Source of the DNA: Bacteroidales bacterium
Lineage (GTDB): Bacteria > Bacteroidota > Bacteroidia > Bacteroidales > ML635J-15
Direction of reading: 5' to 3'
Length of the DNA stretch: 50,540 nt
NCBI GenBank assembly: GCA_016937855.1
Contig: JAFGVU010000003.1
Location: 1-50,540, forward strand
Below are positions 1 to 50,540 of this stretch, one piece after another. Position 1 is the stretch's first letter, and each line of letters opens with the position of its first letter. Below the pieces are notes generated by a model that saw nothing but the letters and a program-made list of their open reading frames with translations, made no database searches and was not told the DNA's origin. Position numbers and translations under genes: made by a program.

Positions 1-56
1 TATTCAGTTTAATAAAACAATCTCGTTTATGTTATGGTGGCTAAGTAACTTAATTA

Positions 57-773
57 CTATTGAAGCTGATAAAATTGTCTCGAAGCCACCGTAATCAAAA
101 CCACTACAGTCCCAACAATTGCAGCAATAAATACAATGTTTGAGTTTCCGTGCTGTTTAATAGCAATTCCAATAAAAGCCCAAATAACTGCTAAGGCAAT
201 AAATGGGTTGTTAAATCTGAACACCGCTGCAATGGCAATTAAAAGTCCGGTACTTATTAATATTATTGTCCATATTTCGTGTGCCATGCCAAAAGATGAC
301 CAGTTGAGACTAACCAACCAAACGGTTATATTTGCTATTGTTGCGATACAAATCCAGCCTAAATAAATTCCAAATGCTGCTTTGAAGATTCCGTTTGGAG
401 TGCTACTAAGCTTTTGGTTAATTATTGTCAGAGACGCAAGTAGTAACAACATGATTAAAACCGATAATCCAAACTTTTCGTAATGCCAAGCAAATATCCA
501 TAAACTGTTTAATGCCGAACTTATGATGAAAAACCATGAAACTTTCTGCAGAACTTCTTTGTTCCCGTCAAAGAAAAACATAACGCTTACAATTCCTAAA
601 AGCAGATAAATAACTCCCCATATCGAAAATGTTATTCCCGCAGGAGCAAAAAGATTTGGGTAAGCGTTAGAAACTGCTCCCGTAGATAAACCGTTTATTG
701 GTAAGGAATTTGCCAAATAATTAACGTAAATCATCACGACAAATAATAAAGCACTTAAAATTTTTAACATCAT
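57..773 (-). CDS. TspO/MBR-like tryptophan-rich membrane protein
   Basis: This is a hydrophobic protein of about 238 residues with six or seven predicted membrane segments. It resembles the Bacteroidetes tryptophan-rich sensory (TspO/MBR-like) family. The supporting signature is the stretch FAPAGITFSIWGVIYLLL after the first helix, with scattered Trp residues (WIFAWHYE, WLVSLNW). TspO proteins bind porphyrins or other hydrophobic ligands in the membrane, but the ligand here is unknown. An in-frame TTG extends the frame by ten codons. I prefer the double ATG at 768-773, because the reading from there begins directly with a typical hydrophobic N-terminus. It stands alone, with a 16-bp palindrome 66 bp upstream. 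Family assignment is moderately sure; role is not. Confidence 0.65.
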   Translation of the reverse strand: MMLKILSALLFVVMIYVNYLANSLPINGLSTGAVSNAYPNLFAPAGITFSIWGVIYLLLGIVSVMFFFDGNKEVLQKVSWFFIISSALNSLWIFAWHYEKFGLSVLIMLLLLASLTIINQKLSSTPNGIFKAAFGIYLGWICIATIANITVWLVSLNWSSFGMAHEIWTIILISTGLLIAIAAVFRFNNPFIALAVIWAFIGIAIKQHGNSNIVFIAAIVGTVVVLITVASRQFYQLQ

Positions 774-838
774 GGCTATATTTTTTATTATGCAATTTAA
801 CAATTTTTATTTGATTTTGTAAATCTAAAATGATCTGT

Positions 839-854
839 GAATTTCTAGAAATTC
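839..854. repeat. 16-bp perfect palindrome upstream of the TspO-like gene
   Basis: GAATTTCTAGAAATTC reads identically on both strands. It lies 66 bp before the preferred start of the minus-strand TspO-like gene. It could be an operator half-site pair or chance in AT-rich DNA; nothing else in the sequence decides. Confidence 0.4.
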
Positions 855-923
855 AATGTAAATATTATGACAATTGAATGAGTTTGTTAAATGACTGAAA
901 TACAGTGGTATAGATATTGTTTA

Positions 924-1039
924 GTCGTAAAGTCGGGGCATAAAATGTAAAAATCTGTCGTAAAGTCGGGGCATGAAATGCGAAAAGATGTCGTAAAGAC
1001 GGGGCATAAAATGCGAAAAACTGTCGTAAAGTCGGGGAG
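924..1039. repeat. 33-bp direct repeat array, left flank of ATPase gene (four copies)
   Basis: The core GTCGTAAAGTCGGGGC recurs at 924, 957, 990 and 1023, an exact 33-bp period. The rest of each unit (aTGAAATGCGAAAAACT-like) is also conserved, so there are no unique spacers. The last copy is partial. The array lies just past the 3' end of the minus-strand ATPase gene (stop at 1071). The same unit, in the same orientation, occurs on the other side of that gene at 2462. The period is close to three helical turns. Confidence 0.9.
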
Positions 1040-1070
1040 TGAGGATTGAAATTATTGAGTAAGCCAATTA

Positions 1071-2390
1071 TTATTCTGCTAGTTCTGAGAATAAATTATC
1101 AATTGCATAAATAGGATATGTTTTTATATTATCGAATTTATTGAAGTTTTCAAGTGAAACTCTTATCCCTTCTTGTTGTTTTTTTAGTTCCAGGAACATA
1201 AACAGACTTTGCATTTTGCCTTGGAGACCGGATTTAACCTCGATAGGAATTATATTATTGTTTTTTTCAACGATGTAGTCCACTTCAGCATTACTTCCTT
1301 TTTTTTCTCTATGCCAATAGAATAATTCAGGTTTTGTAAATGTGTGACAAGTTTTTATAAATTCGAGTCCGGCATATTGTTCAACAATATTTCCCTTGTT
1401 AATCATTTTTAAATCCTCAGCTATCATAAAATCTGCTGTTTTAAACTGCAAAGCTCGTTGCAATAATCCTGTATCAAAGAATATCACTTTAAATTTGCTT
1501 TCGTTTATTTCTGCAGCCAAAGGGATTCCATTTGCTGATGAATGAAATACTTTATAGCATAATCCGGCCATAACAAGCATCTCTAGAGTTTCCTTTTTCT
1601 GAGCGAAATTGCCGCTAGGTGATGAAGTTGTTACGTTAAATTTGTTGCCAGTTTGGTGTAATATTGATAAATATACATCTTTTAGTCGTGATGTATTTGC
1701 CCTTTTTTTATATTTTACGAAATCATCTTCGAAGGAAAGGATTATATCATCAAGAACTCTTTGTGTCCTAATAAGATCGCCGGTTTTAAAAAATTTATCA
1801 ACAGCTTCAGGCATTCCTCCGATTACTAGGAATTTGATGAACCATTCTTTAAGCATTTTGTGAAATACAGGGTCCAAAGGTCTTATCGGAGATGCCTCTT
1901 TTTTAATCTTTACTAAATTGTCGAGATTTGCAGCTTTTAGGAATTCGTTAAACGATAAAGGATACATAAACATTGAGCGTATTCTGCCTACTCCAAAAGA
2001 AGTTAATTCTCCAAAGGCAAATTCAAGTAATGATCCGGCCGCAATTACATGCAAATTTGGTCTCTTTTCGTAAAAGAACCTGAGACTTTGAATTGCTTCG
2101 GGGCAGGCTTGTATTTCGTCAAAAAATAAAAGTGTTTTTCCATCTGTTATGGGCTTATTAAAGTATCCTGTTAGTTTTAAGCAAATGTTTTCAGGCGTAA
2201 GACTACCATAAAAAAATGTCTTTACTTCAGGCTCAAGCTCAAAATTTACTTCAACATAATTGGAAAAACTTTTACCAAGCTGTCTTACAATCCAGGTTTT
2301 TCCAACTTGACGTGCTCCACGCAGAAGTAATGGCTTATGACTTTCGTAATTTTTCCACTTTACTAACTCTTCAAATATTTCTCTTTCCAT
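1071..2390 (-). CDS. AAA+ ATPase with DUF4143 and PD-(D/E)XK-like C-terminus
   Basis: This 439-residue protein is of the AAA_14/DUF4143 type. The Walker A motif is GARQVGKT (residues 25-32) and the Walker B motif is LLFFDEIQ (about 86-93). The DUF4143 region follows from about residue 200. The C-terminus carries EVDYI with Asp371 and then IEVK with Glu384 and Lys386, matching the D-x(n)-E-x-K metal site of PD-(D/E)XK nuclease-like folds. Nuclease activity is inference. The cellular role of this common bacterial and archaeal family is not established. A -7 element at 2412-2419 precedes the ATG. Direct repeats of one 33-bp unit lie on both sides, so the gene looks like a cassette within an array. 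Confidence 0.85.
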   Translation of the reverse strand: MEREIFEELVKWKNYESHKPLLLRGARQVGKTWIVRQLGKSFSNYVEVNFELEPEVKTFFYGSLTPENICLKLTGYFNKPITDGKTLLFFDEIQACPEAIQSLRFFYEKRPNLHVIAAGSLLEFAFGELTSFGVGRIRSMFMYPLSFNEFLKAANLDNLVKIKKEASPIRPLDPVFHKMLKEWFIKFLVIGGMPEAVDKFFKTGDLIRTQRVLDDIILSFEDDFVKYKKRANTSRLKDVYLSILHQTGNKFNVTTSSPSGNFAQKKETLEMLVMAGLCYKVFHSSANGIPLAAEINESKFKVIFFDTGLLQRALQFKTADFMIAEDLKMINKGNIVEQYAGLEFIKTCHTFTKPELFYWHREKKGSNAEVDYIVEKNNNIIPIEVKSGLQGKMQSLFMFLELKKQQEGIRVSLENFNKFDNIKTYPIYAIDNLFSELAE

Positions 2391-2411
2391 ACGATAAAAA
2401 ATATTGTTTTA

Positions 2412-2419
2412 CAAATATA
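2412..2419 (-). promoter_or_regulatory. -7 promoter element of the AAA ATPase gene
   Basis: TATATTTG on the minus strand fits the Bacteroidetes TAnnTTTG consensus, about 22 bp before the ATG at 2390. The right-hand repeat array lies upstream of it. Confidence 0.5.
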
Positions 2420-2461
2420 ATATAAAATTCAATAAAATCAATACTTTTAATATATAAATCT

Positions 2462-2536
2462 GTCGTAAAGTCAGGGCATGAAATGAAAATATCTGTCGTA
2501 AAGTCGGGGCATGAAATGCGAAAAACTGTCGTAAAG
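2462..2536. repeat. 33-bp direct repeat array, right flank of ATPase gene (three copies)
   Basis: GTCGTAAAG recurs at 2462, 2495 and 2528 with an exact 33-bp period, and the third copy is truncated. The unit and orientation are the same as in the array at 924-1039. The two arrays therefore bracket the ATPase gene as direct repeats. This array lies upstream of the gene's promoter. Confidence 0.9.
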
Positions 2537-2649
2537 TCTGCTCAAACATATTTGGGCATAAATTTTAGTTAGCATTTCCAAAATAGTTTATCAATGCTTG
2601 TAAATTCATCTTTGAAGTCTTATATTGCAAAAAATTTATTTTCAAAAAA

Positions 2650-3237
2650 ATGTCCGAATTACAAACATATAATCTTCCCGATAAATGCTTATTTGACGGA
2701 AAAGGCAACGAGATAATAGTTTGGCAGCCCGATAAAACCTATATTATTCTTGGCCAGCGTGATAATATTGAGGATGCTGTCGAAATGGAATCAGCAAAAT
2801 CAGAAAATGCTGTAATTATGCAGCGCCCAAGTGGAGGACATTCCGTTGTGCTAACTCAAAAAACTATAATTGTTTCGATGATTTCTTATGAGCATGATTT
2901 AACTGCTATCAAATCGTTTTTTTACAATTGCAATATGAAAATCATCACAGCTCTTCAAAAGCAAAATGTCGAAGGTCTTAGCATTCAGGGAATATCCGAC
3001 ATAGTTTTAAATGGTAAAAAGATTGTTGGTTCATCAATGTATAAAGGTAAAGATTTTTTATTTTTTCATGCCGTTGTAAATCTCGCCGAAAGTCCAAAAT
3101 ATATTGCTCAATTTCTAAAACATCCTAAAACTGAACCAGAGTATCGCAAAAATCGTAAGCACGAGGAATTTATTACATCGCTTGCCGAACAAGGCTATGA
3201 TGTTAATGTCGATAGTTTTAAAGAGTGTTTGGTCTGA
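2650..3237 (+). CDS. Lipoate/biotin protein ligase-like protein (short)
   Basis: This is a 195-residue protein of the BPL/LplA/LipB cofactor-ligase fold. RPSGGHSVVL (from Arg59) matches the R(R/P)xxGG(G/H) adenylate-binding segment. DIVLNGKKIVGSSMYKG (Lys123-Lys124) matches the conserved ligase segment with its catalytic lysine, and a His follows in FFHAVVN. LplA enzymes attach lipoate to E2 and H proteins; gcvT, another part of the glycine cleavage system, lies 29 kb away. At 195 residues it lacks the C-terminal accessory domain of full LplA. It may therefore act only as a transferase or on an unusual substrate. The ATG is clear. Fold is sure; substrate is not. Confidence 0.75.
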   Translation: MSELQTYNLPDKCLFDGKGNEIIVWQPDKTYIILGQRDNIEDAVEMESAKSENAVIMQRPSGGHSVVLTQKTIIVSMISYEHDLTAIKSFFYNCNMKIITALQKQNVEGLSIQGISDIVLNGKKIVGSSMYKGKDFLFFHAVVNLAESPKYIAQFLKHPKTEPEYRKNRKHEEFITSLAEQGYDVNVDSFKECLV

Positions 3238-3254
3238 GGAGTTAGTATTTTTTC

Positions 3255-3262
3255 TAATTTTG
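3255..3262 (+). promoter_or_regulatory. -7 promoter element before the broken Fic gene
   Basis: TAATTTTG matches TAnnTTTG and ends 15 bp before the ATG at 3278. The promoter is therefore still recognisable although the gene is interrupted. Confidence 0.45.
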
Positions 3263-3277
3263 CTAAAAATGTAACTC

Positions 3278-4066
3278 ATGTGGAGTCAGCTTAATACATA
3301 TCGTAATAAATATTTAAAACTTAATTTGGATCAGGTTATTGATTACGAAAAGTTCAGTATGATTTCCATTGTCTATCATTCTACAAAAATCGAAGGTTGT
3401 TCGCTAACCGAAACCGACACCAAGGTTTTGCTTGATAAAGATATTACCGCAAATGGAAAACCATTGATAGATCATTTAATGGTTAAAGATCATTATGCAG
3501 CATTTATGTTTTTGAAAGATCAGGCCGCAGCAAAACGAACTCTATCATTGGAATTTCTTAAAGAAACCGAATCAATACTAATGAAGAATACCGGGACCAT
3601 AGTTAATTCAGTGGCAGGAACTTTCAATACAGCAAAAGGAGATTTCTGACTTGCTCAGGTTTATGTTGAAAAAAAGTACTTTCCTGATTACAAAAAAGTT
3701 CCTGATTTGATATTAAATTTGATCAATTATGTCAACTCTTCATAGGTTAAGATTAAAGATCAAAATGAAATATTAAAACTTTCTACCGATGTGCACTATA
3801 ATCTTGTAAATATTCATCCTTTTGCTGATGGAAATGGTAGGTTGTCAAGATTATTTATGAATTATATTTTGATGTATCACAATCAGCCATTTGTAAAAAT
3901 ATTTACTGAGGATTGTGCACAATATATTAACGCACTAAATTTAACCGAAGAGAAATCAGATCCCGAAATATTTAGAAGTTTTATTGCATCACAACAGATT
4001 AAATTCTTCAAAAATGAAATCGAAAAATATCAAAAAATTGAAAAAGGCTTCAATTTAATGTTTTAG
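3278..4066 (+). pseudogene. Fic family protein, interrupted by two in-frame stops
   Basis: A single frame runs from the ATG at 3278 to the TAA ending at 4066 (263 codons) and is broken by TGA at 3647-3649 and TAG at 3743-3745. The protein matches Fic AMP-transferases all along. SIVYHSTKIEG carries the (S/T)xxxE(G/N) inhibitory motif. VKDHYAAF and FPDYKKVPDL are typical of the family, and the intact catalytic HPFADGNGR is encoded at 3815-3841. Between the two stops the frame reads on as normal Fic sequence. The first stop sits after GDF, where the family usually has Arg, which fits CGA to TGA; the second fits CAG to TAG. This looks like recent inactivation or sequencing error rather than frameshift. 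Confidence 0.85.
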
Positions 4067-4129
4067 ATAATTCTTTTTGCATGGATAAAGTGTCTGTAAA
4101 TCAATACATTACATAAGATATCAAGAAAT

Positions 4130-4165
4130 AACTAAAAAATTAGTTGACAAACTAAAATATTAGTT
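4130..4165. promoter_or_regulatory. Two tandem BlaI-type operators
   Basis: Two palindromes of form AACTAA-N4-TTAGTT lie at 4130-4145 and 4150-4165. Their centres are 20 bp apart, about two helical turns, so two repressor dimers would sit on the same face. They overlap the -33 region and abut the -7 element of the blaI-like gene. Dimeric BlaI/MecI repressors bind such paired dyads and regulate themselves. The sequence differs from the classical TACA/TGTA dyad, so assignment to this regulator is inferred from position and symmetry. Confidence 0.75.
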
Positions 4166-4166
4166 G

Positions 4167-4174
4167 TAAATTTG
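4167..4174 (+). promoter_or_regulatory. -7 promoter element of the blaI-M56 operon
   Basis: TAAATTTG fits TAnnTTTG. A TTG at 4144-4146, inside the first operator, is placed about 20 bp upstream as a possible -33 element. Repressor binding would therefore block polymerase. Confidence 0.6.
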
Positions 4175-4199
4175 CGTTATAAATTTAAAATCGATTATT

Positions 4200-4583
4200 A
4201 TGAGTAATATTAAAGAACTTACCAAATCAGAAGAACAGATTATGCAAATATTATGGCAGCTAAACAGAGGGTTTGTAAATGATATTGTTTCTAAAATGTC
4301 TGATCCAAAGCCTGCCTATAATACTGTTTCGACTATAGTTAGAATTCTCGAGAAAAAAGGTTTTGTAGGGCATAAAGCTTACGGTAAAACCCACGAATAT
4401 TTTCCATTAATTACCAAGGAAGAATATAAGCAGGGGAGTTTATCGAGACTGGTAAGTGATTATTTTGATAACTCTTACAAAAAACTAGTTTCATTTTTTG
4501 CCGACAATGAAAAAATTAGTGTAAATGAGTTGGAGGAGATGAAAAAAATGATTGAACAAGAATTACGAAACAAAAAATCATAA
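4200..4583 (+). CDS. BlaI/MecI/CopY family transcriptional repressor
   Basis: This 127-residue winged-helix repressor has the usual family length. It begins with LTKSEEQIMQILWQLNRGFV and continues with the recognition segment YNTVSTIVRILEKKGFVGHK, both typical of BlaI/MecI. The C-terminal half (about 80-127) is the dimerisation region. Family members repress their own operon until a partner M56 membrane protease triggers cleavage. Here that partner starts 3 bp downstream. Two dyads spaced 20 bp apart cover the promoter. The signal need not be a beta-lactam: Bacteroidetes pairs of this kind are often unlinked to resistance genes, and no beta-lactamase is present here. Confidence 0.92.
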   Translation: MSNIKELTKSEEQIMQILWQLNRGFVNDIVSKMSDPKPAYNTVSTIVRILEKKGFVGHKAYGKTHEYFPLITKEEYKQGSLSRLVSDYFDNSYKKLVSFFADNEKISVNELEEMKKMIEQELRNKKS

Positions 4584-4586
4584 GCG

Positions 4587-5825
4587 ATGAATGAGTTTTT
4601 GAGATATTTGATACACGTAGTTGCCACTTCGGCTGCAATGTATCTGTTGTATGTTATGTTTTTCAAAAATACGACTTACTTTAAATTAAATAGAATCTAT
4701 TTACTACTGTCTTTAATAATACCTCTAATAATTCCGCTTATTAAAATTCCTGTGAGCTATAATGATGCGGCCGTTTATATTCCGATCATGCTTGACGAAA
4801 TTGTAATTACATCGGGAGGCGAAGTAATTAGCGCAGAAGAAAATGCTGTTAATTATTCTTTATGGTTTTATTCGATTGTCTCAGTAATATTAGTGTTGAG
4901 AATAGTTGTTGCAATTATAAGAGTAAATAGAATATCTCATAATTCGACAAAAGTGAAAATGAATGATTTAAATTTAGTTTTAAGTAAGGATAGAATTAAC
5001 CCATTTTCAATTTTCAACAAAATATATATTTCTGAGTCACATTTTGAGGATAGGCTGGGGCTTGAGCAAATCGTTTCACACGAAAAAGTTCATATTAAGC
5101 AATTACATAGTCTTGATAATCTATTCTCAGAAATTATTTGTTCGTTGTTTTGGATAAATCCTATATTTTGGATTATAAAAGATAAATTAAAATCAACCCA
5201 TGAATATCTGGCTGATGAAGAAGTTGTGGAGCAAGGCTTCGACACGGCAGGATATTTTATGCTCCTTTTTGAGAATGTTGTTGGTAAAAGAATAGGGTTG
5301 GCCAACAACTTTAATGAATCACTCACTTTAAAAAGAATGAAAATGATGAAAAAAAAACGTTCGCCACGCTACTTGCGTTGGCTTTATTTATTAGCACTAC
5401 CCTTAATTGGGATGATCGTGTTTACTATTTCCTGTACTGAGGAGCAATCAAAGACAAGTATTCTTGATCAGGAAGTAATCGACAAAGTTGAACAGGTAGA
5501 GGATGAACTTTTTGATGCTGGTGAAGTTGATGTAATTCCTGTTTTTGGCGATTCACAAGATGCTTTAGTTAATTATTTGTCTGGTGCTATAACTTATCCT
5601 GATGTAGCTAAACATGATGGGATCGAAGGTAAGGTGTTTGTCGAGTTTACAATCTCGAAGACAGGTAAAGTTGTTGATGCTAAAGTTGTTGAATCGGTAA
5701 ATGAGTATCTTGATGCTGAAGCATTACGAGTAATTTCCGAGATGCCTGATTGGATTCCCGGAGAGACAGCAGGTAAACCTGTAAATGTTAAATTTGTAAT
5801 TCCTATTAACTTTAAACTTCAATAA
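4587..5825 (+). CDS. M56 (BlaR1-type) membrane metalloprotease fused to a TonB C-terminal domain
   Basis: This 412-residue protein has N-terminal membrane helices (about 8-25, 35-52 and 92-112). A cytoplasmic zinc-protease loop follows, with HEKVH at His165-His169 and the downstream segment STHEYLADEEV. A further helix spans about 262-283. The C-terminus (about 325-412) is a TonB-type domain (GKVFVEFTISKTGKVVDAKV, ending in PINFKL). BlaR1-like proteins sense an external signal and cleave or release the BlaI repressor. A TonB-like domain in place of the penicillin-binding sensor is known in Bacteroidetes and suggests a different input, perhaps an envelope protein partner. It is in an operon with the repressor gene. 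Confidence 0.88.
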   Translation: MNEFLRYLIHVVATSAAMYLLYVMFFKNTTYFKLNRIYLLLSLIIPLIIPLIKIPVSYNDAAVYIPIMLDEIVITSGGEVISAEENAVNYSLWFYSIVSVILVLRIVVAIIRVNRISHNSTKVKMNDLNLVLSKDRINPFSIFNKIYISESHFEDRLGLEQIVSHEKVHIKQLHSLDNLFSEIICSLFWINPIFWIIKDKLKSTHEYLADEEVVEQGFDTAGYFMLLFENVVGKRIGLANNFNESLTLKRMKMMKKKRSPRYLRWLYLLALPLIGMIVFTISCTEEQSKTSILDQEVIDKVEQVEDELFDAGEVDVIPVFGDSQDALVNYLSGAITYPDVAKHDGIEGKVFVEFTISKTGKVVDAKVVESVNEYLDAEALRVISEMPDWIPGETAGKPVNVKFVIPINFKLQ

Positions 5826-5839
5826 AGTTAAATCTTTAA

Positions 5840-5872
5840 ACAAAAGGCGCTCTTTATGGGCGCCTTTGTTTT
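5840..5872. terminator. Intrinsic terminator between convergent genes
   Basis: AAAGGCGC (5843-5850) pairs with GCGCCTTT (5860-5867) around a 9-nt loop, with T-rich sequence after it. It sits between the M56 gene and the convergent FISUMP gene and may serve both. Confidence 0.8.
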
Positions 5873-5887
5873 AGTAGTAATATTGAA

Positions 5888-8800
5888 TTAAAAATCTTTA
5901 ACACATCGAACCGACATTCCTTTTTGGAAAATATCAGTTGAGTAAAAGTCAAAATCGCTGGAATTATACCATAATGTTCTACTAAAACCCAAATCGGTTC
6001 CGGATTTTGAGGCTGTCCAAAATCCTGCGGTGTATTTAAAGTTCTCGTAATCACCTGTTGAACTACGAAGGCCTGCACCGCGAGCCGAAAATCCCGATTC
6101 ATTTGTTGCATCATCGTTTGGTGATGCCCAATACATGATGCCGGTTTCGCGTAATTTGCTTGAGGGATTCTCGCCCAAATGCGCATTTATTGTTTGCCAT
6201 TCCGAGTTGGTAGAAACATGCCAGCCTGTCGGACATAAATTTCCACTGTTTACTGCCTCAAAATTATACAAGTATCCGTAAGCATCAGCCATATCTTCGT
6301 CAGTTTCAATTCCATCAACCATGCTGTGAGGATAAATGGAATATGCTCCGTAATTTGCCGACGACCATTGAGCATTATTTAGCCCGGTACTTATAAGACT
6401 GTTATCATTATATCGGCTGACTCGCAAGTTTTTAGCTATCCAGCATTGGGTTCCGATTTGAACTGTTGGATAAGTGTTTCCGTCTAAATCGTTAATAAAA
6501 GGAATTCCCAAACATGGTTGAGCAGCAGATGTTGTATAAAAACCGACTTGCATTCCGTAAGCAGTTCCGACTTCGTTGGTAGCAAATGCTCTTGCGTAAT
6601 ATGTTGTGTTTTCGTCTAATCCGGTAATTGTCTGAGTAAAGTTTCCAATTCCTAGCCCGGAAAGTATCATTCCTTCGTTATTGTCAATATCAGGATTTTG
6701 ATTTGTTGACCATATAAAACCTCGCTGAGAAATTTCGCCAAAGCCATCGCTAATAATGCTACCACTTAATGTAGCAGAGTTTTCGGAGATATTTTGAGCT
6801 TCATAGTTTACGACTAAAGGTAAAATAATAGGTCCCTTTTTATCTCTGACACAGCGAACCGAATATCCCTCATTGTTTTGTTTGAAAAGATCGGTGTCAA
6901 ATTCGCTGTCATCATAAGCAATTCTTCTTGATAAAGAGTTGTTTTCGTCACAAAAATCGCTTGTCCACCAGTTTGCATCAGCTTTTATCCACTGATAATC
7001 GCCATCATATCCACGTTTTCCGGCTGCTTTTGCGTTAAATCCTGCAACATTATTGCTATTGCCACCCGAGAACCAGTAGTTTTGTTCGTCGCTGCGTAAT
7101 TTTTCGGCAATATTTATCCCAACGAACTGTTGTAATTCGTGCCAATCGCTATTAGTTGAAACATGCCAACCGTCAGGACAAATACTGTCGCTGCTAACTG
7201 CATACCAATTGTATAGTAAACCTAATTCTTGTTTCATTTGTGCTTCGGAGTCTATTTGAGGATGCTCGGCATATGGATAAATTGAGTATGCTCCAGTTGT
7301 GGTTGTTGCCCACTGATTGTTGCTTAATCCTGTTGCAATTGCTTGATTATTAATATATTTTGTCGTTGCAAGATTTTTCGCCATCCAACATTGAGAGCCA
7401 ATTTGTACAGTTGCATATTCGTTTCCGTCAGCATCATAAATAAATGGTTCGCCGGCACAAGGTTGAAATCCCTCAACTGTAGTAATCCCAAGTTGATTTC
7501 CGTAAGATGTTCCGGCAGAGTTAGTTGCATAAGCTCTAAAGTAGTAAACAGTTGCAGGATTCAATCCACTAATAATTGCGTCAAAATCACCGGAGCCACT
7601 ACCTAGGTTACTAATTCCTTCGTTTGTTTCTAATGTTGGATATTCATTTGTGCTCCAGACAAAGCCTTTATCCGAAATTGAACCGCCACCGGTATTTGCA
7701 ATTTTACCGTTTAGTTTTGCAGAGTTAAGATCAATATCTTCGGCCGGCAATGTGTAAACAGTTGGAGCATAAACAGGAGCTAAATCATCCATAATACATC
7801 TAACCGAGAAGCCGTTTCCGGGACTTGAATTTGTTACATAATCAAAATCATTGGCATTATACCAGATAGTGCGAGAATTTGCAACTCCAGCAGTTACGAG
7901 TGTTGATGTCCACCAGTTAGCCTGTTTTTTTATGTTTAGAAATTCACCAAAGGAACTGCGATATCCACCAGCTCTGGCAGAATAATTTGTTTCGTTAGTA
8001 GATGATTCGTTGTCGCCATACCAATAAGTTGTTCCGGTTTCACGAATTTTGTCGGCAGCAGCAGTTTCAAAATTTGATTGAAAATTTGTCCATTGAGCAG
8101 CTGTTGGGACGCTCCAACCTGTTGGGCAAAGCTTTGCAGAATTAACGGCATCATAATTATATAAAGCGCCGTAAACATTTTTATTTGCGCCTTCGTTATT
8201 ATCATACCAACAATATGCAGCCTGCGAATATCCATTCCATTGCGAATTGTCTGTTACGTTATTAATTGAAACCCCATCATTAAATTTTGTCGTTTTTAAA
8301 TTCTCTCTTAACCAGCATTTATCGCCAACCTGAACAGTATTGTAAACATTTCCGTCAACATCGGTTACGGTTTCTATTCCTGCACAAGGACCAACATAAA
8401 TGGTTTTACGAGCAGTGTGCGAGCCATAGCAATTATTAGATATTAATTCAATCTCATATAGTCCTGAGCGTGCAAAAACATGCACAGGATTTTCAATATC
8501 AGATGTTTCTCTGTCGCCAAAATCCCACCTTTGACTACTTGCGCCGTTTTTTGTTTTGTTTGTGAACTCAATCATATAACCATCGCCTGAGTAGCCCATG
8601 TTTTGCGAGAAGCTAAAATCAGAATAAGGTGGTTTATTTTCGAGAGTTCCCGAATTATAATACAGTTCTGTTTCAAAATTTGCAAAAGTGTAGTCATAAT
8701 CAAGCAGATCAAAACCAAAAATACCAACATTACAGCCAATATTTGCATCTAATCCGGCATACATACCAACATGCCAATCGTAGTCTGGATAGATAACTCC

Positions 8801-10045
8801 GGCATCAGCCCTTAAGTATGGTTCTACATTCAAATAACCACTGGCGAAACCAACTATTTTCATTCCAAATTCCGGACGTACAAATACTTTTGCTCCAATG
8901 TCGGCAGTTGCTCCCCAGTCTAAATCGGCATCAAAATTTAACGTTTTTTCATAAATTCTATCGAACCCGTTATCATACTCAACACCTACTTCTAGTCCGG
9001 CTTGAGAATCTAAGCTAAGCAATGTTGTTCCGGTTATGTCAAGATCAATTTCATATCCGATGTAAATGGCAGTATATGCAACTACCGGGATAATCCCAAT
9101 GTTAAAAACCGGAATTTCGAGATAAAAAATTCTAATGTCTTCACTTTCATTATATGGGGCTGTGGCTTTAAACTCCATATCCATGTTGAATTGCATCATC
9201 CCACCTGCCGAAAATTTAAAATAATCAAGCGATGGAGGGAATCCTGATATCTTTAGTGCACGGTGTAAAATTGGATTAAAATCTAAAGTGCCTTCTAGTA
9301 TCTTTGCCGAAAAGTAATTTGTTGAAATCAAATCAACATCTTGCAATGACATCAAGTTCATTTTCGAATCAAAAGAAATACCCGGATGAAAATAAGAATT
9401 TTTGATTGGAATTACCGTGCCATTTACAATTGCTTTGTCAGGACCATATAACAAAATTTGTAAAGAATCCGCCAAGTCAATATATTCTATTGCATCTTCT
9501 AATGTTGCCTGCTCTGTGTTAGCAACCCATTCGTTAGCATCTTGAAACGCATTTGTTACTTTGCGCAAATATCCGTAACCATCGCTACCAATTAATATGT
9601 CGCCAACTTGAAAAAATGAGCTAGCTTCGTTCCAGTCGTATCTGTAAATACCCTGACTTAACTGCAAAGAATCACTCAATAATTGTGTATTAACAGTATC
9701 GACTAAAACCACATTGTCATGCATAATTATAATATTGATTTTTAAGGCTTCAGAAATATGTGGTTCGCACTCTCCATCGCTGACCAATGCTCTGAAGAAA
9801 ATATTTTCGTCAACTATATAAGAAAATTCGTCCTCATTAACATCCGGGATATTTGACCAATTGATGCCATCAGAAGAATGTTGCCATTGTAATGTGCCGT
9901 AATATTCCGAAGCTGATATTGTGATAGTATCACCGGGACTAACATAGCTTCCATTGTAATGAATTGCGATCGGATCGTTTTGTGCTGACAAGTTAGGTGT
10001 AAAACCTATTATTGCAGCTATAATAAATAATTTTATTGCTTTCAT
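5888..10045 (-). CDS. Giant secreted surface protein with PKD and three FISUMP domains
   Basis: This 1385-residue exported protein has a signal peptide at 1-21 (ending NLSAQ). An Ig-like region at about 25-110 contains LQWQHSSDGINW, and a long beta-rich region follows. A PKD domain lies at about 470-550 (RWDFGDRE). Three FISUMP domains lie at about 552-750, 862-1068 and 1177-1385, each with the CWxxxNL start, CPxGW middle and VRC end. Fibronectin-III-like linkers (GFVWSTN, YYxRAxATN) separate the FISUMP copies. FISUMP proteins are abundant on Bacteroidetes surfaces, but their function is unknown. It has no T9SS sorting tail of its own. It starts 11 bp after a small T9SS-tailed protein gene in the same orientation, and a similar pair recurs at 30448-32020. 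Confidence 0.88.
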   Translation of the reverse strand: MKAIKLFIIAAIIGFTPNLSAQNDPIAIHYNGSYVSPGDTITISASEYYGTLQWQHSSDGINWSNIPDVNEDEFSYIVDENIFFRALVSDGECEPHISEALKINIIIMHDNVVLVDTVNTQLLSDSLQLSQGIYRYDWNEASSFFQVGDILIGSDGYGYLRKVTNAFQDANEWVANTEQATLEDAIEYIDLADSLQILLYGPDKAIVNGTVIPIKNSYFHPGISFDSKMNLMSLQDVDLISTNYFSAKILEGTLDFNPILHRALKISGFPPSLDYFKFSAGGMMQFNMDMEFKATAPYNESEDIRIFYLEIPVFNIGIIPVVAYTAIYIGYEIDLDITGTTLLSLDSQAGLEVGVEYDNGFDRIYEKTLNFDADLDWGATADIGAKVFVRPEFGMKIVGFASGYLNVEPYLRADAGVIYPDYDWHVGMYAGLDANIGCNVGIFGFDLLDYDYTFANFETELYYNSGTLENKPPYSDFSFSQNMGYSGDGYMIEFTNKTKNGASSQRWDFGDRETSDIENPVHVFARSGLYEIELISNNCYGSHTARKTIYVGPCAGIETVTDVDGNVYNTVQVGDKCWLRENLKTTKFNDGVSINNVTDNSQWNGYSQAAYCWYDNNEGANKNVYGALYNYDAVNSAKLCPTGWSVPTAAQWTNFQSNFETAAADKIRETGTTYWYGDNESSTNETNYSARAGGYRSSFGEFLNIKKQANWWTSTLVTAGVANSRTIWYNANDFDYVTNSSPGNGFSVRCIMDDLAPVYAPTVYTLPAEDIDLNSAKLNGKIANTGGGSISDKGFVWSTNEYPTLETNEGISNLGSGSGDFDAIISGLNPATVYYFRAYATNSAGTSYGNQLGITTVEGFQPCAGEPFIYDADGNEYATVQIGSQCWMAKNLATTKYINNQAIATGLSNNQWATTTTGAYSIYPYAEHPQIDSEAQMKQELGLLYNWYAVSSDSICPDGWHVSTNSDWHELQQFVGINIAEKLRSDEQNYWFSGGNSNNVAGFNAKAAGKRGYDGDYQWIKADANWWTSDFCDENNSLSRRIAYDDSEFDTDLFKQNNEGYSVRCVRDKKGPIILPLVVNYEAQNISENSATLSGSIISDGFGEISQRGFIWSTNQNPDIDNNEGMILSGLGIGNFTQTITGLDENTTYYARAFATNEVGTAYGMQVGFYTTSAAQPCLGIPFINDLDGNTYPTVQIGTQCWIAKNLRVSRYNDNSLISTGLNNAQWSSANYGAYSIYPHSMVDGIETDEDMADAYGYLYNFEAVNSGNLCPTGWHVSTNSEWQTINAHLGENPSSKLRETGIMYWASPNDDATNESGFSARGAGLRSSTGDYENFKYTAGFWTASKSGTDLGFSRTLWYNSSDFDFYSTDIFQKGMSVRCVKDF

Positions 10046-10056
10046 GGTTATTGGTT

Positions 10057-10671
10057 TTACTGAATTATAGTTTTTCCTGTAAATACTCCCTCAACCGTTG
10101 TAAGACGAATAATATATTGCCCTGCCGGTTGATTGCTAATGTCGATACTACGATAAAAATGAGTGGTATTATTTCCATCTTCCTGATAAACAAGATTCCC
10201 TATTACATCATAAACTGAAATATCAATTACTCCCTTTGCCGTTTCAACACTAACTACAAATTTTCCATTGTTTGGATTTGGATATATTTTTACTTTTTCA
10301 TCAAATCTTTCGGGATTAATATCGGATGATAAGACAAAAATTGTAATTTGATCTTCAGCTATGCAATTCTTTAAATCCGAAACCGTAAGGGTATAAGTAA
10401 TTGTGTCTTCTGGTGTTGCCGTTGGATTTGGTGAATTTGCATCATCAAGCCAAGTTGTTGGATACCAAGTGTAAACATAATCACCATAACCAAATTCAGC
10501 AGTTGGACTTGAGCCTAAAACGATTGACTCGCCATGAGTAATGCTTGTGTTTTCGCCTGCATTTGCCGATAAAACCTGAGGTTGATTTATATTTACAGTA
10601 AAGTATTGTGCTTTGACAAACATGCTAAATGTTAGCAGAGCAATTCCAAGTAATAAGATTTTTGTTTTCAT
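10057..10671 (-). CDS. Small T9SS-sorted secreted protein
   Basis: This 204-residue protein has a signal peptide at 1-21 (ending FVKAQ), a PKD/Ig-like central part (about 30-110; YTWYPTTWLDDANSPNPTAT, TYTLTVSDLKNC) and a type A T9SS C-terminal sorting domain from about 125. The sorting domain is marked by VKIYPNPNNGKFVVSV, YDVIGNLVYQ and a terminal GKTIIQ. Such domains direct passage through the type IX system and attachment to the surface. It is the first gene of a pair with the giant FISUMP protein and may be its partner, but this is inferred from the gene order alone. Confidence 0.88.
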   Translation of the reverse strand: MKTKILLLGIALLTFSMFVKAQYFTVNINQPQVLSANAGENTSITHGESIVLGSSPTAEFGYGDYVYTWYPTTWLDDANSPNPTATPEDTITYTLTVSDLKNCIAEDQITIFVLSSDINPERFDEKVKIYPNPNNGKFVVSVETAKGVIDISVYDVIGNLVYQEDGNNTTHFYRSIDISNQPAGQYIIRLTTVEGVFTGKTIIQ

Positions 10672-10818
10672 AATTATTTGCCTAATTGTTTAATGCAATA
10701 TTAATAGAATTTATAGTGTAAAAAAACAGAAAATGAGTTTTCGGTAGAAAAGATTTAGTTAACGGTAAGAATTTGAAAGTAGATGACAGGTTGGCTTATC
10801 ATATTTTTAAGCGTAATT

Positions 10819-10880
10819 GACAAAATAGTTGGTGTTTTTGACACGATTCTTTCAAGTGGACAAAATAGTTGGTGTTTTTT
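10819..10880. repeat. Two direct repeats in a divergent promoter region, 40-bp spacing
   Basis: GACAAAATAGTTGGTGTTTT occurs at 10819 and again at 10859. The intervening sequence is not conserved. The copies lie in the space between divergent genes, the second only a few bases before the -7 element of the transglutaminase-like gene. The core CAAAATAGT differs by one base from CAAAAAAGT in the 32-bp array at 46903-47016. Confidence 0.8.
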
Positions 10881-10883
10881 TTG

Positions 10884-10891
10884 TAATTTTG
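10884..10891 (+). promoter_or_regulatory. -7 promoter element of the first transglutaminase-like gene
   Basis: TAATTTTG fits TAnnTTTG and ends 7 bp before the ATG at 10899, implying a very short leader. The 22-bp repeat abuts it upstream. Confidence 0.5.
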
Positions 10892-10898
10892 AACTTAC

Positions 10899-12272
10899 AT
10901 GAAATCAAAGTCATTACATATTGTTTTAGTATTTTGTCTGATTTGCTCATATTCTTGTGTAAATAGGAGTGAGAAGCGTTTTCTGCTCGAAGCAGATGAT
11001 AAATTAAATAGCCAAGTTGTGATTTCAAATCAAGGAAATTATTCTGCAAAATATTCACTTGAATTTAATGGTAATCACTTGTATAATATTTATGATATTA
11101 TGCAGGAAATAAAACAAGACTTTGAGGAAAAGTCAGACGAGCCTATAGAGTTAAAAGCATGGCGTTTTGTTCATAATTTAAGCTTTACTGATGTTAATAT
11201 TGCGGATGTTCCTGTACAGAACTCCCCAACGCTTATTCTCAATTCTCTTGGTGGGGGATTATGCGGTTCTCGTTCGGCTATTCTGACAAATATTTTGATT
11301 GCAATGGGTTTTAAAGCAAGAAGCTGGTGTGTAGAAGGACATGTTGTTACTGAAGTTTTCTCAAATGATAAATGGCAAGTATTAGACCCCGATTATGGTG
11401 TATATTTTTTAAATAATTCGAATGAAATTGCTTCATTTTTTGAATTATGCGAAAACCCAACATGGTTTGATGATACTTCACGATATGTTTTGGTAAATTA
11501 TTCGGAGGCTGTTTTGTTAAACGTTTTTATGATGGATTACGCAAAAATGTTTGCGACCACTGAAGACAATAGAAGATATAATACAGGTTTTGATCATTTT
11601 CCAAATCCTGATTTGGAATTTGTTATGCCTCCCGGTGCCAAGTTGGTTTTCCCGGTCAAAAACTCTGATAGAGGAGTGTTTTATCAAAATGCAAAACTTT
11701 CTTTTGTGGACAACTATTGTGGAGCAATTAAAATTCCACTTGTGTTGGATGAAATTATTGGAAAAGGAAAAGTTAAGATTAACAATCATATTTATTACAT
11801 TGATGGTGGTTTGAAAAACTTTGAAGACTTTAATATTGGCTTTGGTGAATTTGAAATTATCGAGAATCTGGGTATCGAATTGTTTTATTTTATAAATCCT
11901 GAATTGTTTAAAATTCAATCTTGCAATGAGATTGTTCTCAGGGGATCAAATTTGAATCATATCACTATTGATGTTGAGTGTAATAATGAGAATGAAATTT
12001 TTTTGCCGGAGTATAGAAATCAAGTTTTAGAATATGTTCATGTATTACTAACAGATTATTCCAAAAATTCCAATTCAGGATTGTTTAATTCCAGAGATGA
12101 GAGTCTTAATTATTTGTGTGATAGTATTTGTAGCTATGAGCACAATGCGAATGATTTGTCTGGAATTATTGACACTACAATTATTAAGGATCAAGCTTTA
12201 CTAAATTATTTACTGCAACAGATGTCATATTTTTTGTCAACTAAATGTGATTGTGAAGATAGCTTAAATTAA
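10899..12272 (+). CDS. Secreted transglutaminase-like lipoprotein, paralogue 1
   Basis: This 457-residue protein has a lipoprotein signal ending SYSC (Cys20). It contains a papain-like transglutaminase core: GGGLCGSRSAI (Cys122), VEGHVVTEV (His148) and VLDPDYG (Asp163). The C-to-H and H-to-D spacings (26 and 15) are identical in the gene at 17696-19168. Both also share a downstream beta-rich part with the I-P-(L/F)-V-x(3)-I-x-G-K-G segment. The triad allows protease, amidase or cross-linking chemistry on an extracellular substrate; which one is unknown. It converges on the glycosyltransferase gene with a 4-bp tail overlap. It lies at the downstream end of the operon whose first gene is its paralogue. 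Confidence 0.8.
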   Translation: MKSKSLHIVLVFCLICSYSCVNRSEKRFLLEADDKLNSQVVISNQGNYSAKYSLEFNGNHLYNIYDIMQEIKQDFEEKSDEPIELKAWRFVHNLSFTDVNIADVPVQNSPTLILNSLGGGLCGSRSAILTNILIAMGFKARSWCVEGHVVTEVFSNDKWQVLDPDYGVYFLNNSNEIASFFELCENPTWFDDTSRYVLVNYSEAVLLNVFMMDYAKMFATTEDNRRYNTGFDHFPNPDLEFVMPPGAKLVFPVKNSDRGVFYQNAKLSFVDNYCGAIKIPLVLDEIIGKGKVKINNHIYYIDGGLKNFEDFNIGFGEFEIIENLGIELFYFINPELFKIQSCNEIVLRGSNLNHITIDVECNNENEIFLPEYRNQVLEYVHVLLTDYSKNSNSGLFNSRDESLNYLCDSICSYEHNANDLSGIIDTTIIKDQALLNYLLQQMSYFLSTKCDCEDSLN

Positions 12273-13474
12273 ACTAATTCATTTTCTTTGCCAAGCATAA
12301 CAACCGATTCCCAAATACTCCAACCTGTTTTTCCCCACTCGTGATAAATATGTAGCAGGCTGGGAGTGAAGCTCGTTTTAAAACAATCTCGGGTGTATCC
12401 AAATTCTTTTCTCCAAGCAATATTATTGTTGGCATATTCAGTTATCCAGTTAAACTCTTGCGGAATATTTGGATGATTTTGCAAACCAAATTTCCAAACA
12501 GTTAATGCTAGAGTTCCCTGATCGCGTGTTTTTGTGTATGGATTAGAAAACTCTTTAATCGTCTGCTCATGCCAGTAGTTTAAAAAATCAGCAGAAGAGT
12601 CATCAAATAAAAAAACTCCTCCGTTCCAGTGTTGCCAATTCGGTGGAATATTTACTCCATATTCTTTGTTTAGATATTCGGTAAGATGATTACATTGCGG
12701 AGCTTTAAATTCGTACTTTTTACCTTCTTTGTCTTCCCAGAAATTGCCTGCTTTGTTAAATCTTATGCCGGCAGTTCCCCAAAGTCTCTTTTCGTAATAA
12801 GGATAATCAAATAATACAATTTCTTTTTCGGAATTGTACCAGCATTTATTTGATTTTTGAAATCTGTAATTTTCCAGGTAAAAGCTTTTTAGTGGTAAAA
12901 CATATCTTTTAAGGAGATAGCTAATGTTTCTAAAAAGGTATTTTATTGGAGCAGCTCTATAGGTGTTGAAAATTGCCAGTAATTCCTCCGATTGCTTTTT
13001 AATTCTGCTGTCAGTAAGATTAATCTTTCCAAATAATTCTCCGAGCTTTTCATTAAAAATATCTTCTTCTTTAAGATTTTCTTCTACACATTTACAATTC
13101 ATTGCATGAGGCGAGAACTCTCTCATTACACAATGATCTGCTGCAAATGAAATAGGGGACTTGTAAAAATCAAAAACCTTATCTACATTTTCATTAATAG
13201 CAACAATATCACCATCAAGATAGCAGTAATTGAGTCCTGTGGGCAGAAATTTATTTATTCCGGTTTTGATGAAAATGCTTGCCTGGTGATTGTTAAATTC
13301 GGCAGGAGTTTCTACCTGTAAAATATTGTCATGCTCAATATCAATTTCATTTCTTTTAGAATCGGTTAAAACAATAATTTCGTTTTTCGAATAATACCGC
13401 AAAAACTTTAGCGAAAAGTTTAACTCTTCGATATGCTCTTTGGCTCCGCAAACTACAAAAACGAATTTATTCAT
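12269..13474 (-). CDS. GT8-like glycosyltransferase (GT-A fold)
   Basis: This 401-residue cytoplasmic protein starts MNKFVFVVCGAKEHIEELN, a typical GT-A N-terminus. It carries YLDGDIVAI with the metal-binding DxD at Asp87-Asp89 and WNGGVFLFD near residue 285, matching the NGG segment of GT8-like enzymes. NHQASIFIKTGI fits the sugar-nucleotide fold. Donor and acceptor cannot be read from sequence. It is the last gene of a minus-strand operon running from 19168 (transglutaminase-like, UbiA, amidotransferase, radical SAM, this gene), 4 bp after the radical SAM gene. It is the only evident glycosyltransferase in the cluster. Confidence 0.68.
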   Translation of the reverse strand: MNKFVFVVCGAKEHIEELNFSLKFLRYYSKNEIIVLTDSKRNEIDIEHDNILQVETPAEFNNHQASIFIKTGINKFLPTGLNYCYLDGDIVAINENVDKVFDFYKSPISFAADHCVMREFSPHAMNCKCVEENLKEEDIFNEKLGELFGKINLTDSRIKKQSEELLAIFNTYRAAPIKYLFRNISYLLKRYVLPLKSFYLENYRFQKSNKCWYNSEKEIVLFDYPYYEKRLWGTAGIRFNKAGNFWEDKEGKKYEFKAPQCNHLTEYLNKEYGVNIPPNWQHWNGGVFLFDDSSADFLNYWHEQTIKEFSNPYTKTRDQGTLALTVWKFGLQNHPNIPQEFNWITEYANNNIAWRKEFGYTRDCFKTSFTPSLLHIYHEWGKTGWSIWESVVMLGKENELV

Positions 13475-13478
13475 AATG

Positions 13479-14819
13479 TTAACTAATTTTTTCTTTACTT
13501 TTTCTTATTTCAAAATACTTTTCAAACAATTTAACTATTTCATCATCTGTTTTACTTGATTTTAGTAAAGCAAAATATCTCTCCTCAAAGTTCCCTGAAT
13601 TTATATCATCATATGTAAGCGTAGAAATCATTAGGCTATCAGAAATAGATTCTATGCACTTTAAAATAATCATTTCTTTATCAGGAAATCTTTTGTAAAA
13701 TGTGTTGTTTAGTAGAATTTCTTTAAGTTTTTCTTTCGACAATATATTGTTATTGCTTTCTTTGGCTGATTTACTTAGACTTTCGATAAGTTTTACAAAA
13801 TCGCCGAATGTTTGTTTGTTATAATGTTCTATTTCTGTGTTAGACGACAATTCGTTTAGTTGATCGTAATAATTATCCAGAAGTTGTTTGTATTCTCCCT
13901 CGCTTCTGTTGTCTAAGCTGAGTTCTGTTGGCGAAACAACTCTATTGAAAAATATTCTACATTGACTTTCGTTAGCAAATTTTACAATTTCTGGAATCTC
14001 GGCTGCGTTATAAGCAATTGGGCAAACAGATACGTACATACTGTGCGACTTCTTCTTCATGATATTGTTAAAAACATTAAAGTTTTTTATCATTTTGTCG
14101 AAATCTGCACCTTTTCTGATTTTCTCGTAACTTGATTTGTTTACCGAATCGATGGAAAGTGAAATAAACACTTTCTCGTTTGATACCAGTTCAATTATTC
14201 TGTCGTTAATTACTGTTCCATTGGATTGGATATTGATATTACAGTTTTTGTTATGGATGAGTAAATAATCCCATATTTTGTAATAAATGTCAATTAAAAA
14301 AGGTTCACCCCCTAAAAAATTAGTTGCTTCTAGATTTTTAAGATAAGGTTTTAATTCTTCAAAAAAACTGTCATTGTAGATGCTGTTTTTATTCTTTTTG
14401 TCCCTTTCACACATTAAACAATCAAGGTTGCAAAAGTCGGAAAGTTCGAAGTCAATTCTTTTAATGTTTTTACCTATCTCGTGTTTGTTGTAGTCGGTTG
14501 CCATAACTCCTGAGTAGTTGCCGGAGTTAATATTCTCGTTACAAATTTGACAACCATTACTAAGATTATTCGCTAATATGTATTTTTGTTGTTCTGTTCG
14601 TTTTTTCGATTTGATTATTTTATTTATCGAATTTTCTGGGTAAACACCTAATGTGTAAAAAGATTTGTTTAGGCAGCAAGAGCCAACTTGTCCATCGGGG
14701 AAAAAATACAGAGATGTAAATGGAGCTCTGCAAACCGGCAGTTTTCCCCCCGAATAAGTGAGGTAATCTTGCAGTATTTCGCGAGTAATGGTTGGTTTTA
14801 TTTTATTTTTCCAAAACAT
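13479..14819 (-). CDS. Radical SAM protein with N-terminal SPASM/twitch-like domain, paralogue 1
   Basis: This 446-residue enzyme carries the radical SAM motif FCNLDCLMC (Cys130, Cys134, Cys137) and the GGEP segment in NFLGGEPFL. An N-terminal SPASM/twitch-like cysteine region precedes the core: Cys30 (CRAPF), Cys48-Cys49 (GSCC) and Cys90/Cys93 (GCQIC). This could hold an auxiliary iron-sulfur cluster. Having that region before the core is the twitch-type arrangement seen in Bacteroidetes surface-polymer loci. The paralogue at 19265 has the same layout. The substrate is unknown: it could be a sugar, lipid or peptide. It is cotranscribed with the amidotransferase gene, 6 bp apart. Confidence 0.82.
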   Translation of the reverse strand: MFWKNKIKPTITREILQDYLTYSGGKLPVCRAPFTSLYFFPDGQVGSCCLNKSFYTLGVYPENSINKIIKSKKRTEQQKYILANNLSNGCQICNENINSGNYSGVMATDYNKHEIGKNIKRIDFELSDFCNLDCLMCERDKKNKNSIYNDSFFEELKPYLKNLEATNFLGGEPFLIDIYYKIWDYLLIHNKNCNINIQSNGTVINDRIIELVSNEKVFISLSIDSVNKSSYEKIRKGADFDKMIKNFNVFNNIMKKKSHSMYVSVCPIAYNAAEIPEIVKFANESQCRIFFNRVVSPTELSLDNRSEGEYKQLLDNYYDQLNELSSNTEIEHYNKQTFGDFVKLIESLSKSAKESNNNILSKEKLKEILLNNTFYKRFPDKEMIILKCIESISDSLMISTLTYDDINSGNFEERYFALLKSSKTDDEIVKLFEKYFEIRKSKEKIS

Positions 14820-14825
14820 CGTTTT

Positions 14826-16610
14826 TTAGTTTATCATCCAGTTAGTAAACCATTTTTCCAGAACTGCCAATTTCCACAATCTCCAATGGTCTTTGTTGTT
14901 TAAATAGTTTTGGATAGTCTCTTTTTTTATTATCCCGGCTTTCTCAAGTTGCGAATCTTCCAAGTTTTTGCGATACCAATCAAAGTCCATGTAATAAGAA
15001 TCGGGTCCGGTAAAGCCTTGTTTCTTTCTGTTTATTATTTCTTTGGGCACATGTTTTTTTAATATGCTACGCAAAATGATTTTTTGTTTTTTTCGATCAA
15101 AGTAAACAGATGGTTTTAACTTAAGAACTGATTCCGCAATCTGTGGGAGTAAAAATGGAACTCTGACTTCTAGAGAGTTTGCCATGCTGGCTCTGTCAAT
15201 TTTTGTTAGCACAAGTTCACCCATAAAACAGCGTATATCCATAAGCTGAAACCGCTTTGGAATAGGCAAATCAGAATTGTAGAACTTGCGGTAAAAAGCC
15301 GAGCAGTCGTCAGGAATAAATTCGTGTAACTGAGGTGTTAACAATTCTTTTAGTTCTTCAATGCCAAAACTACCCATTGCCATTGCTTTGCTATAGGATT
15401 CTACATCAAAGTTATTGATTGGCAATTCCCAGCCCCACTTTTTTGAGTCTCTTTTTTGAGCTTTGCTGATATGCCATAAATATTCGCGATGCCACGTGTA
15501 GCCTGCAAAAATTTCGTCGGCTCCCTCGCCTGACAAAACTGCTTTATTGTTTTTTGCTGCAAGTTCAGAAACTTGAAAAGTGGGAATTATCGAGATGTCT
15601 GCAATTGGCTCGTCATAATAATACATAAGTTTGTCGAGTATGTCGAGTGATGTTGCATCGAGTACTTCTGAATGATGCTGAGTTTTAAACTTTTTAGCAA
15701 CTACTTCGGCAAACTTATGTTCAGAATTTTCCCATTTATCAAAACCGATAGAATAAGTGTTAAAACCTTTCTCAAATTCCGAAAAGTATTTAACTAGTAA
15801 ACTGGAATCGTACCCTCCGCTAAGAAAGGATCCGACAGGGACATCGCTTCTTATGTGAATTCCTACCGATTTGCGTAAAGTTGAATCAATCTCCTTTATT
15901 ATTTTTTTTCTTGAATACTTAAGTTCATCTGTTGTAAGCTCAAAATATTTTTCAATAGTGAAATTCAAATCCTGATCTATTTCGATAAAATGTGCAGGTT
16001 CGAGTTTATATATATTCTCGAATATTGTTGCAGGCGAAGGAACATATCTGTAAATAAAATATTCACACAGAGAAGTGAAATTGATTTTTCTTTCGATTTG
16101 CGGATCCTTAAGGATTGATTTTATTTCACTAGAAAAAATAAGTTGATTTTGATTAAAAAAATAATAGAGTGGTTTTATTCCGAATTTGTCGCGCGCTAGG
16201 ATCAGTTTTTTCTTTTTATCATCCCAAATTCCAAACGCAAACATTCCTTCAAGCTTGTTTATCATGTCGGTTCCCCATTCTTCATAAGCATGTAAAACAA
16301 CTTCAGAATCGGTCTCTGTTTTAAAAACATGATTTTTTGCTTTAAGCTCTTCACGAAGCTCTATATAATTGTATATTTCTCCATTAATGGTTATCCAAAT
16401 GCTGTTATCTTCATTTGCTAGAGGTTGAATACCAGCATCGCTTAAATCAAGAAATGACAATCTTCGATGTCCTAAAGCAATTTGATTATTGTCGGAAAAA
16501 TATGACCCATAGCCATCTGGCCCTCGATGAGAAAGAGTATCTCTCATTAAGTAAAATAACTCATGGTCTATTTTAGAGGATTTATTTATTACTCCTATTA
16601 TTCCGCACAT
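14826..16610 (-). CDS. asnB: Asparagine synthetase-type glutamine amidotransferase
   Basis: This 594-residue protein has an intact class II glutaminase domain (catalytic Cys2 in MCGIIGV, LSHRGPDG, INGEIYNY). A synthetase domain follows with the PPi-loop SGGYDSS, where Leu of the usual SGGLDSS is replaced by Tyr. VLSGEGADEIFAGY and RVPFL are also present. It uses glutamine ammonia and ATP to amidate a carboxylate. In polysaccharide loci such proteins (WbpS-like) are thought to amidate uronic acids rather than make asparagine. The neighbouring UbiA, radical SAM and glycosyltransferase genes favour that. It starts 33 bp after ubiA, with a possible own -7 element at 16630-16637. Confidence 0.85.
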   Translation of the reverse strand: MCGIIGVINKSSKIDHELFYLMRDTLSHRGPDGYGSYFSDNNQIALGHRRLSFLDLSDAGIQPLANEDNSIWITINGEIYNYIELREELKAKNHVFKTETDSEVVLHAYEEWGTDMINKLEGMFAFGIWDDKKKKLILARDKFGIKPLYYFFNQNQLIFSSEIKSILKDPQIERKINFTSLCEYFIYRYVPSPATIFENIYKLEPAHFIEIDQDLNFTIEKYFELTTDELKYSRKKIIKEIDSTLRKSVGIHIRSDVPVGSFLSGGYDSSLLVKYFSEFEKGFNTYSIGFDKWENSEHKFAEVVAKKFKTQHHSEVLDATSLDILDKLMYYYDEPIADISIIPTFQVSELAAKNNKAVLSGEGADEIFAGYTWHREYLWHISKAQKRDSKKWGWELPINNFDVESYSKAMAMGSFGIEELKELLTPQLHEFIPDDCSAFYRKFYNSDLPIPKRFQLMDIRCFMGELVLTKIDRASMANSLEVRVPFLLPQIAESVLKLKPSVYFDRKKQKIILRSILKKHVPKEIINRKKQGFTGPDSYYMDFDWYRKNLEDSQLEKAGIIKKETIQNYLNNKDHWRLWKLAVLEKWFTNWMIN

Positions 16611-16629
16611 TTATTCAATTATTTTCAAA

Positions 16630-16637
16630 CAAAAATA
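16630..16637 (-). promoter_or_regulatory. Possible internal -7 element before the amidotransferase gene
   Basis: On the minus strand this reads TATTTTTG, fitting TAnnTTTG, 20 bp before the ATG at 16610. It lies in the only sizeable gap of the operon. Confidence 0.35.
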
Positions 16638-16643
16638 AGCATT

Positions 16644-17699
16644 TTATTTAATTCCGATTCTTCTTAACGCTCCTTTGAACTTATACCAAATCCATTTTGC
16701 AATTTTATGATAGATGAATCCAAAGATTATTTTTACTCTAACAATAAAAATGTTTAAGTAAATTAAAGAAACTAATCCAATAATAGCAAAGTAAAAGTAT
16801 GTGGAATTGTTGGCAGCAAGGTAAAAAAGTGCAGCTATAAGTAAGTAATATTTGTAAAATACACTGATAAGTTCGTTTAAGCTATTAAACTTATTTTTGT
16901 AAATCATTAGGTTTAAAACTATTTCGAAAATAAGATAAACTCCAAGACTTAGGAATATTGAAGTAATAAGATGGTTGAAAAATAATGCGGCCATCGTAAT
17001 TAAAATTCCTAATTCAAAAATGATGATAATAATGATAAATGTTTTAGTGAGGTTTTTTCCCAATCTTTGAGCAAATGTGCTTATTCCTGAGGCAATATCG
17101 TTCTCATAATCAATTTTCTGGTGAGATAAAATACTTCTAAGCCCAATAAGAAAAAGCCATAAAATAAATCCTAATGTTAGATAAAAACTAACAACTATAT
17201 TGTGAAACGCATCAATAATAAAAACACTTATCAAAGCGGGTATAACAAACGAAAAAAGAGAGTCGCTAAAAACACCCAGAATATTAGTTTTAAACCTCGT
17301 TTTATGTGCCGAATAAAGAATGAAAAGTAAAGTCTGAGTCGCAAGCATAATCAGATATGCAATTTTATTTTTAGGGATAATAAACACTGGAATTAGCGCA
17401 ATTGCAATTAAACCAAAAATAATCGATATAATTTGGTGACTTTTAAGCTGTGAACAGAAATTTTTCTTCCCGGCCACTAAGTCAGTTTCAATATCGAAAT
17501 AATCGTTTATAAAATAGCCCAGCGAACCAACCGCCAAAAGATAAATGCAGTAAACTGACACGATGTATAAAACGTGCTCGAAATCAATATTGAAAGTGCT
17601 CGAAATGATTAATATTAGCGCAATATTAAACATAAACTTTGTGAAAAGCCAGTCTTTTATTCTGAATAATTGCGATATATTGTTTAAAATTTTGCTCAT
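16644..17699 (-). CDS. UbiA-family prenyltransferase
   Basis: This is a 351-residue integral membrane protein with about eight helices. It has both diagnostic aspartate motifs, NDYFDIETD (Asn65-Asp73) and DYEND (Asp197-Asp201). UbiA enzymes transfer a prenyl chain using these Mg-binding sites. One branch makes polyprenyl-phosphoryl-pentose, which would suit glycan assembly; others make quinone, haem or archaeal-type lipids. No quinone or haem genes are nearby, so a lipid-carrier or glycolipid role is favoured by inference. Its start overlaps the stop of the transglutaminase-like gene by 4 bp, indicating translational coupling. Confidence 0.82.
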   Translation of the reverse strand: MSKILNNISQLFRIKDWLFTKFMFNIALILIISSTFNIDFEHVLYIVSVYCIYLLAVGSLGYFINDYFDIETDLVAGKKNFCSQLKSHQIISIIFGLIAIALIPVFIIPKNKIAYLIMLATQTLLFILYSAHKTRFKTNILGVFSDSLFSFVIPALISVFIIDAFHNIVVSFYLTLGFILWLFLIGLRSILSHQKIDYENDIASGISTFAQRLGKNLTKTFIIIIIIFELGILITMAALFFNHLITSIFLSLGVYLIFEIVLNLMIYKNKFNSLNELISVFYKYYLLIAALFYLAANNSTYFYFAIIGLVSLIYLNIFIVRVKIIFGFIYHKIAKWIWYKFKGALRRIGIK

Positions 17700-19168
17700 T
17701 TATGCTTTTCTCCCTCTTCTTTCATGCGCAATAAAAGCAATAAATCTTCTGGTTTGTATTCTATCAGTCCGATAACAATACTTTTTAGGTTTGCTTGGTG
17801 TTTGAGGATTATTTGCAGCTCTTCATCCTTAATCCCGGTTTGGTTTAGATTTCTCTCGAAAGCCCAAATGTTTTCTTTGATTTTATCATCAGTTGGAATG
17901 TGATGATAAATTTTGTAATATACATTTTCTGAGATATTTAGCAAGTTTAAGAAAATTTCTTTATTTGTGGTATCTAATTGAGGGGTGAAAGTCGAAAATA
18001 AATCAATATAACTGTCGAGTTTTGATTGAGATATTGTTGTTGGGAAATTACTAAATTCTTTTTGATTCATCTTAGAGTATTTAACTGTAATTTTTAATTC
18101 AGATATTTTCTCTCCCGAAACTGAAAAATAGTTTGTACTCTGGGATAATATTGCCGGGTTTAGGTTTAATTCTAAGACAAGTTTTTTTGCATTTATTTCA
18201 TATGTGCCAGAAGGTATGTTTTTATCACCAGACTTAAATGTCTGACCGGTTTGCTCGCTTTTTATACTTCCCTTCCCATTGATCGAAGCTATGACAAAAG
18301 GAATGTTTACAATTTGCTGACAATCATTGTATGTGATGCAAAATTTCAATTTAGGCAAAATACCGTTAGTTTTTTTAGTAGGGAAAAATATTTCAATTAT
18401 AGATTTATGGGGCAAATTTATGCCTGCAGTAGAACTAATTTCGGGTGATTCAACTAGCTTTGAATTATTGTTCTCAGTTGTTTTATATAGATTGAAATAT
18501 CTTGTTTGGTCGAGGTAGTTTCGAACTTGTCTTAACTCGAAATTCTGGGTTATATTAAGCATTTTACAATCAATACAATTCTCTAAATGCTTGAGTGAGA
18601 GTAGTTCTCCTTTACTATTTGAAATTACACAATTGTTTGTAATGTCAAGAATTATTGGCTTGTCAAAATTTAAAACTTCGCAAACTGAATGACCACCCAG
18701 ATGAACAATTTTACATTGGTACCCCGATAGACTTAGTAATTGAGCCAGAAACATACTTCTATCGTCGCATACTCCATAACCAATTGAATTAATATACTCT
18801 AGTGGGCTTATAATTTGAGATTCTTCTGTTTGTACAAGTGGGAAATGGGTACTTTGTTTGATGCAAAAGAGAAAAATGTCCGAAATTCCTTTTTTAATTC
18901 CCGAAATGGAATCAAAGTTTTGTTCTTTTATTTTTTGTAGCAATTCATCGTTAGAGTACCAAACTTTATTGTTTATTTTTAAATGCAAATCCTGTTTTTG
19001 TGAATTGTTATTCTTTATTTTGACCATTAATAAATCTTTTGTGGAAATTGTTTCAAAATATTCTAAATCTTGAGAAAATGATTGGACTTGTATTATTACC
19101 GTAAGTAATAAGCAAAACAACAAACTTAAATATTTGGCTGACTTCAAATTTATGAGTTGTCTTTTCAT
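17696..19168 (-). CDS. Secreted transglutaminase-like protein, paralogue 2
   Basis: This 490-residue exported protein has a signal peptide at about 1-33 (ending VQSFSQ). The catalytic-type residues are Cys134 (GYGVCDDRSM), His160 (GGHSVCEV) and Asp175 (ILDITNN). Their spacing is exactly that of the lipoprotein encoded at 10899-12272. Shared downstream features include NIPFVIASINGKG versus KIPLVLDEIIGKG. This copy lacks a lipobox, so one paralogue is periplasmic or released and the other anchored. It is the first gene of the minus-strand operon and overlaps ubiA by 4 bp. The activity (cross-linking, peptidase or amidase) cannot be told from sequence. Confidence 0.8.
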   Translation of the reverse strand: MKRQLINLKSAKYLSLLFCLLLTVIIQVQSFSQDLEYFETISTKDLLMVKIKNNNSQKQDLHLKINNKVWYSNDELLQKIKEQNFDSISGIKKGISDIFLFCIKQSTHFPLVQTEESQIISPLEYINSIGYGVCDDRSMFLAQLLSLSGYQCKIVHLGGHSVCEVLNFDKPIILDITNNCVISNSKGELLSLKHLENCIDCKMLNITQNFELRQVRNYLDQTRYFNLYKTTENNNSKLVESPEISSTAGINLPHKSIIEIFFPTKKTNGILPKLKFCITYNDCQQIVNIPFVIASINGKGSIKSEQTGQTFKSGDKNIPSGTYEINAKKLVLELNLNPAILSQSTNYFSVSGEKISELKITVKYSKMNQKEFSNFPTTISQSKLDSYIDLFSTFTPQLDTTNKEIFLNLLNISENVYYKIYHHIPTDDKIKENIWAFERNLNQTGIKDEELQIILKHQANLKSIVIGLIEYKPEDLLLLLRMKEEGEKHK

Positions 19169-19232
19169 TTAGTTTTACTATTTTGATAACTTTGTAAATT
19201 TAGTAAAATATTTTTAATAGATTTTATTTAAC

Positions 19233-19240
19233 TAATTTTG
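19233..19240 (+). promoter_or_regulatory. -7 promoter element of radical SAM paralogue 2
   Basis: TAATTTTG fits TAnnTTTG and ends 24 bp before the ATG at 19265, within the 96-bp divergent space. Confidence 0.5.
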
Positions 19241-19264
19241 TTGAGTCAACGCTGAAACATAATA

Positions 19265-20659
19265 ATGCCGATTGATAAAAACATAGAGTGTTTTAAGAAA
19301 TTGAGAGATGAGAATTTGCATTTATGCAATGCTCCATATGTTTCAATGAGTATCGCAATTAATGGGTTGGTTGCTCCATGCTGTTACATCCATTCTCAAC
19401 CTGCGTTTTTATCTGAGAGTCCTGATAAATTTCCACTCAAATCAATTGAAGCTATTTGGCAGGGAGAGCATTTTAGTGAATTCCGAAGTATTCTTAAGGA
19501 TTATAAATTCCCGGAAGCATGTTCGGTTTGTAGGAGCGCGATAAACAATGGGAATTTTACTAATATTAAGATTTTAGAATACGACAATTTTGAAATTAAT
19601 AAAAAAACGCCGCAGGTAATTGAATTAACCACAGATAATATTTGCAATTTGTCCTGCGTGATGTGTAGTTCGGTATATTCTACAAAGATTGCGGAGAAGA
19701 AGGGATTCGCTTTAGATCACGGTGTTGTGACCAGAGATTATCTGACGGAATTATTGCCGTTTTTTTCTGATTTGAAACTATTGGTTATTTCTGGTGGCGA
19801 ACCTTTTGCCTCGCCACAATCGCTGATGCTAATGGAGAAATTGGCCGAAATAAATCCATCCTGCCGAATTGCGGTTAACACAAATGCAACTATTCTTAAC
19901 GATCGTGTAAAACGACTTGTGGAAAAGGGTAACTTTAGTTTTAATGTTTCTGTTGACAGTTTTAATGCTGTAATTTACGAAAAAATTAGAATTGGAGCCA
20001 TGTACAATAAAATGCTTGAAAATATCAATTATTTTAAAAATTATGCTGCATCAAAATCTGAAAATTTAGTCGTCCATCTTTGTCCACTTACGCTTAATGC
20101 ACTTGATATCCCCAATACAGTTCGATACTGTAGCCAAAATGATTTTTATATCCGCTTTGTTCACGTTTTTAACGCAAGTAAATTTGCCCTGAGTTCGGCA
20201 AGTAGTGAATTTTTAAAATCTGTAATTGATTATTATAGTAAAATTGTTTTAGCCGAGAATACTTACGTTGCAACACAGAATAAGACTGCTTTCGAAAATT
20301 TCATTGCAGAGCTTAATGAGAATTATAAATTTGCAAGAAAAAAAGAAGCTTTTTTAACTGAATTTGTGCATGATATTGAGCTGAAACATAGTTTCATGCA
20401 ATCGCTAGATATTAAGATGAGGGGATTTGTTAAACAAGAATTCGGAGAATTGTTTGAAGAAAGATATGACTCGTGGAAAAAGAAAATAGATGAAGTGGAA
20501 AAATTATTACCTAATTTTTTCTGGCAAAGTCAAGTGTTCGATTTTGTTTTAAGCATAGAATCTTCGGTTTTGTATGATACTATTATTTCTTATCCGGCAG
20601 ATGAAACATCAGAGTTTATGTTGTCGATTGCAGATAACTATTTGAGAAGTGTCTTATAG
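19265..20659 (+). CDS. Radical SAM protein with N-terminal SPASM/twitch-like domain, paralogue 2
   Basis: This 464-residue protein has the same order as the one at 13479. N-terminal cysteines are Cys21 (CNAPY), Cys39-Cys40 (APCCYI) and ACSVC. The radical SAM motif ICNLSCVMC follows (Cys127, Cys131, Cys134), then ISGGEPF. VSVDSFNAVIYEKIRIGA parallels SIDSVNKSSYEKIRKGA of the first paralogue, and the HLCPLTLNALDIP stretch parallels VCPIAYNAAEIP. It is divergent from the operon starting at 19168 and has its own promoter. Two such paralogues in one cluster suggest successive or alternative modifications of one product. Confidence 0.82.
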   Translation: MPIDKNIECFKKLRDENLHLCNAPYVSMSIAINGLVAPCCYIHSQPAFLSESPDKFPLKSIEAIWQGEHFSEFRSILKDYKFPEACSVCRSAINNGNFTNIKILEYDNFEINKKTPQVIELTTDNICNLSCVMCSSVYSTKIAEKKGFALDHGVVTRDYLTELLPFFSDLKLLVISGGEPFASPQSLMLMEKLAEINPSCRIAVNTNATILNDRVKRLVEKGNFSFNVSVDSFNAVIYEKIRIGAMYNKMLENINYFKNYAASKSENLVVHLCPLTLNALDIPNTVRYCSQNDFYIRFVHVFNASKFALSSASSEFLKSVIDYYSKIVLAENTYVATQNKTAFENFIAELNENYKFARKKEAFLTEFVHDIELKHSFMQSLDIKMRGFVKQEFGELFEERYDSWKKKIDEVEKLLPNFFWQSQVFDFVLSIESSVLYDTIISYPADETSEFMLSIADNYLRSVL

Positions 20660-20664
20660 ATTTA

Positions 20665-21444
20665 TTATATAATATCAGCATCTATGTTTCCGGGTTTCTT
20701 AAAGTAAAGTTCTAGCGGTTCTAAAATTTGATAATGAAACCCTCCCATAAAAACATCAATGTCGTGATTCTTTTCGAATTGTTTAACCGAATCGTCATTG
20801 AAAAGGGGTAATTTATTACGCTGCATATATATCATTTCCATATCCATCGAACGCAGTATTTTGTAAGTTTCTTCTGGGTCTGGCAGGTTATATGAATAAA
20901 TTTTATTCATATTTTTCATTATTTTTTTCATGTCCGATCTGCGTTTGCTGGATCCGTTAAACCCCTTTTTAAAATAATCTTTAATATAAAGGTGTGCATC
21001 ATCTTTTAAAACATTATTAATTCCAGCAATTACTTTTTTTTGCGAAAGACAGTGTCCGAACGATTCTAGCATTATTACTAAATCAAAAGATTGGGGTTCA
21101 AAATATTTGTCGAGATGATGATAATCGCCAACCATCACATCAATCTTGCTGCTAAGGTTATTTTCTTCAATCAAGTTTTTTGCAATTTCGGATTGTTTTG
21201 GTGATATGGTTAATGCTGTGATTTTAATATTAAACTTTTGTGCGAAGAAAATTGCCGGTCCACAAATCCCGCAACCAGCATCGAGAATTTGCATACCATC
21301 CTTAATATTGGCATTTAAAGCGATATAATCTAACAATTGGTTAACATCTGCGGGACGATGTGCCTGAATAACATTTCCATAACCAGTATTCATGTAATGC
21401 TCTGTCCATTCATCGTAATATGTGCCAGTTTTATTCTTTTTCAT
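20665..21444 (-). CDS. Class I SAM-dependent methyltransferase
   Basis: This 259-residue protein has motif I ILDAGCGICGP (from Asp55) and motif II ITALTISPKQ. GDYHHL follows, then the post-motif segment FDLVIMLESFGH. It resembles small-molecule N-, C- or O-methyltransferases of the Methyltransf_11/25 type. The substrate is unknown but probably shared with the upstream radical SAM enzyme: its ATG overlaps that gene's stop by 4 bp (21441-21444), so the two are translationally coupled. It converges with the radical SAM gene ending at 20659. Confidence 0.82.
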   Translation of the reverse strand: MKKNKTGTYYDEWTEHYMNTGYGNVIQAHRPADVNQLLDYIALNANIKDGMQILDAGCGICGPAIFFAQKFNIKITALTISPKQSEIAKNLIEENNLSSKIDVMVGDYHHLDKYFEPQSFDLVIMLESFGHCLSQKKVIAGINNVLKDDAHLYIKDYFKKGFNGSSKRRSDMKKIMKNMNKIYSYNLPDPEETYKILRSMDMEMIYMQRNKLPLFNDDSVKQFEKNHDIDVFMGGFHYQILEPLELYFKKPGNIDADII

Positions 21445-22364
21445 TCACCGTAATTTAGTTTGTTATAACGCTTTTTCTCTCTGTAAATGCTGAAAAAGCT
21501 AGCTTTTTTGTTAGTGATGGAGGCTACGCCATTATAGCAATCTGTACATTGATGTGAAATACATGGATGTGATTCTAATTTTTTAGGAAAATCACCGGTA
21601 AATAAATTGCCTATCTTCTTCGAGAGTGTAAAGCATCTAATTAAATCTCCATTTTGTTTTAACCCAAAGTATCTGTTACCAGCATCACAGTAATATCCAT
21701 AGAAATTCAACTTGTTAAGGGCAATTTTTATTTCTGTATCATCTTGTGAAAAACTTTTTATCAAGTCTAACTCAGAGTTTTTATATGCTTGTGGATAAGT
21801 CTTGTTTTTGTACGTTCCCCTGAATCCAAAAATAATACACTCCAGACCAAGTTTTGTGAAATATTCTGCATCAGTTTTAACAGTATTGATAAATGACGGA
21901 TGAGCGATAAGATTTACAAGTATTGGAAATCCATTATCCTTAAGTATAATACACTTTTTTAAAAAGTCCTGATGTAAATCATTATCTGCTCTAATTTCGT
22001 GATGATAGGAAGCATTTATGTTAAATATTTTATCCGGATTTATTTTTTCGGCAAACTCAAAAATTTTGGAAGAGCTAAGATTTGTGGTTATTTGTAAGTG
22101 ATGGTTTTTACTAAGCTCATGACAAACATCAACAAAATTTGGGTATAAAAACGGTTCTCCCCCCGTTATTAATATAAGCCAGTTTCTTCCTGTACGTAAG
22201 AAAAATTCACTGAGCTGTATAGGTGCATATACAAGTGGAGGTGGCGTTTTATTAACCGTAGCAGCATTGCTGCAATATGAACAATTAAAGTTACACTGTT
22301 GAGTTATCTCCCAATTTATACGGTAAGGAAATTTTTTTAGGTTATATTTATTATCAGTTTCCAT
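21441..22364 (-). CDS. Radical SAM protein with C-terminal SPASM-like cysteines
   Basis: This 307-residue enzyme has ITQQCNFNCSYC (Cys24, Cys28, Cys31) and ILITGGEPFLYP in the radical SAM core. The C-terminal region resembles SPASM: YYCDAGNRYFGLKQNGDLIRC, then HPCISHQCTDCYNG. It is a different subfamily from the two twitch-type paralogues nearby, since its auxiliary cysteines follow the core. It is the first gene of a two-gene operon with the methyltransferase, preceded by a minus-strand -7 element at 22381-22388. SPASM proteins often modify peptides, but no precursor peptide is visible, so a glycan or lipid substrate remains possible. Confidence 0.82.
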   Translation of the reverse strand: METDNKYNLKKFPYRINWEITQQCNFNCSYCSNAATVNKTPPPLVYAPIQLSEFFLRTGRNWLILITGGEPFLYPNFVDVCHELSKNHHLQITTNLSSSKIFEFAEKINPDKIFNINASYHHEIRADNDLHQDFLKKCIILKDNGFPILVNLIAHPSFINTVKTDAEYFTKLGLECIIFGFRGTYKNKTYPQAYKNSELDLIKSFSQDDTEIKIALNKLNFYGYYCDAGNRYFGLKQNGDLIRCFTLSKKIGNLFTGDFPKKLESHPCISHQCTDCYNGVASITNKKASFFSIYREKKRYNKLNYGE

Positions 22365-22380
22365 TTTAAGTTAATAACAG

Positions 22381-22388
22381 CAAAAGTA
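22381..22388 (-). promoter_or_regulatory. -7 promoter element of the radical SAM-methyltransferase operon
   Basis: The minus strand reads TACTTTTG, fitting TAnnTTTG, 17 bp before the ATG at 22364. Confidence 0.5.
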
Positions 22389-22465
22389 GTAAATTTTTAA
22401 TTTTAGAGGGTTCTTAAGCTTAATATGTAATAAATTTATTATTTTTACAAATAAAACAATTGTAT

Positions 22466-23218
22466 ATGTGGCCATTTACTAAGAAACAAATAATATATTT
22501 TTTGCACATTTATAAAACAGGAGGGACGAGTGTAAGTGATTTGCTTTATAGGAATTATTTGCCAGAAGAGATTTTAGGTTTATATTCTAAAGGAGTTAAT
22601 GGTATTGATTTAATTAGTCTAGTCGATTTATATGAGAATATTATAATACCAAAGCAAACCCGAATTTTGTATGGGCATTTTGCCTATGGGATACATGAAA
22701 AGTCTGACAGACCATATTCTTATATGTGTTTTCTAAGAGAGCCTATTCGGCGCTTAGTTTCAATGTACTTTAATTATAAACGGATGGATAAACAGTTTAA
22801 AGGACGAATTTTCGACGAATTCTCGTTTTATCTTAAAGATGGTAGTAATATTGATAATTTTGAAGAATTAGTGAATTTTGATATAATTCATAATCAACAA
22901 TGTATGTTCTTAACTGGGGAATCATCTAAAGATATTGCTTTAAATCCTGAATATTATGCTGAATTAGCAATAAAGAATATCTGCAGAGAGTTCACTTTTG
23001 TAGGTATAACTGAATTATTTGACGAATCTGTTCGTTTATTGATAAAAAAATTGGGGTTAGAATCCACTGCCTTTGTTTCACAAAATTTTTGTAATAATAA
23101 GCCTTTGGATTTTAAAATTCCAGAGGAATTGTTACCAATAATTCTAAATAAAAGTAAAGCAGATGTTATTATTTACAATTATTGTAAAGATCACTTTTAT
23201 TCAATAAATACGAGATAA
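22466..23218 (+). CDS. Sulfotransferase (Sulfotransfer_2-like)
   Basis: This 250-residue cytoplasmic protein has the 5'-phosphosulfate-binding loop FLHIYKTGGTS (His14-Ser22), a variant of the common HIPKTAGTS. The 3'-phosphate-binding segment is CFLREPIRRLVSMYFNYK. Such enzymes transfer sulfate from PAPS to a sugar or lipid hydroxyl. APS kinase, which makes PAPS, is encoded 3 kb away, and an ABC glycan exporter lies between them. An in-frame TTG two codons upstream is possible; I chose the ATG at 22466 because MWPFTKKQIIYFLHIYK begins normally. Confidence 0.85.
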   Translation: MWPFTKKQIIYFLHIYKTGGTSVSDLLYRNYLPEEILGLYSKGVNGIDLISLVDLYENIIIPKQTRILYGHFAYGIHEKSDRPYSYMCFLREPIRRLVSMYFNYKRMDKQFKGRIFDEFSFYLKDGSNIDNFEELVNFDIIHNQQCMFLTGESSKDIALNPEYYAELAIKNICREFTFVGITELFDESVRLLIKKLGLESTAFVSQNFCNNKPLDFKIPEELLPIILNKSKADVIIYNYCKDHFYSINTR

Positions 23219-23225
23219 AGATTGA

Positions 23226-24557
23226 TTACTCATGTTTGGAGTATTTCCAATCCCATACAGGAAATATTGGACCAATAAAAGATGGAAGAGGGTTTTGTAT
23301 ATGTTTTATTTTAGACTCAAATTTAGGGTTTTTCAATAGGTTTATATTAAGTAAATTTTTATTTGCAAAAATGACATTCGTATAGTTTTCGGAAACACTT
23401 AATCCAATTTGACAACTAATGCTATTTAGAAAACCAGCAGGAATGTATGTTTTTATTGTGTAGAAACCAACAGTAGATATTTCTTTTATGTCAAGGTCTG
23501 AGTTTAGAGTATGGGCATATAGTATCATATTGTTCATGTGGTGTATCATAATTCCAATGTCAAAAAAAGTTCCTGCTTGTTTCTTCTCAAATTCAATGGA
23601 AATCTCAAGTTCGTCATTTGTAAAACATTTTGTTTCATTTGTAGAATTTTTATTGACTATTGAAATTGATATCATGTTTATTGACACGTTATTATATGAT
23701 TCTCTTGTGAAGCCAGATTCCGCAAATAGTAATTTAGTATCACTATTGTTCGTTTTCTTATTCTTGATATTCTTTTTTTGAAATAGGCTTGTTTGTGAAA
23801 TATTGTCTTTAACGTATTCATTTAGACTTTCAGAGCTGGAGTCAGACTTTATCTTACCATTATCAATGTAGATAATTCTTTTTGCAATTCTTATGATATC
23901 ATTCATGTTATGACTAACAACGATTAGGGTTTTCCCTTTTGCAACCAAATCATCAATTTTTTCATAACATTTTTGTTGAAATGATAAGTCGCCAGTGCTT
24001 AATGTTTCGTCAAAAAGCATTATGTCTGTGTCGAGGTGGGCAACTATTGAAAATGATAACCTTTGATACATCCCACTTGAGTAATTTTTAACAGGCTGGT
24101 CGATGAATCTACCAATATCGGCAAAGTCAACTATATCATTAAAAATTTGGTTAATGTGAATCTTACTAAATCCTAAAATTGCAGAATTCTGGTAAATGTT
24201 CTCTCTTCCAGTAAGGTCGGGATGAAAACCCATGCCTAGTTCTAAAACAGCAGCAACACTACCATTAATAATAATTTGACCTTCGGTTGGAGTAATAACC
24301 TGTGAAATTAACTTTAATAATGTACTTTTCCCAGATCCGTTTTTTCCAATCAACCCAATTGATTCGCCTTTTTTTATCTCAAGGTTTATATTTTTTAATG
24401 CCCAAAATTCTTCATTGTTTTTTCTTTTTGAAGATAGAGATAATAACTCACTAAATCTTTCTCGGAAGCTTACGCCAATAAGTTTGTCGTTTAAGGAATA
24501 TTTTTTCCCTAAGTCCGTAATTTTTAAAGCAATATTTTTATCAATTTTAGATGACAT
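23226..24557 (-). CDS. Wzt-type ABC transporter ATP-binding protein with C-terminal domain
   Basis: This 443-residue ATPase has Walker A GKNGSGKST (71-79), signature YSSGMYQR and Walker B IMLFDETLSTGD, all in the polysaccharide/teichoic-acid exporter style. A C-terminal domain of about 170 residues after position 265 matches the Wzt_C region, which in O-antigen exporters recognises the non-reducing end of the finished glycan. The first ATG, at 24557, overlaps the permease stop by 11 bp; an in-frame TTG lies two codons earlier. The domain implies that the exported polymer is recognised through a terminal modification, for which sulfate or methyl are candidates in this cluster. Confidence 0.9.
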   Translation of the reverse strand: MSSKIDKNIALKITDLGKKYSLNDKLIGVSFRERFSELLSLSSKRKNNEEFWALKNINLEIKKGESIGLIGKNGSGKSTLLKLISQVITPTEGQIIINGSVAAVLELGMGFHPDLTGRENIYQNSAILGFSKIHINQIFNDIVDFADIGRFIDQPVKNYSSGMYQRLSFSIVAHLDTDIMLFDETLSTGDLSFQQKCYEKIDDLVAKGKTLIVVSHNMNDIIRIAKRIIYIDNGKIKSDSSSESLNEYVKDNISQTSLFQKKNIKNKKTNNSDTKLLFAESGFTRESYNNVSINMISISIVNKNSTNETKCFTNDELEISIEFEKKQAGTFFDIGIMIHHMNNMILYAHTLNSDLDIKEISTVGFYTIKTYIPAGFLNSISCQIGLSVSENYTNVIFANKNLLNINLLKNPKFESKIKHIQNPLPSFIGPIFPVWDWKYSKHE

Positions 24558-25362
24558 CCGCAATTATTTTTTCCACTTTTCGAAAGTATTTCAACCCTGT
24601 TATCAATAGTATGAATGTTGGAAATAAGCCCCATAAATATTTTAAATCAAAGTTTGTACTAATAAAACAATATCTATAAAGTGCAATAACACCAGCCATT
24701 GGGTTAATATGCATAAAAAAACTAAATTTTTCAGGAAACATATCAGTATGAAAGAATACAGGAGTGACAAAAATCCCAAATCCAATCAAATAAGGTATAA
24801 TGTGAGAGGCATCTCTGTATCTAACAGTGATGGCGCTTAACCAAACAGCTATGCTAAATCCAACAAGAAAGTTAAAAGTAATTGCAATCGGTAATATAAG
24901 CAAGTTGTACCCAACAGGGATTTGATAAGTTATCAGTATGACAGTATATGCGATAAGCCAAATTAGTAATTCGGTCATCCCAACCAGCGACTTATATATT
25001 GGTAAAACTAGTTTTGGAAAATAAACTTTTTTAATTACTGATTGAGCATTTGTTACAGATGTTCCTGAATTATTAATTATATATGAGAAAAAATACCATG
25101 CTGTCATCCCTGGAAAAGCATAAACAATAAACGGATAATTAGTAATTTCGATGTTAAGCAAAATGCCAAAGAATAAATTGATAATTAAGGCAGCAGCAAA
25201 TGCCTGAATTAGACTTAAAATAATTCCTAGTTTAGTTTGTGCATACTTTGTTAATATATCTCTTTTTAAAAATGAAATAATCAAAGATCTGTAGGCATAG
25301 ACTTCTTTTAAATTTATTTTCGTATTTACCGAATTTGCTTGTATGATTTTATAATTATCCAA
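24547..25362 (-). CDS. Wzm-type ABC-2 transporter permease
   Basis: This 271-residue inner-membrane protein has six predicted helices. It contains AYRSLIISFLKRDILTKYAQ and MTAWYFFSYIINNSG, typical of the ABC-2/Wzm family that moves lipid-linked polysaccharides across the inner membrane. TVRYRDASHIIPYLIGFGIF is another family segment. It is the first gene of the exporter operon, overlapping the ATPase gene by 11 bp. A minus-strand -7 element lies at 25379-25386. An ABC exporter implies assembly on the cytoplasmic face before export, unlike Wzy systems. Confidence 0.9.
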   Translation of the reverse strand: MDNYKIIQANSVNTKINLKEVYAYRSLIISFLKRDILTKYAQTKLGIILSLIQAFAAALIINLFFGILLNIEITNYPFIVYAFPGMTAWYFFSYIINNSGTSVTNAQSVIKKVYFPKLVLPIYKSLVGMTELLIWLIAYTVILITYQIPVGYNLLILPIAITFNFLVGFSIAVWLSAITVRYRDASHIIPYLIGFGIFVTPVFFHTDMFPEKFSFFMHINPMAGVIALYRYCFISTNFDLKYLWGLFPTFILLITGLKYFRKVEKIIADVI

Positions 25363-25378
25363 TTCGATTAGTTTTATG

Positions 25379-25386
25379 CAAATGTA
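25379..25386 (-). promoter_or_regulatory. -7 promoter element of the ABC exporter operon
   Basis: The minus strand reads TACATTTG, fitting TAnnTTTG, 17 bp before the ATG at 25362. Confidence 0.5.
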
Positions 25387-25440
25387 ATAAAAATATGCAA
25401 TTTTATTTATAGAATTTGGATATGTTTTTTGAATTATTAC

Positions 25441-25448
25441 TAATTTTG
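25441..25448 (+). promoter_or_regulatory. -7 promoter element upstream of the permease remnant and APS kinase gene
   Basis: TAATTTTG fits TAnnTTTG and ends 13 bp before the ATG of the short permease-like frame. Since cysC starts only 16 bp after that frame, this promoter probably now drives cysC. Confidence 0.45.
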
Positions 25449-25460
25449 TAAAAAAAAATC

Positions 25461-25607
25461 ATGAAGCCTGCCAATCTATACATTGTTCTTCTTCTAATTG
25501 CAATGTTCTTATCAATTAATATTGGTAATATAGGAACTTCACCATCATTCTTTGCTGCCTATGAAGCAAATATTGTTCACTTATCTTACAATAATTTCAT
25601 TGATTAA
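25461..25607 (+). pseudogene. N-terminal remnant of a PiT-like anion permease
   Basis: A 48-codon frame starts at an ATG and reads NLYIVLLLIAMFLSINIGN. It continues with GTSPSFFAAYEANIVHLSYN and then a stop. This looks like the first membrane helix and following loop of the PiT family (compare the family's AMFLxINIG and the A-A-x-x-x-x-I/V pattern). PiT-like permeases serve as sulfate transporters beside sulfate-activation genes in some bacteria. Full family members have several hundred residues, so this is a deleted gene or at most a one-helix peptide. It lies 16 bp before the APS kinase start and keeps its promoter. The family call rests on a short match and is tentative. Confidence 0.5.
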
Positions 25608-25623
25608 ATTTATTTTTTAAAAT

Positions 25624-26214
25624 ATGAGCAATCCGAATCAAGAACATTTTTATCTTAGTAAAGATAGTAAACAGAATTTATTAAAGCAAAAGGCACATGT
25701 CTTTTGGCTAACAGGTCTGTCTGGTGCTGGCAAAACTACTATTACTGGGAAAGTTGAAGCTAAACTCCACGATTTAGGTTTTTTGATTAAAATATTCGAT
25801 GGGGACCTTATTCGTAAAACTATTAATAAGGATTTGGACTTTTCGGATTATGGGCGGACTGAAAATATTAGACGAGTAGCTGCAATAAACAATGAATTTA
25901 TTAATTGTGGTGTGATTGTAATGAATTGTTTTATCAGTCCGACAAACAGCATGCGTCAAATGGCTCGAGAAATTATTGGTGACGAGAATTTCTCCGAAAT
26001 TTATGTAAAATGTTCAGTCAGTATTTGCGAAAAACGCGATCCAAAAGGATTATACCAAAAGGCAAGGGCAGGTGAAATTAAACATTTTACCGGAATTGAT
26101 AGCGTTTATGAAGAACCAAAAAATCCTGAACTAATTCTTGATACCGAAAATAATAGTATTGACGAATGTGTGAATGATCTTCTGAATTATATCCTAAATA
26201 AAATCAAATTTTAG
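25624..26214 (+). CDS. cysC: Adenylylsulfate (APS) kinase
   Basis: This 196-residue enzyme phosphorylates APS to PAPS, the sulfate donor for sulfotransferases. It has the P-loop GLSGAGKTT (31-39), FDGDLIRKTINKDL, the segment GRTENIRRVA, and KGLYQKARAGEIKHFTGID, all diagnostic for CysC. FISPTNSMRQMARE replaces the usual ISPYxxxR wording. No ATP sulfurylase (cysD/cysN) or PAPS reductase is present in the window. The gene therefore fits sulfation rather than cysteine synthesis here. It converges with the epimerase gene, the two ends overlapping by 11 bp. Confidence 0.95.
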   Translation: MSNPNQEHFYLSKDSKQNLLKQKAHVFWLTGLSGAGKTTITGKVEAKLHDLGFLIKIFDGDLIRKTINKDLDFSDYGRTENIRRVAAINNEFINCGVIVMNCFISPTNSMRQMAREIIGDENFSEIYVKCSVSICEKRDPKGLYQKARAGEIKHFTGIDSVYEEPKNPELILDTENNSIDECVNDLLNYILNKIKF

Positions 26215-27160
26215 GATTATTGTTTCGCCAGTTTATAAAACTATTTATTCCTGAGTTTATATCTGTTGTTGGCTTGTAGTCTAATATTTGTTGAGCCAAT
26301 TCAATAGTTGTAAAAGTAACATCAGGCTCCACAGATAATTTCTGCAGATAGTTTATCTTTGCATTTTTACCTATTTTTTCTTCAAATAAATGAATCAAAT
26401 CGATTAGACTTACAGGAAACTTATTCCCAATATTAAAAAGCTGTATTTGGTTAAAGCTTTTTTGAATAGAATTGTAAATTAAGCTAACAACATCACCTAT
26501 ATAAGTGTAATCTCGTTTGGAATTTCCATCTCCAAACACAGTCAGATTGCTTTCTGCAGAAACAGCATTAAAAATTTTATTCATCATTAAATCGGGACGC
26601 ATTCTTGGTCCATAAACGCTGAAAAGCCTTAATATCTGTAATTCTATTTTAGAATCTGTTGCAAAATCAACTAGTATTTGTTCGGCTTTAACTTTAGAGT
26701 CTGCATAAGGACTTAATGGGCATAGCTTCGAGTTTTCGTTCCAAGGGATATCTGGATTATTACCATAAACACTCGACGATGAACTAAAGATAATCTTTTG
26801 TATGTCAACTCTCATGCACAGTTCACATATTGCTTGTGTTCCATTAACATTTACTTCATAATATATTTCAGGATGCTTCAACGAATACCTTACTCCAGCT
26901 TTTGCAGCAAGATGTATTATAGCGTCAAAACTTCCCGAAATTTGACTAGTAATTAAGTCGATGTCCTTGATGTCGGATTCTATTAGTGTGAAATTGCTGT
27001 TAGTAAGTGCTTTACAAATGTTATTTCGCTTTATCTCTGGCTCATAATAATCATCGAAGCTATCGATGCAAACAACCTCATTGCCTGTTGCTAGAAGATA
27101 ATCACATAGATTACTCCCGATAAAACCTGCTCCGCCTGTTACAATTATCCTCTTGCTCAC
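26204..27160 (-). CDS. NAD-dependent nucleotide-sugar epimerase (UDP-glucuronate 4-epimerase-like)
   Basis: This 318-residue short-chain dehydrogenase/reductase-type protein has the NAD-binding GGAGFIGS (9-16). It also has LAAKAGVRYS, the catalytic SSSSSVYG with Tyr-x3-Lys in YADSK, and a sugar-binding DGNSKRDYTYIGDV. The KAGVRYSLKHP wording resembles UDP-glucuronate 4-epimerases, giving UDP-galacturonate. That would supply a carboxylated sugar for the amidotransferase, but epimerase specificity cannot be settled by eye. It ends overlapping cysC by 11 bp and begins beyond a -7 element at 27181-27188. Confidence 0.88.
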   Translation of the reverse strand: MSKRIIVTGGAGFIGSNLCDYLLATGNEVVCIDSFDDYYEPEIKRNNICKALTNSNFTLIESDIKDIDLITSQISGSFDAIIHLAAKAGVRYSLKHPEIYYEVNVNGTQAICELCMRVDIQKIIFSSSSSVYGNNPDIPWNENSKLCPLSPYADSKVKAEQILVDFATDSKIELQILRLFSVYGPRMRPDLMMNKIFNAVSAESNLTVFGDGNSKRDYTYIGDVVSLIYNSIQKSFNQIQLFNIGNKFPVSLIDLIHLFEEKIGKNAKINYLQKLSVEPDVTFTTIELAQQILDYKPTTDINSGINSFINWRNNNPKI

Positions 27161-27180
27161 AATATTAATGTTGATTAAGG

Positions 27181-27188
27181 CAAAATTA
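27181..27188 (-). promoter_or_regulatory. -7 promoter element of the epimerase gene
   Basis: The minus strand reads TAATTTTG, fitting TAnnTTTG, 21 bp before the ATG at 27160. Confidence 0.5.
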
Positions 27189-27214
27189 GTAAAAATTTTA
27201 AGATGGGGAAAAAA

Positions 27215-27258
27215 AAGTACTTAGAGTGCCTAAAGTGCCTAAAGTGCCTAAAGTACTT
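27215..27258. repeat. 9-bp tandem repeat block bounded by AAGTACTT
   Basis: Units of the form (A/G)AGTGCCTA repeat with a 9-bp period. The block begins at 27215 and ends at 27258 with the palindrome AAGTACTT. A related block occurs about 100 bp further right. Confidence 0.85.
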
Positions 27259-27364
27259 AATAGGAATTTTTTATTTTAATGCTTATAGACTTTGCATTGC
27301 CGACTTGCAGTGCTTCTATAAATTGATAATTGTTTTGGAGGCAATGTAAACGTCGGTAAGAAGT

Positions 27365-27400
27365 AGTTAAAGTGCCTAGAGTGCCTAGAGTGTCTAAGTG
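27365..27400. repeat. Second 9-bp tandem repeat block
   Basis: AAAGTGCCT, AGAGTGCCT and AGAGTGTCT follow one another, then decay into AAGTGCTGAGTG. This is the same unit as the block at 27215-27258. Confidence 0.8.
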
Positions 27401-27473
27401 CTGAGTGTTGATATTGATTATTTAATGATTTAATGTAAGAGATTTTTATTAGAATTTAAAATTGCAATTCAAT

Positions 27474-27503
27474 AGTAGGGCAAATTCACGAATTTGCCCT
27501 ACT
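27474..27503. repeat. 30-bp inverted repeat, REP-like
   Basis: AGTAGGGCAAATTC pairs perfectly with GAATTTGCCCTACT across a 2-bp centre. Imperfect complementarity (AATTnnAATT-like) extends outward on both sides. It resembles the GTAGGG-type palindromic intergenic elements found in many bacterial genomes and may be a REP or MITE remnant. Confidence 0.8.
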
Positions 27504-27615
27504 AATTGGAATTTAAAAATTCGTTAATAATTTCCTTTTAGTGCTAAAGTATTCTATATACAGAATAAAATAAATCAAAACTATTCTGTAAAAAATAAAA
27601 AAAGTGTAAAAAATG

Positions 27616-27646
27616 TTGTAATATTAGAATAAAATGATTATTTTTG
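27616..27646 (+). promoter_or_regulatory. Promoter of the second AAA ATPase gene
   Basis: TTG at 27616-27618 and TATTTTTG at 27639-27646 are separated by 20 bp, fitting the Bacteroidetes -33/-7 pattern. The leader to the ATG at 27671 is about 20 nt. Confidence 0.55.
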
Positions 27647-27670
27647 TGAAAATATGAAAAGGGGAATAGT

Positions 27671-28906
27671 ATGGTAAGCATCGAAAGTCTAAAAAAGATT
27701 ATAATTGAAAGTCGTGACTATGTGCAGTCACTGTCTTTTAAGGATAGAAATTTTGAATTTGAGAAAAATGCAAATTATGTGTTTGTAGGAATGCGTCGTG
27801 CAGGTAAAACCTTTTTGATTTATAATTTGATTAAAGACAGGGCTCGCGAAGACTTTCTTTACATAAATTTTGAGGACGAGAGGTTGATGGAATTTGAAGT
27901 CGCTGACTTTGATCTTTTACTTGAAGCATATAATCAACTGTTTAGTAAAAAACCAGCAATTTATTTTGATGAAATTCAGAATATTTTAGGATGGGAGAAG
28001 TTTTGTAGGCGTTTGGCGGATTTTGGTTACGAGATTTCAATAACTGGAAGTAATGCAAGCATGCTATCACGTGAAATTGCGTCAACTCTTGGCGGACGAT
28101 TTATTGTAAAAGAAATTCAGGCTCTGTCGTTTGCAGAATTTCTATTTTTCAACGGTGTTAAGCTAGCCGATAATTTTGAGTACGGCAAGCAAAAATCAGA
28201 AGTTGTTAGATTTATGGATGAGTATATGCATTATGGTGGATTGCCTGAGTGCATAAAATATAATGACAAAAGGAATTATCTAAGTAATATTTTTCAGAAA
28301 GTTTTTTTCGGTGATATTATTGCAAGATACAAACTTAAGAATGAATTTGCACTTAGGTTGTTGATTAAAAAAATGGCCGAATCTGTAAATAACGAAACAT
28401 CGTTTAACCGAATAAAAAACATTTTGAATTCGTCGAATGCCAAAGTCGGGACAGGAACTTTAATTGAATATTTTGGCTATCTCGAAGAATCTTTTCTGGT
28501 TTTTAGCATTACAAATTTTACTGCAAAGTTTGCCGAAAAGGAATCCAAAAAGAAGTTTTATTTTGCTGATACAGGAATATTAAATCTATTCTTGATTGAC
28601 CAGAAATCTAAACTGTTGGAGAATCTAGTATATATTGAGTTGCGCAGAAGATTTCAGTCGGAAATTTACTTTTACAAACGAATAATAGAAACAGACTTCT
28701 ACATCCCTGATCATAACTTGTTAATTCAGGTTTGTATATCGGTTAAGGATTACGAAACAAGAGAACGAGAGTTGAAATCGCTTAAATATTCGATGCGAGA
28801 ACTTAAGGTAAATAAATCTATGATTATTACCTATGATGAGCAGGAAAAAATTGAAATTGCTGAGGGTGAAATTGAGCTTATTCCTTATTGGAAGTGGGTG
28901 TTGTAA
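27671..28906 (+). CDS. AAA+ ATPase with DUF4143, second subfamily
   Basis: This 411-residue protein has Walker A GMRRAGKT (40-47), Walker B AIYFDEIQN (about 98-106) and the arginine/serine sensor segment ISITGSNASML. A DUF4143 C-terminal half follows. The C-terminus reads TDFYIPDHNLLIQVCISV and keeps the fold seen in the ATPase at 1071, but the E-x-K pair is replaced (QVC), so a nuclease site is probably lost. The cellular role is unknown. It is distant from the other ATPase in sequence. It is also surrounded by low-complexity repeats: 9-bp units upstream and 7-bp units immediately downstream. Confidence 0.88.
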   Translation: MVSIESLKKIIIESRDYVQSLSFKDRNFEFEKNANYVFVGMRRAGKTFLIYNLIKDRAREDFLYINFEDERLMEFEVADFDLLLEAYNQLFSKKPAIYFDEIQNILGWEKFCRRLADFGYEISITGSNASMLSREIASTLGGRFIVKEIQALSFAEFLFFNGVKLADNFEYGKQKSEVVRFMDEYMHYGGLPECIKYNDKRNYLSNIFQKVFFGDIIARYKLKNEFALRLLIKKMAESVNNETSFNRIKNILNSSNAKVGTGTLIEYFGYLEESFLVFSITNFTAKFAEKESKKKFYFADTGILNLFLIDQKSKLLENLVYIELRRRFQSEIYFYKRIIETDFYIPDHNLLIQVCISVKDYETRERELKSLKYSMRELKVNKSMIITYDEQEKIEIAEGEIELIPYWKWVL

Positions 28907-28920
28907 GTGGTGGCTTCGAC

Positions 28921-29075
28921 AAACTCAAAACTCAAAACTCAAAACTCAAAACTCAAAACTCAAAACTCAAAACTCAAAACTCAAAACCTCTAAATTCTAA
29001 AACCTAAATCAAAACGTTAAACTCAGAGCTCAAAACTCTCAAAACTCAAAACTCCGCACTTAAAACTCCGCACTT
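28921..29075. repeat. 7-bp microsatellite CAAAACT, degenerate at its right end
   Basis: CAAAACT repeats with a 7-bp period from 28921 to about 28987 (roughly nine copies). It is followed by scattered variants (AAAACTC, CCGCACT) to about 29075. It fills the space between the ATPase stop and the convergent outer-membrane protein gene. A 7-bp unit is prone to slippage, so copy number should vary among strains. Confidence 0.9.
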
Positions 29076-29090
29076 TCTAGAGACTCCAAA

Positions 29091-30053
29091 TCAAATCCCA
29101 AAACCAAAGTCTCTAGTAATGCTTATAGCAAACGAGTGACTTGTGCCAAGCTGAACGCCATTATAATATCGGAAAACCGGCATGTCGTAAATAAGCGAAA
29201 AATTCCAAATCATATTGTAATTATAATTGATTTGTGGAGCAAGAAATAGGACATTGCTTCCAGAGGCAAATACCTCTTGTCCATACCTTAAATTTCGAAA
29301 ACGATACTCATGTCGTGCTTGTAGTATTATTGTAATGTCTTTGGTTAATTCTGTATAGCGGTTGGCTAAGTGTTTTGATATGAAAAGCGAGGAGATAAAT
29401 GCATCACCAAAACGATATCCTAGTTGATTTTGGTTATAATTTTTTTCCCATCGTCCAATCATAATAAGTCTCATACTTGGTCCTTCGAACTCTTTTACAA
29501 ATAGAGCTTGTATAATTGAACCAAAATTTCCGGTTGAAGGTTGTAAATCAATGTCTAGTGTAACTCCATCAACTATTTGAGGCTTTGTTGTGAATGGAAT
29601 TTTGGCACCTCCACTCACAGAGAATTCAAGTTTTTTTACAACATTTTTGTAAATGTTAAATTTTCCGCTAACTACGGCATTTGAGAAACCATATCCTTTG
29701 CTGAATAAGTCAAAATTTCTATATCTCTGTGTTTTATTTATAAAATATCCGGCTTCTAGCTCGAGTGTGAATTTTTTTGTGATTCCTCTACCAACATTAA
29801 AGCCAACATAATTGTAGTTAGCGTTTGAAACAGCCGCCGGAAAATCGTAGGGAATTGCTTCACTACCTTTATAGTATTGGTCGGAGTACGAATGACGATA
29901 AAAGCTTACAGCTCTTGTGATGCGGGGCTGCAGAACTCCAACATTTGCACTGCCTGCAATGGGGTTCCCGGGTGAGGCAAAGCACTGAGATTTTAACTCA
30001 TTTGAGAAAATTAGGCAAGATGCAAATATTAAAAAGTATATTTTTTTTGACAT
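29091..30053 (-). CDS. Outer-membrane beta-barrel protein
   Basis: This 320-residue exported protein has a signal peptide at about 1-22 (ending LKSQ). The mature start CFASPGNPIAGSANVGVLQP is typical of a Bacteroidetes barrel family related to putative transporters. Alternating aromatic strands (FTLELEAGYF, FSVSGGAKIPF, IILQARHEYRF) run to the C-terminus (AISITRDFGFGI). The substrate is unknown. It is the last gene of a four-gene minus-strand operon (T9SS-tail protein, FISUMP protein, PKD-like lipoprotein, barrel). It could act as a conduit or anchor for the surface proteins encoded upstream. Confidence 0.75.
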   Translation of the reverse strand: MSKKIYFLIFASCLIFSNELKSQCFASPGNPIAGSANVGVLQPRITRAVSFYRHSYSDQYYKGSEAIPYDFPAAVSNANYNYVGFNVGRGITKKFTLELEAGYFINKTQRYRNFDLFSKGYGFSNAVVSGKFNIYKNVVKKLEFSVSGGAKIPFTTKPQIVDGVTLDIDLQPSTGNFGSIIQALFVKEFEGPSMRLIMIGRWEKNYNQNQLGYRFGDAFISSLFISKHLANRYTELTKDITIILQARHEYRFRNLRYGQEVFASGSNVLFLAPQINYNYNMIWNFSLIYDMPVFRYYNGVQLGTSHSFAISITRDFGFGI

Positions 30054-30062
30054 GATTTTTTT

Positions 30063-30425
30063 CTAAAGTTCTCTTACAAAAACATTTTTCTCTTTACTCT
30101 TGGTGAAATTGTTAGCATCTCTAACGGTACAAGTAATTAAAATGTTCCCGAATATGCAAGGTGACGGAGTAAAAGTTACCTCATTTCCACTTCCTAATAG
30201 TACACCTGCCGAAGCAATCCATTCAAAAACGATGTCTTCGCCCGTTGCGGTTGCGGTAAACGTAATTGTTTCTCCTACGTCTATGCTGTCTTTGTCGGCA
30301 ATAAGAGATTCAAAAATTAGTTCTGTTTGCTGTGGGGCAGGATTTTCAGGTTCGTCGCATGATATGCAAAAATAAGTAAGAGAAGTAAAGATTATTACAA
30401 GACTGATTGAAGATAATGTTTTCAT
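30063..30425 (-). CDS. Small PKD/Ig-like lipoprotein
   Basis: This 120-residue protein has a lipoprotein signal ending CISC (Cys23) and a single Ig/PKD-like domain (about 38-118; VGETITFTATATGEDIVFEW, ITCTVRDANNF). It lies 9 bp before the barrel gene and 22 bp after the FISUMP gene in the same operon. It is probably an envelope lipoprotein partner of these proteins; no catalytic residues are seen. Confidence 0.75.
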   Translation of the reverse strand: MKTLSSISLVIIFTSLTYFCISCDEPENPAPQQTELIFESLIADKDSIDVGETITFTATATGEDIVFEWIASAGVLLGSGNEVTFTPSPCIFGNILITCTVRDANNFTKSKEKNVFVREL

Positions 30426-30447
30426 TATTTTATGTTTTTATATTTTT

Positions 30448-31632
30448 TTAGTCTTTTACACATCTTATGGAATATGAATAGAATTTATTGAAGGAGTCAT
30501 ATCGTCCTACACCTGCATTTGAGGCTGTCCAGCATCTGCGATATGCATTGTTAGTGTTTGAAAGTCCTTCGGTGGAGCACCAAATATAGCCAAATTCTGT
30601 TGTGTTTCCTTCTAAATATAAAAAGTTTCCTGAGGATGTTCTAACACCTGACATTAGAATGTTAAATCCTGAACTGCCACCAGCTTTCATTGCTGTGCCA
30701 ATTCCTTGTGCAGCACCTCTCCAATTGTTTTCAATATCAGCATCGGCAGGAAGCATTCCTATGCTTATTTCAAGCTCTTTAACTTCGCTATCGCTTGGGA
30801 TGTGCCATCCTGTTGGACAAATACCCTGAGTGCTCTGTGTTGTAGTATATTCCATTGCTTCGTTCCATTGGTACAGACCTCCATATGTGTCGCAGTTTGC
30901 AGAGTTGTCAGAATAGCAAAACTTTTCGATAGTAGAATTGTCCGAAGCATTTGTGGCTCCGGTAATTTGTGTGCCAACGTTCAGATTGGCAGCCATCCAA
31001 CATTTATCTTCAATGCTAATTGTGGGATAAGATTTTCCGTCTCGACTGTCTATAAGTAAATCTCCACAACTGAACGACTCTTCTGCAAAACTAATGGTTA
31101 CATAATCTTCGGTATATCCACAATCATTATATACGAGCCATCGTAAGACGTATGTTTCACCTGCTTGTCCCGTAAAGATACTATTATGAGAATAAACATC
31201 GCTTACATTACCACCAGTTCCCGACGAAATTGACCAAAAACCTGTTCCTTCACTAGGTTCAGAAGCCGAAAGAATAGTTGATGTTCCTTCAATATCAATT
31301 TGGTCATCTCCTGCATTTGAATTATCGGGCTGAGCAAGCAGAATTATGTGTTTCTCCGAAGTGTAGTAGGAAGGAAGACAATCAATATCTGTTATTTGTA
31401 ATCTTAAATAAACATCTGACGACAAATTTAATGTGTAAGTTGCTGTTGTTGCTCCTTCGTAATCGAACCAATTAATGCCATCTACTGAGTATTGCCACTG
31501 TAAATCACCACTAATATAGGATTCTGCATGAAGTATGAATTCATCTCCGATGCAGTATGTTTGACAATTTGCAATTTGTATGTTTGAAAGAAATATGCAA
31601 ACACCAATTAATATTTTGATTTTATATTTCAT
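30448..31632 (-). CDS. Secreted FISUMP-domain surface protein
   Basis: This 394-residue protein has a signal peptide at about 1-23 (ending ANCQ). An Ig-like region at 27-100 contains LQWQYSVDGINWFDYEG, closely matching LQWQHSSDGINW in the giant protein at 5888. A PKD/Ig_7-like middle part and one FISUMP domain follow (about 190-394; KCWMAANL, ICPTGWHIPS, YSIRCVKD). It has no sorting tail. The upstream gene, which overlaps its start by 11 bp, encodes a minimal T9SS-tail protein, as in the other pair at 5888-10671. Confidence 0.88.
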   Translation of the reverse strand: MKYKIKILIGVCIFLSNIQIANCQTYCIGDEFILHAESYISGDLQWQYSVDGINWFDYEGATTATYTLNLSSDVYLRLQITDIDCLPSYYTSEKHIILLAQPDNSNAGDDQIDIEGTSTILSASEPSEGTGFWSISSGTGGNVSDVYSHNSIFTGQAGETYVLRWLVYNDCGYTEDYVTISFAEESFSCGDLLIDSRDGKSYPTISIEDKCWMAANLNVGTQITGATNASDNSTIEKFCYSDNSANCDTYGGLYQWNEAMEYTTTQSTQGICPTGWHIPSDSEVKELEISIGMLPADADIENNWRGAAQGIGTAMKAGGSSGFNILMSGVRTSSGNFLYLEGNTTEFGYIWCSTEGLSNTNNAYRRCWTASNAGVGRYDSFNKFYSYSIRCVKD

Positions 31633-32020
31633 TTTTACAGATGATTATTTTTTTAGTTATAAATAAACAATCAGAGATTAAGCTTACAGAATAAATTCCT
31701 TGCTCCAGTTTTGAGATGTCGATTATCTGTTTGTTGTTGAGAATGTCCTTGTTACTCAAAATTTGATTAAAAACAATTTGTCCTGTTTGGTTAGTAATTT
31801 GAATTTTAAAATTGTTAACATCAGTTAAACTTCGATTGAATTCAATAGAAATAAAGTCATACGAAGGATTTGGATATATGCTGATGTTATTTTCAGAATC
31901 CATATCAATATTTGTACTGTTTGGACACTCCGGAATGTAAAAAAACAAATGATGTTGTGAATATAGATTTACACTTATTAATATAAGGATAGGAAAAACA
32001 ATAAACTTTATAATATTCAT
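31622..32020 (-). CDS. Minimal T9SS C-terminal sorting domain protein
   Basis: This 132-residue protein is little more than a signal peptide (about 1-21, ending LYSQ), some 25 residues, and a type A T9SS sorting domain. The domain is marked by ISIYPNPSYDFISIEF, ITNQTGQIVFNQ and LEQGIYSVSLI. The near absence of cargo is odd. It could act as a surface adapter for the FISUMP protein encoded immediately downstream (11-bp overlap). It is the first gene of the operon ending at 29091, with a -7 element at 32047-32054. Confidence 0.82.
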   Translation of the reverse strand: MNIIKFIVFPILILISVNLYSQHHLFFYIPECPNSTNIDMDSENNISIYPNPSYDFISIEFNRSLTDVNNFKIQITNQTGQIVFNQILSNKDILNNKQIIDISKLEQGIYSVSLISDCLFITKKIIICKNEI

Positions 32021-32046
32021 GCTTAAACTTTAGTGGTTTGGTTTGA

Positions 32047-32054
32047 CAAATATA
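32047..32054 (-). promoter_or_regulatory. -7 promoter element of the four-gene surface operon
   Basis: The minus strand reads TATATTTG, fitting TAnnTTTG, 27 bp before the ATG at 32020. Confidence 0.5.
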
Positions 32055-32241
32055 GTTAAAAAAAGTAAAACTTAAAAATGTTTATTGACACAGGGGATGG
32101 TGATAATTGTCAGGATTATTGCTACTGCTAAAAAAATCATTAACACTATTTTTAATTGAAAAAAATGATGATGAGCGTTTTGGCTGATTTTTATCAACCT
32201 ATAGTTCATAAAAAATCATTTTCAGTTCAATTATTTTTATT

Positions 32242-32249
32242 TACATTTG
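32242..32249 (+). promoter_or_regulatory. -7 promoter element of gcvT
   Basis: TACATTTG fits TAnnTTTG. It overlaps the beginning of the longest possible frame (from 32247), which supports the internal ATG at 32295 as the true start. Confidence 0.55.
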
Positions 32250-32294
32250 TGGGGAAGAAATTTCACATTAACGAATTATTTAAACATTATTTTA

Positions 32295-33416
32295 ATGAAA
32301 AATACAGCTTTTACACATTTTCATATTGCTGCAGGAGCTCGCATGGCCGAGTTTGCAGGTTACAATATGCCAATAGAGTTCACCGGTATTAACGACGAAC
32401 ATTTTGCATGTCGCGAAAAAATAGGATTGTTTGATGTCTCCCACATGGGTGAGTTTTGGGTAAAGGGTCCTAAAGCTTTTGAATTTATTCAGAAAGTAAC
32501 TTCCAATAATGTTGCCGACTTATTTGACGGTAAAGTTCAATATTCTTGTTTTCCAAACGACCAGGGTGGAATAGTTGACGATTTGTTGGTGTATCGTTTT
32601 GATGAGAACAATTATCTTTTAGTTGTTAATGCTGCTAATATTGATAAAGATTGGAATTGGTGTGTAAAACATGCCACAGAAATGGGGCTCGAAATAGGGA
32701 CAGAGTTGCAAAATGCATCCGAAAATATTTGTCAATTGGCAGTGCAAGGACCTTATGCGCTTAAGGCAATGCAAAAACTTACTGATGCCAATGTAATTGA
32801 TATGGAATACTATACTTGTAAGCAAATTGCTTTTGCAGGTATTGATGAAGTGATTTTCTCTACAACAGGATATACAGGAGCAGGAGGATGTGAGATTTAT
32901 GCTTATAATAAGGATGCCGAAAAACTTTATAATGCAGTTATGGAAGCAGGAAAAGAATTCGGTATAGCAAATGTTGGTTTAGGTGCACGTGATACTTTGC
33001 GCCTCGAAATGGGATTTTGTTTATACGGAAACGATATTAATGATACAACTTCTCCAATCGAAGCAGGTTTAGGCTGGATAACTAAATTTGTTGATGGTAA
33101 CGATTTTATTATGAGAGCTCATCATGAAAAAATAAAAGAGGACAAACCGAGTAAAAACTTAAAAGGCTTTGTAATGATTGATAGAGGTATTCCTCGTCAG
33201 CACTATTTGGTTTATGATGCAGATGGAAACGAAATCGGAGAGGTTACCTCAGGTACTATGTCGCCAATGATGAAGGTGGGTATAGGTTTAGCATATCTAA
33301 AACCAGGATTTGGGAAACCCGGTACTGAAATCTTTATCGGAGTTCGAAATAAAATGCTAAAAGCAGAAGTTGTTAAACTCCCAATTTTCAAGGATCAAAA
33401 ACCCGCTGTAAAATAA
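32295..33416 (+). CDS. gcvT: Glycine cleavage system aminomethyltransferase (T protein)
   Basis: This 373-residue enzyme transfers the methylene group from the aminomethyl-lipoyl H protein to tetrahydrofolate, releasing ammonia. Family segments are [52 protein letters not shown] and [10 protein letters not shown], ending with the [10 protein letters not shown] barrel domain. The length is usual. The start [10 protein letters not shown] matches family N-termini; an upstream in-frame ATG would place the promoter inside the gene. It stands alone, without gcvH or gcvP. It is followed by a strong terminator. Confidence 0.97.
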
Positions 33417-33425
33417 TAATAATGC

Positions 33426-33465
33426 AAAAACTTTCCGGTAAATACATATCGGAAAGTTTTTTTTT
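33426..33465 (+). terminator. Strong intrinsic terminator after gcvT
   Basis: AAAAACTTTCCG (33426-33437) pairs with CGGAAAGTTTTT (33450-33461) around a 12-nt loop, then a T run. It ends only 11 bp before the ATG of the next gene, so that gene depends on read-through or on a promoter hidden in this space. Confidence 0.9.
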
Positions 33466-33476
33466 AATACAATAGG

Positions 33477-34085
33477 ATGAAGATAATTTGCATTGGACAA
33501 AACTATAAAGAGCATATAAAGGAATTAAACTCCGATTATCCCGAAGAGCCTGTTTTTTTTCTTAAACCCGAATCAGCTGTCTTAAGAAATAATGTGTTCT
33601 TTTTACCCGAGTTCTCCAACGACATTCAGCACGAAATTGAGATTGTAATTCGGATTAATCGGCTTGGTAAACACATAAATGCAAAATTTGCACATCGATA
33701 TTACGATGCTATTGCGGTTGGATTAGATTTGACAGCCAGAGACCTTCAGCGAAAATGTAAAGAAAAAGGTCTGCCTTGGGAAATTGCTAAGGCATTTGAC
33801 GGATCGGCAGTTTTATCCGAATTTATTCCAATAAGTGAATTTGTAAATCTTAATAATGTTGAGTTTTCCTTGAAAAAAAATGGCGAAATAGTACAAAAAG
33901 GGAATACTTCTGATATGATTTTTGACTTTGATAAGATTGTTGAGTATGTTTCCACATTCATGACATTAAAAATTGGCGATATTATTTTCACAGGAACACC
34001 ATCGGGAGTGTCAAAATTGAATCGCGAAGATCAACTGTGCTGCTATTTGCAAGGGAGAGAAATGCTAAATCTCACGATAAAATAA
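33477..34085 (+). CDS. Fumarylacetoacetate hydrolase family protein
   Basis: This 202-residue single-domain FAH-family protein begins MKIICIGQNYKEHIKEL, the standard start of this family. It has the metal-ligand segment HEIEIVIRI and the GLDLTARDLQRKCKEKGLPW and AKAFDGSAVL lid/active-site segments. DIIFTGTPSGV lies near the end. Small members act as acylpyruvases, oxaloacetate decarboxylases or oxaloacetate tautomerases. The exact activity is not decidable here. The start lies just after the gcvT terminator. Confidence 0.88.
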   Translation: MKIICIGQNYKEHIKELNSDYPEEPVFFLKPESAVLRNNVFFLPEFSNDIQHEIEIVIRINRLGKHINAKFAHRYYDAIAVGLDLTARDLQRKCKEKGLPWEIAKAFDGSAVLSEFIPISEFVNLNNVEFSLKKNGEIVQKGNTSDMIFDFDKIVEYVSTFMTLKIGDIIFTGTPSGVSKLNREDQLCCYLQGREMLNLTIK

Positions 34086-34134
34086 AAAAATGAGAAATAT
34101 GACAAAAACACTAAAAAAATAGAATATTAATTAT

Positions 34135-34142
34135 TACTTTTG
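34135..34142 (+). promoter_or_regulatory. -7 promoter element of pta-ackA
   Basis: TACTTTTG fits TAnnTTTG, 42 bp before the ATG at 34185. Confidence 0.5.
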
Positions 34143-34184
34143 AAGACACACATTTTATAATAAATAGTTAAAAGATCAAAAAAA

Positions 34185-35192
34185 ATGGATTTAATCAACA
34201 AAATTAAGGAAAACGCTAAAAAGCATGATATGCGTATTGTGCTACCGGAGGGGACAGAAATCAGAACATTAACCGCAGCCAATCAGATTATTGAGGAAAA
34301 TTTGGCAAGGATTATCTTAATTGGTAATCCTCAAACGATAAATCAGCTTGCTAAAGACAATGGATTGTTAAGTATTGATAAGGCAATCATTTTAGATCCG
34401 ATAAGCCATGAAAAAAAGGATGAGTATATTGATTTATTAGTTGATATCAGAAAATCGAAAGGTTTATCAAGAGAAGATGCGTCAAAACTTGTTGAAGATC
34501 CATTATATTTAGCTGTTTTGATGATTAAAGCCGGAGATGCAGATGGCGAAGTCGCAGGAGCAGATAATGCAACCGGCGATGTTTTGCGTCCAGCTTTTCA
34601 AATTGTTAAAACATTACCGGGAATTAGTGTTGTTTCTGGAGCATTTATAATGATATTAAAAGATAAGGAGTTTGGAGAGGATGGTTTGATGGTTTTTGCA
34701 GATTGTGCAGTACATCCAAATCCAACAGCTAAGGAACTTGCCGAAATAGCTGTTGCTACCGGACATACTACACGAGCAATTGCTGGATTTGAACCAAAAA
34801 TCGCAATGCTTAGTTTCTCAACTAAAGGAAGTGCAAAACACGAAATGGTTGACAAAGTTGTCGAAGCAACAAAAATTGCTAAAGAAATGGCTCCTGATAT
34901 GATGATTGATGGTGAAATGCAAAGCGATGCAGCAATTATTCCGGCAATTGGACAAAGCAAAGCTCCCGGAAGCAAAATTGCAGGTCATGCCAATGTCTTA
35001 GTTTTTCCAACTCTCGAAACTGGTAATATTGCATATAAACTAGTTCAGAGATTAGCTCATGCAGAGGCTATTGGTCCGGTATTGCAAGGAATGGCAGCCC
35101 CTATAAACGATTTGTCGCGAGGCTGCTCAGTTAGTGATATTGTTAATTTAGTTGCTATTACTGCAAATCAAGCAGCAGGAATGAAAAAGTAA
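34185..35192 (+). CDS. pta: Phosphate acetyltransferase
   Basis: This 335-residue enzyme interconverts acetyl-CoA and acetyl phosphate. It is the short, single-domain form, without the N-terminal regulatory domains of enterobacterial Pta. Typical segments are IVLPEGTEIRTLTAA, GEVAGADNATGDVLRPAFQI, FADCAVHPNPTA and DGEMQSDAAI, ending with NVLVFPTLETGNIAYKL. It is cotranscribed with ackA (33-bp gap), forming the acetate-producing, ATP-yielding pathway of fermentation. Confidence 0.97.
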   Translation: MDLINKIKENAKKHDMRIVLPEGTEIRTLTAANQIIEENLARIILIGNPQTINQLAKDNGLLSIDKAIILDPISHEKKDEYIDLLVDIRKSKGLSREDASKLVEDPLYLAVLMIKAGDADGEVAGADNATGDVLRPAFQIVKTLPGISVVSGAFIMILKDKEFGEDGLMVFADCAVHPNPTAKELAEIAVATGHTTRAIAGFEPKIAMLSFSTKGSAKHEMVDKVVEATKIAKEMAPDMMIDGEMQSDAAIIPAIGQSKAPGSKIAGHANVLVFPTLETGNIAYKLVQRLAHAEAIGPVLQGMAAPINDLSRGCSVSDIVNLVAITANQAAGMKK

Positions 35193-35225
35193 AACCATTT
35201 GTTAAATTAAAATAAAATCTAAAAA

Positions 35226-36431
35226 ATGAATGTATTAGTTCTTAATTGCGGTAGCTCATCAATCAAGTATCAATTACTCGAAATGGGCGAAAATCCAGAA
35301 GTCAGAGCCAAAGGTATTGTAGAGCGTATCGGTCTCAAAATTGGTTGCTTGGCTCATAAAAACGATCGTAACGAAAAGTTTGAAACAGAAACGGAAGTGC
35401 CAAACCATACCGTAGGTATTAAACTGGTTCTCGAAGCTCTCTTGGATAAAGAGCATGGAGTAATTGAATCGCTTGACGAAATTAAAGCTGTTGGTCATCG
35501 TGTTGCTCATGGTGGAGAGTTTTTTACTCAAAGCGTTTTGCTAAATGACGATGCTATTGCCAAAATTGAAGCTTGTTGCGATTTGGCACCTTTGCATAAT
35601 CCTGCTCACTTACTTGGCATGCAAGCAATTAAAGATGTACTACCAACCGTCCCGCAAACAGCAGTTTTTGATACTTCATTTCACCAATCTATGCCTGCAA
35701 GTTCATACATGTACCCTCTTCCTTATAGCTTGTATGAGCAACATAAAATTCGTCGTTATGGATTTCACGGAACAAGTCATAAATTTGTTGCCGAAAAAGC
35801 TTGTGGTATTTTAGGTTGGAATATCGAAGAGAAGAAAATTATTACTTGCCACCTTGGTAATGGAGCATCTATTACTGCAATTAAAAATGGTAAATCTGTT
35901 GATACTTCAATGGGATTTACTCCAGTCGAAGGGCTTATGATGGGAACCAGAACAGGTGATCTTGATCTTGGTGCACTTTTGTTTATTATGGAAAAAGAAA
36001 ATTTGTCAGTGAGCGAAGCAAATTCATTCATTAACAAAAAATGCGGAACAAATGGATTCTCCGAAATTTCTTCTGATATGAGAGATCTTGAAGCAGAAGC
36101 CGAAAAAGGAAACGAAAGAGCAGAGTTGACATTGCAAATGTATGCTCACCGAGTAAAAAAGTATATCGGTTCTTATGCTGCTGTTATGGACGGAGTAGAT
36201 TTGATTATTATGACAGGTGGTATTGGCGAAAACTCTTACGATACAAGAGAAAGAGTACTTGGCGATATGTCTTATTTGGGACTTAAATTTAATAAAGAAT
36301 TAAATCATGGTCTTAAAGGTAAAGATGAGGTCTTAAGTATGCCCGACTCTAAAGTTACAGTTATGAGCATTTCGACAAATGAAGAACTCGTAATCGCAAT
36401 GGATACGGTTAAAATCGTATTTGGAAAATAA
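35226..36431 (+). CDS. ackA: Acetate kinase
   Basis: This 401-residue enzyme makes ATP and acetate from acetyl phosphate and ADP. It has the ASKHA-fold start MNVLVLNCGSSSIKYQL, HRVAHGGEFF, AVFDTSFHQSMP, RRYGFHGTSH, TCHLGNGASI, GLMMGTRTGDLD and TGGIGENS, all canonical. The length is usual. It is the second gene of the pta-ackA operon, followed by a terminator. Confidence 0.98.
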   Translation: MNVLVLNCGSSSIKYQLLEMGENPEVRAKGIVERIGLKIGCLAHKNDRNEKFETETEVPNHTVGIKLVLEALLDKEHGVIESLDEIKAVGHRVAHGGEFFTQSVLLNDDAIAKIEACCDLAPLHNPAHLLGMQAIKDVLPTVPQTAVFDTSFHQSMPASSYMYPLPYSLYEQHKIRRYGFHGTSHKFVAEKACGILGWNIEEKKIITCHLGNGASITAIKNGKSVDTSMGFTPVEGLMMGTRTGDLDLGALLFIMEKENLSVSEANSFINKKCGTNGFSEISSDMRDLEAEAEKGNERAELTLQMYAHRVKKYIGSYAAVMDGVDLIIMTGGIGENSYDTRERVLGDMSYLGLKFNKELNHGLKGKDEVLSMPDSKVTVMSISTNEELVIAMDTVKIVFGK

Positions 36432-36455
36432 ACCAAACGGAATTATTATAATAAG

Positions 36456-36490
36456 AAGCTATCTGCCGGTTGGTGGATGGCTTTTTTTAT
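36456..36490 (+). terminator. Terminator after ackA
   Basis: AAGCTATCTGCC pairs with GGTGGATGGCTT, partly through G-T wobbles, followed by a T run. It abuts the stop of the convergent dnaE-like gene at 36487. Confidence 0.7.
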
Positions 36491-39429
36491 TCTCGTGGAT
36501 CCGCAATATAAGGCATTTTTGCAAACTTTTGCACTCGCAATACAGGATATCCGAATTCGACATCAACAATGCCAAGCATTAGATACACTCCTGTGCCTCT
36601 AAAAGGATATTCTTTAAGGCTGTCGGGGAAATGAACAGTGTCATAAAACTTGCCTTCTGAATCAATCCAAGTCATGAAATTCATAATCGCTCCATTACCT
36701 GTTCTAACATATTTTAAGGTAACAAAAGCGCCTAACATTTTAACTGTTTTGCTGCGATTTTTAAGCATGTCTTTATATTTTATTTCGCCACGATACTTTG
36801 TTTTAAGCATCTCGAAAAAACTCATGCTTACAGGAAAACCTATCAACTCAATCTCATCATAACTATCTTCGATAAGTGATTTTTTTAGCTCAGGCAGCTT
36901 GTATTGCGGCTCATTAAATGTAAACAGTTTTTTTTGAGTTTCGTAAATGCTAGTTTTGACTTTTGGTCTTAAAACGCACGATTTCCACATGAGCTCGGCT
37001 TTAGAAAATCCTGTGAAATTAAAAGCACCGATTCGGATAAGAATGTTTAACTGCTCGTCGGGAATAGGGCATCTGTTTAAAAAATCGTCGAAACTTGTAA
37101 AACTGCCATTTAGATTCCTTTCAAAAATGATGCGACTCACAAGAGCGTGTTCCAGATTTTGCAAATGAATAAAGCCAATATAGATATCCTTGTCAATTAT
37201 ACTTGTCAGATATTCGCTTTTGTTTATACATGGTAGCTTAATTGTTGCACCAAGTCTTTTGGCTTCGTGAAAATATACCCATGAGGAGTAAAAACCTCCA
37301 AAATTGTTTATCACGGCAGTCATAAACTCTAATGGGAAGTATGTTTTTAGAAAAAGACTTTGGTAGCTTTCGACTGCGTACGATGCCGAGTGAGCCTTTG
37401 AAAAAGAATATCCGGCAAAGGACTCTATTTGTCGCCACAACTCCATGCTAACTTTTTGCGGACGATTTAGTTTATTGCATAAAGTAAAAAATTTGTCTCG
37501 TATGCTGTCAAACTGTGCTCTCGATCTAAATTTGCCACTCATAGCACGTCGTAATACATCGGCATCGGCTAAATCCATTCCGGCGTAATGATGACAAACT
37601 TTTAATACATCCTCCTGATATACCATCACACCATAGGTCTCGCCAAGTTGCTCTTTCATAATAGGGTGCAAATAATCGAAACTGTCGGGATTATTGTATC
37701 TAACGATATACTCTTTCATCATTCCCGATTTTGCAACTCCCGGACGTATTATTGAGCTTGCCGCAACAAGTGTAAGATAATCGCGACACTCCAGTTTGCT
37801 AATTAGCCCCCTCATTGCAGGGCTTTCGATATAAAAACATCCTATTGTGTCGCCGGTTGCCAAAAAATCGTTAACCTGTGGGTCTTTTTTAAATTTTTCG
37901 ACTTGCCGAATGTCAATTCCTTGTCCACGATTTTTTGAAACAATTTCTACACAATCGCGTATGTGACCCAATCCTCTCTGCGAAAGAATATCAAATTTTT
38001 CGAATCCGAGGTCTTCGGCTACATACATGTCCCACTGTGTTGTAGGAAATCCTTTTGGGGGCATATCTAAGGCGGCATATTGGTAGATGGGAGCATTGCT
38101 AATTATTATTCCACCTGCATGAATTGTGCGTAAATTTGGGAAACCAGATACTTGTGAGGCCAGCTCGATGATTTTTTTATGCAGACTGTCTTTGTCTTTT
38201 ACCGATTGTGGATTCTTTGCTAAAATATCAAGTTCCTCTTTTGGTAAACCATTCACTTTTCCTAACTCCCGAAGTATCGACCTGGTTTTAAATGTGTTCA
38301 TTGCTCCTAAAAGTGCAGTGTGCTCGTAACCATACCTATTAAATATGTATTTAGTAACATCGTCGCGGTCGCGCCACGAAAAATCTATGTCAAAATCGGG
38401 CGGACTACTACGCTTAGGATTTAAAAAACGCTCGAAGTAAAGATTTAACTCGATAGGATCGACATCGGTAATTCTTAAAGAATATGCAACAATACTGTTT
38501 GCACCGCTTCCACGTCCAACATAAAAATAATTTTTCGATTGTGCATAATTAACTATGTCGGAGGCAATTAAAAAATATGATACAAATTTTAGTTTTTCAA
38601 TTATTTGTAATTCACTTTGTAAACGCTCATAAGCAATCAAATTGTGAGCCCCGTAACGTTTTATTAAACCTCTCTCTGATAATTTTCGCAACAGTTGAAC
38701 ATCGTTAGCAAATGAATCGGTAAAAAGCTTTTTGTTTTTGTGCGATTTGTCAAATATTAACGAGCAGCTTTTTAGCAGGTTTAGAGTGTTGGTGATTATA
38801 TCGGGATAGTCGCTGTAAATGTTTCTGATATATGATGGGTGCATGATAATATCACTCGATGAGGCATGTAAGTCGGCAGGGAGTTTTGATATAAGACTAT
38901 TGTTGTCAATTGCTCGCAAATTTCGAAACAACTCAAAGTCTTTTATCTCTCTGAAACTTATCGAGTGTAAAACAATCATCTTACTTCTGAACCTGGAAAG
39001 TCTTGAGCTTAATAGCTTTTTTGCATCTGTCGGGCGAATGCCGATATATTCATTTTCTGCTATAGTATTGTTGACAAAATTCTCGAAAGGAATCACAGTG
39101 TAAACATTGTTAAATTCAGGGATAGTTTCCCGATTTCTTTTTTTTTGGTTTATCTCGGTCAGATATCTGTTGATTTCGGCTAAGCCCTGATTGTTTTTTG
39201 CGATAAGAATAAATAATTGTTTATGGGAGTTGTCTCTAATATCGACTCCGGCTATTGCTTTTATCCCATTTTGTCTGCAAGCGAAATAAAACTCAGGAAT
39301 GCCGGCAGTATTATTAATGTCGGTTAAAACAATGCTGTCAATGTCATGCTTAAAAGCTGATTCAGCAAGCTGTGTTGGCGATATGCTGCCATGACGCAAA
39401 CTATAATATGTATGACAATTTATAAACAT
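36487..39429 (-). CDS. dnaE: DNA polymerase III alpha subunit, short paralogue (DnaE-type)
   Basis: This 980-residue C-family polymerase has an N-terminal PHP domain (NCHTYYSLRHGSISP). The polymerase core contains FYVGRGSGANSIVAYSL and the catalytic PPDFDIDFSW (Asp345, Asp347, Asp349). HAGGIIISN and KAHSASYAVESYQSLFLKTY follow, then a helix-hairpin-helix region (about 790-830) and a C-terminal OB-fold (about 890-970). Replicative DnaE is usually longer, near 1150-1250 residues, with a tau-binding tail that is absent here. The protein thus resembles auxiliary or mutagenesis-type polymerases (DnaE2/ImuC-like), although no imuA or imuB lies beside it. Specialised repair role is inference. Confidence 0.85.
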   Translation of the reverse strand: MFINCHTYYSLRHGSISPTQLAESAFKHDIDSIVLTDINNTAGIPEFYFACRQNGIKAIAGVDIRDNSHKQLFILIAKNNQGLAEINRYLTEINQKKRNRETIPEFNNVYTVIPFENFVNNTIAENEYIGIRPTDAKKLLSSRLSRFRSKMIVLHSISFREIKDFELFRNLRAIDNNSLISKLPADLHASSSDIIMHPSYIRNIYSDYPDIITNTLNLLKSCSLIFDKSHKNKKLFTDSFANDVQLLRKLSERGLIKRYGAHNLIAYERLQSELQIIEKLKFVSYFLIASDIVNYAQSKNYFYVGRGSGANSIVAYSLRITDVDPIELNLYFERFLNPKRSSPPDFDIDFSWRDRDDVTKYIFNRYGYEHTALLGAMNTFKTRSILRELGKVNGLPKEELDILAKNPQSVKDKDSLHKKIIELASQVSGFPNLRTIHAGGIIISNAPIYQYAALDMPPKGFPTTQWDMYVAEDLGFEKFDILSQRGLGHIRDCVEIVSKNRGQGIDIRQVEKFKKDPQVNDFLATGDTIGCFYIESPAMRGLISKLECRDYLTLVAASSIIRPGVAKSGMMKEYIVRYNNPDSFDYLHPIMKEQLGETYGVMVYQEDVLKVCHHYAGMDLADADVLRRAMSGKFRSRAQFDSIRDKFFTLCNKLNRPQKVSMELWRQIESFAGYSFSKAHSASYAVESYQSLFLKTYFPLEFMTAVINNFGGFYSSWVYFHEAKRLGATIKLPCINKSEYLTSIIDKDIYIGFIHLQNLEHALVSRIIFERNLNGSFTSFDDFLNRCPIPDEQLNILIRIGAFNFTGFSKAELMWKSCVLRPKVKTSIYETQKKLFTFNEPQYKLPELKKSLIEDSYDEIELIGFPVSMSFFEMLKTKYRGEIKYKDMLKNRSKTVKMLGAFVTLKYVRTGNGAIMNFMTWIDSEGKFYDTVHFPDSLKEYPFRGTGVYLMLGIVDVEFGYPVLRVQKFAKMPYIADPRE

Positions 39430-39532
39430 GATGATTAAAATATAATCTTTTATAAGTTTGCAATATAATCATTAGTTTTGTTTTGTGCAATTTTTTTTTA
39501 TTTATTTAGTTTTGTGGAATTGTAGCAGATCA

Positions 39533-39587
39533 CTTAAAACGTTCAAGCGATCCGATAGCTATCGGATTCGCGTTTGGATGTTTTAAG
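39533..39587. repeat. Long imperfect palindrome with perfect 18-bp core
   Basis: The centre ATCCGATAGCTATCGGAT is a perfect palindrome. The outer arms CTTAAAAC and GTTTTAAG also pair. The whole forms a large hairpin of REP/MITE type upstream of the dnaE-like gene. Confidence 0.85.
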
Positions 39588-39663
39588 AACACGAGAACCA
39601 TTTTTTGTAATTTTATAAGAATTTTAAATATTGATTAGTTATATGATCTCCAAACCCTTATGA

Positions 39664-39686
39664 AACGCGATGGATTCGCGCTTCAA
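39664..39686. repeat. Related CGCGATGGATTCGCG palindromic element
   Basis: CGCGA and TCGCG pair around TGGAT, followed by CTTCAACGG. The GATTCGCG(C/T)TT wording is shared with the elements at 39533-39587 and 40003-40033. Confidence 0.6.
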
Positions 39687-39753
39687 CGGCTGTAAACTAT
39701 TTAAAAGACTAAGGTTTTAATTCAATTGCTTAATCGGGGTCGAAATAAAATCA

Positions 39754-39842
39754 GACTTTCAGCCTGATTTGTATTATTGCTAAAGTTTGCAGATTGTTTC
39801 TTGTGTTCTTAAAATGACTTTCAGTCTGATTTGTATTTTTGC
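39754..39842. repeat. Pair of direct repeats, ACTTTCAGYCTGATTTG
   Basis: ACTTTCAGCCTGATTTGTAT (from about 39754) recurs as ACTTTCAGTCTGATTTGTAT (from about 39812). A palindromic relative (TCAGGCTTAAAGCCTGA) follows near 39858. These look like remnants of one small repeat family. Confidence 0.65.
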
Positions 39843-40002
39843 GCTTTATTCGGTTTTCAGGCTTAAAGCCTGACTTATTGTAACCTTATGCAGCGCATCA
39901 GGTTGATAGACACAAATGCCATTTGAGCGCTGAAGGCGCGGCTTTAAAGTTAATAATAAAGTTATCTAAAAACTTGCTTTTCAGTTCTTATACTTTCAAA
40001 AA

Positions 40003-40033
40003 TCGAATCCGATAGCTACAGGTTTCGCGCTTA
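40003..40033. repeat. Third GATAGCTA element of the REP-like family
   Basis: AATCCGATAGCTACAGGTTT followed by CGCGCTTATT resembles the palindrome at 39533-39587 with one arm diverged. Confidence 0.6.
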
Positions 40034-40042
40034 TTTTTTTTT

Positions 40043-40078
40043 ATAAAAAAAAGAGGCCAATGAATACATCGACCTCTT
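40043..40078 (-). terminator. Terminator of the duplicated-domain lipoprotein gene
   Basis: On the minus strand AAGAGG pairs with CCTCTT, with further partial pairing inside, followed by a run of T. It lies about 34 bp past the stop at 40112. Confidence 0.7.
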
Positions 40079-40111
40079 GAGGGATATGTTTTGAAATTAT
40101 TTATCAAATAA

Positions 40112-40843
40112 TTACATTTTGATTTTTGCTTTGGTGTTAAAATAGTCGTCACATAAGTAGATTGCAAAATCGGCACCATCAAAAACTTCTTGCGAAATTA
40201 GACCTGCATATTCTTTTGCAATTTCATTATATTCGCTGTCGTTCCAATAATCTTCGCCAACAACCATTTTAAAGATGTAGGTTCCATTTTCTTTGGTAAA
40301 AATAATACTTTTAAGTGTCCCATCGGTAAAACCCGTTTCAATCAAATAGTTGCCTAGTTTGTTTACTTCTCCATAAGAAACTGAACCATCGAATTCAATT
40401 TCGGTTCCATCAAAGGTTTCCATTTCGTAATCGCTTTCAAGAACAGGGGCTTCTCCATCCATTTTAACTGCTTTAATGGTTTTAAGTTTTTCGTCGCACA
40501 TGTGTAACTCGACAGGAGATCCATCTAAAACATCATTAGATAAATTATAAATAAACTGCAAGGCAATTTGTTCGTATTCTTCGTCTTCGTCGTATCCTTC
40601 TTTAACAACCATCCTAAATTGATATGTGTCTCCATCTTTAGCAATTTGAACGGTTTTTTCTTCTCCATTAGTAAAATCTATTTCTTGCAAATATTTTCCA
40701 ATATCATTTGCTTCATCTTCGGTAATGTCATCGGTGTAATAAAGCTCTGTTTCATCAAACATTAGTTTTGTTCCGTAGTTATTACACGAGATAAATGCTA
40801 GAGAAAAAGCAAGCAGGCTTAGTAAAATCAAATTCTTTTTCAT
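40112..40843 (-). CDS. Lipoprotein with an internal duplicated domain
   Basis: This 243-residue protein has a lipoprotein signal ending FISC (Cys20). Two copies of a domain of about 95 residues follow. Copy 1 (about 33-130) has ITEDEANDIGKYLQEIDFTN, FRMVVKEGY and ELHMCDEKLKTIKAVKM. Copy 2 (about 148-243) has VSYGEVNKLGNYLIETGFTD, FKMVVGEDY and AIYLCDDYFNTKAKIKM. Each copy keeps one Cys in a (M/L)CD context. The protein is acidic and probably sits in the envelope. I do not recognise the family and no function is assigned. Promoter element at 40875-40882 and a terminator make it a single-gene unit. Confidence 0.85.
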   Translation of the reverse strand: MKKNLILLSLLAFSLAFISCNNYGTKLMFDETELYYTDDITEDEANDIGKYLQEIDFTNGEEKTVQIAKDGDTYQFRMVVKEGYDEDEEYEQIALQFIYNLSNDVLDGSPVELHMCDEKLKTIKAVKMDGEAPVLESDYEMETFDGTEIEFDGSVSYGEVNKLGNYLIETGFTDGTLKSIIFTKENGTYIFKMVVGEDYWNDSEYNEIAKEYAGLISQEVFDGADFAIYLCDDYFNTKAKIKM

Positions 40844-40874
40844 AGTATGTAATTTAAATTAGACTTATTTTTAT

Positions 40875-40882
40875 CAAAAATA
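40875..40882 (-). promoter_or_regulatory. -7 promoter element of the duplicated-domain lipoprotein gene
   Basis: The minus strand reads TATTTTTG, fitting TAnnTTTG, 32 bp before the ATG at 40843. Confidence 0.5.
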
Positions 40883-41038
40883 AAAAATTATTCTTTACTA
40901 GTGCAAAACTCTAGCGATTTTTTATGAAAAGACTATCAAATCCTCCCAGATAGTTTTAGCACACAAGTAGCAAAATTTGTTATGTCTTGTTGATAGTTTT
41001 TTACTAAAATATGGTGAATCAATTAGTTACAAACAGCA

Positions 41039-44000
41039 TTAGTTTTTAATGAGTTTAATAGTTTTTGATCCATGATTTGTAATTATTGAGATAAAATACA
41101 CGCCATCAGCAAGATTGTTGATGCTTATTTCATTATTATTGGCTAAAGATTGTTGTAATATTCTTTTACCCGAAATGTCGTTAATAATAATATTTACATC
41201 TGTGTATGTATCAATACCATAAATTTTGAATGTTCCATTGCTTGGATTTGGAGAGATGCTAATGTTGTCCAATAATTCATCTAAAATATTAGACGTGCAT
41301 TCTTCGGGTATAAGGTTTACCTCAACATAAGAAGTTTTGCACGAAGGTGTGCTGATTATCCAATCATAGAAATAGTAGTAATAATCAGTTGGGCCTGTGC
41401 TTGCACTGCTTTCTTTTATGCTAACAATATCAGCAATATTATATGGATAGTTTAGGTATGAGCTTTCGTTAGTTCTGAATAAGTCGGGAGAGCCTAGTCC
41501 AACTAATTGTAAATCTGTACCAACTGGTACGTCGATGTTTAGGTCAACTCTGGAAACTCCGGCCGGGCAATAAACTGTTTTAACCGCAATTGTTTCACTA
41601 GTGCTTGTTCGTAAAGCAATATTTCTATTTCCTGCATACTCGGCATTAACCTCAACAGACTCAAGTAGAAACGACGAATATGAATCGAAAACTAAATAAT
41701 GAATATAGCTTGTGTTGCCAAAGAATCCTCCACCCGATGTGTTGTTTGAAGCTCCCACATTATATTCATCTCCTGCAAATACTTCTCTCAAATAATATGT
41801 TTCGGTTTCGGAGATTTGAGGATGTTCCCAACTGTTTCCAATATGTTCCGGCGTTTCGTCTTGCATGTTTTCGTACCAATATGCTTCTCCATCTAGGTCT
41901 AAGTTTATTTCAAATGGAATGTTTGAGCAAGCCTGGATTTGAGAAATCTCAGGTGCATCCGGCATTGCAACTGTAATATAGTTTTCTTTTTCTAAGACAT
42001 TTGAGCCGAACTCATTAGTAACGGTTAAACTTACTGTATAGGTTCTGTTTTCGTTATAATAATGTGTAGGATTTTCTTCAGTACTTACAGGTGATCCATC
42101 TCCAAAATTCCATGACCATGATTCGGGCAGGTTTATGGAATTGTCGGTGAAGCTTATGATTCCATCGCAGCTATATTCTTTATTAGCAGAAAAATAGGGG
42201 ACAGGAGGGTTTTCATTGCCTATGCAATCATATTGAATTTTGAATCCCGGACGATTTAATCCTCCATCAGAATAAAATCTTATTGTAATATACTCTCCTG
42301 TGGAGGTAATTGTTCCGGGGTTTCCGGTTGTGTTACAATATACAGAGGAGTTAATTTGAGGTGATGAGGTATTTTGACCGTCGTAGAAAGTGATATAGTC
42401 ATAATCACAACTTGCTCCGCTACCTTCTTCGATATCAAACTCTAGGATATTTAGAACAATTGCAGCAGAACCCGGTGCGTAAATTGTCAGACTTGCATCT
42501 GTATTGTCTATATAGTTTGCTTCGGGACCACCTGCATCATATATTGTCCCGCTACAGTTTTCGACAAGAGAATTTCCGCTTGTAGGCATTAGAGTTAAGC
42601 ATGGAATTGATTCGTCGATTACGATATAATCTGCAATTGTCTCGGTGTCGCTACCACAGGAGCTACCGTCAACCTCTAGTTGCACATCAAAGTAACCAAA
42701 GTCTGTATAAACATGAGTTGGGTTTATATCCGTTGAAGTATTTCCATCACCAAAATCCCACAAGAAATTATCGCCATTATAGCTTTGGTTGGTGAACTGA
42801 ACTTCGAAAGGTGGCTGACAGCTTTCCGTATAGCTTGACGAAAAACCTGCATGAACTTCATCAACATAAGGAGCATCAGCTACACCGATTGCCCAAAATC
42901 CATTACCTACAGCTTCAACTTCAGGAGAACAAGCACCATACAAATCAGCTGCTGCTTGCATTGCATAAAACCAAGCGTCATGATATTGTGATGTCGGAGT
43001 TAAATAAACAGTCTGAAGTCGAAATGCAATTTTTTCGGCTTTGTCTAATCCAATTGCATTTACAGAATATGAATCGCCATTGTCGTTTGTGCCGCTGCCG
43101 CCTTCGCTTAGCAGATAAAACCAATAACAAAGTGGTGACATGTTTGTGTGCACTCCTCCGTAATCTTCCGATCCCCAAACCCAATAGTTTCCCTGATATG
43201 TGTCTGGTTTGTTTGTTGCGTTAGGATCAGCTAATGATCTAAATGCAAATCCGATGTCTTCGCCAACAGTCCAATCAGAATATTCAGGTGCAGCATAAAA
43301 TTCAACTGATGCCCCAAAGATATCGCTAAAAGCCTCATTTAATGCACCACTCTCATCCTGATAATTTAAACCGCAAGTATAAGATGTTAGTCCATGCGTA
43401 ATCTCGTGTGCACAAATATCAATGGTGGTTAATGGTGTAGTTCCCCCTTCGGGATTTCCGTCTCCATAAGTCATCCACTGGCCGTTCCAGAAAGCATTTG
43501 TGTTTGAGGCCATTCCGTATTCTACCAAATTAAAATGAATATAAGACCACAATGGATGTCCATCATTATCAATACTGTTGCGACCGTGCACATTTAGATA
43601 ATAATCGTAAGTAGATGCTGTTGCATACTGAGCATCTGTTGCATATTCATCATATTCTGCATTAACATTATCCCAATAATTATCTGCATCAGTAAAGTCT
43701 ATTGCAGCATCATAATCCGAACTCATATTGCAATCCAGCGTGCGCACTCCGTCACCTCTGGTGTTATCGTTTAATATATATTCCGATCCAGTATATTCAG
43801 TACTAATTTGTCGTGTTCCGCTATAAGCTGTAACAGCTGTACCTATCTCATCCGACACATGTATTAGTGATACTTCAAATAATACTTCACCTGTGTTAGC
43901 GTCTATGTAAATGTTTTTTCTATCATGCGGAAGCTTTGAGTAGATATTTAATTTATAGGCTGTTTTGTAAACCGACTCGTTGTTAAATTTTTGATTTATT

Positions 44001-44557
44001 GGCACAATTATTTTTTCGGCATTTGGATAATAGCTTGCAGTATTATCGCCTGTAAATTCTTTTAGTAAATTTTCTTCTCCGGCACTTTCCCACATATACA
44101 ACTCAGCATCAATATGATTTAGAGCTATTTCTAAAGCTTGGTCGGGTGATATCGAAAAAGTAGGAGTAATGCTTATGTTGTGCATTAGATTTCCGTTCAT
44201 TGAAAATACTTTACTTCCATCAAAATGAATAGACCATGCCGAAAACTCTATTGGAATTCCTGCATAGGTTTGATAAAATCTATGAGTTTGTTCAGAATCA
44301 TAGTTTTTTTGGACATTTTTTAATTCAATCGATAGATTGTCATTCTCAAAATAGCTTTTTGTAATTGAAATAGCTTTTTCAATGTTAATATGTGTCGATT
44401 TATTAAAATGAATGAAATTGGGAACATTTGTGTGTGGTTTCATCTTGACGATATCAGCTCCGGGAGCAATATTATTTGCTTTATCTGATTTGTAAACTTG
44501 TCCAAAAACGATTGCTGATATAAATAATAAGGTAAGTAAAATTGTAGTTTTTTTCAT
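41039..44557 (-). CDS. Secreted M4 (thermolysin-like) metalloprotease with PKD, CUB and T9SS domains
   Basis: This 1172-residue protein has a signal peptide at 1-20 (ending FGQ) and an FTP/PepSY-type propeptide (about 40-215). The M4 catalytic domain (about 230-560) contains CAHEITHG (zinc ligands His384 and His388, catalytic Glu385) and GALNEAFSD (third ligand Glu). PKD domains lie near 599 (FLWDFGDGN) and 815 (WSWNFGDGS), with a CUB domain between them (about 665-780). An Ig-like CxxxP domain follows. The C-terminus is a T9SS sorting domain (about 1092-1172; ISPNPSNGTFKIYG). It is probably exported as a zymogen and displayed or released for degrading extracellular protein. Confidence 0.95.
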   Translation of the reverse strand: MKKTTILLTLLFISAIVFGQVYKSDKANNIAPGADIVKMKPHTNVPNFIHFNKSTHINIEKAISITKSYFENDNLSIELKNVQKNYDSEQTHRFYQTYAGIPIEFSAWSIHFDGSKVFSMNGNLMHNISITPTFSISPDQALEIALNHIDAELYMWESAGEENLLKEFTGDNTASYYPNAEKIIVPINQKFNNESVYKTAYKLNIYSKLPHDRKNIYIDANTGEVLFEVSLIHVSDEIGTAVTAYSGTRQISTEYTGSEYILNDNTRGDGVRTLDCNMSSDYDAAIDFTDADNYWDNVNAEYDEYATDAQYATASTYDYYLNVHGRNSIDNDGHPLWSYIHFNLVEYGMASNTNAFWNGQWMTYGDGNPEGGTTPLTTIDICAHEITHGLTSYTCGLNYQDESGALNEAFSDIFGASVEFYAAPEYSDWTVGEDIGFAFRSLADPNATNKPDTYQGNYWVWGSEDYGGVHTNMSPLCYWFYLLSEGGSGTNDNGDSYSVNAIGLDKAEKIAFRLQTVYLTPTSQYHDAWFYAMQAAADLYGACSPEVEAVGNGFWAIGVADAPYVDEVHAGFSSSYTESCQPPFEVQFTNQSYNGDNFLWDFGDGNTSTDINPTHVYTDFGYFDVQLEVDGSSCGSDTETIADYIVIDESIPCLTLMPTSGNSLVENCSGTIYDAGGPEANYIDNTDASLTIYAPGSAAIVLNILEFDIEEGSGASCDYDYITFYDGQNTSSPQINSSVYCNTTGNPGTITSTGEYITIRFYSDGGLNRPGFKIQYDCIGNENPPVPYFSANKEYSCDGIISFTDNSINLPESWSWNFGDGSPVSTEENPTHYYNENRTYTVSLTVTNEFGSNVLEKENYITVAMPDAPEISQIQACSNIPFEINLDLDGEAYWYENMQDETPEHIGNSWEHPQISETETYYLREVFAGDEYNVGASNNTSGGGFFGNTSYIHYLVFDSYSSFLLESVEVNAEYAGNRNIALRTSTSETIAVKTVYCPAGVSRVDLNIDVPVGTDLQLVGLGSPDLFRTNESSYLNYPYNIADIVSIKESSASTGPTDYYYYFYDWIISTPSCKTSYVEVNLIPEECTSNILDELLDNISISPNPSNGTFKIYGIDTYTDVNIIINDISGKRILQQSLANNNEISINNLADGVYFISIITNHGSKTIKLIKN

Positions 44558-44681
44558 AATAAATAAAATATGTTGTAAAGTTAAATAAAAGACTTTAATT
44601 ATTTATTATGGTTGCAGTAAAATCAAATATTAAAAATAGTTTTTATACAAATGGTGGTTTCATTGGCAGAAATCTAACATA

Positions 44682-45251
44682 TCATGTCTTTGACGCGAGT
44701 TTAAGAAAAACATAAATCGGGATATTTATGAAAAAAAACAAAAACTCAAACATGAAAGAACTATTTTGAGCTTTTATTCCATTAATTCGGCTTACAAATG
44801 CATCTAAAGTGTTGCCATAAAGATTGCCAAAAAAGATCATTCGGATTGTTAATTGTATTGCATCTGCATCGTGTTTGCCATATTCTTCAACTAATTTATT
44901 TGTCATTTCTATATTCGGATTTCGGTTTGTCTCTGCATAATGTTGGGCATACATTAAGCCGCTTAGCTCGAAATCTGTTGCTGTTGTATCGAATTGTTGA
45001 GCAAAGAGTTTTTTTACGTCATTGGCAGGAATGCCGGCTTTTATAGCTTGTTTTGCATGAAACCATTTGCAGTAAGTACATCCATTAATTGCAGATACTA
45101 CGGTCATGATTTTCTCGCGAAAAATATTGTTGATTTGTGCGCTTTTGTTTAGTTTGATTAGTGAAGAAAAGTTTGAGAATAGAAAAAGTAAATCTCCAAA
45201 AAAACTTTTTAGGGTGAAGACTTTTTTATTAAATGTCTTGTCAAAATTCAT
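44682..45251 (-). CDS. AhpD/carboxymuconolactone decarboxylase-like protein
   Basis: This 189-residue protein has an all-helical AhpD core with INGCTYCKWFHAKQA, giving the redox pair Cys58/Cys61 and a nearby His65. AhpD-family proteins act as alkylhydroperoxidases or as thiol-dependent reductants. The C-terminal stretch (FMFEFLFFFINIPIYVFLKL) is a hydrophobic helix, unusual for soluble AhpD, so it is probably membrane-tethered. It follows the DUF4173-type membrane protein gene by 1 bp in the same operon. Confidence 0.82.
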   Translation of the reverse strand: MNFDKTFNKKVFTLKSFFGDLLFLFSNFSSLIKLNKSAQINNIFREKIMTVVSAINGCTYCKWFHAKQAIKAGIPANDVKKLFAQQFDTTATDFELSGLMYAQHYAETNRNPNIEMTNKLVEEYGKHDADAIQLTIRMIFFGNLYGNTLDAFVSRINGIKAQNSSFMFEFLFFFINIPIYVFLKLASKT

Positions 45252-45252
45252 G

Positions 45253-46788
45253 TTATTTTTTTTGCAGCTTCTTATATGTCTGATAATCAGCTAAATTCCA
45301 TTCGAGCCAGTTCATGTGTTCGTATCTTTTTAGAAATTTTTCTTTTTTCTCAAAAACCTCTGCCTGATAAATATAAATATCCCACAAATAGGGTAGGTTG
45401 ATATCAAACGGCATAACTTCTTGTTGCACTTTGTTAATTTCCTCTAATTCTTCGGGTGTTTTAAGAGTGTATGGGAGAGCCGAATTGTTTAGTTTTGCCA
45501 TAAATCTGTAATCAATCAAAGAACGGTTATAGTTGTCAAAGTTGAATTTTGCAATAAGCATATCCCAATTTACACAAGTTGTTAGTATTAAAACGGTAAA
45601 CAAGGCAAATCCATTGACTTTCCATAAATAGAATGAACTTTTAAGTTTTAGAATCTTAATTATAATAGTAATAAGTCCGATTAGTGTTAGAAGTAAAAAG
45701 AAAAGAACCGCTATTCGTTTATAAGCAAGTCCAAAATAGTTGATGTACCAATAGTTTCTGATTACTACCGAAATTACCATTATAATATTTTGTGCAATCC
45801 AAATAATCGTTAGGCGCTTTAGCCATTTGTTATTAGGATAAAAGTTTAAATTTCTACGGAAGTAAAATAGTGCTATTGCAGCCGAAAGGAAAATCGAAAA
45901 AACTAAAATCCAAGTGCCTTCGTGAACAAATTCCTTTAAAAAACTACCATCCCACTCAAAACCAAACCACAAGAAGGTAAAATCTAGGATGTTAAAATAA
46001 AGTATTAGCGCATTTAGCGAAGATAATAATACAACACCTGAAAGATATTGAGTTTTAAGACTTGTGTTTTTAAAGCTTATAAAACTCTTTTTCCGAGTTC
46101 GAAATAAATTATCATTTCCTTTAATATCCATTTCGTATAATCCAACAGGTTTAGTTTTCATGTACAGCGAATTGCCTACGATAAGTCCAAAAATTATCAT
46201 GAGAAAGAAAATAATATCAATGCGTTCGAGAAAGTTTACTACTGCATTAATTATGCCCTCGAATTGCTCATAAAATTTTGTGCTTGCTGAGGCATATAAA
46301 ATGATAAAGAATATTAGTACTGACAATGGAATAATGATGAGATAGAGGATTTTGCTGGCATTCATCTTTGATTTAGAATTGCTGGATTTTGGACTTTTAC
46401 TTGTGTTGATAATTGTTTTGTTTCCCCAATCGAGTAAAATGCTAATTTGTGATGAAAATAATCTAAAAAATGACTCAGTAAATGCGTGTATATATGATCT
46501 AAAACCTTGGTAAGATAATATCCCGCTTAGAGTAAATAAACTAACAATATTTATAAAAATACTCCAGGTCGTATTTAATAAAACAACCATCAATCCCGAT
46601 AAAAACACTCCGGCAATCATCGACATTGTTAGTCCGTTAAATTTTACAGGCTTGTTGATATAAAGCATTATCGGAACTACAACCAGCTCAAATAACAGCA
46701 GGTTTAATCCAATGTAGTTTTTGTAAAATATAAGTGCAAAAAAAACAGCCGATAATAAATTGATAAGTAGAATTTGCTTTTTATTCAT
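45253..46788 (-). CDS. Polytopic membrane protein of the DUF4173 type
   Basis: This 511-residue protein has about twelve membrane segments. It resembles the DUF4153/DUF4173 family, with FVHEGTWILVFSIFLSAAIA and FYPNNKWLKRLTIIWIAQN and a charged C-terminal tail rich in Trp and Tyr (YEHMNWLEWNLADYQTYKKL). No function is established for the family. It is cotranscribed with the AhpD-like gene 1 bp downstream. The 32-bp repeat array lies between it and the amidase gene upstream. Confidence 0.75.
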   Translation of the reverse strand: MNKKQILLINLLSAVFFALIFYKNYIGLNLLLFELVVVPIMLYINKPVKFNGLTMSMIAGVFLSGLMVVLLNTTWSIFINIVSLFTLSGILSYQGFRSYIHAFTESFFRLFSSQISILLDWGNKTIINTSKSPKSSNSKSKMNASKILYLIIIPLSVLIFFIILYASASTKFYEQFEGIINAVVNFLERIDIIFFLMIIFGLIVGNSLYMKTKPVGLYEMDIKGNDNLFRTRKKSFISFKNTSLKTQYLSGVVLLSSLNALILYFNILDFTFLWFGFEWDGSFLKEFVHEGTWILVFSIFLSAAIALFYFRRNLNFYPNNKWLKRLTIIWIAQNIIMVISVVIRNYWYINYFGLAYKRIAVLFFLLLTLIGLITIIIKILKLKSSFYLWKVNGFALFTVLILTTCVNWDMLIAKFNFDNYNRSLIDYRFMAKLNNSALPYTLKTPEELEEINKVQQEVMPFDINLPYLWDIYIYQAEVFEKKEKFLKRYEHMNWLEWNLADYQTYKKLQKK

Positions 46789-46902
46789 CTTTAGTTTCGT
46801 TTTTGATTCAGCAATATAAACTGTAAAAATACAAAAAATATTGTTTTGGGGATGTTAATACAATTAGGTGGAAAGATGTCGTTTATTGCAGGAATTTATA
46901 TT

Positions 46903-47016
46903 TATCTCCAAAAAAGTGTAAAATTGACAAAATTTATCTCCAAAAAAGTGTAAAATTATTCAAAATTATCTCCAAAAAAGTGTAAAAAAATACAAAATTA
47001 TCTCCAAAAAAGTGTA
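46903..47016. repeat. 32-bp direct repeat array (four copies)
   Basis: TATCTCCAAAAAAGTGTA recurs at 46903, 46935, 46967 and 46999, an exact 32-bp period. The short linkers between cores are A/T-rich and similar. The array lies between the minus-strand amidase gene (stop at 47027) and the DUF4173-type gene (start at 46788). No ATPase gene is adjacent. Its core CAAAAAAGT differs by one base from CAAAATAGT in the pair at 10819-10880. Confidence 0.92.
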
Positions 47017-47026
47017 GCAGAGGTAG

Positions 47027-48064
47027 CTAATTGTCGGGATATTCCTCAATAAGCCCTTCTACTATCCACTTGGCTAAAGCTTGGCGGTTATCGGGATTTA
47101 CAAACCTTTTTCTGTCTTTTTCGTTTTGAATATTTCCGAGCTCAATAAAAACAGCAGGAGGGAGGACCTTTCGAATTACCAGTAAGTTTCTTGGAGAAAC
47201 GGTTCCCTCGTATCCACGGTTCGGTTGAAATTCGGCATATTTATCAGAAAATTTTTGCTGCAATATCTTTGCAGTTGCTTCGCCTTTTTTACTTCCCGGG
47301 AAATGGTAGAAAAAGACATCGACATTAGCACCTGTCGAACGAGAATCGAGATGAATAATGATAACCCGTTGGTACTTGTACTTTTTATTTTCAGCGTAAA
47401 GGTCATTTACGGCATCGGCTCTTTGAATCAGCCTTTGGTTTTGACTCCGTGGAATTTCTGCATCGGGATAACAATACTCGTCATAATCAATTTCAAGTAG
47501 TTCATCATCTCTGATACCATCATTTGGGTCGTTAATTATCATAAAAACCTTACCCGAGTGTTCTTCAATTTTCTTTGCAATTCTAAGTGTAATATCATAA
47601 GCATACTCATCCTCACTAATTTGTTTCCCATTTATTTCGCTAACTGCTCCCGGATCAGGACCACCATGACCGCTTATCAAATAAAAGATCGCTCCATCGA
47701 GTTGCTTATCTATAATTGTATCTGCATATAAAAGTCCATTTGACTGTACAATTGAATCATTAATGATTAGTATGCTGTCGTTTGTTTCGCTCGTTTCTTC
47801 AGCAATGTCCTCAATAAATGGAGGTAAAAAATATGTCTCTCCTTGAATTAACTGGTCTTCTAATCCTATTTTGTTGTTATTTATTGACTTAAATGCATTA
47901 TAATAGTCCTTGGCAGGATAACCGTTTTCGCGAAGAATCTTATATATTCCGTCACCTTTTTGAGCAACAACAGTTTTTAGACTATCGCTTGACTGAGCCC
48001 AACCGCAAATATTGAAAAATATCAAAAATGCAAAAAAGGTAAAAATTGTTTTTATCTCTTTCAT
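47027..48064 (-). CDS. N-acetylmuramoyl-L-alanine amidase with LysM-like domain
   Basis: This protein of 345 residues from the ATG at 48064 has a signal peptide (MKEIKTIFTFFAFLIF...WAQ). A LysM-like peptidoglycan-binding region (VVAQKGDGIYKILRENGY...FLPP) follows, then an Amidase_3 domain. The zinc residues are visible in ISGHGGPDPGA (His), ISEDEYAYD (Glu) and IIHLDS (His), with the catalytic Glu in VFIELGN. It cleaves the bond between muramic acid and the stem peptide. An in-frame ATG seven codons upstream exists; I prefer 48064 because the signal peptide then has a normal start and a TATTTTTG element lies between the two. Confidence 0.9.
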   Translation of the reverse strand: MKEIKTIFTFFAFLIFFNICGWAQSSDSLKTVVAQKGDGIYKILRENGYPAKDYYNAFKSINNNKIGLEDQLIQGETYFLPPFIEDIAEETSETNDSILIINDSIVQSNGLLYADTIIDKQLDGAIFYLISGHGGPDPGAVSEINGKQISEDEYAYDITLRIAKKIEEHSGKVFMIINDPNDGIRDDELLEIDYDEYCYPDAEIPRSQNQRLIQRADAVNDLYAENKKYKYQRVIIIHLDSRSTGANVDVFFYHFPGSKKGEATAKILQQKFSDKYAEFQPNRGYEGTVSPRNLLVIRKVLPPAVFIELGNIQNEKDRKRFVNPDNRQALAKWIVEGLIEEYPDN

Positions 48065-48070
48065 ATTCGA

Positions 48071-48078
48071 CAAAAATA
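48071..48078 (-). promoter_or_regulatory. Possible -7 element before the amidase gene
   Basis: The minus strand reads TATTTTTG, fitting TAnnTTTG, only 6 bp before the preferred ATG. If real, the transcript is nearly leaderless and the upstream ATG cannot be used. Confidence 0.35.
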
Positions 48079-48140
48079 TAAACATTTAAACAAATTTCAA
48101 TAAAAATGATTAATATATGTGTTATTAAGTTAAAAAGTGG

Positions 48141-48148
48141 TAATTTTG
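48141..48148 (+). promoter_or_regulatory. -7 promoter element of thrS
   Basis: TAATTTTG fits TAnnTTTG, 14 bp before the ATG at 48163. It lies inside the longer possible frame (ATG at 48106), which supports the shorter start. Confidence 0.5.
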
Positions 48149-48162
48149 CAAAAATTTTTTTT

Positions 48163-50103
48163 ATGATTAGGATAACACTACCCGATGGTTCTGTTCGGGA
48201 ATACGAAAAAGGAATAACCGGCTATTCTATAGCTGAGAGTATTAGTCCGCGACTTGCTAAAGAAGTATTGTCAATCACTGTTAATGGTGAGGTTTGGGAT
48301 ATTACGCGTCCGATTGATAATGATGCAAAAATAGTTTTACACAAATTTGAGGACGAAGAGGGTCAGCATGCATTTTGGCATACATCTGCACATATATTGG
48401 CTGAGGCTATTGAGGCAATTTTTCCCGGAACAAAGTTTGGTATTGGTCCAACAATAGAAAACGGGTTTTATTACGATATTGAGATGCCTGAGGGACAATC
48501 GCTTTCGGAAAAAGATTTTGCCGTCATCAATAAAAAAATGTTGGAACTTTGTCAACAAAATAACGAAGTTGTTAGAAAAGACATTTCGAAGGAAGAAGCT
48601 TTAGCATATTTTACAACAAAAGGAGATGAATACAAATTAGAGTTGATTTCAGAACTCGAAGATGGCACTATCACTTTATATTCACAAGGTAACTTTACTG
48701 ATTTGTGTAAAGGGCCACATTTGCCATCGACAGGCCACATAAAAGCGATTCAGATTTTAAGTCTTGCCGGAGCATATTGGCGTGGGGACGAAACTCGTAA
48801 GCAGCTTACTCGAGTTTATGGAATAAGCTTTCCAAAGCAAAAGATGCTACAAGAGTATCTTGAGATGATTGAAGAAGCAAAAAAACGAGATCACCGCAAG
48901 ATTGGAAAAGAATTGGAATTGTTTCATTTCTCTCCTAAAGTTGGTATGGGGATGGCATTGTGGTTGCCTAGAGGTACAGAGTTGCGCGATCGTCTAGAAG
49001 CATGGCTTACAGCAGAGTTGAAGAAGCGTAATCATGAAATGGTTAAAACTCCACATATTGGTCATGTCGATTTATATAAAACTTCAGGTCACTACGAAAA
49101 ATATGGTAAAGATTCTTTTCAGCCAATACAAACTCCTGCCGAAGGGGAAGCCTTTATGCTAAAACCAATGAACTGTCCGCACCATGTTGAGATATTTAAG
49201 GCAAAACAATACTCTTATAGAGATTTGCCATATCGTATGGCTGAGTTTGGTACCGTTTATCGTTATGAGCAACACGGCGAATTACATGGATTAACTCGTG
49301 TTCGCAGTTTTACTCAGGACGATGCTCACGTTTTTTGTCGTCCCGATCAGGTAAAAGACGAATTCAAAAGTATTATTGAGTTGATTATGTTTGTTTACAA
49401 ATCGCTTGGATTTAAAGATTATAAGGCTCAAATATCCCTACGCGACCCTGATGATAAAACAAAATATATCGGTACTGACGAAAATTGGGAAAAGGCAGAA
49501 CAGGCAATTCAGGAAGCTGCTCACGAGATGGGACTTAAACCAACAATTGAGCTTGGCGAAGCGGCATTTTACGGTCCTAAATTAGACTTTATCGTTAAAG
49601 ACGCATTAGGTCGTAATTGGCAACTTGGAACAATTCAGGTTGACTATAATCTACCCGAAAGATTTGAGCTTGAATATAAAGGTGCCGATAATTTGTCGCA
49701 TCAGCCAATAATGCTGCACAGAGCAATCTTTGGATCTATGGAAAGATTTGTTGCAGTTCTTATTGAACATACGGCCGGAAAGTTCCCGTTATGGTTAACT
49801 CCAGATCAAGTTGTTTTACTTCCAATTAGCGAAAAATTCAACGATTATGCAAAAAAAGTTTTGGAATTGCTAAAAAATTACGATATTCGCGGCAAAATTG
49901 ATGACCGTAATGAGAAAATTGGTCGAAAAATTAGGGATAACGAGTTGCAGAGAATCCCTTATTTGTTGGTTTTAGGCGAAAAAGAAGAAGAATCAGGAAA
50001 TGTATCTGTGCGCAAACAAGGTGAGGGTGATATTGGAAATATGAGTATAGAAGAATTTGCAAATTTTATTAACGACCAAATTCAAAAAGATTTTGAAAAA
50101 TAA
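48163..50103 (+). CDS. thrS: Threonyl-tRNA synthetase
   Basis: This 646-residue class II synthetase begins [17 protein letters not shown], the N-terminal TGS domain. The second editing domain has [10 protein letters not shown] and [12 protein letters not shown], with the HxxxH and Cys editing residues. The catalytic core has [41 protein letters not shown] and [18 protein letters not shown]. An anticodon-binding domain closes the protein. All are canonical. No T-box leader is seen. It is followed 37 bp later by infC, the usual thrS-infC order. Confidence 0.98.
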
Positions 50104-50124
50104 TTTTTATAATAGATTTTAATT

Positions 50125-50132
50125 AAAGGAGG
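50125..50132 (+). promoter_or_regulatory. Strong Shine-Dalgarno site deciding the infC start
   Basis: AAAGGAGG is a near-perfect Shine-Dalgarno sequence, rare in this window. It ends 8 nt before an in-frame ATA at 50141 but 29 nt before the first ATG at 50162. This points to the ATA as the start codon. Confidence 0.75.
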
Positions 50133-50140
50133 AACAAGTT

Positions 50141-50540
50141 ATAGTATATCTAGGTAAAAAAATGAACAGGCCCATTAGACAGGTAAAGGAGGATGAGCAC
50201 AAAATAAATCATAAAATTCGTGCTCCATTTGTCCGATTGGTTGGAGACAATATCGAAAATCAAGGTATCGTTAGTCTCCGCGAAGCTTTAGATTTAGCTG
50301 ATAAGTTGGATCTTGATTTGGTTGAAATATCACCAAATGCAGAACCACCTGTATGTAAGATAATTGATTATCAAAAATTCTTATATCAGCAAAAGAAAAA
50401 GCAAAAAGAAATGCAAAGTAATGCCCAAAAGGTTGTAATTAAAGAAATCAGATTTGGTCCAAATACTGATGATCATGATTACGCTTTTAAGCTCAAGCAT
50501 GCTATTAAATTTCTTGAAGAAGGAAACAAAGTGAAAGCTT
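50141..50540 (+). CDS. infC: Translation initiation factor IF-3 (runs off the window)
   Basis: The frame reads [58 protein letters not shown] and [20 protein letters not shown] before leaving the window, matching the IF-3 N-terminal domain, linker and start of the C-terminal domain. IF-3 checks start codons on the 30S subunit and in many bacteria limits its own synthesis because infC uses a rare start codon such as AUU. Here the Shine-Dalgarno site is correctly spaced for an AUA at 50141, in frame with the ATG at 50162. The gene follows thrS by 37 bp. Confidence 0.9.

What the first reader, a model, noticed from the sequence alone, without database searches (positions are those of the whole stretch)
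924..2536. AAA ATPase with PD-(D/E)XK-like motif enclosed by two same-orientation arrays of one 33-bp repeat
Four copies on one side and three on the other share unit, phase and orientation, with an exact 33-bp period, and only the ATPase gene lies between them. This could be a cassette inserted in an older array, or an array that the ATPase recognises. The ATPase keeps a D-x12-E-x-K set in its C-terminal part, so DNA cutting is conceivable. Direct arrays could also recombine and delete the gene. I know of no described system of this form, but cannot search.
Basis: partly seen in the sequence, partly recalled or inferred. Interest (0 to 1): 0.7.

Follow-up and report, generated by a model that had tools for sequence, protein, structure and literature searches.

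The report
Defence-type ATPase with conserved repeat arrays
A very common but uncharacterised family of bacterial ATPase-nuclease genes, suspected of fighting viruses, carries its own set of evenly spaced 33-letter DNA repeats at its promoter; the spacing is kept across distant bacteria while the letters change, which points to a built-in control site that travels with the gene.

Summary
Confirmed: 924-1040 and 2456-2538 are same-orientation arrays of one exact 33-bp unit around a single gene, a 439-aa AAA_14-DUF4143 ATPase (1071-2390, minus strand). The literal unit was found nowhere else in this genome or in 60 relatives.

The layout recurs. Upstream of homologous ATPases (n=64, window included, about 30% identity or more) the best self-similarity lag is exactly 33 in 49 and 64-67 in 6; neighbour genes 2/74, shuffles 15/640. 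Units differ but share a core and track the protein. Period 32/33 recurs in other phyla; other DUF4143 clades favour 32, 29 or 22-24. Best reading: a cognate operator/iteron array, probably bound by the ATPase itself (Cdc6/Orc- and STAND-like fold plus PD-(D/E)XK motif).

Two congeneric genomes have tspO-lplA adjacent without ATPase or array, so "inserted in an older array" is not supported. Direct repeats flank 28/94 DUF4143 genes and 0/153 others. Solo arrays exist; one is best read as a deletion scar.

The family is PADLOC's PDC-S01 candidate; my searches found no description of the arrays. Binding, autorepression and mobility are inferred.

The parts
2456..2538 (-). upstream (promoter-side) array: 3 copies of the 33-bp unit, core in gene orientation ATGCCC(C/T)GACTTTACGAC, the copy farthest from the gene partial
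   Evidence: self-similarity lag 33, score 41.4
2412..2419 (-). Bacteroidota-type -7 box TATATTTG (TAnnTTTG) between the array and the start codon; 36 nt separate it from the array here
   Evidence: sequence; 43 of 55 clade loci have TAnnTTTG in -100..-5, against 11% after shuffling. The consensus itself is recalled.
1071..2390 (-). 439-aa AAA_14 + DUF4143 ATPase, PADLOC candidate defence family PDC-S01; Walker A GARQVGKT at 25-32, D91-E92, C-terminal D371/E384/K386
   Evidence: AlphaFold2 model pLDDT 84.6, pTM 0.86
924..1040 (-). downstream array: 4 copies of the same 33-bp unit, same orientation, the copy at 1023 partial
   Evidence: aligns with the upstream array at 89% over 90 bp
804..923 (.). 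left flank of the cassette; with 2539-2649 it makes 231 nt, against 236 nt in the empty site of G019
   Evidence: alignment too weak to fix the ends to the base
2539..2649 (.). right flank of the cassette
57..803 (-). TspO/MBR-family neighbour, adjacent to lplA in the empty site (82% aa identity in L153)
2650..3237 (+). lipoate-protein-ligase-family neighbour (83% aa identity in L153)

Best explanation
The 33-bp array is the cognate operator (iteron-like) array of this ATPase clade and travels with the gene. Each unit is an oriented site whose conserved part spans about 20 bp; units lie about three helical turns apart, just upstream of or overlapping the core promoter. I infer that the ATPase, an AAA+ protein with a Cdc6/Orc- and STAND-like fold plus a PD-(D/E)XK-type domain, binds one protomer per unit on one face of the DNA and represses its own promoter, so that a potentially harmful single-gene defence protein stays low until needed. 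At this locus the 1.6-kb cassette carries a second array behind the gene. Shown: period, position, core, co-divergence with the protein, presence/absence between relatives, arrays left without a gene. Inferred: that the ATPase is the binder, that the effect is repression, that the protein is a defence factor.
For: Clade n=64 (window included): mean lag score 24.6 at 33 and 13.4 at 66, against 3.2-5.6 at the other lags; best lag 33 in 49, 64-67 in 6; neighbour ORFs 2/74 at 33. At 70% redundancy 40 of 53, shuffles 15/640. Of 28 testable homologs about 47% identical or more (window included) 21 have best lag 33, 1 has 32, 4 have 65-66. Unit consensus from 56 of the 64 (lag-33 score 9 or more): 12.2 bits against 6.0 (max 6.8) for shuffled units. 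Unit similarity tracks protein identity, r 0.35, p 0.001, n=55. A -7 box in 43 of 55, in 24 of these starting -1 to +16 bp from the array's end. Period 32/33 or its double as best lag with score 14 or more in 12 of 19 plasmid, phage-record and viral-contig loci, among them Chlamydiota, Fusobacteriota, Actinomycetota and Pasteurellales. Own genome: upstream arrays at 12 of 24 DUF4143 genes (11 of 23 plus the window gene) against 4 of 107 other genes. An array model built from 31 arrays: of its 30 fetched loci 14 were not used for building, and 8 of these have an intact ATPase directly downstream. Fold: 2qen Z 15.7; Cdc6/Orc1 on origin DNA second and third by Foldseek, at low TM-score 0.26-0.30.
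Against: No binding or expression data. Co-divergence of unit and protein also follows from joint inheritance, and no protein segment correlates with the unit beyond the whole protein (partial r -0.13 to 0.08). Clade units are mostly not palindromic (4 of 56 with z above 2). The -7 box lies inside the array in 11 of 43 and more than 16 bp beyond it in 8, the window (36 nt apart) being of the latter kind. Same-unit downstream arrays, as here, are rare in the clade and not explained by simple repression. Solo arrays persist without an ATPase in the fetched loci of G005, G016 and G023. 9 of 64 clade members show no 33-type lag; 7 of 19 loci do not either. The defence label is a database candidate without an assay.
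Confidence: 0.62

Rival explanations
1. The arrays are the ends or attachment sites of a single-gene mobile element: the ATPase-nuclease acts on arrays so that the cassette is inserted, excised or spread by recombination between direct repeats.
For: Same-unit arrays on both sides here and at L020, L022, L139 and (other clade, period 22) L077; flanking direct repeats at 28/94 DUF4143 loci against 3/94 inverted and 0 of 153 other genes; duplication of neighbour-gene ends across the ATPase at L006, L085, L112; empty sites; solo arrays.
Against: In this clade clear same-unit arrays on both sides were seen at only 4 loci (L081 = window, L020, L022, L139), three of them in this one genome (L107 has related TTTGTG repeats on both sides, not counted). 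The long duplications are of host DNA, not arrays. The one resolved loss (G188) kept the array plus the last codons of the ATPase, so it was not array-to-array recombination. The one pair of identical copies that I followed (G024 contig 42) is identical over all 4,477 bp fetched, flanking genes included, so it shows no movement of the cassette; I looked for no other pairs.
Confidence: 0.2
2. [quoted passage not shown]
For: RptR precedent (PMC12255303, abstract and passages); array at the promoter.
Against: Units differ from locus to locus and track the ATPase; several different arrays coexist in one genome. No other gene lies in the cassette here; I did not tabulate neighbours at the other loci.
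Confidence: 0.2
3. Relic replicon: the ATPase descends from, or still acts as, an Orc/Rep-like initiator and the array is an origin.
For: Initiator-like fold; iteron-like oriented repeats beside the gene.
Against: 24 matches in one genome and up to 53 in a relative; conserved nuclease-type residues; nothing shows replication.
Confidence: 0.06
4. Neutral tandem duplication near a promoter.
For: The literal unit is confined to this locus.
Against: The period is conserved to the base in most clade members, and within one base in other phyla, while sequences diverge.
Confidence: 0.03

Closest known systems
PADLOC candidate defence family PDC-S01 (AAA_14-DUF4143; COG1373 is my recalled label)
   Same: The protein matches PDC-S01 model PDLC04786 at E 7.6e-138 over residues 1-434; PDC-S01 is described as an ATPase fused to a PD-(D/E)XK member in PMC12988326 (passages).
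   Different: In the passages that I saw nothing is said of promoter arrays, fixed spacing or flanking repeats.
RptR-controlled defence islands (PMC12255303)
   Same: [quoted passage not shown] repression there is proven.
   Different: There a separate small HTH repressor binds 9-bp repeats with a conserved 6-bp palindrome; here the unit is 33 bp, differs between loci, and no separate regulator lies in the cassette.
Restriction-modification genes inserted with long target duplication (PMC3031569, passages; it cites Nobusato 2000)
   Same: A compact gene missing from a relative's site; long variable duplications flank some DUF4143 genes (L006, L085, L112).
   Different: No methylase; at the window locus the repeated DNA is the array, not a target.
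Archaeal ATPases 2qen and 2fna, Cdc6/Orc1 initiators
   Same: Predicted fold over residues 1-315; repeated oriented sites near the gene.
   Different: An added C-terminal nuclease-type domain; no evidence for an origin.

Membership tests
PDC-S01 / AAA_14-DUF4143 | sequence match over the whole protein | tested here: met
PDC-S01 / AAA_14-DUF4143 | anti-phage activity | not testable with these tools
   PMC12988326 passage: experimental validation pending for most PDCs
PD-(D/E)XK nucleases | conserved D...ExK set | tested here: met
   D371, E384, K386 invariant in the 10 sequences of A1 and the 9 of A2
PD-(D/E)XK nucleases | nuclease fold of the C-terminal domain | tested here: inconclusive
   155-residue model, pLDDT 64.7; no hit at E 0.001 or better; hits at E 2e-3 to 1e-2 include VC1899 (first), Bax1, McrBC, EcoT38I and Can2
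RptR-type direct-repeat operator | several direct repeats at the promoter of the locus | tested here: met
RptR-type direct-repeat operator | separate linked HTH repressor gene | tested here: not met
   the ATPase is the only gene-sized ORF in the cassette
Insertion with long target duplication | empty site in a relative | tested here: met
   L153 and L158; ends not resolved to the base
Insertion with long target duplication | duplicated host DNA on both sides of this insert | tested here: not met
   at the window only array units are repeated; duplicated neighbour-gene ends at L006, L085, L112
CRISPR array | identical repeats separated by unique spacers | tested here: not met
   the 33-bp unit repeats head to tail at 87-88% match
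IS element or transposon | terminal inverted repeats with a transposase | tested here: not met
   flanks are direct, not inverted (inverted score 9.1, direct 73.9); the only gene is AAA_14-DUF4143
Iteron replicon | autonomous replication from the array | not testable with these tools
   layout and fold only

The most novel reading that the evidence does not exclude
A single-gene selfish or defence element in which one ATPase-nuclease reads its own private array for two purposes: to silence itself at the promoter and to mark the ends by which the cassette is copied or moved, each lineage evolving a private array code while the three-turn spacing stays fixed.
Probability: 0.15. Interest if true: 0.88.

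Novelty: new variant of a known kind. Interest (0 to 1): 0.7.

Why it matters
PDC-S01 is reported as the fourth most common defence system in prokaryotes, with tests pending for most such candidates (PMC12988326, passages). A conserved, gene-specific array gives a concrete handle on how such a gene is controlled and what DNA it may see, and the dozens of natural protein-array pairs met here could be used to read out specificity. It also supplies a search signature for lost copies and a way to ask how such solitary genes spread.

Tried and rejected
Literal-unit searches: own genome 5 hits, all here; 0 of 60 relatives; exact 18-mer in genome contigs 2 hits, in Vibrio and Frankiaceae, taken as chance; viral contigs 0. 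These misled until I compared layout instead of letters.

Palindromic unit: attractive in L185/L186, L189 and L190, but only 4 of 56 clade units have z above 2, so rejected as a general rule. Region-specific coevolution: no signal. RNA-level function: no Rfam match in 800-2700, and in 32 of 43 loci the -7 box starts at or after the array's last base but one. Base-exact ends: alignment to the empty site scores 24 against a shuffled mean of 12.8 (sd 3.3, max 26), so not resolved. PDB by sequence: none at E 0.01. VIA-align rows cover residues 1-350. Solo array 46902-47016 against two period-32 units: 21 of 32 with L010 (null 95% 18), 17 with L011; not convincing. Identical ATPase pair in G024: identical over the whole 4,477 bp, so no sign of cassette movement. 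L157 (G021): tspO piece and lplA with about 1.4 kb of other DNA between, including a 431-bp tandem duplication, no ATPase, no array.

Rows dropped: L092 (upstream too short) and L110 (homology starts at residue 49); my Walker-A expression missed 24 held loci, of which 16 were recovered by match position (L091, L092, L100, L110, L122, L124, L129, L141) stay outside the n=64; L139 is outside it for short upstream DNA; L078 dropped as a duplicate protein, L016 counted through L081.

Papers: 'AAA_14' hit unrelated papers; 33-bp repeat phrases, 20 of 22 listed, none a bacterial system like this by title and abstract start; DUF4143 1 paper, COG1373 7, listings only; one search listed 12 of 59, all on 'DUF234', which also matches longer numbers, none relevant by title.

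Full report
OBSERVATION. The arrays are real: 924-1037 and 2456-2538 by TRF, period exactly 33, same unit and orientation. The only gene between them is a 439-aa AAA_14-DUF4143 ATPase on the minus strand, so the second array is on its promoter side and the first lies behind its stop codon. The literal unit is private to this locus: 5 hits in the own genome at up to 3 mismatches, all here, none in 60 relatives, none in viral contigs, and two exact 18-mers in unrelated genome contigs records.

FROM LETTERS TO LAYOUT. The own genome has 24 DUF4143 matches. Many have a tandem array of a different sequence just upstream of the start. Scored uniformly, 11 of 23 plus the window gene have an upstream array, with lags 32 (4), 33 (3 plus the window), 23 (2), 29 and 40, against 4 of 107 non-ATPase genes, whose lags were 16, 18, 21 and 52.

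HOMOLOGS. P0001 homologs at E 1e-60 or better were found in 111 of 295 genomes of the order, own genome included, in 85 of 183 genera. For the 28 testable best ones, window included (about 47% identity or more), the best self-similarity lag of the 170 bp upstream is 33 in 21, 32 in 1 and 65-66 in 4; two lack it. For the wider clade (n=64) it is 33 in 49 and 64-67 in 6; the mean lag profile has one sharp peak at 33 (24.6, other lags 3.2-5.6) and its harmonic at 66 (13.4). The 32 other DUF4143 genes peak at 32 (9.4), then 29 (5.9); 74 neighbour ORFs from the same loci show no such peak, 2 of 74 at 33. At 70% redundancy it is 40 of 53; dinucleotide shuffles give 15 of 640. Units from 56 of the 64 loci share the core TTTGCCTTGGATTTTT in gene orientation, 12.2 bits against 6.0 for shuffled units. 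Unit similarity follows protein identity (Mantel r 0.35, p 0.001, n=55); no protein segment stands out. In 43 of 55 loci a TAnnTTTG box lies in -100..-5 (11% after shuffling); in 24 it starts -1 to +16 bp from the array's end, in 11 inside the array, in 8 further downstream, the window among these. The array therefore mostly covers DNA upstream of or overlapping the core promoter, which argues for a DNA-level operator.

OTHER PHYLA. Of 19 plasmid, phage-record and viral-contig loci, 12 have best lag 32/33 or its double with score 14 or more: Segatella, Criblamydia (Chlamydiota), Fusobacterium, Collinsella (Actinomycetota), Parabacteroides, Glaesserella, one phage record and five IMG/VR loci (two with the same upstream sequence). 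Seven do not: Ruminococcus, Vibrio, a second Segatella (its period-33 array lies at -436..-321) and four viral contigs, two of them with the same upstream sequence. The 10 fetched records are my choice from 73 plasmid and 12 phage records.

THE PROTEIN. Walker A, D91-E92, R136 and D371/E384/K386 are invariant in 10 aligned homologs. The AlphaFold2 model (pLDDT 84.6, 9 sequences) matches 2qen (Z 15.7, 262 residues, rmsd 4.0), 2fna, and CED-4 and NLR STAND ATPases; Foldseek's second and third hits are Cdc6/Orc1 bound to origin DNA, at TM-scores of 0.26-0.30. The C-terminal domain alone (pLDDT 64.7) gives weak hits that include Bax1, McrBC, EcoT38I and Can2. PADLOC files the protein as PDC-S01, reported as the fourth most common defence system in prokaryotes, with tests pending for most such candidates (PMC12988326, passages only).

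GAIN OR LOSS AT THIS SITE. Of 8 lplA relatives in the genus read for this (L153-L160), two have tspO adjacent with no ATPase: G019 (lplA 83%, tspO 82% aa identity) and G012 (57% and 71%; its tspO reads as two ORFs). No array core is found in either gap. G021 has a tspO piece about 1.4 kb away with other DNA between and no ATPase; the other five show no tspO in the fetched flank. The joined window flanks measure 231 nt against 236 nt in G019, but the alignment is too weak to fix the ends. So the cassette came or went with its arrays; a cassette dropped into an older array is not supported.

ARRAYS WITHOUT A GENE. An array model from 31 arrays hits 157 of 295 genomes at E 0.01 (many weak hits may be chance). 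Of its 30 fetched loci 26 hold a DUF4143 ATPase or a piece of one. Of the 14 not used in building, 8 have an intact ATPase directly downstream (one, L216, is 99% like a training protein), L224 has a 66-aa ATPase remnant after the array, L206 has another-clade ATPase about 230 bp away, and L198, L211, L213 and L220 are solo arrays. For L198 the sister genome G324 has array-ATPase-ABC transporter gene (my label), where G188 has the array, the last codons of the ATPase, then the same gene at 87% DNA identity; I read this as a deletion. The L220 array lies without ATPase in the fetched loci of G005, G016 and G023, has one unit fewer in G014 and is absent in G022. In the own genome the three best model hits are the two L022 arrays and the window's upstream array.

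FLANKING REPEATS. Comparing 350 bp upstream with 400 bp downstream, 28 of 94 DUF4143 loci have a direct repeat (score 22 or more) against 3 of 94 in inverted sense. Of 165 control ORFs 3 pass, all 3 themselves DUF4143 genes; 12 of the 165 are DUF4143 genes, leaving 0 of 153. With 1.2-kb flanks it is 36 of 91; 14 of 91 also have inverted matches; controls 8 of 160, that is 4 of 11 DUF4143 genes and 4 of 149 others. Three kinds occur: array units on both sides (window, L020, L022, L139, L077); one site of about 30-41 bp before the gene and again within 75 bp of the stop codon (L053, L062, L079, L080, L056, L059, L060, L075, L007, L076); and duplicated host DNA, as where a piece of a neighbour gene lies across the ATPase from the intact gene (L112, L085, L006). 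The last kind recalls restriction-modification genes inserted with long target duplications (PMC3031569, passages).

MECHANISM. The most economical reading is a private operator/iteron array on which the ATPase assembles with three-turn spacing to silence its own promoter. The layout is shown; binding and repression are inferred. The downstream array here is either a second end of a mobile unit or a leftover of a tandem copy; I cannot tell which.

LITERATURE. In the PMC open library DUF4143 occurs in 1 paper, COG1373 in 7, PDC-S01 in 3; of the last I saw passages of two. 33-bp repeat phrases gave no matching bacterial system in the 20 of 22 listed. The closest functional precedent that I met is RptR (PMC12255303, abstract and passages). 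Subscription papers and preprints were not searchable, so 'not described' means only these searches.

Noticed in passing
window 46902-47016: Another intergenic array, period 32, 3.6 copies, with no ATPase beside it (upstream of a DUF4153 gene); possibly a scar like the solo arrays.
   Followed up: partly
window 27214-27260, 27671-28906, 28921-29075: A second DUF4143 ATPase in the window has 9/18-bp repeats (AAAGTGCCT) upstream and a 134-bp array of 7-bp units (AAACTCA) right after its stop codon.
   Followed up: partly
window 3278-4066: A Fic-family reading frame broken by stop codons, near the cassette.
   Followed up: no
L046 9966-10045: Solo period-32 array in the same genome, one gene away from a split DUF4143 ATPase (L014).
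   Followed up: partly
G000-G025: DUF4143 match number swings from 0 to 53 per genome within one genus.
   Followed up: no
L053, L062, L079, L080 and L056, L059, L060, L075: DUF4143 genes bracketed by one 29-41 bp, partly palindromic site at the promoter and again within 75 bp of the stop codon.
   Followed up: partly
L091 2063-3161: A 1.1-kb array of about 71-bp repeats upstream of a clade ATPase that also has the 33-bp array.
   Followed up: no
L102, L109, L119: 385 to 715 bp direct duplications (77-86% identical) flanking the ATPase; at L119 they look like tandem paralogous lipoprotein genes.
   Followed up: partly
L254, L255 (G024 contig 42): 4,477 bp identical in inverted orientation near the two ends of one contig, a DUF4143 gene included; a large inverted repeat or an assembly artefact.
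   Followed up: partly
L157 405-1282: A 431-bp unit in two nearly identical tandem copies between a tspO piece and lplA in G021, the site that holds the ATPase cassette in the window.
   Followed up: partly
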